DNA of 38,493 bases. Source: Butyrivibrio sp. (lineage in GTDB: Bacteria > Bacillota > Clostridia > Lachnospirales > Lachnospiraceae). A model generated the notes under the pieces. The model saw only the letters and a program-made list of their open reading frames with translations, was not told the origin of the DNA and made no database searches. Where the stretch lies: positions 1 through 38,493 of the forward strand of contig JAGAAO010000056.1 of assembly GCA_017615275.1 (NCBI GenBank), in the 5' to 3' direction. The translations under genes and the position numbers were made by a program. Below, piece by piece: positions 1-38,493 of this stretch. Each line of letters starts with the position of its first letter. Within the stretch, counting starts at the first letter, position 1.

Positions 1-179
1 ATACTTCGTATTTCCCAAGCTTTTGCATTCGCAAAATGAAATCTGAAACAATCAGTTCTACGCAAGCAAGCTTGCTCGACCTGCTTATTTCATCTTTCGC
101 CCTGCTCATTGCTTTTTGGAATTTTTCAGGGTTGCATTACTGTTTATTTTTCAAGGTTCTTGCTGTCCTCAGCGACAGC
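1..179 (-). promoter_or_regulatory. Probable rRNA operon leader (16S gene beyond the left edge)
   Basis: Read on the minus strand, downstream of the promoter at 186-214, the sequence has a small hairpin (GCTGTC/GACAGC, 162-179) followed by AACCTTGAAAA (148-158). That motif resembles the leader or boxA-like sequence found upstream of Firmicutes rRNA genes. There is no credible protein-coding gene. No 16S sequence is reached inside the window, so the assignment rests on promoter strength and leader style. Confidence 0.5.
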
Positions 180-185
180 TTACTT

Positions 186-214
186 AGAATATCACAGGGC
201 TTATGCTGTGTCAA
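186..214 (-). promoter_or_regulatory. Strong sigma-A promoter (rrn-type)
   Basis: On the minus strand a perfect TTGACA (209-214) lies 17 bp from TATTCT (186-191), with an A-run just upstream that could act as an UP element. It points left, out of the window, and is followed by an rRNA-leader-like sequence. It sits downstream of the cvpA-like gene, so it serves a new transcription unit. Confidence 0.7.
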
Positions 215-279
215 TAGCTTTTTTTAGAAATTTATAAAAGTTTTAACCCCAGGAATAATGCGCTATAAAATGCTCTCGC

Positions 280-741
280 TTAACCCTTAAATCCTTCGAC
301 GAATTTACGTATAAAACCAAACACCGTCATCCATGATCCATGAAAGGCTGTAAGCAGCTTAATCTCAGTCACATACTCGATTAGATAGACCATTGCGAGC
401 GCTTCAATAACGCCGAGTACTGCTCCGAGAACTTTATCAAAGCTGCCCAGAAGCGGTACCTCTTTAAGCTTCCTTATTGACTCGCCGATTCCCGTCATAA
501 CTTTGTAAACGACAAACGCAAGAGTCAAATAAACCAGCTTTGAAAGAATTCCGCCGAAACTCTTGTCAAGTACTTTTCCCACAATTTCCATTATGTAATA
601 TACAGAAGCAAATGCCGCCAAAACAGAAATGAGGCCTGCTGCTTCCGCAAACAAGCCACTATTTGCTCCGTATGATATTCTCCATAAAAACAAACACACA
701 ACCGCAACTGTCAACGCGATCTGTCCAATATCAATACTCAT
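280..741 (-). CDS. CvpA-family-like small membrane protein
   Basis: This is a 153-residue protein made almost entirely of hydrophobic segments: roughly residues 5-21, 31-52, 62-85 and 103-125. The order and the Gly-rich stretch LLGSFDKVLGAVLGVIEA resemble CvpA / colicin V production family proteins, whose molecular role is poorly defined. The start ATG has GAGG six bases upstream. It begins 16 bp after the DUF5711-like gene, so the two are very likely co-transcribed. The match is from overall topology, not catalytic residues, so another small membrane family is possible. Confidence 0.6.
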   Translation of the reverse strand: MSIDIGQIALTVAVVCLFLWRISYGANSGLFAEAAGLISVLAAFASVYYIMEIVGKVLDKSFGGILSKLVYLTLAFVVYKVMTGIGESIRKLKEVPLLGSFDKVLGAVLGVIEALAMVYLIEYVTEIKLLTAFHGSWMTVFGFIRKFVEGFKG

Positions 742-757
742 ATAAACCTCATTTAAA

Positions 758-2011
758 TCACTTAAGCAACAACGTATCTATGCTATCTTCCGTCACAACA
801 AAGAATTTGTTCATTGCTCCGGTAGGTATCATTGTGCGAACAGGTTCATCAAATGTTCCCTGATACTTCACTCTGCCGTTCATATCCATCAACATATATT
901 CGTTGTCATTATATATAACTATCTGCTTGTTGGTAAAAATTATATCCGAATAGTCCATATCAAAATAGCATGTGGAAACGCCCTTTTCACCTGTTTTTCC
1001 AAGCACTTTGTTTCCTGACGAAGTATATACCTGCAATCTGTATTTTCCTTCGCCTGCTTCTTCCTCAAACACAAGTCCCACATATGAATCATTGTGAAAT
1101 ACACTGATTATCTCTTCATCATTAAGAAGATCAGTCTTTTCAGCGACAGGTTTCTGTGCGCCCGAGAAAAAGATAACTCTTCCGTCCGATACGGCAAACG
1201 CCTTATCACCGCCCATAAATTCAACTTCCGGCACAACTTCTCCGGGACAATTATATCCGCTTACAAGATTATCTGAATCGTTCTGTCCGACTTCACCAAA
1301 ATTATAGAAAGCAACTTTGGTCATCGCCTGACCGTCTTCGGGAAGCAGATAAGAAACACATACTAATTCCCCGTTTGGTGATATGCCTATATCCAAAGGA
1401 TATCCACTATCCTTCATAGTTGTCATAAAGTATGCAATGACCTTTCCCTGTGAATCGTAGAGATATATCCAGGTAACATCCACGCCGTCAAGAACCGCCG
1501 CCACAACACCCTGTGATGAAACGCAGAAATCTATTATAGGCAGATCCGTTTCAATCGGTGCAAGAAATCCCCCGGTATTACTTACATATATTTCATGTCC
1601 GTTACTCTTATCTCCGATGGCAATTGAATTCATACAAGTACATGCCTTGGGCTCCTGCATTTCATAAGTTTGATCCCATACAGCCTTCCCCGATGAGTCG
1701 ATGCATCTGGCTCCATCCTTACTGTACTGCACAATGTAGCCGTTAAGATCAACTATTTTTGCATCACTCTCAGTTGATATTTTTACGCCTTCCACCGTGA
1801 CAGCTTCTGAATAATGCTTGTCACGCCAACTCACATAAATAACTGTAGCAAGCGTAATAACAAATGCAGAAATAACAACCGCCCTTACAAACACCGCCAC
1901 TTTGTGGCTTCTGATTTTTTCTTTGTAGGAGGTCTGCCTGCCAGAAGCACCGGCCTTCTTTCTGCTATTAAATTTACCAGCATATGTACTGAAGTCGCGT
2001 ACTTCTGCCAA
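758..2011 (-). CDS. Membrane-anchored beta-propeller-like protein (DUF5711-like)
   Basis: This 417-residue protein has a basic N-terminal cytoplasmic stretch (about 1-40), a single transmembrane helix (about 43-63) and a long extracytoplasmic region. That region consists of repeated beta-strand blocks such as IVQYSKDGARCIDSSGKAVW and MLMDMNGRVKYQGTF, typical of PQQ/WD-like propeller repeats. It resembles DUF5711 proteins of Lachnospiraceae, which have no known function. The start is TTG (2009-2011), supported by GGAGG six bases upstream. It lies between galM and the cvpA-like gene and is probably co-transcribed with the latter. It may be a surface sensor or scaffold. Confidence 0.6.
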   Translation of the reverse strand: MAEVRDFSTYAGKFNSRKKAGASGRQTSYKEKIRSHKVAVFVRAVVISAFVITLATVIYVSWRDKHYSEAVTVEGVKISTESDAKIVDLNGYIVQYSKDGARCIDSSGKAVWDQTYEMQEPKACTCMNSIAIGDKSNGHEIYVSNTGGFLAPIETDLPIIDFCVSSQGVVAAVLDGVDVTWIYLYDSQGKVIAYFMTTMKDSGYPLDIGISPNGELVCVSYLLPEDGQAMTKVAFYNFGEVGQNDSDNLVSGYNCPGEVVPEVEFMGGDKAFAVSDGRVIFFSGAQKPVAEKTDLLNDEEIISVFHNDSYVGLVFEEEAGEGKYRLQVYTSSGNKVLGKTGEKGVSTCYFDMDYSDIIFTNKQIVIYNDNEYMLMDMNGRVKYQGTFDEPVRTMIPTGAMNKFFVVTEDSIDTLLLK

Positions 2012-2074
2012 GACTAACCTCCGTTATATCAGTTCTTTATTTTGAAAAATGCCGGATCATACAGCATTCTACGA

Positions 2075-3118
2075 TCAAACGAACTGATAAATTGTTGTTG
2101 TATCATAAGCCTTACCCGGTCCGAATACAGGCTTCGGGAAATCAGGCTGATTGATTGAATCGGGATAGAACTGTGTTTCAAGGCACAAACCGTCTCTGTG
2201 CTTATAGTTCGCACCGTCTTTGCATCCTGTTCCTTCAACGAAGTTTCCTGCATAGAACTGAACTCCGGGAAGATCTGTAAAGCATTTCATTGTGATTCCT
2301 GTCTTTGGAGAAGTGAGAACAGCAGCCTCTTTAATAGATCCGTCAGCTTCATCGATAACAAAGTTATGATCGTATCCGCTCACAGCCTTGAGCTGGTAAT
2401 CATCAGCCTCTATATCTTTTCCGACAGGTTTCTCTGTTGTGAAATCAAAAGGAGTTCCCTTAACACTTGCAATCTCACCCGTAGGAATTGCTGCAGAATC
2501 AATTACAGGTGTGAAATGTGATGCATTGAGCTTAAGCACATGATCATGAATAGATCCCGCATTATGTCCGCTGAGATTGAAGTATGCATGATTGGTCATG
2601 TTTATAAGTGTATTTGCATCACTTGTTGCAAAATAGTGGATAGACAAAGAATTGTCGTCAGTGAGCTTATATGTAACCTCAAAACGGCGATTTCCTGCAA
2701 ATCCGATATCTCCGTCTTTTGCCTCAAGAGTAAACTTCACGCTGTCTTCACCTTCTGCCGCATCCCAGACTCTCTTGTGGAATCCGTTATCCATATCTGT
2801 GTGAAGGTTATTAGGTCCGTCATTGACGGGAAGTGTAAACTCCTTGCCGTCAATCTTATACTTAGCTTCATTAATTCTGTTTGCTGTAGGTCCTACAGTA
2901 GAACCAAGGAAACATCCGTTGGCAAAATAATCTTCCAATTTATCATATCCAAGAACTACATCCACACGATTTCCGTTCTTGTCGGGTACAAAAATATTCT
3001 TAATTGTAACACCATAGTTGATCACAACAACCTCAACATTATTCTTGTTTGTGATGTGATACTCGAACACCTGCTCATTTTTAGGTGTCTCCCCAAATAA
3101 CACTTTCTTTACTGCCAT
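2075..3118 (-). CDS. galM: Aldose 1-epimerase (mutarotase)
   Basis: GalM interconverts the alpha and beta anomers of galactose or glucose in the cytoplasm, feeding the Leloir pathway. The 347-residue length is normal for the family. Visible motifs are the N-terminal VVVINYGVTIKNIFVPDKNG strand, the conserved NHAYFNLSG with the catalytic His, and the C-terminal LCLETQFYPDSINQPDFP with the catalytic Glu. There is no signal peptide. GGAGG precedes the ATG. It starts 27 bp after recR and may be read from the dnaX-recR transcript. No other galactose genes are nearby. Confidence 0.93.
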   Translation of the reverse strand: MAVKKVLFGETPKNEQVFEYHITNKNNVEVVVINYGVTIKNIFVPDKNGNRVDVVLGYDKLEDYFANGCFLGSTVGPTANRINEAKYKIDGKEFTLPVNDGPNNLHTDMDNGFHKRVWDAAEGEDSVKFTLEAKDGDIGFAGNRRFEVTYKLTDDNSLSIHYFATSDANTLINMTNHAYFNLSGHNAGSIHDHVLKLNASHFTPVIDSAAIPTGEIASVKGTPFDFTTEKPVGKDIEADDYQLKAVSGYDHNFVIDEADGSIKEAAVLTSPKTGITMKCFTDLPGVQFYAGNFVEGTGCKDGANYKHRDGLCLETQFYPDSINQPDFPKPVFGPGKAYDTTTIYQFV

Positions 3119-3145
3119 TTTCCAATACCTCCATATTATTGAACA

Positions 3146-3745
3146 TTATAGTTCTGTTCTTCCTTCCAATGCCCTGAGCAAAGTAACTTCATCAATGTAT
3201 TCAAGGTCGCCTCCTACGGGAACTCCGCTGGCTATTCTGGTAACCTTGATGCCCGTTGGCTTTATCAGCTTGCTGATATACATTGCAGTCGTTTCACCCT
3301 CAAGACTTGAATTGGTTGCCACAATAACTTCGTCAACCTCCTCAGTCTGAAGCCTCTGCATCAGTTCGGAAAGTCTTATATCACCCGGTCCTATTCCCAG
3401 CATAGGTGAGATAGCCCCGTGTAAAACATGATAAACCCCATCGTACTTCCCGGTCTTTTCATACGCCGCAAGATCTCTGGCGTTTTCCACAACCATGATA
3501 ACCTTGTGGTTTCTGTTGGGGTTGCCGCAAACAGGACAGATATCTTCATCGGTAAGAGTGCAGCACACCTTGCAGTAGTGCACATTTTCCCTCGCATTCA
3601 TTATTGCATCGGAAAGCTTTTTTACCCTGTCTTTAGGAAGATTGATAATATAAAAAGCAAGCCTCTGCGCCGATTTACCGCCTATCCCCGGCAGGGAAGC
3701 AAGTTCATCTATCAGCCGATTGATATGTCCGCTGTAAAGATCCAT
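3146..3745 (-). CDS. recR: Recombination mediator RecR
   Basis: RecR works with RecF and RecO to load RecA at single-stranded gaps. The 199-residue protein has the N-terminal helix-hairpin-helix ([16 protein letters not shown]), a four-Cys zinc finger (C58, C61, C70, C73) and a TOPRIM domain beginning [13 protein letters not shown]. The C-terminal region has [18 protein letters not shown], as in typical RecR. The length matches the family. It overlaps the stop of ybaB by one base (TGATG), so translation is probably coupled. Confidence 0.97.
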
Positions 3746-4092
3746 CAGAAAGGAAATCCTCCGCCTAATCCGCCTGTCATCTTACCAAGCATTGCTCCGC
3801 TCGCTTCATCAGCCTGTTTCATAGCTTCATTAACAGCTGCAACTATCATATCCTGAAGCATTTCAACATCATCGGGATCAACTGCATCGGGTGAGATCAC
3901 AACGCTCTTGAGAGATTTGTTTCCAAATACGGTCGCCTCTACAGCTCCGCCGCCTGCCTTTGCAGTAAACTCTTTTACTTCAAGCTCTTTCTGGCTTTCC
4001 TCCATCTGACGCTGCATTCTCTGCGCCTGTTTCATAAGATTGCTCATATTTCCGGGCATTCCGCCTCCCGGGAACCCACCTCTTTTAGCCAT
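3745..4092 (-). CDS. YbaB/EbfC nucleoid-associated protein
   Basis: This 115-residue protein has the family pattern: a Met/Gly-rich N-terminus ([19 protein letters not shown]), a coiled helix, the core [20 protein letters not shown] and the C-terminal [15 protein letters not shown]. YbaB/EbfC dimers bind DNA and are almost always encoded between dnaX and recR, as here. It starts 2 bp after the dnaX stop and shares one base with recR, forming a tight dnaX-ybaB-recR operon. Confidence 0.95.
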
Positions 4093-4094
4093 TT

Positions 4095-5693
4095 TTAATT
4101 CTCCTTTTCATCATCTTCTGTAACTATATCAAAATTTATAGCTTGCAGGTTAACATAATTTTCTTCAAAAGTCTGCTGTGGTTCAATGTAACGCGTCTCA
4201 AACGCCACATGTTTGCCGATAGAATTGTCCAGAATATTCTGAAGATCCTCGGCTGACTGACCTGAAGAATACTTATCCGAAAGCTGCTTATTGTCAAAAA
4301 CAATCTGCAAAGTATCATTGTTTCCAAGACTAAGCTTCGCTCTCTGTAAAAAAGTCTTCATGGGATTTTCCATTACGGCAATAATTCTCGACCAGTTTGA
4401 AACTATTCGTTTTATATCATCCGGAACAGCCCTGTCCAAGACTTTTTTCTCTTTTACAACATTAACACTTCCCGCGCCCGGCGCCGTACTTGTCGCAACT
4501 GCGATCTGTCCGCCTTGAATTCCCTTAAGAAGTTTGGAATTCTCTTCATCGTGACGCTCCAATATCCTAAGCCTGTCTTCGAGCGAATCTGCGCCCGGTT
4601 CCATCTGCGGCTTGCACATCTTGATAAGTGTTATCTCTATAAGAACTCTCTTCTGAGTCGCATACCTAAGCTGCGAAGAAAGCTCCGAAAAAATTCTGAT
4701 GTATCTGAGGATTACATCTACATCCACTCCCTCAGCCTGTTCCTTCAAAGTCTTCAGATTGTCGGTCGAAATATCAACCACATCTTCCATTTGATCGGAT
4801 GCCTGAATAAGCATGAGGTTTCTCAGATACCAGACGAAATCGTTCACAAACTGCGAAAGTTCCCGTCCCTGAGTCACTACGTCCGCCAGTATTGTAAGTG
4901 CTTCGTCCGCATTCTGACTGTATATTGCGGAAAAAAGTCTGCTGAATACATCTGTATCCACAGCTCCAAGCACATTGAGTACCTTATCGTACGTAAGCTC
5001 TTCTCCGTAATTAAACGCAACGCACTGATCCAAAAGACTCAGCGAATCTCTCATAGATCCGTCTGCAGTCTTGGCAATATATCTAAGAGCCTTTTCTTCG
5101 ACCTTTATTCCTTCCGAATCAACAACTTCCTTAAGGCGACCTTCTATGCTGTCCACAGTGATCCTGTGAAAATCATATCTCTGACACCTTGAAAGAATCG
5201 TTATTGGAATCTTATGCACTTCCGTTGTTGCCAAAATGAACATCACATATGACGGAGGTTCCTCAAGAGTCTTAAGGAGCGCATTAAATGCACCCGAAGA
5301 CAACATATGAACCTCATCGATGATATAGACTTTACGTTTACCCTTTGTCGGAGAATACGATACTTCTTCTATAATCTCCCTGACATTATCAACGCCGTTG
5401 TTCGACGCTGCATCTATCTCTATCACGTTCATGCTGTTTCCGGCAGCAATCTCCCTGCACATTTCACATTCACCGCAGGGGCTTCCGTCTATCGGATTTT
5501 CACAGTTTACGGCTTTAGCCAGAATCTTGGCTACAGAAGTCTTACCTGTTCCGCGGGTTCCGCAAAACAGGTAAGCATGTCCGACTCTGTCAGATCTAAT
5601 TTGATTCTTCAGCGTGGTTACTATATGATCCTGTCCTTTTACATCTTCAAAGACAGGAGGTCTGAATTTTCTGTATAATGCAACATAACTCAT
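4095..5693 (-). CDS. dnaX: DNA polymerase III subunit gamma/tau
   Basis: DnaX is the AAA+ clamp-loader ATPase. The 532-residue protein has Walker A GTRGTGKTS (45-53), a zinc-binding Cys set (C64, C73, C76, C79), Walker B DEVHMLS (about 126-132) and the sensor-1 region FILATTEVHKIPITILSRCQ. Domain III follows (SLLDQCVAFNYGEELT), then a short divergent tau tail. I did not find a convincing A/T-run frameshift site for a separate gamma product. It begins 35 bp after pfk, and GGAG lies 11 bases before the ATG. Confidence 0.96.
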   Translation of the reverse strand: MSYVALYRKFRPPVFEDVKGQDHIVTTLKNQIRSDRVGHAYLFCGTRGTGKTSVAKILAKAVNCENPIDGSPCGECEMCREIAAGNSMNVIEIDAASNNGVDNVREIIEEVSYSPTKGKRKVYIIDEVHMLSSGAFNALLKTLEEPPSYVMFILATTEVHKIPITILSRCQRYDFHRITVDSIEGRLKEVVDSEGIKVEEKALRYIAKTADGSMRDSLSLLDQCVAFNYGEELTYDKVLNVLGAVDTDVFSRLFSAIYSQNADEALTILADVVTQGRELSQFVNDFVWYLRNLMLIQASDQMEDVVDISTDNLKTLKEQAEGVDVDVILRYIRIFSELSSQLRYATQKRVLIEITLIKMCKPQMEPGADSLEDRLRILERHDEENSKLLKGIQGGQIAVATSTAPGAGSVNVVKEKKVLDRAVPDDIKRIVSNWSRIIAVMENPMKTFLQRAKLSLGNNDTLQIVFDNKQLSDKYSSGQSAEDLQNILDNSIGKHVAFETRYIEPQQTFEENYVNLQAINFDIVTEDDEKEN

Positions 5694-5728
5694 CTAAAAC
5701 ACTGCTCCAAACAAAACTTTTTTTCGTT

Positions 5729-6802
5729 TTAATCCCCGAAGCAAACTCCCAAAGCCTTAGCCTCTTTGATTATTCCGGCATCGGGCGATACAGATTTAAG
5801 CTTGCCCGCAATATCTTTAAGCGGAACCTTAACTATCTCTCTGTTCTTGTAAGCCACCATGTATCCATACTGCTTCTTAAGAACGAGCCATCCCGCCTCG
5901 GCTCCGAGCCTTGACGCAAACACTCTGTCATACGGATCAGGTGCTCCACCCCTTTGCATATGTCCGGGTACCGTAACTCTTACCTCATGTCCCGTCTTCT
6001 TCATGATTGCATCCGCAATCTCATATGAAACAGAAGGATACTTGCGATTTGCAAGCTTCTCTTTGTACTCCTTCTTGGAAAGCTTCGCATCTTTCTTGGA
6101 AATAGCGCCCTCTGCAACCGCAATTATCGTAAACCTGCTGCCTCGCTTGTCACGCGCTTTGATTGCATTGCACACGCTGTCTATGTCATAAGGAATCTCG
6201 GGAATAAGAACAACATCCGCTCCTCCTGCAAGTCCCGCATTAAGAGTGAGCCATCCCACCTTATGTCCCATAACTTCGATTATAAAAACACGTCCGTGTG
6301 AATCTGCTGTTGTATGGATATTATCTATAACTCCCGTCGCGATATCAACCGCACTTTGAAAACCAAAAGTCATATCGGTTCCCCAAAGGTCATTGTCGAT
6401 AGTCTTGGGAAGAGAAACCACATTAAGCCCTTCCTCGCTCAAAAGGTTGGCTGTTTTCTGAGAACCGTTTCCACCGAGAACAACAAGGCAGTCAAGCTTA
6501 AGCTTGTAATAGTTCTGCTTCATCGCCTCAACTTTGTCAAGACCGTTCTCATCAGGTTCTTTGATCGTCTTAAAAGGCGTTCTCGAACTTCCGAGGATCG
6601 TGCCTCCTTTTGTAAGAATGCCGGAAAAATCTTTTGAAGACAGCATACGAAAATCGCCGTAAATAAGTCCTCTGTAACCGTTTAAAAAACCGTAGAACTC
6701 AACTTCCTCACCGCTGTTGGCGATACATTTAACAACGCCTCGCATAGCGGCATTCAAAGCCTGACAGTCGCCTCCGCTTGTCAACATCCCGATTCTCATC
6801 AT
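5729..6802 (-). CDS. 6-phosphofructokinase, probably ATP-dependent
   Basis: It phosphorylates fructose 6-phosphate in glycolysis. The 357-residue protein has GGDC (10-13), the phosphate-loop variant GGNGS (110-114), PKTIDND (132-138, catalytic Asp in TIDND) and PGHMQRGGAPDPYDRV near the C-terminus. PPi-dependent enzymes usually carry Asp after the loop GG[D/E/N] together with Lys in PKTIDND. Here the loop keeps Gly while Lys is present, the combination known from ATP-dependent group III actinobacterial enzymes. ATP use is therefore favoured by inference. GGAGG lies 10 bases before the first ATG; a second ATG follows immediately. Confidence 0.9.
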   Translation of the reverse strand: MMRIGMLTSGGDCQALNAAMRGVVKCIANSGEEVEFYGFLNGYRGLIYGDFRMLSSKDFSGILTKGGTILGSSRTPFKTIKEPDENGLDKVEAMKQNYYKLKLDCLVVLGGNGSQKTANLLSEEGLNVVSLPKTIDNDLWGTDMTFGFQSAVDIATGVIDNIHTTADSHGRVFIIEVMGHKVGWLTLNAGLAGGADVVLIPEIPYDIDSVCNAIKARDKRGSRFTIIAVAEGAISKKDAKLSKKEYKEKLANRKYPSVSYEIADAIMKKTGHEVRVTVPGHMQRGGAPDPYDRVFASRLGAEAGWLVLKKQYGYMVAYKNREIVKVPLKDIAGKLKSVSPDAGIIKEAKALGVCFGD

Positions 6803-6845
6803 ATTGAATATGCCTCCTCTGAATTATCTACGCATACTACTGATA

Positions 6846-6874
6846 ATTATACAAAATAATATCTGCAATGCCAA
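6846..6874 (-). promoter_or_regulatory. Promoter of pfk (and possibly dnaX-recR)
   Basis: On the minus strand TTGGCA (6869-6874) and TATAAT (6846-6851) are separated by 17 bp, about 44 bp upstream of the pfk start. It is divergent from the tRNA-Ser promoter, and the two -35 boxes are only about 11 bp apart. Confidence 0.65.
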
Positions 6875-6885
6875 ATTAATACCGA

Positions 6886-6914
6886 TTGACGAAGGCCTGT
6901 ATAATCAGTATAAT
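6886..6914 (+). promoter_or_regulatory. Promoter of tRNA-Ser
   Basis: TTGACG (6886-6891), a 17-bp spacer and a perfect TATAAT (6909-6914) sit 12 bp before the tRNA 5' end. A second TATAAT at 6900-6905 is at the wrong distance for this -35 box. Confidence 0.8.
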
Positions 6915-6926
6915 AAAAAACGCTCT

Positions 6927-7013
6927 GGAGTCGTATCAAAGTGGTCGTAATGAGGCGCACTCGAAATGCGTTTGTCCTTTTTGGGCACGAGGGTTCGAAT
7001 CCCTCCGACTCCG
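6927..7013 (+). tRNA. tRNA-Ser (anticodon CGA)
   Basis: This 87-nt class II tRNA has acceptor arms GGAGTCG and CGACTCC with discriminator G, the anticodon loop CTCGAAA (anticodon CGA, codon UCG), a long variable arm containing TTTGTCC, and the T-loop GGTTCGAATCC. CCA is not encoded. It stands alone on the + strand between leftward genes. Confidence 0.95.
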
Positions 7014-7018
7014 TTTTT

Positions 7019-7046
7019 GCTCCACCAATCAGCCGATTGGTGGAGC
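7019..7046 (+). terminator. Hairpin downstream of tRNA-Ser
   Basis: A perfect 12-bp stem (GCTCCACCAATC / GATTGGTGGAGC) with a 4-nt loop lies 5 bases after the tRNA. The T-run precedes rather than follows the stem, and only TTCATTG follows, so termination may be partial or the hairpin may guide 3' processing. Confidence 0.55.
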
Positions 7047-7155
7047 TTCATTGTAGTTATACGGTTTTTCTCACTTAGACAATAACCGCAGCAAGCTATA
7101 TTATACATTTCAATCCGCAATACTACTGTGAAATCTTTGTGATGACATTTAAAAT

Positions 7156-7201
7156 AAAAGAAGAACCGACATACCCATACAGATACGTCGGTTCTTCTTT
7201 T
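7156..7201. terminator. Bidirectional rho-independent terminator
   Basis: Perfect 15-bp inverted arms (AAAAGAAGAACCGAC / GTCGGTTCTTCTTTT, 7156-7170 and 7187-7201) enclose a 16-nt loop. There is a T-run on the + side and an A-run on the other, so it can stop both the tRNA transcript and the leftward gene ending at 7227. Confidence 0.85.
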
Positions 7202-7226
7202 TATATATTACTTTTTCATGTTTGGC

Positions 7227-9200
7227 TTACGCCAAAAACTCCCTAACATTTCCAAGTGCGAACAGTCCCTCCGGAATGTTCATCTTAATAACATTGATGT
7301 AAATAACAAACAGAATAACAAGGAACAGTAACACTACCGTCGCAACTACATAGAGCATTACATTTTTGTTTCTTCTGTATTTCTCATTAAATATTCCGTA
7401 TACCATACACAGCGCAACTATTCCAAAAATAAGATATGCACATGCTCCGGCTGTGGCATTGAAAATCGCAATAAACTCAGCTGTGATTATCAAAGGAATC
7501 ATAAGAGCTGCCTTAATTCCTGCAACCTCCAGCGCCGCAAAGAACTTAAGTCCAAGTCCCGTCAATCTTCCCGCTCCGTATATCAGAAGCGCAAACATAA
7601 ACGCAAGCACCGCAGTCAAAAATAGTGCAAGGAAAAATGATGTTACAGCTGATATAGGATGTGCCGAAAGATCAAATGAAGCAATCGACATACCTGCCAA
7701 TTCCTTGTTCAACTTAGTTGTAAGGATTGCCACAAAAGATGCGGACAGGAATGCCTGAACTATCATAAATACAATCGCCGATACCAGATACTTTCCTCCG
7801 ATATAAACGGTTCCGAAAGATGCAGGTGCTTTCAACAAAGCTATGAAAGTAGCAAAAGACTCTGCTGCATCCTCCTTCCAGGATTTTATAACAGGTACTT
7901 CCATAGTGATCTCGTCGCTATGTTTATTATCATTCGATGAACCCGGTACTATAGGAATAACAATTTTCTCTACAGGTTCCTTATTCGCCTTCTTATCAGG
8001 CTTAACTTCGGGAAGTAGCTTATCCCAGCCTTCAAAGAGTCGTTCCAGATCCTCTTTCTCTTCTGCACTAATGCGCCTTTTAACAGGTCTCTCAGGAACC
8101 TTTTTTGCTACAGGTATAACTTCGGGTTCCTTCTCTTCTGCTGCCTTTTCTTCTACAGGCGCAGCCTCGGGAGCTTTCTCCTCTGCGGCCTTTTCTTCAA
8201 CAGGTGCAGCCTCGGGAGCTTTCTCCTCTGTAGTTTTCTCTTCCACAGGCTTATCCTCTACAGCTTTTTCTTCTACGGGCGCAACCTCAGGAGCTGCTTC
8301 CGCAACTTCTTCCTCGGCAGTTTTCTCTTCAGCGACTTTTTCTTCTGCAGTCGCTTTCTTTTCTTCTGCAGGCGCAACTTCGGGGGTGTTTTCTTTGGCA
8401 GTTTTCTCTTCCACGGTTTTCTCCTCTACAGATTCAACCTCCGGAGCTTTCTCTTCGGCAGGTTTCTCCTCTACAGTTCTATCTTCCGCAACATTTTCCT
8501 CTTTTGCTTTTTCCCCACGAACCTCCTCAATTTTTATAACCTTCCCTGAGCTTGGCTTGGGTGCACGTTTATTGGAGCTCTTTCCTTTGCTCTCTTCAAC
8601 AAGCATTTTTAATTTAATCTCTTTGATTTCCTGTGTAATCATCTCTTCATTAGGCTCCTCTTTAACCGACTTTTTCTTAGTCGATTTTTTTGCCGTTCCC
8701 TTTTTAACCGGCTCTTCCTTAGATTCCTCTTTTACCGGTTCTTCTGTTTTAGATTCTTCTTTAACCTTTTCTTCTGTCTCTTCCTTAGTTGCCTTTGTTG
8801 CTTTTGTTGCTCTCTTTGTCGTTGTTTTCTTTGTTGTCTTTTTAGCCGTAGTTTTTCTTGTTGTCTTCTTAGTAGTTTTAGCCTTGGGTTCTTCCTTTAC
8901 TTCTTCTTTGGTTTCTTCTTTAACCTCTTCCTTGGTTTCCTCCTTGGCTTCTTCTTTAGCTTCTTCCTTCGGCTCTTCTTTTGTCTCTTCCTTTTTTTCA
9001 GTCTCTGTCTTAGTTACTGTTTTCTTGCGACCTCTTTTTTTCTTGGGCGCTTCTTCTTTTTTTTCGTCCTTTTTATCGTCCTTATCTATATTATTCGGCT
9101 CTTTATCTTTTTCCTTTGCCGCAAGTTCTTTTTGTGCTTCTTCACATGTACAAATCTCTCCGTCAGAAAGTTCCTGACCGCAGTATTTGCATAACCCCAT
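7227..9200 (-). CDS. Zinc-ribbon, K/E/T-rich, multi-pass membrane protein
   Basis: This 657-residue protein has three parts. Residues about 4-18 form a short zinc-ribbon-like CxxC...CxC motif (CKYCGQ, ICTCEE). Residues about 25-395 are low complexity: KEE/EEK repeats, a Lys/Thr block like a histone-H1 tail (about 108-140) and repeated PEAAPVEEK units. From about residue 435 on there are at least five hydrophobic segments with YIP1-like character (ALLIYGAGRLTG, YLIFGIVALCMVYGIF). The function is unknown. A cytoplasmic polyampholyte tail tethered to the membrane is the safe description. It is monocistronic, bounded by terminators on both sides, with a GGAGG-type site before the ATG. Confidence 0.8.
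   Translation of the reverse strand: MGLCKYCGQELSDGEICTCEEAQKELAAKEKDKEPNNIDKDDKKDEKKEEAPKKKRGRKKTVTKTETEKKEETKEEPKEEAKEEAKEETKEEVKEETKEEVKEEPKAKTTKKTTRKTTAKKTTKKTTTKRATKATKATKEETEEKVKEESKTEEPVKEESKEEPVKKGTAKKSTKKKSVKEEPNEEMITQEIKEIKLKMLVEESKGKSSNKRAPKPSSGKVIKIEEVRGEKAKEENVAEDRTVEEKPAEEKAPEVESVEEKTVEEKTAKENTPEVAPAEEKKATAEEKVAEEKTAEEEVAEAAPEVAPVEEKAVEDKPVEEKTTEEKAPEAAPVEEKAAEEKAPEAAPVEEKAAEEKEPEVIPVAKKVPERPVKRRISAEEKEDLERLFEGWDKLLPEVKPDKKANKEPVEKIVIPIVPGSSNDNKHSDEITMEVPVIKSWKEDAAESFATFIALLKAPASFGTVYIGGKYLVSAIVFMIVQAFLSASFVAILTTKLNKELAGMSIASFDLSAHPISAVTSFFLALFLTAVLAFMFALLIYGAGRLTGLGLKFFAALEVAGIKAALMIPLIITAEFIAIFNATAGACAYLIFGIVALCMVYGIFNEKYRRNKNVMLYVVATVVLLFLVILFVIYINVIKMNIPEGLFALGNVREFLA
8143..8232 (-). 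repeat. Two 45-bp tandem repeats inside the low-complexity gene
   Basis: Units 8143-8187 and 8188-8232 differ at only a few positions and encode the 15-residue unit EEKAPEAAPVEEKAA. More diverged copies continue on both sides. Such repeats can change copy number without breaking the reading frame. Confidence 0.75.
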
Positions 9201-9533
9201 TCTATTTCCTCCTAAATATCGTAAAGCCCACTCAGAAATAGCGTACTTTTTCTACTGCCAAAAACCTCGCAAGCTGTATATATATTAAACATTAGTTATC
9301 ATTCTCTCCCCACTTTATCTATGGAACATCCTAATGTTACCATTTATGTTACTATTACGTCAATATATTCCACTATAAGGTTTTAATTATTTTTACATAA
9401 TTCACTATTATGTAACAAAAAATGGCCACAGGTTATGTCCCCGTGACCATTTCAACACCATTATTATAACTTAAAATGCCAAACATTTCAGCATTTTCCC
9501 CGTTTTTCCCGCCTCCGAATTATAAAAAAAGTA
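9201..9533. other. Intergenic region with inverted repeat and GTTAC-type motifs
   Basis: There is no gene here. It holds a possible leftward promoter for the 7227-9200 gene (TTGACG and TAACAT, 18-bp spacer, about 9342-9371). It also has a perfect 9-bp inverted repeat TTACATAAT/ATTATGTAA with a 5-bp spacer (9393-9415), two nearby copies of ATGTTAC (about 9333 and 9347), and the NUDIX terminator at 9417-9452. Confidence 0.5.
9417..9452 (-). terminator. Terminator of the NUDIX transcription unit
   Basis: On the minus strand AAATGGTCAC pairs with GTGGCCATTT (one G-U), with an inner GG/CC extension, followed by a T-run. It lies about 80 bp after the NUDIX stop. Confidence 0.75.
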
Positions 9534-10190
9534 TTACTTCCACATATCGCCTACAAAGCACATAAGAGCAGCCCACGTATATACCGAATAGTAGTGGCCT
9601 CTGTCGTCAACTCCCGTTTTCAAAAGCTCTTTTGCCTTAGCCTTGTCAATAAGCGCAAAGCCGTCAAAGCACTCCTGGCCTTCAGCTCCCGACTGTGTAA
9701 GCTTGGAAAGATCGTTTCCCTTCAAAACAACACCCACAAGAGCATTGCTCTCATCTGTAAGTCCGGGTGAACTAAACAAAAGCGGATTGATAACAAAAAT
9801 TTTATCCTTGCTCTCATCAACCTCTATCCCTGTCTCCTCACGTATCTCCCTGATCGCCGTCGTGATCACAGGAGATTCCGTATCCTTATCCTCAGGATCC
9901 ACAAGCCCTGCAGGAACCCCCAATAGGAACCTTCCCGCCGGATATCTGTACTCATATGATAAAAGAAGCTTCGACTCATCGCCGTCATCCACAACAACGA
10001 CGCAGCTTACCGCATCGGGAACCATCTTTTTAAATTCCTCGTCATCCTTTATGGATGCGAGATTGTCAAGGTCCCTTCTTGTTGCGTTAAAATAGTGTCT
10101 TCCCTCCTCAAATTGCAGATCGAACACTTTTATAAACTTCTCATCTATTATTGTCTTTACTTTTTCTTTTGTAATCTTAGGTCCTATCAT
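9534..10190 (-). CDS. NUDIX hydrolase, ADP-ribose pyrophosphatase-like
   Basis: This 218-residue cytoplasmic hydrolase of nucleoside-diphosphate-linked compounds carries the Nudix box catalytic part AIREIREETGIEV, preceded by PAGLVDPEDKD. The spacing from Gly to the first Glu of the box is slightly longer than usual. The layout of an N-terminal beta domain, the Nudix core and a long C-terminal extension is like that of ADP-ribose pyrophosphatases. The substrate cannot be decided from sequence. GAGG precedes the ATG by about six bases. It is the last gene of a leftward group with the cupin and the small Cys-rich gene. Confidence 0.88.
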   Translation of the reverse strand: MIGPKITKEKVKTIIDEKFIKVFDLQFEEGRHYFNATRRDLDNLASIKDDEEFKKMVPDAVSCVVVVDDGDESKLLLSYEYRYPAGRFLLGVPAGLVDPEDKDTESPVITTAIREIREETGIEVDESKDKIFVINPLLFSSPGLTDESNALVGVVLKGNDLSKLTQSGAEGQECFDGFALIDKAKAKELLKTGVDDRGHYYSVYTWAALMCFVGDMWK

Positions 10191-10275
10191 CTATATCCTC
10201 TATTATATAACTTTACTGTGACTTTTTGTAATTCTTCGGTAAAAACAATGCAAAACAGTTCTCGCGGTTATCTTA

Positions 10276-10446
10276 TCACATCTGATGTCTGACTACTTTG
10301 TACTCATCGTTGTCCTGATAATACGGACAATCCTTGTTATTACCGGACATAAGCCTGTAATAGTCGTCTTCATCCATATTTACCATGCATGTGTAGCATT
10401 CCCAATCTTCATCATACACATAGTTGGCACAAGTATCACAGATCAT
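10276..10446 (-). CDS. Small Cys-rich protein (DUF6472-like), 56 residues
   Basis: This short reading frame starts MICDTCANYVYDEDWECY and ends EYKVVRHQM. Its Cys pattern is C3-x2-C6 ... C17-x2-C20 ... C40, with many acidic and Tyr residues, which fits a small metal-binding domain. I recall very similar small proteins (DUF6472) widely present in Lachnospiraceae; their function is unknown. Its ATG overlaps the cupin stop as ATGA (10443-10446), which strongly supports translation. It is followed after 86 bp by the NUDIX gene. Confidence 0.8.
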   Translation of the reverse strand: MICDTCANYVYDEDWECYTCMVNMDEDDYYRLMSGNNKDCPYYQDNDEYKVVRHQM

Positions 10447-10775
10447 ACGAAATCCTCTCTCATCGGATTAAAAATATCAAGAAGGACACCCTTTTCAAGA
10501 CATACGCAGCCGTGCTCGACGCTGTCAGTCTTAAGCATGGTGTCTCCCGCTTTAACGATCTTTTTTACACCATCGATCTCAAACTCAAATTTACCGCTCA
10601 CCACGTATGTGATCTGCGTGTGCGGATGATGGTGAAGCGATCCCACCGCTCCTTCTTCAAAAGTATTCTCAACGCACATAAGATCCTTGCTGTACGCAAG
10701 CACCCTTCTTACCACGCCGTTACCCTGATCTTCAGGTTTTACATCATCATAAAATACCCATCTGTCGTTCAACAT
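10443..10775 (-). CDS. Single-domain cupin protein
   Basis: This 110-residue protein carries a metal-binding cupin core. Motif 1 is GSLHHHPHTQITYVVSGKFE, with the His cluster around residues 48-52, and motif 2 is GDTMLKTDSVEHGCVCLEKG. Such small cupins are typically dioxygenase- or isomerase-like enzymes or sugar/ligand sensors; the substrate is not deducible. It overlaps the next small gene by four bases, indicating translational coupling. Confidence 0.88.
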   Translation of the reverse strand: MLNDRWVFYDDVKPEDQGNGVVRRVLAYSKDLMCVENTFEEGAVGSLHHHPHTQITYVVSGKFEFEIDGVKKIVKAGDTMLKTDSVEHGCVCLEKGVLLDIFNPMREDFV

Positions 10776-10805
10776 ATTTTCTACCTCAAAAATATTTTAC
10801 TCGAA

Positions 10806-10830
10806 CAAAGAGTTGCAATGCAACTCTTTG
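10806..10830 (-). terminator. Perfect hairpin after the peptidoglycan hydrolase gene
   Basis: CAAAGAGTTGCA and TGCAACTCTTTG form a 12-bp perfect palindrome around one base, 15 bp beyond the hydrolase stop. Only a weak T-rich stretch follows on the minus strand, so efficiency is uncertain. Confidence 0.6.
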
Positions 10831-10844
10831 CTTGAGACTACTAA

Positions 10845-12332
10845 TCATTCTGCGGGAATAGCATCATCCAAAGCATATCCGTCGAATGTGCCGCCATTTA
10901 CTCCATATCCCGTAATCTTATTAAAATCTGCATAGCGCCACACTTTACACACCTTATCCGAGAAATTTCCTTCGATAGTGTACACCTTGCGGGTGGCTTT
11001 ATCATAACCGACAACTATCGCAGTGTGTGATGCTCCCGCCGATTTAAGGAACATTATATCACCGTACTTTGGAGTGTATGACTCCTTATACTTAAATCTT
11101 CCTCTTGCGATGTAATCGTTCATACCTGCAGTCACGGCGTCATACTTGGGAACAAGGCCGTCCGGATTGGCTGATGATCTGAGAATGCCTGCCTGATATG
11201 CGCACCATGATACGAATATTGCGCACCATGCTACTCCGTTATATCCAAACCACTCGCCGTATTTCGTAAGGTTCTCACCCTGCTCCTTGTAGCCATACTC
11301 AGCCAGAGCAATATTCACGAACTTCTCAAGCACACTGTCTGATGCGCCGAATTTAGACGCTGCATTGTATACCTGATTTATTCCTTCTGTGTACTTGTCA
11401 GTCGCAGCCTTGTGAAGACTATCGAGAGTCACTTTGCCGGACACAGCTCCCAGGATATCGAGTGCTTTCTTGGGACTGCTGTTGTACAGATTTGCAAAAT
11501 AGATCAGCGCTCTGTCATCGACAATCCCTCTCATCTCGCCTGCATCGATAAAGCGGTTCACATCATTTATAGCCTTATCATACTGAGCCTTGCGACCAAA
11601 TTCGCTTCCGAGAAGTTCCTGCATCGCAGCTCTTTCAGCATCGCTCAAATGCCTTCCGATGAACACCTTTCTGTCCTGCTTAATATCCTTTACAAGCTCT
11701 GAGTCTTTTCCAAGAATATCTTCAACGGTCGCCCTGCCAACATCATACATAAGTTCCAAAAGATCGTGCGCATTTTCTTCAGACCACTGCAGAATTCCGA
11801 TACTCACGGCTTCATCGGGATCAACGAAAGTATAATCCCCACCTGCTTTCATGATCACGTCGATCGTAAATTTTACGATATCACCTGAGAACTCTCCTAA
11901 AGTTTGATCATCCGCTGGGATGTCATCAACTTTTTTATTATCATCATTTACAACAGGTGTAAAAGAAGCATAAAGCTTTGCCTTCGTCTGCTCTCCGACC
12001 ATTCCGTCGGCAGTAAGTCCGTTATCTCTCTGGAAATCGAGAATGCCGTTATAAGTCTTCTCTCCCGCAACGCCGTCCGCAGAACCGATATTGTATCCGG
12101 CATTTATGAGCCCCTGCTGAATTGGAATGATCTGATTCTTAAGCATATTCCATGTCGCGTCGTCAACAACTCCTGTCGGAACGAGCCCATACATAGACTG
12201 AAATCTCTTGACCGCATTCTCTGTTCCCGGTCCGAATATTCCGTCAAGTCCATTGGGATTGAAGCAAAGCATTCTAAGTCCCTGCTGCAAGTATTTTACT
12301 GTATTGCTGTTATCTCCTCTTTGTAAGTTCAT
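10845..12332 (-). CDS. Endolysin-like peptidoglycan hydrolase (2x PG-binding, lysozyme-like, CHAP)
   Basis: This 495-residue protein has no signal peptide. Residues 3-64 and 69-122 are two peptidoglycan-binding type 1 domains (DGIFGPGTENAVKRFQ; DGMVGEQTKAKL). Residues about 150-330 contain EAVSIGILQWSEENAHDLL, which resembles phage tail- or endolysin-type lysozyme domains. Residues about 345-480 are a CHAP amidase/endopeptidase with WCAIFVSWC (C370), ASHTAIVVGY (H436) and TIEGN (E454). I chose the ATG at 12332, with GAAAGGAG seven bases upstream, over an in-frame ATG 13 codons earlier. The lack of a signal peptide plus the divergent sigma/holin genes suggests release through the holin. It stands apart from any phage structural gene. 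Confidence 0.88.
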   Translation of the reverse strand: MNLQRGDNSNTVKYLQQGLRMLCFNPNGLDGIFGPGTENAVKRFQSMYGLVPTGVVDDATWNMLKNQIIPIQQGLINAGYNIGSADGVAGEKTYNGILDFQRDNGLTADGMVGEQTKAKLYASFTPVVNDDNKKVDDIPADDQTLGEFSGDIVKFTIDVIMKAGGDYTFVDPDEAVSIGILQWSEENAHDLLELMYDVGRATVEDILGKDSELVKDIKQDRKVFIGRHLSDAERAAMQELLGSEFGRKAQYDKAINDVNRFIDAGEMRGIVDDRALIYFANLYNSSPKKALDILGAVSGKVTLDSLHKAATDKYTEGINQVYNAASKFGASDSVLEKFVNIALAEYGYKEQGENLTKYGEWFGYNGVAWCAIFVSWCAYQAGILRSSANPDGLVPKYDAVTAGMNDYIARGRFKYKESYTPKYGDIMFLKSAGASHTAIVVGYDKATRKVYTIEGNFSDKVCKVWRYADFNKITGYGVNGGTFDGYALDDAIPAE

Positions 12333-12658
12333 ATCGTTTCTCCTTTCGTTTTTTGCGTACGCAATAAGCAAAAAGAGAAACCCCTATGAATTGTAAACCG
12401 CTATCCGAAAAAAATTCGTAAAACTACTAAATCCCTACTTTCTTCACCGTATAAACACGGGTATTTCACATATTTTTCCTATCATAAATATATAACGATA
12501 TAGCGAAAAAGTAGAAAGGCTCCATACACACACCATGAAGATAATTACATAAAATAAGAAACCTTTATGCTACCCGAAAATATTTTACCGACAATTATCG
12601 TTATTTAGTTTCCATACCTTTCATTTTTTTCTTTCTACATTTCGTAGGAGGGAAAAAT
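12333..12658. promoter_or_regulatory. Divergent control region between hydrolase and sigma/holin genes
   Basis: This 326-bp gene-free region contains a perfect 12-bp palindrome TTGCGTACGCAA (12353-12364) just upstream of the hydrolase RBS, and a minus-strand TTTACA (12392-12397), the -35 type used by TcdR/UviA sigma factors. It also has inverted copies ATAACGATA (12492-12500) and TATCGTTAT (12596-12604), plus GTAGAAAG (12511-12518) and CTTTCTAC (12631-12638). No clear sigma-A promoter stands out. AGGAGGG precedes the sigma gene ATG. Confidence 0.45.
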
Positions 12659-13204
12659 ATGAAAGATTTCAAATGCATACTTACGGAAATTAAACAAGGG
12701 AACAAAAACGCGTTTATGGAACTTCTTGAACAATTCAGACCTCTGATCGTAAAATACTCCAATCTGCTTTATAAGGATGATTTTGAGGACATGAAGTCTG
12801 AATTCACAACCACATTGTGGCAGGCTGTCTGCAACATAAAAAAATATGACATAAACAAGCAGATCGTTCGCTATTTCTCAAATGCACTTCGCATGCGCTT
12901 TCTCGAGCTGTACAGAGAAAGCCGTTCATACAATGACCACTGCCTGCTTGCCGGAGACTACGACTTTTACCAAAATGTCGCAGATCCCGTTTCACAAAAT
13001 GATCATCTGATAACCCAGCTCGACATCAACAAATATATAAATTCGCTAAGTGAAAACATGAAACTGATCGCTCACTACATAATAAACCTGCAGTACAGCG
13101 ACTCAGAAATCGCCAAACACCTGCAGATGTCCCGTCAGTACATAAACCGTATCAGAAGAAAAATACGAGACGACTATTGCAAGAGGTTTAATTATGGATA
13201 CTAA
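12659..13204 (+). CDS. TcdR/UviA-like alternative sigma factor
   Basis: This 181-residue RNA polymerase sigma factor has a region 2-like half (EQFRPLIVKYSNLLYKDDFE, then TTLWQAV and SNALRMRFLELYRES) and a region 4 helix-turn-helix (YSDSEIAKHLQMSRQYINRI, about 147-166). Its size and weak resemblance to ECF factors fit group 5 sigma factors (TcdR, BotR, TetR, UviA, about 180 residues), which switch on toxin or bacteriocin genes. Its coupling to a holin gene by an 11-bp overlap is the same pairing as in uviA-uviB and close to tcdR...tcdE. AGGAGGG precedes the ATG. Confidence 0.75.
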   Translation: MKDFKCILTEIKQGNKNAFMELLEQFRPLIVKYSNLLYKDDFEDMKSEFTTTLWQAVCNIKKYDINKQIVRYFSNALRMRFLELYRESRSYNDHCLLAGDYDFYQNVADPVSQNDHLITQLDINKYINSLSENMKLIAHYIINLQYSDSEIAKHLQMSRQYINRIRRKIRDDYCKRFNYGY

Positions 13205-13658
13205 ACCTTACCTGCTAAGCACATGGCTTCCATCCATCTGCATGTTCTGGTTAAATGAATTTCATCTGATCGGCTTTAGCATACTTTTTTTGATAGCGCT
13301 TATGTGTCTCGATTTCTTTTCAGGACTCCTGGCTGCGAAAAAAGAAGCCCTTGATCACCCGGACGATCCTGCATACGGATGGAGCAGCAAAAAATGTATC
13401 TTCGGAATCTACAAAAAAATCGGATATATACTGACAATCCTTGTGGCGATAAGCATTGATTATCTGATCTTCCACTTTGGCAACGAACTTGAGCTTTCAT
13501 ACCCCGAAGGAGCATATTTCGGCTCCATCGTGATCATATGGCTCACAGTGAACGAGCTGCTTTCAATCTTGGAAAACGCTCAAAAGATGGGCGTAGAGCT
13601 CCCCAATTTCCTAAACCGGGTACTCTCCGTCTCAAGAGACAAAATAAATAAACAATAG
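13194..13658 (+). CDS. TcdE/UviB-like holin
   Basis: This 154-residue membrane protein of the toxin-secretion/phage-lysis holin family has three hydrophobic segments (about 22-44, 70-90, 104-124). It carries the family hallmarks LDFFSGLLAAKKE after the first helix, GIYKKIGYILTILVAISIDY, and the C-terminal NELLSILENAQKMGVELPNF. Holins of this type make pores for release of toxins (TcdE) or lysins. Its ATG lies inside the last codons of the sigma gene, with AGAGG upstream, so the two are translated together. Confidence 0.88.
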   Translation: MDTKPYLLSTWLPSICMFWLNEFHLIGFSILFLIALMCLDFFSGLLAAKKEALDHPDDPAYGWSSKKCIFGIYKKIGYILTILVAISIDYLIFHFGNELELSYPEGAYFGSIVIIWLTVNELLSILENAQKMGVELPNFLNRVLSVSRDKINKQ

Positions 13659-13663
13659 AAAAA

Positions 13664-13698
13664 TTGAAGCGGTGAACCTCAAAAGTTCATCGCTTCAA
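13664..13698. terminator. Shared terminator of holin and ASKHA genes
   Basis: TTGAAGCGGTGAAC pairs with GTTCATCGCTTCAA (one G-U) around a 7-base loop. It starts six bases after the holin stop and overlaps the last codons of the convergent gene. A-rich sequence on its left supports use in the leftward direction. Confidence 0.65.
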
Positions 13699-15220
13699 CA
13701 AATTCTTCATCAAAATCATCTAAATTTGCAAGTACTACCTCAGTCGCACTTTCTTTTATCATATTTATCTCAGACAGAGCTTCCTCTTTTCTTCCCGACA
13801 AGATCTTCGAAAGAACCTTAACAGCGCCCTTAAGCGCACTGTTTCCAATACACTCCGCGCCGCCCGGGAACTCTGTCGGAAACAGCTTTATGCTCCTTAT
13901 CCTCTCATAATCAAGATTAGCGCCAAAGCCACCTGCGATATAAATAATATCGGGAACGCATCCGCCGGTAAGCTCTTTAAGCCCCGTGCTCACAGCTCCT
14001 TTTGCAAGCTGAATATTTCTTATATCCTGCTGCGTAACGGTAATTCGCCCATCATCCGTAAGTGCAAATCCCGTGTCAAAAAACTCGTCTCTAAGCAGTC
14101 CGCTCTTATCCGCAGCTCCTACTCTTACAAGCTCGGAAACAGCTTCCATTATGCCTGTTCCGCAAATCCCGATGGGATCTTTATCGCCTATGGTCTCGAC
14201 TTTGGAAAAAAATGTCACATCAGAGCCCTTCATTATATCGACATGGCAGACAGCTCCCGGTACAGATGCAACTCCGCATGATATCGTTCCGCCCTCAAAG
14301 ACGGGTCCCGCCGCAGTTGATGTCACCTTAAGTTTCTCACCGTCATAAAAAGCCATCTCTCCATTTGTTCCAAGGTCAAGAAGAAGTACCTTCTTATTCT
14401 CAGCATTTATCATATCTGCATAGTAGATACCCGAAACGATATCCGCTCCTACAAACGCAGATATTCCCGGCATTGTAATAAGGCTTGTGCCAAACATCTC
14501 TGTCTCATACACATTATTATCGATCGCAATGTACGGATACTTTCCGAGCCCTTCAACGTCAAGTCCTCTGAATATCTGAAGCATCGTAGTATTTCCCGTA
14601 ACCACGATCTCAGAAATATCTGCAGATGCCTTTTCTCTAAGTTCATTTATCAGCTCCGAGATATCGTTTGTAACAGTCACTCTGAGCTCATCCAGCTTTT
14701 TTTTATCCGAAGCATACGCAATTCTCGATATCACATCCGCGCCCACTCGCCTTTGGTGATTCACACAGCTCGCAGCATCTATTATTTGGGGTTCACAGCC
14801 ATCGCTCATTCCCACAAGCGCCGCTGCAATAGTCGTTGTTCCTATATCGACCGCAATGCCGTACCTGTCATAATTTCCGACATTCACCGAACTTGTCAGC
14901 GTCTCAACAACAATATTCTCTTCCATGAGATTCGAAGCGCCTATGCAAACTTCGCAATCCTCTTCCGGGATGCATCTGCACAGAAGCCTCACGCCGTCAT
15001 CCAAGTCCCTGTCACTCAAAAAGGTCTTATCCTGAGTATTTGGCGCCGGTGCACCGTACGAAAACTTCACCGTGCACTTTCCGCATCTCCCCGCTCCTCC
15101 GCAGGGATATACCACGTCAATACCTGCATCCGCAAGCACGCCCTTGAGCATCTTCCCTTTAACAGCCTCAACCACAACCCTATTCTTTTTATACTCAATA
15201 CTCACCCTTATCTTCTTCAT
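13679..15220 (-). CDS. 2Fe-2S/ASKHA protein (DUF4445, RACo-like reductive activator)
   Basis: This 513-residue protein has an N-terminal plant-type ferredoxin domain with C40, C46, C49 and C81 (PCGGAGRCGKC ... LLCRC). It is followed by a linker and an ASKHA ATPase-like domain (YGIAVDIGTTTIAAALVG; LLLDLGTNGEMAFYDG; IYIAGGFGANLDYERI). Homologues use ATP to drive reductive reactivation of corrinoid proteins, normally encoded beside them. No corrinoid protein or methyltransferase is in this window. I chose the ATG at 15220, because further upstream the frame runs into the palindromic repeat. No clear SD is seen. An extended -10-like TGGTACAAT lies just upstream, so the leader may be very short. 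Confidence 0.88.
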   Translation of the reverse strand: MKKIRVSIEYKKNRVVVEAVKGKMLKGVLADAGIDVVYPCGGAGRCGKCTVKFSYGAPAPNTQDKTFLSDRDLDDGVRLLCRCIPEEDCEVCIGASNLMEENIVVETLTSSVNVGNYDRYGIAVDIGTTTIAAALVGMSDGCEPQIIDAASCVNHQRRVGADVISRIAYASDKKKLDELRVTVTNDISELINELREKASADISEIVVTGNTTMLQIFRGLDVEGLGKYPYIAIDNNVYETEMFGTSLITMPGISAFVGADIVSGIYYADMINAENKKVLLLDLGTNGEMAFYDGEKLKVTSTAAGPVFEGGTISCGVASVPGAVCHVDIMKGSDVTFFSKVETIGDKDPIGICGTGIMEAVSELVRVGAADKSGLLRDEFFDTGFALTDDGRITVTQQDIRNIQLAKGAVSTGLKELTGGCVPDIIYIAGGFGANLDYERIRSIKLFPTEFPGGAECIGNSALKGAVKVLSKILSGRKEEALSEINMIKESATEVVLANLDDFDEEFVEAMNF

Positions 15221-15251
15221 ATATGCATTGTACCATACCCTTTTTACCATG

Positions 15252-15823
15252 TTACAATTCGCAGTTTGGGGGACTTCGGGCACCGCGCCTCTGCCTGTAT
15301 ACCGCTGCCAAGGCTGTCTGCGCTCTGTACACGCTGCGGGGGAGATGATTTTTGGTCGCTCTTTCGCTTGGATTTATGGGCTTCAAAATTCGACCTTAAA
15401 TTCTGCAGCTCATAAACTCCATCCCGATAAGAAACGGGCTGAGGCTTTGGGCTTTGTACTTTTGAGTCATTAGCAACAAATCCACATTTTCAGATGTTCC
15501 ATTGTCGTTTTTCCTGCGCATACGAGACGTTTATAGTCGTAGTATGCGCGTTAAAAGAAAAACGACGGAACATCAGGGAAAATGTGAGATTTGTTGGTAG
15601 CGAAAAAGGATAAAGCCCAAAGTTCAGCCCGTTTCTTATCGGGATGTCAAACAAATGAGCCGCGAGAAGAATTTAAGGACGTATTTTGGAGCCTCATAAA
15701 TCAACAGCTCTTTCACAGGCCAAAAATCATCTCCCCCGCAGCGTGTACAGAGCGCAGACAGCCTTGGCAGCGGTATACAGGCAGAGGCGCGGTGCCCGAA
15801 GTCCTTCAAACTGCGAATTGTAA
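15252..15823. repeat. Giant 572-bp imperfect palindrome
   Basis: Outer arms 15252-15355 and 15720-15823 are 104 nt each, without indels, and differ at two adjacent positions (15269-15270 against 15805-15806). Both differences are G opposite T, which is G-U in a + strand RNA. Middle arms 15356-15419 and 15647-15719 still align (shared GATTTATG and CCTTAAATTCT blocks) but with bulges. The centre is the 227-bp palindromic core also found at 16157-16383. No transposase, no obvious target duplication and no credible protein are associated. Confidence 0.92.
15420..15646. repeat. Palindromic core, copy 1 (227 bp)
   Basis: It runs from CATCCCGATAAGAAACGGG to its complement ending CTTATCGGGATG, with an apical stem GCGCATAC/GTATGCGC. 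It differs from copy 2 at four of 227 positions with no indel: 15433, 15540, 15611 and 15633. Confidence 0.92.
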
Positions 15824-15860
15824 ATTTATTGTTAGGGTTATGATCTTTTGAAAGTCCCCT

Positions 15861-16091
15861 TACGTGAGAAGCTGCCTGTTTTCTATTTCCACTCACGTAA
15901 AAAATCATGATTTTGAGGTGAGTCTACGTGAAGTGCCCCAACTTTTTAGCACTTTCTCACGTAAAAGATCCAGATTCTCGGCGAAATCTACGTGAGTCCT
16001 CCCGCTTTTCAACCGAGTTATCACGTAAAATCCCTAATTTCAGAGGTCAAGTTTACGGGAGCTGTTCCAATTTTCCGCAAGCTTTCACGTA
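15861..16091. repeat. Eight-site alternating array, 32-bp phase
   Basis: TACGTGA occurs at 15861, 15925 and 15989, with a variant TACGGGA at 16054. Its reverse complement TCACGTA occurs at 15893, 15957, 16021 and 16085. Consecutive sites start 32 bp apart (33 then 31 around the variant), about three helical turns. The intervening 25-bp stretches are only loosely similar, giving a degenerate 64-bp tandem unit. Each TACGTGA/TCACGTA pair can also fold as a hairpin. No reading frame uses it. Confidence 0.9.
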
Positions 16092-16154
16092 ACCCTCAAC
16101 ATTACTACCGGCACTTTTCTATTGCCGTATGACGCATTTTCGACTAAGTAAACT

Positions 16155-16385
16155 GACATCCCGATAAGATACGGGCTGAGGCTTTGGGCTTTGTACTTTT
16201 GAGTCATTAGCAACAAATCCACATTTTCAGATGTTCCATTGTCGTTTTTCCTGCGCATACGAGACGTTTATAGTCGCAGTATGCGCGTTAAAAGAAAAAC
16301 GACGGAACATCAGGGAAAATGTGAGATTTGTTGGTAGCGAAAAAGGACAAAGCCCAAAGTTCAGCCCGTATCTTATCGGGATGTC
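16155..16385. repeat. Palindromic element, copy 2 (231 bp)
   Basis: It runs from GACATCCCGATAAGATACGGG to its complement ending GGGATGTC. The 227-bp part 16157-16383 is 98% identical to 15420-15646 in the same orientation. The A-to-T change at 16170 is matched by T-to-A at 16370, so the stem is preserved. It lacks the outer 104-bp arms. It ends 93 bp before the SPFH gene. Confidence 0.92.
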
Positions 16386-16478
16386 TGCCACTGGTTTTTT
16401 GGTTGTAAATATGCGAAAATATTATGAGTCGATTAACAAGATCGGACTCTGCTATCGAATGATGAAAGGAGAATTTTT

Positions 16479-17693
16479 ATGGGGCTTATTCAAGCAGCAA
16501 TGGCGGCAGGCAGTAGCGTACTTGCGGATCAGTGGAGAGAGTATTTCTACTGTCCTTCATTGTCAAATGACATATTACTTACAAAAGGCGAAAAGAAAGC
16601 CGGAAGGGGTGCAAATAAGAAAGGATCCGACAACATAATCTCTGACGGATCTATCATTGCAATTAACGAAGGTCAGTGTATGATCCTTGTCGATCAGGGA
16701 CAGATCACTGAGATCTGCGCCGAGGCAGGTGAATTCGTATATGACGTATCAACCGAGCCTTCAATCTTCTACGGCAGTCTCAGCGAATCGATCGTAAACA
16801 GCTTCAAAGAATTCGGAAAAAGAATCGGATTCGGCGGAACTGCTGCCAAAGATCAGCGCGTATACTTCATAAATACTAAAGAAATTCTCGGAAACAAATA
16901 CGGCACAGTCAATCCTGTTCCATTCCGAGTAGTTGATACAAATATCGGTCTCGACATGGATGTTAGCATCAAATGTCACGGCGAATACAGCTACAAAGTT
17001 GTAGATCCCGTTCTCTTCTACAAGAACATCTGCGGCAACGTAGAGGGTTCATTCAGTAAAGATAAGATTGATTCACAGCTTAAGAGCGAGCTTCTTACTG
17101 CTCTTCAGCCTGCATTTGCAAAGATTTCCGAAATGGGAATCAGATACAGTGCGCTTCCCGGACATACAACCGAGATCTCAAACGCATTAAACGAAGTTCT
17201 CTCTGCTAAGTGGGCAGGCGTTTACGGAATCCAGATCTCCAACTTCGGCGTAAGCTCTGTTATCGCAAATGAAGAAGACGAAAAGACAATAAAAGAACTT
17301 CAGCGCGCAGGCGCACTTCGCAATCCCAACATGGCTGCGGCAACAATCGCAAGTGCTCAGGCACAGGCTATGCAGGATGCGGCTAAGAACACCTCAGCAG
17401 GTCCCATGATGGCATTCGCAGGAATGAACATGGCACAGCAGGCAGGCGGAATGAATGCAAACCAGCTCTTTGCAATGGGCGCTCAACAGGCTCCCCAGCA
17501 GGCACAACCTGCTCAGCCCGCTCAAGCTCAGGCTCCTGCAGGATCATGGACATGCTCTTGCGGATCGGTAAACACAGGTAACTTCTGTTCCAACTGCGGT
17601 GCTTCCAAGCCTTCGGCAAATTGGACATGTTCCTGCGGAACAGTAAATGACGGAAAATTCTGTACAAATTGCGGTTCACCCAAGCCCAACTAA
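16479..17693 (+). CDS. SPFH-domain protein with C-terminal zinc ribbons (YdjI-like)
   Basis: This 404-residue protein begins MGLIQAAMAAGSSVLADQWR, followed by an SPFH/band-7-like domain (about 30-280; FEYDVS-type strands, GIRYSALPGHTTEISNALNE) with no transmembrane helix. A Gln/Ala/Pro-rich linker (about 325-350) then leads to two CxC...CxxC zinc ribbons, WTCSCGSVNTGNFCSNCG and WTCSCGTVNDGKFCTNCG. This matches the family of B. subtilis YdjI, a membrane-stress scaffold that works with YdjG and YdjH. AAAGGAG is well placed before the ATG. It is the first gene of a three-gene operon, with 9 bp to the next. Confidence 0.85.
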   Translation: MGLIQAAMAAGSSVLADQWREYFYCPSLSNDILLTKGEKKAGRGANKKGSDNIISDGSIIAINEGQCMILVDQGQITEICAEAGEFVYDVSTEPSIFYGSLSESIVNSFKEFGKRIGFGGTAAKDQRVYFINTKEILGNKYGTVNPVPFRVVDTNIGLDMDVSIKCHGEYSYKVVDPVLFYKNICGNVEGSFSKDKIDSQLKSELLTALQPAFAKISEMGIRYSALPGHTTEISNALNEVLSAKWAGVYGIQISNFGVSSVIANEEDEKTIKELQRAGALRNPNMAAATIASAQAQAMQDAAKNTSAGPMMAFAGMNMAQQAGGMNANQLFAMGAQQAPQQAQPAQPAQAQAPAGSWTCSCGSVNTGNFCSNCGASKPSANWTCSCGTVNDGKFCTNCGSPKPN

Positions 17694-17702
17694 GAGGAAA
17701 AT

Positions 17703-18761
17703 ATGGCTTTACAAGAATATGAATGCCCCGCCTGCGGCGGGGCAATGGAATTTAATCCTAAAACCCAAAAGCTAAAATGTCCCTTCTGTGATTCTGAATT
17801 TGATGTAAAGGACTACGTGGCAAACCACAACTCAAGCAGTGCAGGTACAGCCACAGAAGACACTTCTTCTGCCGAAGGCGAAGCAAGCGAGCCTCTCTTT
17901 GTATACTCGTGCGGCTCTTGCGGCGGAGAAATCATCACAACAGAATCCTTAGGTTCCACAAAGTGTCCTTTCTGCAGTAACAACATCGTTGTAAAAGAGA
18001 AATTCACCGGTGAGTTCAAACCGGACTATATAATTCCTTTCAGCAAGACTAAAGAGGACGCCGTAAACACATATAAAAGCTATGTTGCGGCAAGAAAACT
18101 TATCCCTCCCGTATTTGCCGAGAAGAATCACATCGATGAAATAAGGGGTATCTATGTTCCCTTCTGGCTTTATAACGCCACGGAACATTTCAGTGCCACT
18201 TATGATGCAACAAAGAAAAGAATCTGGGAAGATCACAGATACGTCTACACGGAAACCAAACATTACAACGTTTACCGTGAAGGAACAGAAAGCTTTTCCA
18301 ATGTTCCCGTAGACGCATCGAAGGAAATGCCCGACGATCTCATGGACTCTTTGGAACCCTTTGACAGAAGCAAGATGATTCCATTTAACATGGGATATCT
18401 CGCAGGATTTTTAGCAAACAAATACAATGTCAGCTCAGAGGAATCCATTGGCAGAGCTCTGAAAAGAATGGAACTTACAACTTCCATCGACTTCAGACAG
18501 ACTGTTTCGGGATATGACTCTGTTGTTCCCGTACATGTGGACTGCCGTACGGAAAGTTCCACACACAAATATGCTCTTTATCCTGTATATGTCCTTAACA
18601 CCACATGGGAAGGAAAGAATTACCTCTTTGCCATGAACGGACAGACAGGAAAATTTGTGGGTAACCTTCCTTTCAGCATAACGCAGGCACTGAAATACTA
18701 CATACCTTTTGCATTGGGATTTGGCATATTGGCTTACATTGCATTATTCTTTATACTCTGA
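17703..18761 (+). CDS. Double zinc-ribbon membrane protein (YdjG-like)
   Basis: This 352-residue protein has an N-terminal zinc ribbon (CPACGG ... CPFCDSEF, residues 8-29) and a second one (CGSCGGEI ... CPFCSN, about 66-91). A large beta-rich region follows (YIIPFSKTKEDAVNTYKSYV; IYVPFWLYNATEH), with one C-terminal transmembrane segment (about 333-351). It resembles TFIIB-type zinc-ribbon proteins and B. subtilis YdjG. GAGG stands five bases before the ATG. It lies between the SPFH and TPM genes, the same partners as in the ydj operon. Confidence 0.82.
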   Translation: MALQEYECPACGGAMEFNPKTQKLKCPFCDSEFDVKDYVANHNSSSAGTATEDTSSAEGEASEPLFVYSCGSCGGEIITTESLGSTKCPFCSNNIVVKEKFTGEFKPDYIIPFSKTKEDAVNTYKSYVAARKLIPPVFAEKNHIDEIRGIYVPFWLYNATEHFSATYDATKKRIWEDHRYVYTETKHYNVYREGTESFSNVPVDASKEMPDDLMDSLEPFDRSKMIPFNMGYLAGFLANKYNVSSEESIGRALKRMELTTSIDFRQTVSGYDSVVPVHVDCRTESSTHKYALYPVYVLNTTWEGKNYLFAMNGQTGKFVGNLPFSITQALKYYIPFALGFGILAYIALFFIL

Positions 18762-18781
18762 TTTTGTAAATAAAAAATATT

Positions 18782-19654
18782 ATGAGAAAAACTATAAGAT
18801 CAAAAAACTTCATAAAAACAGTAGGACTTTTGTTTGCTCTCATCGTATGTCTCAGCACGGGATTTACGGTATGTGCTTCCTCAGATGATCTTTGGGACAG
18901 CTATACGGTTCCTTCAACAAGACAGAAAGACAGACTTCTTGATAACGCAGACCTTCTAAGCTCATCCGAAGAAGCAGAGCTGTTAAGAGAGCTCGATGAC
19001 CTTAGCGAAAAACAACGCTGCAACGTAGTTATACTCACTGTCGATTCCCACTCGGGAAGTATCGAAGCTTTTGCGGACGACTACTTTGATTACAATGGCT
19101 TTGGAGCCGATTATGACGACGCAGGTGTACTGTTTATGCTTTCCATGGAGACAAGAGAATGGGCTATCAGCACATCAGGCGCCGGGATCTCCGCATTCAC
19201 TGACTACGGTCAGGAGGTTATGACAGACAAGATGCTTCCGTACCTGAAGGACGGTGATTATTACAATGCCTTCAAGACATACATAGACAGATCCGATTAC
19301 TATCTTGATCTGTATCACGAAGGAACACCGTTCGATATACAAAACAACAAAGAAAAAACCGATCCACTCTTTCATATCTTCCTAAGTATTGTGATCGGAC
19401 TTGTGACTGCAATTATTCCCATTCTTGCAATGAAATCCAAACTTAAGACTGTTCGCATCAACAACAGCGCTTCTGAGTACAGAACACATGAGGGAATAAA
19501 TCTTCAGGTTCACCGCGACCACTTTATAAGCAGCAACGTAACAAAGATGAGAAAAGCCGAAAACAACAATTCCTCCAGAGGCGGTTTGGGCGGAAGCTCT
19601 ATTCACACATCAAGTTCCGGTCACTCACACGGCGGAAGTCACGGTCACTTCTAA
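18782..19654 (+). CDS. Secreted/membrane TPM-domain protein (YdjH-like)
   Basis: This 290-residue protein has a signal peptide (about 1-32, ending TVCASS) and a TPM domain (about 45-175; LLDNADLLSSSEEAELLREL, FGADYDDAGVLFMLSMETRE). A transmembrane helix (about 200-218) is followed by a cytoplasmic tail ending in a Gly/Ser/His-rich stretch (SGHSHGGSHGHF). Some TPM proteins have acid phosphatase activity; others act in photosystem assembly or membrane stress. The His-rich end could bind metal. No strong SD is visible; it starts 20 bp after the zinc-ribbon gene, so translation may depend on it. Confidence 0.85.
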   Translation: MRKTIRSKNFIKTVGLLFALIVCLSTGFTVCASSDDLWDSYTVPSTRQKDRLLDNADLLSSSEEAELLRELDDLSEKQRCNVVILTVDSHSGSIEAFADDYFDYNGFGADYDDAGVLFMLSMETREWAISTSGAGISAFTDYGQEVMTDKMLPYLKDGDYYNAFKTYIDRSDYYLDLYHEGTPFDIQNNKEKTDPLFHIFLSIVIGLVTAIIPILAMKSKLKTVRINNSASEYRTHEGINLQVHRDHFISSNVTKMRKAENNNSSRGGLGGSSIHTSSSGHSHGGSHGHF

Positions 19655-19700
19655 AATAGTAATTTATCAATACTTTATTAACTGTTTTCTGTTCAAAACA

Positions 19701-19744
19701 CCTCCTTTTGAGCTATACTAGTTATAGATCGAAGGAGGCTTTTT
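19701..19744 (+). terminator. Hairpin plus T-run overlapping the next gene's RBS
   Basis: CCTCCTT (19701-19707) pairs with AAGGAGG (19732-19738); CTATA/TATAG can pair inside, and a run of seven T follows. The right arm is at the same time the SD of the diguanylate cyclase gene, and the T-run ends in its TTG start. A possible -10 TATACT (19714-19719) lies within the loop, so an internal promoter would give a message with a free SD. Confidence 0.6.
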
Positions 19745-21505
19745 TTGAAAAATAATGTGAGAATGCAGGCTGCCACCTTTGCGATATTAGCCTTTATAGT
19801 AATGGCCGCCGTGATCTCATTCCTGGGATCGTCAAAAATTAATACTCCGCCGCAGAACACTTTGGTTCAACTGGATTCCGGTTGGACTATTTCGCGTGGA
19901 AATGAAACCTTCGAAGTCGATTCTCTTCATGATGCCAATATCGGCATTGTCAATTACAAAGACCGCATAGTACTTAAGAACACACTTCCGGACTCTGACA
20001 TCTATCCCGCAGTAATACATACTCGTACTATCCTATCAACTATCGACGTATATATTGGCGGCAAGTTCACATATACATACGGCCATACTCTGGCGGACAA
20101 AAATAAAATGATTCCCAAGATGCATAACTTCATACCGCTTCCCGAAGATTACGCCGGAAAAGAAATAAGAATAGAGATAACCGCATATGAAAACGAGGCA
20201 TTCTCAGGGCTTTCCGACATAACTTTTGGTACCTTCAGCGACGTCTCCACATATATTCTCCAGAGTAAAAGACTATCTCTGATAATAGGTGCATTTCTGT
20301 GCCTGTTTGGATTTATATTGGCGATCTTGTCTCCCATTATCATTTTTTCGGACTACCACGATTACAGCATTATCTTCAGTGCTCTGATATCTCTTGTAAT
20401 GGGAATTTATATACTTTGCTTCAATGACCTTTTTTGGTTTTTCACCGATCACGCGAGTACAAGTAACTTCCTTGAATACATCTCCCTGTATTCCGTACCG
20501 GTCCTAAGCCTTTGTTTTGTAGTGTTGTCCAAGCAGATAGAACAGGTTAAACTCGGAAGATTCTTTTTGTTCGTCGGAATAGGATTCCTTGTTATTTCCA
20601 CTGTTTTGCACCTGCTCAACATTGTCCACATCTGCAGATTTATTCTTTTCCTGCACATACTTGCAATAGTTGAAGGAATATTCATAATCGGCGCCATAGT
20701 TTATTCGATAATCCTGAAAAACAGAAACCGAAGCGAGCTGGATTCAAGAATATACTCAACCAATCTACTCCTCGTAGGTCTCCTTATCCTGCTGCTCAGC
20801 TCCATAGTAGATATCATCAAATTCAATATTTCCAAATATTTCCGAACGGGCGAAGTACACGCAACCATCAGCTTCATGACTATCGGCTCATTCTTTTTTA
20901 TGCTGTGTCTTCTCCTTAACTATTTCTATCACTGTATCGAGTACATCAGTGAAGCTACAGTCAAAAAAGAGCTCGAAGGTCTCGCATATACCGACCCGCT
21001 TACAGGTATTTCAAACAGAGCAAAATGTGAGCTTACTCTCGTTAATTTAAAAGGTAATTACACCATATTGAGCATTGACCTTGATTACCTCAAATATACA
21101 AACGATAACTTTGGACATGCCGCAGGAGACACTCTCCTTAACGGTTTTTCCCGCATGCTCAAAGACAGTTTTCGCGATTCTTCACTCATCGGAAGAATGG
21201 GCGGCGATGAATTCATCGTTATTCTTCCGTACATAGATGCTGATAGAAGAGACCACCATATCGCTTCACTCGTGGATCATATGAACAAAAGAAACAGAAA
21301 AGAAAGTCAGATACGTTTCTCTGCATCATGGGGATTTGCCGACAGCAACGATGAATCTTTAAAGCATCCCACTGCACAGCACGTATATCTTCTTGCCGAC
21401 AAGCGCATGTATTCTATGAAGAAACAGCATCATAATGAGACAATGGGACGACTCTACGAGGATCTTATGAACAAAATGAAATCAAAGGAGGACGCAAAAG
21501 CATAA
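19745..21505 (+). CDS. Membrane diguanylate cyclase (GGDEF), first of two
   Basis: This protein makes cyclic di-GMP. Its 586 residues comprise an N-terminal signal anchor, an extracytoplasmic beta-rich sensor region (about 35-170; jelly-roll-like, 7TMR-DISM style), about seven transmembrane helices (about 175-400) and a C-terminal GGDEF domain. The domain has YTDPLTGISNR, SIDLDYLKYTNDNFGH and an intact GRMGGDEF (GGDEF at 486-490). The inhibitory I-site position reads RDSS instead of RxxD, so product inhibition is probably lost. The start is TTG with AAGGAGG six bases upstream; an ATG at codon 6 is the alternative. Its stop overlaps the next gene by one base (TAATG). Confidence 0.88.
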   Translation: MKNNVRMQAATFAILAFIVMAAVISFLGSSKINTPPQNTLVQLDSGWTISRGNETFEVDSLHDANIGIVNYKDRIVLKNTLPDSDIYPAVIHTRTILSTIDVYIGGKFTYTYGHTLADKNKMIPKMHNFIPLPEDYAGKEIRIEITAYENEAFSGLSDITFGTFSDVSTYILQSKRLSLIIGAFLCLFGFILAILSPIIIFSDYHDYSIIFSALISLVMGIYILCFNDLFWFFTDHASTSNFLEYISLYSVPVLSLCFVVLSKQIEQVKLGRFFLFVGIGFLVISTVLHLLNIVHICRFILFLHILAIVEGIFIIGAIVYSIILKNRNRSELDSRIYSTNLLLVGLLILLLSSIVDIIKFNISKYFRTGEVHATISFMTIGSFFFMLCLLLNYFYHCIEYISEATVKKELEGLAYTDPLTGISNRAKCELTLVNLKGNYTILSIDLDYLKYTNDNFGHAAGDTLLNGFSRMLKDSFRDSSLIGRMGGDEFIVILPYIDADRRDHHIASLVDHMNKRNRKESQIRFSASWGFADSNDESLKHPTAQHVYLLADKRMYSMKKQHHNETMGRLYEDLMNKMKSKEDAKA

Positions 21506-23196
21506 TGAACAAACGCCATATGTCACTTATCGCGTTAAGTGCTGCAATCGCCATAATAATACTGCTCCTCTGCGCTTGGTTTCTGAATGTCACCCAGGAC
21601 TATCCTTGTATTGATATAAACTCAGGATGGCGTGTAACAGTAGGCAGCCAGGAATACGAAAACGTTGACCTTTCGGAGATTTATACCCTTTTTAAGAGCT
21701 ACCAAAAAGTAGGCGACACTCTGATCATGTCACGAGAACTCCCCTACATTGGAAAAGTACCGCTTCCCGCTATTCTTTTCAGAAGCAGATACTCTGCATT
21801 TGAATGCTATCTCGACAATGATCTTATATACGAATTCGGCACGGAAAAATTCGAACGCGATGATTTTGTCGGTGTAAAATACAACTTTATAACTCTCCCC
21901 TACGATTACAGATACAGGATCTTAACCTTCAAACTGACCGCATGCGAAAAAGACGCCTTTACCTTTTTTGACCCTATATACCTTGGAAACCAGCCCGATC
22001 TTTTGACATACCTCATAAGCGAGCACCAATTCATAATACTGGTAGGAACATTCCTTCTCGTATTCGGATTATACTTCCTGACCATAAGTCTTATGTTTGT
22101 GACTTATATGCCGGAACTGAAGATCCAGATCTTCGGTGCGCTTCTATGCATAGATATAAGCTTATATCTGATGTGCTACTATAATGTGCTCTCTCTTTTT
22201 ATGAACACAAATATAGAAACGGAAATAGAATACTTCACACTGTACATGATTGTCCCGCACTGTTACGTCATGCTCCACTATATTCAGAATATAAGAAGAA
22301 AAGCTCTGGTCATGACCCTGTTTATCGTCAGCATAGTGACTCCTTTATTGCAGTGCGTACTTTACTTCAAGTTTGCAATACACTTCAGACGCACGCTTGC
22401 ATTGTTCGACATGAACGCAATGATAATGTATGGCTTTATAATTTATTACATTGTAAAAAAACTCCGGAAAAAGAAAAACTTCATATCCGAAAACATGCAG
22501 CTTATAGGCATATTTGCGCTTTCAACTTCGGGATTTATACACTTTATAGGATATACACTCAAGTCCAATCATATAATCTCCATCGAAACTTTGACTTTCC
22601 CAATGATCGGACTGGGCGCCATATTTTTTGCCATGACACAGCTTACATATTACCTTCTCTATGTAACAAAGACATTTGCCCAGAGAAAAGAATATGCTTC
22701 ACTGAGCCACCTTGCGTATGCTGACGGACTCACAAATCTTCCGAATCGAGCCAAAGCAGATAAGACCTTGATGGATCTTAACAGCGAAGACACCGACTAC
22801 TGCATTATAAGTATCGATCTGAACGGCCTTAAACCTGTAAATGACAAATTCGGCCATCCTACAGGTGACAAATATATTTTGGATTTCTCAAAAGTACTCA
22901 CAAACACTTTTGAACAATATGGATTGTGTGCCAGAATCGGCGGAGATGAATTTCTTGTAATAATAAAAGACGCCACTTCACTCGATATCTCAGGTCTGAT
23001 AAATCGAATGAACAGCGCCCTGAATGTCATGAACGCTCTCTACAGTACATACAGCAGAAGCGTTTCGACAGGTTATGCCTTCAGCCACGAATGCCCCGGA
23101 AAGGACTCTCACGAAGTATATCTCATGGCTGACCAGCGTATGTATGAATCCAAAAAACTGATGCACGAACAAATGGGAATCGGAGCCAAGTTATGA
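21505..23196 (+). CDS. Membrane diguanylate cyclase (GGDEF), second of two
   Basis: This 563-residue paralogue of the preceding gene has the same plan: N-terminal anchor, extracytoplasmic beta domain (about 30-165), about seven transmembrane helices and GGDEF. The catalytic part has YADGLTNLPNRAKAD, SIDLNGLKPVNDKFGH and an intact RIGGDEF (479-483). The I-site position reads EQYG, so no RxxD. AAAGGAGG precedes the ATG, which shares its first base with the stop of the upstream gene. The sensor domains differ clearly, so the pair may respond to different signals. Confidence 0.88.
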   Translation: MNKRHMSLIALSAAIAIIILLLCAWFLNVTQDYPCIDINSGWRVTVGSQEYENVDLSEIYTLFKSYQKVGDTLIMSRELPYIGKVPLPAILFRSRYSAFECYLDNDLIYEFGTEKFERDDFVGVKYNFITLPYDYRYRILTFKLTACEKDAFTFFDPIYLGNQPDLLTYLISEHQFIILVGTFLLVFGLYFLTISLMFVTYMPELKIQIFGALLCIDISLYLMCYYNVLSLFMNTNIETEIEYFTLYMIVPHCYVMLHYIQNIRRKALVMTLFIVSIVTPLLQCVLYFKFAIHFRRTLALFDMNAMIMYGFIIYYIVKKLRKKKNFISENMQLIGIFALSTSGFIHFIGYTLKSNHIISIETLTFPMIGLGAIFFAMTQLTYYLLYVTKTFAQRKEYASLSHLAYADGLTNLPNRAKADKTLMDLNSEDTDYCIISIDLNGLKPVNDKFGHPTGDKYILDFSKVLTNTFEQYGLCARIGGDEFLVIIKDATSLDISGLINRMNSALNVMNALYSTYSRSVSTGYAFSHECPGKDSHEVYLMADQRMYESKKLMHEQMGIGAKL

Positions 23197-23224
23197 TATT
23201 ACACGATTATGAATTGCATAACTT
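23188..23224. terminator. Possible bidirectional terminator between convergent genes
   Basis: AAGTTATG (23188-23195) and CATAACTT (23217-23224) form an 8-bp inverted repeat spanning both stop codons, which lie only 10 bp apart. The loop is 21 nt and the T-run (TGCTTTTC) is imperfect. Confidence 0.35.
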
Positions 23225-23875
23225 TGCTTTTCTAAGCGTGCAGTATTGATATCCATTCTCAGTATACAGATCAAATACACCTTCAACCGTGATCTCATCA
23301 AATTCTTTAGGATAATCGGCGGGGAATTTGTAACTGTCTACAAGCTCAAACTCTACTCCCTGCGAACAGCATGCCGTAGCATCTTTTACCATGCATGCAT
23401 CATAGCGCTTTTTGGTGACTTCATCCACATAAGGAGTATATGCGCCTTTCATCTTAATAGTCTTTCCCACAAAATTCTTGGGATAAAACATCATATTGTA
23501 AACTTCTGTATATACCATGGTTGATGAGAGTATGGTCAGATCAATATAATCTCCCTCCACATCAATCTTAAGAGGATCGGAAGCATTTGATGAGTTAGAA
23601 GAACCACCAACAGGAGTAACTCCTCCGGAAACCTGACCTGAACCGCTGCTTGCAGTATCTGCTGCTTCTGCTGTGTCTGCGGCTTCCATCGCATCAAGCT
23701 CCTCTAAGCTCTGCATATCGCTTGAAGATCCGAGCGCCGCAGCCTCCTGCTCAAGAATATCGTTTACACTTTGGCTTCCGCCGTTTGTTCTTGAACTTAC
23801 CGCTGCGCTGTCGCCGCATCCCGAAACGGTGAGCATAAGTGCCATAGCCACCATTACAATTTCTTTTTTCCTCAT
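23207..23875 (-). CDS. Lipoprotein with YcgQ/TIGR03943-like C-terminal domain
   Basis: This 222-residue lipoprotein has the lipobox LTVSGC near residue 19 and a Ser/Ala/Glu-rich linker. Its C-terminal domain (about 110-220) contains YPKNFVGKTIKMKGAYTPY, CMVKDATACCSQGVEFELV and TVEGVFDLY. This pattern matches the C-terminal part of TIGR03943 (YcgQ) proteins, which accompany YcgR-type permeases and are often under metal control. Here it is the last gene of a zinc-type ABC operon, so a role in metal capture is inferred. The ATG overlaps the permease stop (TGATG); an in-frame GTG one codon earlier (23878) is also possible. Confidence 0.7.
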   Translation of the reverse strand: MRKKEIVMVAMALMLTVSGCGDSAAVSSRTNGGSQSVNDILEQEAAALGSSSDMQSLEELDAMEAADTAEAADTASSGSGQVSGGVTPVGGSSNSSNASDPLKIDVEGDYIDLTILSSTMVYTEVYNMMFYPKNFVGKTIKMKGAYTPYVDEVTKKRYDACMVKDATACCSQGVEFELVDSYKFPADYPKEFDEITVEGVFDLYTENGYQYCTLRKAKLCNS

Positions 23876-24717
23876 CACGCTTTTCCTCCTTTCCCCTTTC
23901 CGATAAAGAATGTCAATACAAATACAAACACGTCAACCGCAACTATAGTGGATCCTACAGGCGTTCCGGCAACTATCGATATTATCATTCCCGAAAGGGC
24001 ACATACAACCGATGAAACGGCTGCAAAAATCGTCACACTCTTAAAGTTCTTAAATATACTCATGGCAGAAAGTGCCGGAAATATCACAAGTGCAGATATA
24101 AGAAGCGATCCGACAAGATTCATAGAAAGCACGATTATGACCGCTATCATTATCGCAATAATAAAATTGTACATATCTGCCTTTACTCCCGTAGCTCTCG
24201 CAAAATCTTCATCGAAGGTCACAGCAAATATCTTGTTATATAAAAAGATAAACATTGCAACCACAATGATTGAAAAGACTGCACAGATAACAACTTCCGT
24301 CACAGAAAGCGTTAGTATCGATGTCGATCCGAACAACGTACTGCACACATCACCCGAAACATTCGAAGACGTGGAGAATACGTTCATGATCAGATAACCG
24401 AAAGCAAGAGCTCCGACCGAGATCATCGCTATTGCCGCGTCGCCTTTTATCTTCGTGTTGTTGCCGCTTTTTAAAAGGAATACAGCACATAACACCGTTA
24501 CAGGCAATATCAGGACAGTCTGATTCGTAAGCCCCAGCACACTTGCTACAGCCATTACGCCAAACGCCACATGCGAAAGTCCGTCACCGATATACGAAAA
24601 TCTTTTTAATACAAGCGTCACTCCCAAAAGAGATGACGACAATGCTATAAGCACTCCAACTATAAGTGCACGTCTTACCAATGGGAACTGGAGGGAATAT
24701 AACAACTTTTCTATCAT
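23875..24717 (-). CDS. Zinc/manganese-type ABC transporter permease
   Basis: This 280-residue ABC-3 family (ZnuB-like) permease has about eight hydrophobic helices. Motifs include RRALIVGVLIALSSSLLGVT near the N-terminus, RFSYIGDGLSHVAFGVMAVA, the LVGSLLISALVIFPA helix and the C-terminal GTPVGSTIVAVDVFVF. It overlaps the upstream ATPase gene by four bases (ATGA). Zinc is the most likely substrate given the His-rich binding protein; manganese cannot be excluded. Confidence 0.9.
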   Translation of the reverse strand: MIEKLLYSLQFPLVRRALIVGVLIALSSSLLGVTLVLKRFSYIGDGLSHVAFGVMAVASVLGLTNQTVLILPVTVLCAVFLLKSGNNTKIKGDAAIAMISVGALAFGYLIMNVFSTSSNVSGDVCSTLFGSTSILTLSVTEVVICAVFSIIVVAMFIFLYNKIFAVTFDEDFARATGVKADMYNFIIAIMIAVIIVLSMNLVGSLLISALVIFPALSAMSIFKNFKSVTIFAAVSSVVCALSGMIISIVAGTPVGSTIVAVDVFVFVLTFFIGKGKGGKA

Positions 24718-25421
24718 GCCCGCTCACCTCCCATATTTACAAATAATTTGCCCATATCACTTGCGATATACTCATCCTTGGTGCCGAAAAATATTGTCTT
24801 ACCAACATGAAGTATATGACTTGCATACTTAACAGCAGCCATTATGTCATGAGATACCATTATGATTGTCACACCGCTTTTATTCAGCGAATTGATCAGC
24901 TCATACATCTCATTCGTTACTTTTGGATCGAGACCCGAAACCGGCTCATCCAAAAGAAGAATCTTGGTGGTCGCGCAGAGCGCCCTTGCCAAAAGAACTC
25001 TCTGCTGCTGCCCACCTGATAATTCTCTGTAACATCTTTTTTTCAGGTCGCATATGTCCATTCTCTCCATGTTAGTCCGGGCAAGCTTTCTTTCTTTTTC
25101 AGTATAAAAGGGTCTCAGTCCCATGTGAGACTGACATCCGGAAAGTACTATCTCCTCAACGGATGCCGGAAAATCCCTTTGAGCAAGGGTCTGCTGCGGC
25201 AGATATCCTATCTCATTCTTCTTAAGCCCATCGCCAAACAAAATCTGTCCGCCCATAGGTGTCTGTAAACCAAGCATTGTCTTCATCAGAGTGGACTTAC
25301 CCGATCCGTTCTCTCCTACAATACATAGATAGTCTCCCTCTCTGACTTCAAAATTCAAATTCTCGGCAACCACAGTCTTGTCGTATCCAAGCGAAAGATC
25401 CTGCGCGGAAATAAATGACAT
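24714..25421 (-). CDS. Zinc/manganese-type ABC transporter ATPase
   Basis: This 235-residue ATP-binding subunit has Walker A GENGSGKST (36-44), Q-loop GYLPQQTLAQRDFP, signature LSGGQQQRVLLARAL, Walker B ILLLDEPVSGLD and switch MVSHD. It is of the ZnuC/MntB type and begins 21 bp after the binding protein. GGAGG precedes the ATG. Confidence 0.94.
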   Translation of the reverse strand: MSFISAQDLSLGYDKTVVAENLNFEVREGDYLCIVGENGSGKSTLMKTMLGLQTPMGGQILFGDGLKKNEIGYLPQQTLAQRDFPASVEEIVLSGCQSHMGLRPFYTEKERKLARTNMERMDICDLKKRCYRELSGGQQQRVLLARALCATTKILLLDEPVSGLDPKVTNEMYELINSLNKSGVTIIMVSHDIMAAVKYASHILHVGKTIFFGTKDEYIASDMGKLFVNMGGERA

Positions 25422-25442
25422 CTTATGCCTCCTGTCTTAATA

Positions 25443-26510
25443 TCACTTCGTCAGTGCTTCCTTAAGCACCTCAAGATTTCCTTCCATCACGGAAAGATAA
25501 GTTACACCACTTTCAACATCCTTGGATGTTGTTGACTGCAAAGAATCCATAGTGAGAATCTTCTGATCTTTCTTGGATGTATTCTGCTTTACAGTCTCTG
25601 CAATTTTATGATCTTTTCCTTCAATAGTCATGATAGAGCTAAGTCCGAGCTCATCAACCTTCTTTGAAAGGAAAGTAACCGTCTCGAAACTTGCTTCTGT
25701 CTCAGCTGAACAACCTACAAACGCAGCGTAGTAATCAAGTCCGTAGTCATCAACAAGGTAACGGAACGGGAAGCGGTCTGCGAAAAGAAGAGTCTTTACA
25801 GAAGCGGAATCAACAACCTTCTTGTACTCTGCATCAAGTGCTGTGAGCTTGCCGACATACTCTTGTGTATTCTTCTCATAAACATCTTTGTTAGCTTCAT
25901 CAATCTTTACGAAGCCGTCTTTAATAGCATTGCAGAGCTTAGCCGCATTGTTAAGTGAAAGCCACACATGTTCGTCGTACTCTACTTCGCCTTCTTCATG
26001 CTCGTGCTCATGCTCTTCGCCTTCCTCGTGGTCGTGCTCCTCGCCCTCTTCATGTTCGTGCTCCATTCCTTCAACGATTTCTTCTTCCTTGATATCATCG
26101 CCAAGCACGTCAAGAAGATCTATAACTACCATGTCCTTATTGGTTGCTTCCTTAAGAGCATCCTCAACCCACTCATCTGACTCACCGCCAACATATACGA
26201 ACATGTCACATGTCGCAATTTTCATGATATCGTCCGCAGTCGGCTGATAGCTGTGAAGATCTACGCCGTTATCAAGAAGCATAGAAATCTCTGCATTTCC
26301 GGGATTCTCTCCCACAATATTCTGTACCCAATCATATTCAGGGAAAATTGTTGTTACGACGCTTATTCCGTCACCGCTTTCAGTCTGATCTGCAGCCTTC
26401 GTTGAAACTCCCGAAACTGCTTCCACGTTCTCAGGAACCTTACTTCCGCATGCTGAAAGAACGCTGCATACCATTGCGGCTGCAACTATAATTGAAATAT
26501 GTTTTTTCAT
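25443..26510 (-). CDS. Metal-binding lipoprotein of the zinc ABC transporter (ZnuA-like)
   Basis: This 355-residue lipoprotein (lipobox VLSAC, C21) has a cluster A-I substrate-binding fold: TIFPEYDWVQNIVGEN, the first metal ligand in GVDLHSYQP (H86), and the second in DEHVWLS (H181). A long His/Glu-rich loop (about 149-172, repeats of EEGEEHEH) is typical of zinc scavengers. The usual third-ligand segment (HxAFxYF) is replaced by LFADRFPFRYLVDDYG, so the site differs from canonical ZnuA. It is the second gene of the operon, after the small membrane protein. Confidence 0.88.
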   Translation of the reverse strand: MKKHISIIVAAAMVCSVLSACGSKVPENVEAVSGVSTKAADQTESGDGISVVTTIFPEYDWVQNIVGENPGNAEISMLLDNGVDLHSYQPTADDIMKIATCDMFVYVGGESDEWVEDALKEATNKDMVVIDLLDVLGDDIKEEEIVEGMEHEHEEGEEHDHEEGEEHEHEHEEGEVEYDEHVWLSLNNAAKLCNAIKDGFVKIDEANKDVYEKNTQEYVGKLTALDAEYKKVVDSASVKTLLFADRFPFRYLVDDYGLDYYAAFVGCSAETEASFETVTFLSKKVDELGLSSIMTIEGKDHKIAETVKQNTSKKDQKILTMDSLQSTTSKDVESGVTYLSVMEGNLEVLKEALTK

Positions 26511-26570
26511 AATATTCCTCTCTTATTCTGTTTTAATTGTTGATCTGAATCTGATAAAAAAGAGGATACT

Positions 26571-26897
26571 TCAATTATCCAGACGCACCTTGAAGCTTAC
26601 AAGTGTGTGCTGCATGATAGAATCTCTGCCCACATAAACAACGGCGACAACTACCATTACAAGCGCAAAACTTATAGCAAGATGGATAAGACCTGTAGAG
26701 ATCTGATTTAAGAACTGCTCACATCTTGAAATGTTATGACAGATAGGACATTCTGCCTGCCCATGACACTCATGATGCTGCTCTTTGATAATATAATATG
26801 CGGAAAAAAGTACGACAAGAACGAGTGCTACAGCCACAAAAGCCGCAACCACTCTGCGCTCTGTATTCTGTTTTACTCCTGCGCATTTCTGTGTCAT
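26571..26897 (-). CDS. Small two-helix membrane protein with Cys/His loop
   Basis: This 108-residue protein has transmembrane helices at about 17-39 and 68-90. The loop between them, probably outside the cell, reads HHECHGQAECPICHNISRCE: four Cys and several His, which suits metal binding. It is the first gene of the zinc-uptake operon, 60 bp before the binding protein. I know of no assigned function; a metal-sensing or metal-handover role is inferred from position and residues. Confidence 0.75.
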   Translation of the reverse strand: MTQKCAGVKQNTERRVVAAFVAVALVLVVLFSAYYIIKEQHHECHGQAECPICHNISRCEQFLNQISTGLIHLAISFALVMVVVAVVYVGRDSIMQHTLVSFKVRLDN

Positions 26898-26926
26898 GCC
26901 GACTCCTCCCGGAAAAATTAACCATA

Positions 26927-26955
26927 ATTGTAGTTCATCAAAAGCAGATAGTCAA
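26927..26955 (-). promoter_or_regulatory. Promoter of the zinc-uptake operon, with overlapping dyad
   Basis: On the minus strand TTGACT (26950-26955) and TACAAT (26927-26932) are separated by 17 bp. An imperfect dyad AACTACAATTATGGTT, centred on AATT, overlaps the -10 box and could be a Zur/Fur-type operator. No regulator gene of that family is in the window. Confidence 0.6.
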
Positions 26956-27004
26956 GCATGCCTATTTTACGCAGTTTTTATGTTACCCAATGCTATCAAA
27001 GCAC

Positions 27005-27526
27005 TTAAATATCTGATTCTAAACTTTCCTCTATGACATCCAGAACACGTTTGAATTTCTTATTGTTTTTATCGCTTCCGCTACCGGCACCGATTCCACC
27101 TGCGAGATGCTTTATCATATCAACTTTGATCTCGACATAGTAGCTCTGAGTTTCAAAAAGATCATCCGAACCTGCAATTTCACTAGGAAGATACACATAT
27201 TTCGTATCACTGAGAACTTTTACAATTTTATCCCAGTTTTCCGCTGAGATCTTACCGTCACTTTTCGTGTACTCTTCCGCAGTCGGAAGCTTTCCTTCAA
27301 AAAGATCCTTCACAACAATCTCTGTATCCGGCCTTATTTCATAGTGCTGCACAGTACAATCGGATGATATTACATACATATCATACTTCTCAACATCAGG
27401 ATGGTAACACAGATAAGTCACCTGACTTACGTCAAGTGTACTTCCTCCAATACCGTTTTGACATCCTGAAAGTACCAATACGCCCACTATCAGAATAAGT
27501 ATCAGCGCCGGATTAAATTTTCTCAT
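27005..27526 (-). CDS. Lipoprotein of unknown function
   Basis: This 173-residue protein has a signal peptide and lipobox VLSGC (Cys about 22), then a mixed alpha/beta domain with no motif I recognise (VTYLCYHPDVEKYDMYVISS; ENWDKIVKVLSDTKYVYLPS) and a Lys-rich end. I chose the ATG at 27526 (GAGG about nine bases upstream) over one five codons earlier. It lies 104 bp after the acyltransferase gene and may be read from the same operon. Confidence 0.65.
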   Translation of the reverse strand: MRKFNPALILILIVGVLVLSGCQNGIGGSTLDVSQVTYLCYHPDVEKYDMYVISSDCTVQHYEIRPDTEIVVKDLFEGKLPTAEEYTKSDGKISAENWDKIVKVLSDTKYVYLPSEIAGSDDLFETQSYYVEIKVDMIKHLAGGIGAGSGSDKNNKKFKRVLDVIEESLESDI

Positions 27527-27630
27527 ATCTCGTTCCCTCATAATTTTTTATAGCAAGCGTCGGATTAATCTGCCGCTTACTATAATAATAACTGTTCAAC
27601 AGGATTTTTCAATTAAATGAATATAAACAT

Positions 27631-28653
27631 TTAAGTAACCATCCTGTACAGTTTTATTTTTCTCAGAATATACTTTGCCATCAAATATATCGGTATACAT
27701 AAAAAGAAAAAAGCGACAATAAACGATAGCAAGAACACCCCATTCTCAGGCATAGGTATCATTTTTATGACAAAAATGATCATCATATGCGCCACATATA
27801 TATCAAGTGTATAACCACCCATTCGGCAGAGAATATCAAAAACTTTGGAACGACTCATAAAAAGACTCGCAAGATAGAGTGTTGCCATGCCTGTAATTCC
27901 GCACGCCCAGACCGAAATTTCCGTCATTAATATTTTTCCCGAAAAAGACATCTCATCAAAACCATAGATAAGATCTCCCGAATATGCCCCTGATGAGATC
28001 AGTGTTACTGCGATCCATAAGCAAAGAAAAATCGCAAATGAAATGCACAACAATGAAAGCTTAGCCGATCTTATCACTTCAAGAAGGTTATATTCACTGC
28101 ATGCATAACCCAAAAGAAGAAATCCGTAAAGCCATTTGATCTTCCACATACAGAGAATTTCCGTATTGCAAAAAACTATCAACAACGCCCATGCGATCAG
28201 ATTCAGCGCTGCCCTTATTATCTTTTTGTCTGTAATCTTATGGAGAATTATAAAAAGAACGTGTGCCAAAAAAAGCTGGACAAAAAACCAAACGCTTCTT
28301 GCGTATACAAAGACCTGCACCGCTTCACTCAAAAGTGTGCTTCCATCTGCTTTTTTGGACAAGATCATAATACCTGCGCTTGCGGCAAAAGCAACAAAAG
28401 ACCATACAAAGTACGGAACAAGCAAACGGCGGCATTTCTTTTTAAGAAGTTCTTTTTCGGAATATTTCTTTAATTCCTTGTACAAAAAATATCCGCTCAC
28501 AAAATAGAAGATCGGCATATGAACAAAGCTTATAAAACCCGTATAGATATCCGATGTGTTTGCAAGCACATGGCCATAGACAACCATTACGATTGCTATG
28601 GCCTTATATATATCCATTTCTTTTAATCTGTTTTTCTGTATCCGGTCTGTCAT
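27631..28653 (-). CDS. Acyltransferase 3 family membrane protein
   Basis: This 340-residue protein has about ten transmembrane helices. The family signature is at the N-terminus (EMDIYKAIAIVMVVYGHVLA, with the catalytic-type His in GHV), followed by SFVHMPIFYFVSGYFLYKE and FVWSFVAF. Such enzymes move acetyl or other acyl groups onto extracellular sugars or peptides. Its ATG overlaps the stop of the PurA-like gene (ATGA), tying it to the upstream three genes although the functional link is not obvious. Confidence 0.85.
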   Translation of the reverse strand: MTDRIQKNRLKEMDIYKAIAIVMVVYGHVLANTSDIYTGFISFVHMPIFYFVSGYFLYKELKKYSEKELLKKKCRRLLVPYFVWSFVAFAASAGIMILSKKADGSTLLSEAVQVFVYARSVWFFVQLFLAHVLFIILHKITDKKIIRAALNLIAWALLIVFCNTEILCMWKIKWLYGFLLLGYACSEYNLLEVIRSAKLSLLCISFAIFLCLWIAVTLISSGAYSGDLIYGFDEMSFSGKILMTEISVWACGITGMATLYLASLFMSRSKVFDILCRMGGYTLDIYVAHMMIIFVIKMIPMPENGVFLLSFIVAFFFLCIPIYLMAKYILRKIKLYRMVT

Positions 28654-29882
28654 ATCTTTCTCTTATCTATATCTGTATTAAACCTGCTATGCGATGTGTA
28701 GACTTCAGTAAATCCATACTTATCCTTAAGCACATCGATCAATATATCTGCCTTTACATCGCCATCCTCATAATACACAATTTCACCTGTTTCGTCCAAA
28801 TGAGTAAGCAAAAGAGATTTGGAAGTATTTTTCATACATTCAAAATCTTTGACGCTTTCCATATCCGTTTTAATCTGCGCATTAAAAGCCTCCAGACTTT
28901 CATGCTTGGCATAACGAATACTGCCCTGCCACTCGTTATCTATGTTTGTAAGATCATTGCAGATACCGGAAAGATCTTCCTTTTTAATCTCACAGGGAAG
29001 CGGTCCGTTTCCGTGCCTCGTCACATAAGTTCTCGTGACATAGATAACCTCACTCAGATTCATCTTTCTTTTTTCAAGAAATCTCGCGATATTGTAAAGT
29101 CCTGTTTTGGACGGCGTTAGGTAAGGAGCATAAGCCTTATTATCACTGTCAAGAAGAAGTCCCTGACCTGTTTCAAAAACGATAAGATCAAAACCCGAAA
29201 GCCAATCGGATGAAGCGTCAACAAGCTCAACATCTTCTATCCCGGATTTAATATAATCAACATATGATACAAGAACTCCGTCATCCGTGAGCATATCATA
29301 ATACTCAGCATTCATGCCGGGATTGTTCCTCTCAAACATTTCCTTGATCTTATCAATATTTTTTTGCCCATATTCACTGCGAAAAGTTCGGAGTGTCTTA
29401 AGCAATTCATCTTTTGTCATATCGCGGACTTCTTCCAATGTAAGAGATAATCCGCATTCATGCCTGTTCAGACATTCATTTATTCCCATTCCGCAGCTTC
29501 CATGGCGATTTTTTCCACGTGCGGACTCTATGAACATGTTGCGAAGCACATCGTCAATGATTGTGATCTTGGTACTTTTTTCGGCATACACAGTCGGTCT
29601 GAATCCATACACTTCCTTAAACTCATTCAATTCCTTTTGTAGCTGATACAGATCAACCATAAAAGTATCCGCAAGCAAAGTAGCGGCTCCATACTGCGCT
29701 CCCGAACCGATCTGATGATGGATAAAACGTCTTCCGCTCTCATCTTCCACGGTATGTCCCGCCTGACCGCCACCGTTATGCTTTATGATAAGTGAATTTC
29801 CCGCATTATGAGAAAGGCTTGCACAAGCAAGCCCTTTTCCTTCATCACCAAAATTTTTACCGATAACAGCAACCGTCATCAT
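28650..29882 (-). CDS. Divergent adenylosuccinate synthetase-like protein
   Basis: This 410-residue PurA-fold protein keeps the catalytic P-loop region as FGDEGKG (11-17; canonical WGDEGKGK) and the catalytic His in GGGQAGHT (H43). It also keeps FETGQGLLLD and TRTYVTRHGNGPLP. The canonical IMP-contact segment GTTGRGIGPAY is changed to GSCGMGINECL (128-138), the TGRxRR segment is replaced by NEWQGSIRYAK, and the GTP base motif TKxD reads THLD (360-363). It is therefore probably not the housekeeping purA. A changed nucleotide or amino-acid substrate is inferred, perhaps as in phage PurZ enzymes. It overlaps both neighbours by four bases. Confidence 0.8.
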   Translation of the reverse strand: MMTVAVIGKNFGDEGKGLACASLSHNAGNSLIIKHNGGGQAGHTVEDESGRRFIHHQIGSGAQYGAATLLADTFMVDLYQLQKELNEFKEVYGFRPTVYAEKSTKITIIDDVLRNMFIESARGKNRHGSCGMGINECLNRHECGLSLTLEEVRDMTKDELLKTLRTFRSEYGQKNIDKIKEMFERNNPGMNAEYYDMLTDDGVLVSYVDYIKSGIEDVELVDASSDWLSGFDLIVFETGQGLLLDSDNKAYAPYLTPSKTGLYNIARFLEKRKMNLSEVIYVTRTYVTRHGNGPLPCEIKKEDLSGICNDLTNIDNEWQGSIRYAKHESLEAFNAQIKTDMESVKDFECMKNTSKSLLLTHLDETGEIVYYEDGDVKADILIDVLKDKYGFTEVYTSHSRFNTDIDKRKI

Positions 29883-30757
29883 AGACTTAAGCCACTCTCC
29901 TGTAATGAGATCTGTGACAATGCCGCGCGAAGCATCGGTCTGTCAAGTTCCTCCCATTGCTCAAGCACTTCATCCAATTTCTTACCTTTTTGCAACTGAA
30001 TGGTGCTGATAATAACCTCCGGAATCTTTCCGATGTCATCACGTCCGATAACAATAACATGACCTGGAAGTAATTTCCTGTTTTTGGCATTATCTCCATC
30101 GATCATAATATGGAATACATTAAATGTCTCTTGAACCTTATTAAGAACAGCCTCTCTGCTCACATATAAAGTATGATCTCCGATAACCCTGGCTATCGTC
30201 TCATTAACATACTCTTCTCTTATTTTAGCACTATCTCCGATAGTAAATACAAAACCTTTTTCTTTTCTCTTATTTACAGCATCAATATTGGTATGATGCG
30301 CCAAGAACTCCCACAAACAAGTAGGTACAACCTCTCCATATCCACCATTCTCAAAATAGATATCCAAAAGCTGCTGTGCAATACGGATATCTGATTCGAA
30401 CTGTGTAACCTGAAGCGGTGAGCGGTCTCTGAAATCGCCGTACGCTGCGCACATCAAAGAAGGGTCTTCCACAGCCCCTGTAGAATAGAGCTTGGTTATA
30501 AGCTCATTGATAGCACCCGTAGCAACTTCTACCGCAAGATATCCCATAGAAGCGGTGACGTCCAAACCTACGACAATAGGTGTCGTATTGGGATGATCCT
30601 CTGAATCAAAGCATTCTCTTGTTCCGATATATTTCGGATCAAATTTGGGATCGCAACTCCTCTGTGTAAAAACCTCCTGCACATTCTTATCTTTTGTCAG
30701 CTGTCTGCTGGATTTTAACTTTGTCCAATCTGATGCTGAATAACTTCCATACCCCAT
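29879..30757 (-). CDS. vWA-like protein with MIDAS-type motif
   Basis: This 292-residue cytoplasmic protein has a von Willebrand A-like core. Strand IVVGLDVTASMG carries a MIDAS-like DxTxS (D66, T68, S70), followed by a helix (AINELITKLYS), YGDFRDRSPLQ and a late strand FVFTIGDSAK that could supply the other metal ligands. The canonical motif is DxSxS, so this is a variant. vWA proteins often act as metal-dependent assembly factors for partner ATPases or kinases. GGAGAG precedes the ATG; it starts 14 bp after the kinase-like gene and overlaps the PurA-like gene. Confidence 0.72.
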   Translation of the reverse strand: MGYGSYSASDWTKLKSSRQLTKDKNVQEVFTQRSCDPKFDPKYIGTRECFDSEDHPNTTPIVVGLDVTASMGYLAVEVATGAINELITKLYSTGAVEDPSLMCAAYGDFRDRSPLQVTQFESDIRIAQQLLDIYFENGGYGEVVPTCLWEFLAHHTNIDAVNKRKEKGFVFTIGDSAKIREEYVNETIARVIGDHTLYVSREAVLNKVQETFNVFHIMIDGDNAKNRKLLPGHVIVIGRDDIGKIPEVIISTIQLQKGKKLDEVLEQWEELDRPMLRAALSQISLQESGLSL

Positions 30758-30771
30758 TTGTGTCTCTCTCC

Positions 30772-31638
30772 TTACATCTTTACAAATTTATGTCCACCGA
30801 AACCTCTTTCAATCACGGTGTCCCAATATTCAAAGTCCGTATATGCATCCCCTCTGGGCATCGAACGCAGAAACTCCGTAAGCTGCACAGGTCTGTTACC
30901 TCCACCTACGATTTTCTTCGCAGTCTCCCTTAGCAGCTTAAGATCCATGTTCGATCTCTTGATTCCTACATTTCTCCAATCTCCCATGAGCATTCCCTCA
31001 TGTGTTACAGGATTGATCAATATGCTTGACGGACGAATATCTCCATGTGAAATGCCTGCATATTCAAATGCACAACAAATATTCTCCATACGTGAGATAA
31101 CCCACGCCAAATGCTCCGGCTCAAGCGGTGCAAAAATCTCCGCCGGATAGAAATAGGGCTTGCGGTCAAAGACAAGAACTTCCTTGCCGTCCTTGAGCTG
31201 AACCCTTTGTCTGAATGTCGGAAAACATCTGTCAAGTTTCATGTCCGCTTCCGGGAAAACAAGCATATCAAGCCCTCTTAAAAACAGGTCTGCTTCAGCA
31301 CCGTTTTCAAAAACATAAACCATATTTTTCTTGGCAAGATAACAAACCATGCGAGGATATGCATACTTGTCCATGTATGCAACTGTAAGAAGCTGCGAGT
31401 CCTTCATTTCAAACTCAACTCTGCCTGACTCCTCCCAAAGTGTGTCCCCTGTGTAATCATTTTCTTTTTCAATTGCTTTTGCCTTGTAGTAGGAAACAAT
31501 CTTCTTGCGAAACTCATCGTTTCCTCTAAGCTCAGAATCCGACATGAACGCCCTGCTGCCACAGTATGTACATGTGAATCCTCCTACGTCGGACACTTTG
31601 AGCTGTGCCCCGCAATTTCTGCACTTATATGTAATCAT
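30772..31638 (-). CDS. Zinc-ribbon protein with degenerate kinase-like domain
   Basis: This 288-residue protein has an N-terminal zinc ribbon (C6, C9, C23, C26; YKCRNCGAQL ... FTCTYCGSRAF), then a domain with the catalytic-loop pattern SHGDIRPSSILI (H198, D200) and LMGDW (D220) where kinases have HRDxxxxN and DFG. The Asn of the loop is Ser, and no clear Gly-rich loop or VAIK Lys is visible, so it may be a pseudokinase. I chose the ATG at 31638; an in-frame TTG 12 codons upstream is possible. It is first in a four-gene operon behind a strong promoter. Confidence 0.68.
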   Translation of the reverse strand: MITYKCRNCGAQLKVSDVGGFTCTYCGSRAFMSDSELRGNDEFRKKIVSYYKAKAIEKENDYTGDTLWEESGRVEFEMKDSQLLTVAYMDKYAYPRMVCYLAKKNMVYVFENGAEADLFLRGLDMLVFPEADMKLDRCFPTFRQRVQLKDGKEVLVFDRKPYFYPAEIFAPLEPEHLAWVISRMENICCAFEYAGISHGDIRPSSILINPVTHEGMLMGDWRNVGIKRSNMDLKLLRETAKKIVGGGNRPVQLTEFLRSMPRGDAYTDFEYWDTVIERGFGGHKFVKM

Positions 31639-31682
31639 CTTTCTACTTTCTCTTTCCTTGTTATTAACGAGCAATTAACAAA

Positions 31683-31711
31683 ATTGTAACCACTTTGTCG
31701 TCAAATGTCAA
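31683..31711 (-). promoter_or_regulatory. Promoter of the kinase-like/vWA/PurA-like/acyltransferase operon
   Basis: On the minus strand a perfect TTGACA (31706-31711) and TACAAT (31683-31688) are separated by 17 bp, 45 bp upstream of the chosen ATG. It is one of the strongest promoters in the window. Confidence 0.8.
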
Positions 31712-31761
31712 TTAAATTTATTCTTGTTGGTAAAAATTAATAGAATAACAAGTCGCGAGAA

Positions 31762-31803
31762 TAAAAAATGGTCAATAACTTCTCATACCGAGTTACTGAC
31801 CAT
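31762..31803 (-). terminator. Terminator after the 215-residue membrane protein gene
   Basis: On the minus strand ATGGTCAGTAACT pairs with AGTTATTGACCAT (one G-U) around a 10-nt loop, followed by TTTTTTAT. It separates this gene from the operon to its left. Confidence 0.85.
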
Positions 31804-31825
31804 ACGCTATAAAAAAGATTCAAAA

Positions 31826-32473
31826 TCAAGCTTTACGCTTCTTATAAAGAATTATTGCCTGATATATCATCACGATCCAAAATGGAACTTTTGCCAATGT
31901 TGCCGCCAAATCTCTTGTTACAAATGGACTTATAGGTTCAGAATAATAATTCTGCACCTGATAACATATAGAATCAACAATACAATATACATTTCTGATG
32001 ATATACAATGCATACACCACCACGATAAGAACAACCCATATTTTCTTATTACTGTTTTTAATAAAATAAAAGAATGCCGCAACAGCTCCAATAAATAATT
32101 GAATATAAACAAATATCCTGTTTAATACATTTTTAGCGGAATTCATGTCGCCCGGCACCGAACCTCTCCATAACGTAGATTCCATAACCAGATCATATAA
32201 AAGAAAAACAACAAGATATGCCACTATTACGAATCCCAATTTTGCAGAAGAAAGAGTACCTCTGATTGTATGATACAAGCCAAACGCAAATGCCGCAACT
32301 ATCAAGCCTTCCTTCGCCATTGTCCAATAATCCGGCAGTGTTGTCGCAGCCAGATCATACAATTCATTTGCCAGCGATAATACATGCGAAAACAACATAA
32401 CCGCCAAAACTGCAATCACAATATTATTTGCCGTTATCTCCTTTTTACTTTCAGTTCCCAACTTCTCTCCCAT
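31826..32473 (-). CDS. Multi-pass membrane protein related to the HTH-membrane pair
   Basis: This 215-residue protein has about six transmembrane helices. Its C-terminal half (FFYFIKNSNKKIWVVLIVVV ... IYQAIILYKKRKA) aligns with the membrane part of the two XRE-membrane regulators at 33492 and 36928 (FFCFVRRSNKIVWYAMSLIL ... FQAVALWIKKKK), but the helix-turn-helix is absent. It may be a regulator that lost its DNA-binding domain, or a partner of the other two. AAAGGAG precedes the ATG. Confidence 0.65.
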   Translation of the reverse strand: MGEKLGTESKKEITANNIVIAVLAVMLFSHVLSLANELYDLAATTLPDYWTMAKEGLIVAAFAFGLYHTIRGTLSSAKLGFVIVAYLVVFLLYDLVMESTLWRGSVPGDMNSAKNVLNRIFVYIQLFIGAVAAFFYFIKNSNKKIWVVLIVVVYALYIIRNVYCIVDSICYQVQNYYSEPISPFVTRDLAATLAKVPFWIVMIYQAIILYKKRKA

Positions 32474-32646
32474 TCCATTCTCCTTTCAAAATCCTCCAAT
32501 ATAGCACTTCTTTTATTCTTTCATTGGGCTTAACCCCAAAGAACCATCATAGCCATTCCAAAAAATATCAATAGACTCTATCAAAAAACCCTGTGGACAA
32601 TCTGTCACCCGCCCATTTTATCTGCGTTTGCGCCGCTCGCCTGTAT
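32474..32646. other. Intergenic region with GACAATCTGTC dyad
   Basis: There is no gene. GACAATCTGTC (32596-32606) is a short inverted repeat (GACA/TGTC) that recurs at 34548-34558 in the equivalent spacer upstream of the next paralogue, with related flanks (CCCATTTTATCTGC and CCCCATTATATCAGC). This suggests that the paralogues were duplicated with their control regions. Confidence 0.5.
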
Positions 32647-33474
32647 TTACAGTTCCAGATATTTTCCAGCACATTTTTCTGCATTTTCCGGATATTCATA
32701 TCCTTCTATCTGAGCAATTTTTCGTGTAATACGTGCAAATAATTTATGTGTATTTCTAAGTGCACTGAGGATATCTTCCGCATTGTAATGAGCAAAGCAC
32801 TTCTCCAACTCTGCAAGGATATCCTTGTCAGCCCATTTATCCACAAAGCGCCCATCATGCCACACATCTGTATTATTCGCTTTGTAACAATACAACTCTA
32901 TCATTCTGAGCAGATACCATTTCAGATATGCATCGACATTCATTTTAGCAGCCCAGATCTCACCTCTTTTAAGCTTTTTATATGCCCAGATATTATGAAA
33001 ATAGAAATCGTTTATCATGTTCGAGAACTCATCCGAACTCATAGAAGGCGTCGACGTACTGCAAGAGATATGTTCCTTCAGTAAATCCGTACAATTCATC
33101 ACATCATAAAGTACATCATATCCTCTGTTCATTACCCACTGGGCTACTCCATCCTTAACTACCGTCTCAAACTGTTCAGGTGTGAGAGGTATCATATCAA
33201 CATCTTTATCTTCGTCGTAGATACATCTTCTCTCTTTTCCACCGCCCAAAGTATCCTCAATGAAAGAAATACTCACATTACCGAATCTCTTAGGATATTC
33301 CCCTGAGTACCAAGGCTCTGTATTTGTTGTTACTATGAAAAGATCCAGATCCGAGTATTCATCGGCTTTCATATCACTTCTTGTTGATGAACCGATTGAT
33401 ATAATTGCTTTTATATCCTCGTCACTGTTTGCACTTTCCAATATTTTACCTTTTATCTCAAAGAACTTATCCAT
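32647..33474 (-). CDS. Aminoglycoside 6-adenylyltransferase-like nucleotidyltransferase
   Basis: This 275-residue protein has an N-terminal nucleotidyltransferase fold (IISIGSSTRSD followed by YSDLDLFIVT with the metal-binding DxD, and a third acidic motif KDVDMIPLT). Its C-terminal helical domain, KKLKRGEIWAAKMNVDAYLK then LLRMIELYCYKANN, is typical of the ANT(6)/AadE family. Members adenylate streptomycin, but many chromosomal relatives have not been shown to give resistance. It lies 17 bp after the XRE-membrane regulator and is probably controlled by it. Confidence 0.85.
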   Translation of the reverse strand: MDKFFEIKGKILESANSDEDIKAIISIGSSTRSDMKADEYSDLDLFIVTTNTEPWYSGEYPKRFGNVSISFIEDTLGGGKERRCIYDEDKDVDMIPLTPEQFETVVKDGVAQWVMNRGYDVLYDVMNCTDLLKEHISCSTSTPSMSSDEFSNMINDFYFHNIWAYKKLKRGEIWAAKMNVDAYLKWYLLRMIELYCYKANNTDVWHDGRFVDKWADKDILAELEKCFAHYNAEDILSALRNTHKLFARITRKIAQIEGYEYPENAEKCAGKYLEL

Positions 33475-33491
33475 TTATTGATATCTCCTAG

Positions 33492-34451
33492 TTATTCTGT
33501 AATTTTCTCATATTTCTTTTTCTTAATCCAAAGTGCAACAGCCTGGAAAACAATAAATGCGTAAACCACAATATAGAGCTTGAATCTATATATATCGCCA
33601 TGTATTGTGAATTCAATCGGTTCAAAAATAGCCTGCTCAAAGCTATTATTCAAATTACCTTTATTCCAAAACATAATGTGTCCTATGAATCTTACCACTT
33701 CCAACACTACTAAGATCAAACTCATTGCATACCACACAATTTTATTGCTTCTTCGAACAAAACAGAAGAAAACCGCTACTGCTCCGATAATTCCCGGAAC
33801 AAGCGCAATGACAAGTTTTATAAAATCAGGTTTTATTATAGAATTCAAAATATCAATAGAATAATTGATATCTGTATAATTTGCCTTCATCAGTTGTAAC
33901 ATCTTTTCAGTAATTACATGTAAAACATCTATCAGACTACTCGTAGCAAAAGTCACTCCCCCGATTATTCCTATTATCTTGGGAGTAAGCGTTCCCTTTG
34001 CTACTTGAATAAATCCATAACACATAAACAGTACCTGTACCAAAAAGATATAAGGCACAGCAGACCCCCAGATGGATTTCAAAAAATTATAACAATCCCT
34101 CTGAAAGTGTGTAAAACCTGCTGCCGCACCACCTGACGGATAAAAAGCTGCCCGCAAACAACTGACCATAAAAAACAGATACAGCGCAAAAATTATTTTT
34201 TCAGCAATCTTGTTTTCGACTACAGGGTTTCTTTCCACGACTTTATTCATATCTTTTCCGGATAACAGGTCGTCAAGGCTCACATCCAGAACTTCCGATA
34301 TTTTCTTGGTAGTAATAAGATCAGGATATCTCTCGCCGCATTCCCACTTAGATACAGCCTGTCTTGTTACAAATAACTGTTCCGCAAGTGTCTGCTGCGT
34401 CATCCCTTTCTCCTCACGCGCTCTTCTGAGCTGCTCGCCAAATTCGACCAT
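33492..34451 (-). CDS. XRE-HTH regulator with multi-pass membrane domain (paralogue 1)
   Basis: This 319-residue protein has an N-terminal Cro/C1-type helix-turn-helix (2-62; GMTQQTLAEQLFVTRQAVSK), a short linker (SLDDLLSGKD) and about six transmembrane helices to the C-terminus. It is probably a membrane-bound one-component regulator. The HTH is almost identical to that of the gene at 36928; the difference is in the recognition helix (RQAVSKWE against RPTVSRWE). It heads an operon with the nucleotidyltransferase gene. A CACCTGCAAGTG dyad lies at its transcription start. Confidence 0.82.
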   Translation of the reverse strand: MVEFGEQLRRAREEKGMTQQTLAEQLFVTRQAVSKWECGERYPDLITTKKISEVLDVSLDDLLSGKDMNKVVERNPVVENKIAEKIIFALYLFFMVSCLRAAFYPSGGAAAGFTHFQRDCYNFLKSIWGSAVPYIFLVQVLFMCYGFIQVAKGTLTPKIIGIIGGVTFATSSLIDVLHVITEKMLQLMKANYTDINYSIDILNSIIKPDFIKLVIALVPGIIGAVAVFFCFVRRSNKIVWYAMSLILVVLEVVRFIGHIMFWNKGNLNNSFEQAIFEPIEFTIHGDIYRFKLYIVVYAFIVFQAVALWIKKKKYEKITE

Positions 34452-34476
34452 TATTCCATACTCCTTTCAAAAGTGT

Positions 34477-34488
34477 CACCTGCAAGTG
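34477..34488. promoter_or_regulatory. Candidate operator CACCTGCAAGTG, copy 1
   Basis: This 12-bp dyad is symmetric at 10 of 12 positions and starts 7 bp after the -10 box, so it covers the predicted start site. It is identical at 37994-38005, within a 26-bp block shared by both promoters. The likely ligand is the XRE domain of the downstream genes. Confidence 0.6.
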
Positions 34489-34495
34489 TAATCTC

Positions 34496-34524
34496 AGTAT
34501 CCGTTAGCACCAAAAAAACCACAA
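34496..34524 (-). promoter_or_regulatory. Promoter of XRE-membrane paralogue 1
   Basis: On the minus strand TTGTGG (34519-34524) and GATACT (34496-34501) are separated by 17 bp. The same boxes and spacing occur at 38013-38041 although the spacer sequences differ, which supports both. Confidence 0.65.
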
Positions 34525-34613
34525 GCAACACCCCCAAAAACCTTGTAGACAATCTGTCGCTATCCCCATTATATCAGCATTTTAAAAGGAATACTGATTA
34601 AATCAGTATCCCC

Positions 34614-36905
34614 TTATCTGTTTTCATTCATGTATGTTGTTACTCTGCTCTGAATAATACTTGCGGTCTCTTCCGCTGACTTTTGTCCACTAAAAAATGC
34701 AGAGGATTCTTCATGGATAATACTACTAATCTGCCCGTCATAATAACCATATAAAGTCTTAATAGCCAAAATATAATCACAGAATTTCTGTGCCTCAGCT
34801 TCAGTCAAAGGCGTTACCTCTATTCTTTCCTCTCCGAATCCGAGATCATAATAATCAGGCTCCTTATCCCCTATTTCTGCTGTTGCCGCCTTCTTTGCGG
34901 TTTCAAAACCTTTCTTATCCGAAGGAAAATTGCTGTTTCTGTTTGAAGGATCATAATTTTCAAACATACTCTTTATAAAATCAATCGCTACATCCGTATA
35001 TTTAGAATTACTGTTTATACCCACTTGATTACGAGGCTGAATATAAGAAAGGTTCTCACCGCTGTTATTTGGAAAACCAATAAGTGAAACCCCATCTTTA
35101 AATACTGCGTGCTCCAGCTTTCCGTAATCTTCAAAATTATATAAATGATCATCCTTAAAGATTGCTTTATCTTCCAGATATCCCAGATCCATTTCAAATA
35201 TTCCGTAATCATATCCGGCTTCTTCCGGGAATTTATTTGCAAAATTCAAAAGATCTATAAAATCAGCACAATCATAATTACACTTTTTATTTTCAAGATC
35301 CAGATACTTATCACGACCTGAAGTCACTCCCATATAAAGAACTACGTCCTTACTGCTCGAACCTCCAAATGCAGTTTTATACTCAGCATCAGAACTGTTT
35401 ATGATCTCATCGCAATCATCAAATGTAAGAGTCTCTTTCCCATCCGCAAATCGGCTCCTTATAGCGACCGTTTCAATAATGAATTCAGGAAAAACTGTGT
35501 ATACCTTGCCTTTAGTGTGCATCATCTCAAAAACATTGGGAAGAATCTCTATATTTTCAAACGCCCCTCCCTTATCAAAAAGGGCAGACATATCCATAAA
35601 AACTCCCTTATCTATGTAGTTATATATATTTATGTCATCACTTACCACCAGAATATCCGGAGCATTTCCCGATAAAACATCGAGATTAAACTTATTTAAA
35701 ATCTGCTCCATTTCATTTCCATCCAATGTTCCATCAGCAAACGCTTCCTTGGAATAATCCACAACCTGTATCCTGTACTCATCACTTGATCTGTTGAACT
35801 TATAAACATCCTCCAAAAGATCATCATAAACAGTAATTCCTCCGAGGGTGACAACCGTCTTTTCTTTTACATCTTCAGGATTGACTTTGGTAAGCTTGGA
35901 AAGACGAGTTTTCCCATTTTCGTCAAAGAAAGACGCCCAAAACTCGGTGTCACTCACAACCGCAAGATTATTGATTTCTCCCCCAATTTCAGAATCATGA
36001 AAATCTACAATCTTTGTGACCTTGTCCTCTTTGCTGTCATATCCATAGATAAAATCACTATTTGCTATATACTGATCATATTGCTCACCTTTGGAAAGAG
36101 CACAAAAAACATTTATATTACTCGTCTCAAAACATTTACCCGGTTCGCCTATTTTTTTATTTGCAATATCAACCTTCACAAGCTGACTGCACTGATCTTT
36201 ACTTCCCATTACATATAGCTGATCATCATTCCCTTTGGTTATAAATCCGCCGTATTCAAAACTATTTAAAGGAATATGATTAATAATAAGGTTAAACCCG
36301 TTCTGTTCGCTGTAGGTTTCGATACCTCTTGCAGAACAGACAATAAGACCGTTATCTTTAGTCCATACAACACCTTCTACAGGAAAAAGAATATCACTCG
36401 ATCCATCAGATGACATATCCTCTCTGAAAAGCTCTTTTCCCGTATTATCAAATTTCAAAAGAAAAGTTCCTTCTTCTAACTCGCTTCCATCTTCCGCAGC
36501 ATTATTTGCATCATCGGAATCGGCGCTATACTGCATATAGAGATTATCAGAATCATCCATTGTAAAATACGGATATCCTGCTTTTGTTGAAACAGGAATT
36601 TCAAACGTCTTATCAACAGATCCGTCTGTGCCCGCCGATACGAACACATACTTACCTGATCCACCTTTGTAGACAAACTTTATCTTGCCGTTTACATAAT
36701 CGAGATATACAATATCTTCCCCGTTTTCAGTTAATTTTATATCCTCTTCTTTAAAGATATGCTCCTTATCCAAAAACGTGGTCGGATTTGAAGCACTCCC
36801 ATCCACACCGCTCTTTTTCTTACCGCATCCCGTGACACTTGATAAGAAAACCGCCGCTGCAAGAATAGCTACTGTAACTCTCTTAAGCAAAACTCTTTTT
36901 TTCAT
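34614..36905 (-). CDS. Large lipoprotein: propeller-like region plus solute-binding domain
   Basis: This 763-residue lipoprotein has the lipobox SSVTGC (C27). Residues about 50-340 are beta-rich with repeated short blades (YLDYVNGKIKFVYKGGSGKY; LLKFDNTGKELF). Residues about 345-760 resemble an ABC solute-binding protein of the type 1 extracellular family (LNVLSGNAPDILVV-like, KGVFMDMSALFDKG, GKVYTVFPEFIIETVAIRSR). No permease or ATPase genes are adjacent. It follows an XRE-membrane regulator by 22 bp, so it may act as the extracellular sensor or effector of that protein. The ligand is unknown. Confidence 0.75.
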   Translation of the reverse strand: MKKRVLLKRVTVAILAAAVFLSSVTGCGKKKSGVDGSASNPTTFLDKEHIFKEEDIKLTENGEDIVYLDYVNGKIKFVYKGGSGKYVFVSAGTDGSVDKTFEIPVSTKAGYPYFTMDDSDNLYMQYSADSDDANNAAEDGSELEEGTFLLKFDNTGKELFREDMSSDGSSDILFPVEGVVWTKDNGLIVCSARGIETYSEQNGFNLIINHIPLNSFEYGGFITKGNDDQLYVMGSKDQCSQLVKVDIANKKIGEPGKCFETSNINVFCALSKGEQYDQYIANSDFIYGYDSKEDKVTKIVDFHDSEIGGEINNLAVVSDTEFWASFFDENGKTRLSKLTKVNPEDVKEKTVVTLGGITVYDDLLEDVYKFNRSSDEYRIQVVDYSKEAFADGTLDGNEMEQILNKFNLDVLSGNAPDILVVSDDINIYNYIDKGVFMDMSALFDKGGAFENIEILPNVFEMMHTKGKVYTVFPEFIIETVAIRSRFADGKETLTFDDCDEIINSSDAEYKTAFGGSSSKDVVLYMGVTSGRDKYLDLENKKCNYDCADFIDLLNFANKFPEEAGYDYGIFEMDLGYLEDKAIFKDDHLYNFEDYGKLEHAVFKDGVSLIGFPNNSGENLSYIQPRNQVGINSNSKYTDVAIDFIKSMFENYDPSNRNSNFPSDKKGFETAKKAATAEIGDKEPDYYDLGFGEERIEVTPLTEAEAQKFCDYILAIKTLYGYYDGQISSIIHEESSAFFSGQKSAEETASIIQSRVTTYMNENR

Positions 36906-36927
36906 AATTTATTTTTATGTGATATTT

Positions 36928-37962
36928 CTATTTAGTAGTCGCCTCTTTTAATTTAACTTCAGCTTCTGCATTTTTCATAATGGCTTCTTCCAATTTCTTC
37001 CTCTTTATCCACAATGCTATCGTCTGGAATATAATCAGACCATATATGGCAACTTCAACAATAAGTTTCAGAACATTGTTTACTGTAAAAGTACTCATTA
37101 CTTCAAAAACACCGCCGGGCATAATATGCTCTTCAACATAGTAATCCACTGTGCGTTTGCGCATCATATATCCTATCCAGAACAATGTGTAATCGAGATT
37201 CAATGCTGCTTTTAACACCAAAACCAAGATAATTGTTATGGGTGCGATTATTTTTTTACTGCCCCTTATAAAAAACAAAAATGCAAATACTGTTCCGACA
37301 GCGGTAGGGATAAGTGCCGAAGAAAGATCCAACAAAGCAAAACCTGTGCCCACTTTCTGAGTTATCCACGCAGTAATCGACTGTGCAGTATCTATAAGGG
37401 TCGCAAAAGCAAGATACAAAACGATTATTCCTCCTGTCATCTTAGGAGAAAGTTTTCCTTTTATTGCCTGATCAAGCCCAAAAGAAAAGACCATTATCTG
37501 CATGATAATTTTGATTATCGGCATAATTTGTCCGGTGTTGGCATTCATCATAATAGTGCTCACATGTCCCCTGATCTGAGCCTGCCCTCCAGCCAAGGGA
37601 GTTTCATAGCCATACCCGTGAATGTATATCACAAAATAATTGATAATGTTATAGACTACCACTATCAAGCATGCGAATATAACAAATGCATGAAGAGCAA
37701 TTACAATATTATGTGCCAGCTTATTCTCAACTACCGGATTTCTCTCCGCTTCTAAAGAAATATCTTTACCGGATAACAGATCGTCGAGGCTCACATCCAG
37801 AATCTCCGATATTCTCTTTGTTGTCATAAGATCGGGATATCTCTCGCCGCGCTCCCACCTTGAAACAGTCGGTCTTGTTACAAATAACTGTTCCGCGAGC
37901 GTCTGCTGCGTCATTCCTTTCTCTTCACGTGCTCTTCTGAGCTGCTCGCCGAATTCGATCAT
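36928..37962 (-). CDS. XRE-HTH regulator with multi-pass membrane domain (paralogue 2)
   Basis: This 344-residue protein has an N-terminal helix-turn-helix (GMTQQTLAEQLFVTRPTVSR), linker SLDDLLSGKD, about six transmembrane helices and a charged C-terminal tail (KLEEAIMKNAEAEVKLKEAT). I chose the ATG at 37962, which matches the paralogue's start and has AAAGGAG ten bases upstream; an in-frame TTG three codons earlier is too close to the SD. It heads an operon with the large lipoprotein and shares promoter and operator with paralogue 1. Confidence 0.82.
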   Translation of the reverse strand: MIEFGEQLRRAREEKGMTQQTLAEQLFVTRPTVSRWERGERYPDLMTTKRISEILDVSLDDLLSGKDISLEAERNPVVENKLAHNIVIALHAFVIFACLIVVVYNIINYFVIYIHGYGYETPLAGGQAQIRGHVSTIMMNANTGQIMPIIKIIMQIMVFSFGLDQAIKGKLSPKMTGGIIVLYLAFATLIDTAQSITAWITQKVGTGFALLDLSSALIPTAVGTVFAFLFFIRGSKKIIAPITIILVLVLKAALNLDYTLFWIGYMMRKRTVDYYVEEHIMPGGVFEVMSTFTVNNVLKLIVEVAIYGLIIFQTIALWIKRKKLEEAIMKNAEAEVKLKEATTK

Positions 37963-37993
37963 ATCCGTCAAACTCCTTTCAAAAAAAATATTT

Positions 37994-38005
37994 CACCTGC
38001 AAGTG
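37994..38005. promoter_or_regulatory. Candidate operator CACCTGCAAGTG, copy 2
   Basis: It is identical to 34477-34488 and equally placed 7 bp after the -10 box. The surrounding 26 bp (37993-38018) match 34476-34501 exactly, while flanking sequence has diverged. Confidence 0.6.
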
Positions 38006-38012
38006 TAATCTC

Positions 38013-38041
38013 AGTATCATTTACGATCACAAAATCCACAA
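38013..38041 (-). promoter_or_regulatory. Promoter of XRE-membrane paralogue 2
   Basis: On the minus strand TTGTGG (38036-38041) and GATACT (38013-38018) are separated by 17 bp, the same boxes as at 34496-34524. Confidence 0.65.
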
Positions 38042-38106
38042 GTACCACTTCAAAAAACGCTGTTTCCATTATGGTAACATCCACATTTCATCAGCATTTG
38101 GAGTTA

Positions 38107-38340
38107 CTAATAACCTCTTGGGCATTTTTCTTTTATATCTTCAATGCCTAGTATTCCATGCTCTTCATCTATTAAATTTATACTTTGAAGTTTATCTATG
38201 ATGTAATTGTATTTTATCGAACCAACTTTTTCTTCATCATTCTCATGCGACTTATAAGAACGCAACGAAATCCCAACAAAATCAGCAACTTGTTGCTGAG
38301 TAAGCTTTTTTTCAATTCGTATCTCTTTTATAGTATTCAT
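38107..38340 (-). CDS. Small XRE-family DNA-binding protein
   Basis: This 77-residue protein is almost entirely a Cro/C1-type helix-turn-helix (IKEIRIEKKLTQQQVADFVG, then ISLRSYKSHEN), followed by a short acidic tail. It is divergent from a gene starting at 38423, an arrangement common for repressors or antitoxins controlling a neighbour. No clear SD precedes the ATG, and a TATATAA box lies only a few bases upstream, so the message may be nearly leaderless. Confidence 0.75.
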   Translation of the reverse strand: MNTIKEIRIEKKLTQQQVADFVGISLRSYKSHENDEEKVGSIKYNYIIDKLQSINLIDEEHGILGIEDIKEKCPRGY

Positions 38341-38355
38341 AATTGCACTTTATAT

Positions 38356-38402
38356 AGTAAACGACATTGATAATTGCCTGTTAGCCATTTACTAAATATG
38401 GT
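38356..38402. promoter_or_regulatory. Divergent promoter/operator region at right edge
   Basis: AGTAAA (38356-38361) and TTTACT (38388-38393) are inverted and 32 bp apart. A + strand promoter TTGCCT (38374-38379), 17 bp, TATGGT (38397-38402) overlaps the second half-site. This would let the small XRE protein control both genes. Confidence 0.4.
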
Positions 38403-38422
38403 ATCATATACATGGGAGGACT

Positions 38423-38493
38423 ATGTGTATGAATACCAGAAATTTTATACATGACCCAGAAGAATTGCTTCGCGAAGGGATCGGGATAGTTAA
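38423..38493 (+). CDS. Partial gene cut by the right edge
   Basis: The frame is open to the end of the window: 23 complete codons, starting MCMNTRNFIHDPEELLREGI. GGGAGGA lies a few bases upstream of the ATG at 38423; an ATG two codons later is also possible. Too short to identify. The divergent small XRE gene suggests a regulated pair, possibly toxin-antitoxin, but nothing in these residues proves it. Confidence 0.5.
   Translation, partial: MCMNTRNFIHDPEELLREGIGIV

What the first reader, a model, noticed from the sequence alone, without database searches (positions are those of the whole stretch)
15252..16385. Pair of giant palindromes with compensatory changes: candidate structured RNA
Seen: two direct copies of a 227-bp palindromic core differ at four positions. 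A15433/T15633 in copy 1 is T16170/A16370 in copy 2, a double change that keeps the base pair. T15611 against C16348 both face G (G-U or G-C). T15540 against C16277 lies next to the apex, where a G could face either. The 104-bp outer stem of element 1 has only two mismatches, both G opposite T. On the + strand every one of these is compatible with RNA pairing; on the minus strand the G-T cases would be A-C. Inference: selection on a + strand hairpin RNA, or a recently mobile palindromic element. I know no named RNA family that fits.
Basis: partly seen in the sequence, partly recalled or inferred. Interest (0 to 1): 0.85.

Follow-up and report, generated by a model that had tools for sequence, protein, structure and literature searches.

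The report
Mobile giant hairpin elements in Butyrivibrio
The two giant palindromes belong to a family of jumping DNA elements, so far seen only in rumen Butyrivibrio bacteria, that fold end to end into one 450-800-base hairpin whose two arms change together; this probably happens by one arm being copied onto the other in the DNA rather than because a hairpin RNA is being preserved.

Summary
W1 (15251-15824) is a single ornate hairpin; W2 (16155-16385) is a copy of its inner part. A model of the core matches 16 of 79 Butyrivibrio genomes and none of 333 other genera sampled from the family. Full-length copies (~745 bp) carry a three-hairpin head. Three copies in one relative have ends GTTACCATTCAC and an 8-bp target duplication; another genome shows the site empty (two) or with a remnant (one). 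The window's own site is empty in 10 of 10 relatives where both flanking genes were found. So this is a non-autonomous transposon, MITE-like but palindromic over nearly its whole length.

Arm pairing is strongly covariant, yet the strand argument fails: over 26 elements, isolated helix mismatches are 29 G-T against 28 A-C among 6278 Watson-Crick pairs. The closest copies differ only by one-sided changes; two-sided ones appear with distance and cluster. One copy differs in the outer ~70 bp of both arms; one has an inverted core. This fits DNA-level arm copying (template switching) better than selection on a + strand RNA. Transposase, transcript and core function remain unknown.

The parts
15251..15824 (+). 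Element W1: whole hairpin element, ends GTTACAATTCGC...GCGAATTGTAAA
   Evidence: Self-complementary over the whole length; end resembles GTTACCATTCAC of G030/G001 copies
15252..15355 (+). Outer stem, 5' arm (copy-specific sequence)
   Evidence: 104 nt, 98% complementary to 15720-15823; paired outer-stem positions differ 45.7% among four G000 copies
15720..15823 (+). Outer stem, 3' arm
15356..15378 (+). Asymmetric loop A region, 5' side
   Evidence: Self-alignment; recurs in other copies and species
15694..15719 (+). Asymmetric loop A region, 3' side
15379..15404 (+). Helix between loops A and B, 5' arm (partner 15668-15693)
   Evidence: Inverted pair I4
15668..15693 (+). Helix between loops A and B, 3' arm
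   Evidence: Inverted pair I4
15405..15419 (+). Loop B region, 5' side
15647..15667 (+). Loop B region, 3' side, motif CAAACA (CAGACA in other copies)
15420..15648 (+).
   Evidence: 98% identical to 16157-16385; four differences
15464..15603 (+). Inner core matched by model R1 (form without the head domain)
   Evidence: paired core positions differ 2.9% among four G000 copies
16155..16385 (+). Element W2: inner part only, a partial second copy
15825..16154 (.). Spacer between W1 and W2: a second, unrelated repeat with TCACGTAAAA every 64 bp; absent from the relatives' sites
   Evidence: not in the short intergenic regions
15243..15250 (+). Possible decayed target duplication, left (TTTACCAT)
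   Evidence: 5 of 8 identical to 15825-15832 TTTATTGT, read by eye; inconclusive
15825..15832 (+). Possible decayed target duplication, right (TTTATTGT)
   Evidence: read by eye; inconclusive
13679..15220 (-). Left neighbour, RACo-like gene
   Evidence: Pfam RACo_C_ter, Raco_middle, Fer2
16479..17693 (+). Right neighbour, SPFH/Band 7 gene; 130-232 bp from the RACo-like gene in 10 relatives

Best explanation
The window holds members of a Butyrivibrio family of non-autonomous transposon-like elements. Each is one giant imperfect hairpin: a long, nearly perfect, copy-specific outer stem, helices separated by asymmetric loops in a fixed order, an inner core, and in full-length copies a head of three small hairpins. 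SHOWN: copies move or have moved (8-bp target duplications, shared ends in part of the copies, empty sites), no known protein domain was found in them, and some are reduced to short remnants. SHOWN: arms co-vary strongly and the mismatches show no overall strand bias. INFERRED: a transposase encoded elsewhere, acting on the ends, moves them; and the arms stay complementary because replication copies one arm from the other (template switching within the hairpin), which would also explain the arms that differ as a block and the inverted core of one copy. INFERRED and weakest: loops and core persist because they are needed for propagation.
For: Multi-copy in the own genome and in G030/G001. Three G030 copies with GTTACCATTCAC ends and 8-bp duplications AAAAATGA (8/8), TTTATAAT (8/8), AACTTTC[T/C] (7/8); contiguous sites without the element in G001 for two of them, a 47-bp remnant for the third; one G001 copy's site empty in G030. 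Window site: 1258 bp here, 130-232 bp in 10 of 10 relatives in which both genes were found. Covariation: 302 pairs, 94.9% of cells paired (40.6-47.1% when slid), 92 pairs changed on both sides, score 0.182 vs 0.071 shuffled, 0/500. No overall strand bias: isolated mismatches G-T 29, A-C 28, other 23, with 6278 Watson-Crick pairs in 26 elements; all cells of 11 copies G-T 48, A-C 46, other 106, Watson-Crick 2752. Three closest copy pairs (three copies): 33 one-sided, 0 two-sided changes. Two-sided changes adjacent 217 times, 53 expected. Outermost ~70 bp of both arms unrelated between G001 C16 and G030 copies that are 95% identical over the 423 bp inside. Core inverted relative to loops A/B in C70. 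0 Pfam matches for 10 internal or overlapping ORFs.
Against: Only 3 of 9 G030/G001 copies with both ends in the contig show the GTTACC ends and the duplication; other species' copies share no terminus that I could see. No autonomous partner with these ends was found in three genomes (not every 1-mismatch place was looked at). Clustering of two-sided changes could also come from variable helices lying beside constrained ones, and the copy pairs are not independent. Pure arm copying would be expected to erase the loops, so something else must keep them. Loops A/B are not the slowest part (17.5% differences, paired core 2.9%). In the head, G030_C16 has 7 G-T and 0 A-C (8 vs 1 over all copies), as an RNA reading would predict, though it is one copy and looks like a mix of two hairpin versions.
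Confidence: 0.7

Rival explanations
1. A giant structured + strand RNA, spread by a mobile element, whose helices are kept by compensatory selection.
For: Very strong covariation; asymmetric loops in the same order in most elements; a branched head whose 201-nt stretch folds at z = -12.3; 7 G-T and 0 A-C in the head of one copy.
Against: Overall G-T and A-C mismatches are equal: 29 vs 28 isolated, 48 vs 46 in all cells; isolated wobbles are 0.46% of the Watson-Crick number, whereas real RNA helices carry many G-U (recalled knowledge, no control run). Promoter- and terminator-like sites around W1/W2 at chance level (3 vs 2.0 expected; 0 vs 1.4). No Rfam family. No constant gene arrangement.
Confidence: 0.12
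2. A single-stranded DNA hairpin that an enzyme recognises (like attC sites of integrons or the ends of IS200/IS605), with loops marking the strand and helix sequence free to vary.
For: Strand-neutral, almost strictly Watson-Crick helices with unpaired bases at fixed places.
Against: 8-bp target duplications point to an ordinary staggered-cut transposase rather than single-strand integration (recalled knowledge). No dedicated enzyme is evident beside the copies, but neighbours were only listed as ORFs.
Confidence: 0.13
3. An inert MITE: the hairpin is only a by-product of long inverted repeats, and loops and core look conserved because copies are young or exchange sequence with each other.
For: Paired core differs 2.9% among four G000 copies while their outer stems differ 45.7%; cores diverge strongly between species.
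Against: Loop order and short motifs (TTCATGG / CTCATGAA, CAGACA) recur between species whose helices are unrelated (patterns written after seeing the sequences).
Confidence: 0.25
4. Assembly artefact (inverted chimera).
For: Many G030 contigs end inside copies.
Against: Arms differ at loops; copies lie intact inside long contigs, including one of 3.6 Mb (G074:C2).
Confidence: 0.01

Closest known systems
Prokaryotic MITEs (review PMC10969869, passages read)
   Same: No gene of their own, inverted repeats at the ends, short target duplication, intergenic, can fold into a stem
   Different: Review: typically <500 bp with terminal repeats of ~4-30 bp; here full copies of about 745-790 bp in which the inverted repeat is almost the whole element, with ordered loops and a branched head
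Foldback elements of eukaryotes (e.g. Tm1, PMC3169594, search listing only)
   Same: Very long terminal inverted repeats that can snap back (recalled)
   Different: Bacterial; one continuous imperfect hairpin
REP/REPIN and ERIC-type bacterial palindromes (PMC3116915, PMC3733652, search listings only; rest recalled)
   Same: Dispersed intergenic bacterial palindromes
   Different: REPs are 20-40 bp (abstract start of PMC3733652), ERIC about 130 bp (recalled); no comparable loops
Template-switch maintenance of hairpins (PMC8794818, abstract and opening; PMC8604942, abstract)
   Same: One event can create or repair a stem, homogenise arms and invert the spacer
   Different: Described there for RNA genes and short inverted repeats of yeast; here helices reach 124 bp without a mismatch
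Integron attC sites (recalled, nothing looked up)
   Same: Variable stems with fixed unpaired bases
   Different: Far smaller; integrase context not tested here; target duplications here

Membership tests
Prokaryotic MITE | No transposase or other gene inside | tested here: met
   10 internal or overlapping ORFs of nine copies, 0 Pfam matches (ORFs)
Prokaryotic MITE | Shared terminal inverted repeats | tested here: inconclusive
   GTTACCATTCAC in several G030/G001 copies, similar ends in W1 and C90; none shared with the other species' copies that I could see
Prokaryotic MITE | Direct target duplication | tested here: met
   8-bp duplications at 3 of 9 G030/G001 copies with both ends in the contig; the other six have no defined ends; W1 only 5 of 8
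Prokaryotic MITE | Dispersed copies with empty sites | tested here: met
   4 of 6 joined-flank queries gave a contiguous site in the other genome, one of them holding a 47-bp remnant; window site, 10 of 10 relatives
Prokaryotic MITE | Typically below 500 bp with short terminal repeats | tested here: not met
   The three copies with duplications are 744, 744 and 793 bp; inverted repeat nearly the whole length
Prokaryotic MITE | Related autonomous element with the same ends | tested here: not met
   Pattern GTTACCATTCACR, up to 1 mismatch, in G030, G001, G000: no pair of ends around a gene noticed; some single ends are remnants (9 loci inspected)
Structured RNA family | Covarying helices | tested here: met
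Structured RNA family | Strand-consistent G-U tolerance | tested here: not met
   Isolated G-T 29 vs A-C 28; all cells 48 vs 46; head alone 8 vs 1, seven of the eight in one copy
Structured RNA family | Transcribed | not testable with these tools
   No expression data; promoter scan at chance level
Structured RNA family | Match to a known family | tested here: not met
   Rfam: only a tRNA in the window; in six element loci a separate FMN riboswitch and two miRNA hits below threshold, one of which lies in the head of L112
Integron attC / IS200-IS605 ends | Dedicated recombinase or HUH transposase nearby | not tested
   Neighbours only listed as ORFs; families run only for seven window proteins

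The most novel reading that the evidence does not exclude
A mobile element whose transposable unit is itself a large, architecturally conserved single-stranded fold (ssDNA or RNA): loops and head are recognised by a protein, helix sequence is free, and each round of copying re-templates one arm from the other, so that structure is inherited while sequence is continually renewed.
Probability: 0.2. Interest if true: 0.85.

Novelty: new variant of a known kind. Interest (0 to 1): 0.6.

Why it matters
Long near-perfect palindromes are expected to be unstable in bacteria (recalled), yet this genus keeps some thirty that I could read, mostly of 450-800 bp, and renews their sequence. The family is a natural experiment on how inverted repeats are kept complementary. 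It is also a warning: strong covariation, usually read as proof of a structured RNA, arises here with no overall sign of strand-specific RNA selection. The mismatch-type test used here (G-T against A-C) is simple and could be applied to other covariation-based RNA claims.

Tried and rejected
First strand test (18 G-T vs 15 A-C over 17 elements, W2 left out) had five elements in the wrong orientation, because model R1 picks the strand badly in divergent copies; repeated with corrected orientation. I chose that orientation by the loop features themselves, so the polarity table is partly circular, and its loose patterns were written after seeing the sequences (A5 21, A3 21, B3 23, B5 21, D3 20 of 26; C70 fails through its inverted core, and G102 and G011 lack the outer part).

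In one search single comparisons lean either way: those with G030_C16 mostly show more G-T than A-C (for example 15 vs 5), several with G030_C12 or G001_C18a show more A-C. Over all cells the sum is even.

Ends by permissive extension gave no common terminus and were dropped.

SbcCD idea: SbcD (TIGR00619) is over cut-off in 37 of 79 genomes: 5 of 16 element-bearing and 32 of 63 others, Fisher p = 0.26; longest perfect helix by SbcD status p = 0.26. All five genomes with a perfect helix of 42 bp or more lack SbcD, but this is not significant and the genomes are not independent. The weak G034 hit stays below the SbcD cut-offs.

Hits outside the genus from the genome contigs pattern (4 of 5 loci): self-complementarity scores 42-108, maximum of 20 shuffles 54-100; three slightly exceed their own shuffles (106 vs 96, 82 vs 70, 108 vs 100), none comes near B. 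hungatei (516 vs 82). R2 in the family: 2 of 397 genomes, both Butyrivibrio, 0 of 333 other genera. R1 in the order: 3 of 295, all Butyrivibrio, 0 of 128 other genera. Both used the stricter filters that lose weak matches. Phages, plasmids and two exact patterns in viral contigs: none. G070's R2 hits have poor hairpins (two of three looked at), so 16 of 79 may be 15. R2 has only 25 pairs.

One search used a wrong-frame RACo query; one search repeated it in frame on the 10 of 29 non-own loci where the gene had been hit; the other 19 fetched loci and the genomes without a fetched locus say nothing about the site.

Not in print: searches listed no description of such elements in Butyrivibrio; most subscription journals are not held.

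Full report
OBSERVATION. Outer stem, middle helices and core of element W1 (15251-15824) are one continuous hairpin with asymmetric loops; W2 (16155-16385) is the inner part only. Between them lies an unrelated repeat.

A FAMILY. The window's genome (G000, 99 contigs) has four further long copies on contigs C6, C36, C90 and C70 and fragments on C49, C79, C36 and C25. The genus is Butyrivibrio: G034's copy lies on a 179157-base contig that is B. hungatei XBD2006 in the named collection. Covariance model R1 matched 10 of 79 genus genomes, and R2, from 11 cores of several species, 16 of 79; the loci looked at hold palindromes of about 230 to 690 bp, those of G070 poor. Outside the genus: 0 of 333 other genera with R2, 0 of 128 with R1, nothing in phages, plasmids or two viral-contig patterns.

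FULL LENGTH. A DNA search with a G030 copy gave 54 matches in G030 and 29 in G001. By my count these are about 10-15 and 7-10 copies plus fragments; pieces at contig ends may be two halves of one copy. Many carry an extra ~174-nt head between the arms: a stem closing three small hairpins; a 201-nt stretch around it folds at -100.8 kcal/mol, z = -12.3. The eight copies with all or part of the head and both arms are 660-793 bp. G030 C3, G001 C16 and, by comparison, W1 look like forms that lost the head; C25 and C49 hold still shorter ones.

MOBILITY. Three G030 copies begin and end with GTTACCATTCAC and sit in 8-bp duplications (AAAAATGA, TTTATAAT, AACTTTC[T/C]); for two the site in G001 is contiguous without the element, for the third G001 holds a 47-bp remnant of the two ends; one G001 copy's site is empty in G030. 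Two of the six joined-flank queries gave no contiguous site. At the L112 site the empty allele has 33 further bases, apparently a local duplicated hairpin. At the window's own site the RACo-like and SPFH genes are 1258 bp apart, but 130-232 bp in all 10 relatives in which both were found among 29 fetched loci, and the joined flanks align to the empty site. Whether W1, spacer and W2 came in one event or several cannot be told. W1's own duplication is at best decayed (TTTACCAT / TTTATTGT, 5 of 8). The copies lie in ordinary intergenic regions of no fixed arrangement: by my reading, 7 divergent, 6 tandem, 3 convergent (one uncertain). No Pfam domain in 10 internal or overlapping ORFs.

HOW THE ARMS STAY PAIRED. 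On 11 G030/G001 copies, 302 pairs give 94.9% paired cells (slid 40.6-47.1%), 92 pairs with two-sided changes and covariation 0.182 vs 0.071 shuffled, 0/500 (the structure came from these sequences, which favours it). Among four G000 copies, paired outer-stem positions differ 45.7%, inner helices 24.6%, paired core 2.9%, unpaired positions 17.5% outside and 15.9% inside the core. So outer stems turn over fast but stay nearly perfect, up to 106 bp in G000 and 124 bp in G078 without a mismatch. Isolated mismatches are G-T 29, A-C 28, other 23 beside 6278 Watson-Crick pairs of 26 elements; over all cells of the 11 copies G-T 48, A-C 46, other 106: no overall strand preference. Against this, the head alone has G-T 8, A-C 1, seven of the eight in one copy (G030_C16), whose second head hairpin looks like a mix of two versions. 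The three comparisons among the closest copies (G030 C12, C13a, C3) have 33 one-sided and no two-sided changes (11 G-T, 7 A-C, 15 other); more distant pairs have up to 46 two-sided changes beside 8-55 one-sided ones, the highest with G001_C15, whose outer part aligns poorly. Two-sided changes in the shared inner part lie next to each other 217 times against 53 expected, summed over 47 non-independent pairs. The G001 C16 copy is 95% identical to a G030 copy over 423 bp, but the outermost ~70 bp of both arms are unrelated, and nearly perfectly paired in each. C70 has its core inverted relative to loops A and B. Arm homogenisation and spacer inversion are what template switching between inverted repeats is reported to cause (PMC8604942, abstract), and it can create and repair stems in one event (PMC8794818, abstract and opening). 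I therefore prefer DNA-level arm copying to compensatory selection on an RNA. This is inference: no event was observed.

WHAT REMAINS. Loops keep order and short motifs across species, although arm copying should erase them; some function in propagation is the simplest guess, untested. The transposase is unknown. The SbcD association is not significant.

COMPARISON. A review (PMC10969869, passages) gives prokaryotic MITEs as typically below 500 bp with 4-30-bp terminal repeats, and 7-9-bp direct repeats in one example. The present elements work like MITEs but fail the size and terminal-repeat part and have no known parent; hence a new variant. A survey of inverted repeats in bacterial genomes names B. 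hungatei as having the overall lowest number of them (PMC10434271, passages); the passages I saw do not mention giant ones.

Noticed in passing
window 15825-16154; also G000 C73:43458, C42:60884, C15:37784, C25:2437 and C25:2248, C4:54353: A second dispersed repeat with TCACGTAAAA every 64 bp and TACGTGA in between, 69-75% alike at six other places of the own genome; in 40 other Butyrivibrio genomes only one 30-base match (G019).
   Followed up: partly
L112 (right flank), L117 and L119 (both ends): Some copies abut a terminator-like hairpin of the type TGAGCCCTAGGGACGGAGGTTGGGGCTCATTTT, in L117 and L119 at both ends, as if captured into the palindrome.
   Followed up: no
L115 and L118, loop B: The same ~50-nt insert (ACACTCTGTGCGTC...) in loop B of two copies.
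   Followed up: no
L155 (G001:C16:93749-93795), L159 (G030:C12:127054): Short remnants made only of the two element ends, as left by deletion of the hairpin.
   Followed up: partly
G030 contigs C3, C7, C9, C10, C12, C13, C18, C19, C21: Many contigs end inside copies, so copy numbers in draft genomes are uncertain.
   Followed up: no
Butyrivibrio genomes: SbcD is over the family cut-off in only 37 of 79 genomes (25 of 47 near-complete ones match at all), unexpected for a palindrome-cleaving nuclease.
   Followed up: partly
L033 1999-2116: FMN riboswitch beside the G078 C61 copy.
   Followed up: no
window 10845-12371 and 13194-13658: Peptidoglycan-binding/CHAP protein and a phage-type holin close together, possibly a prophage remnant or lysis cassette.
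   Followed up: no
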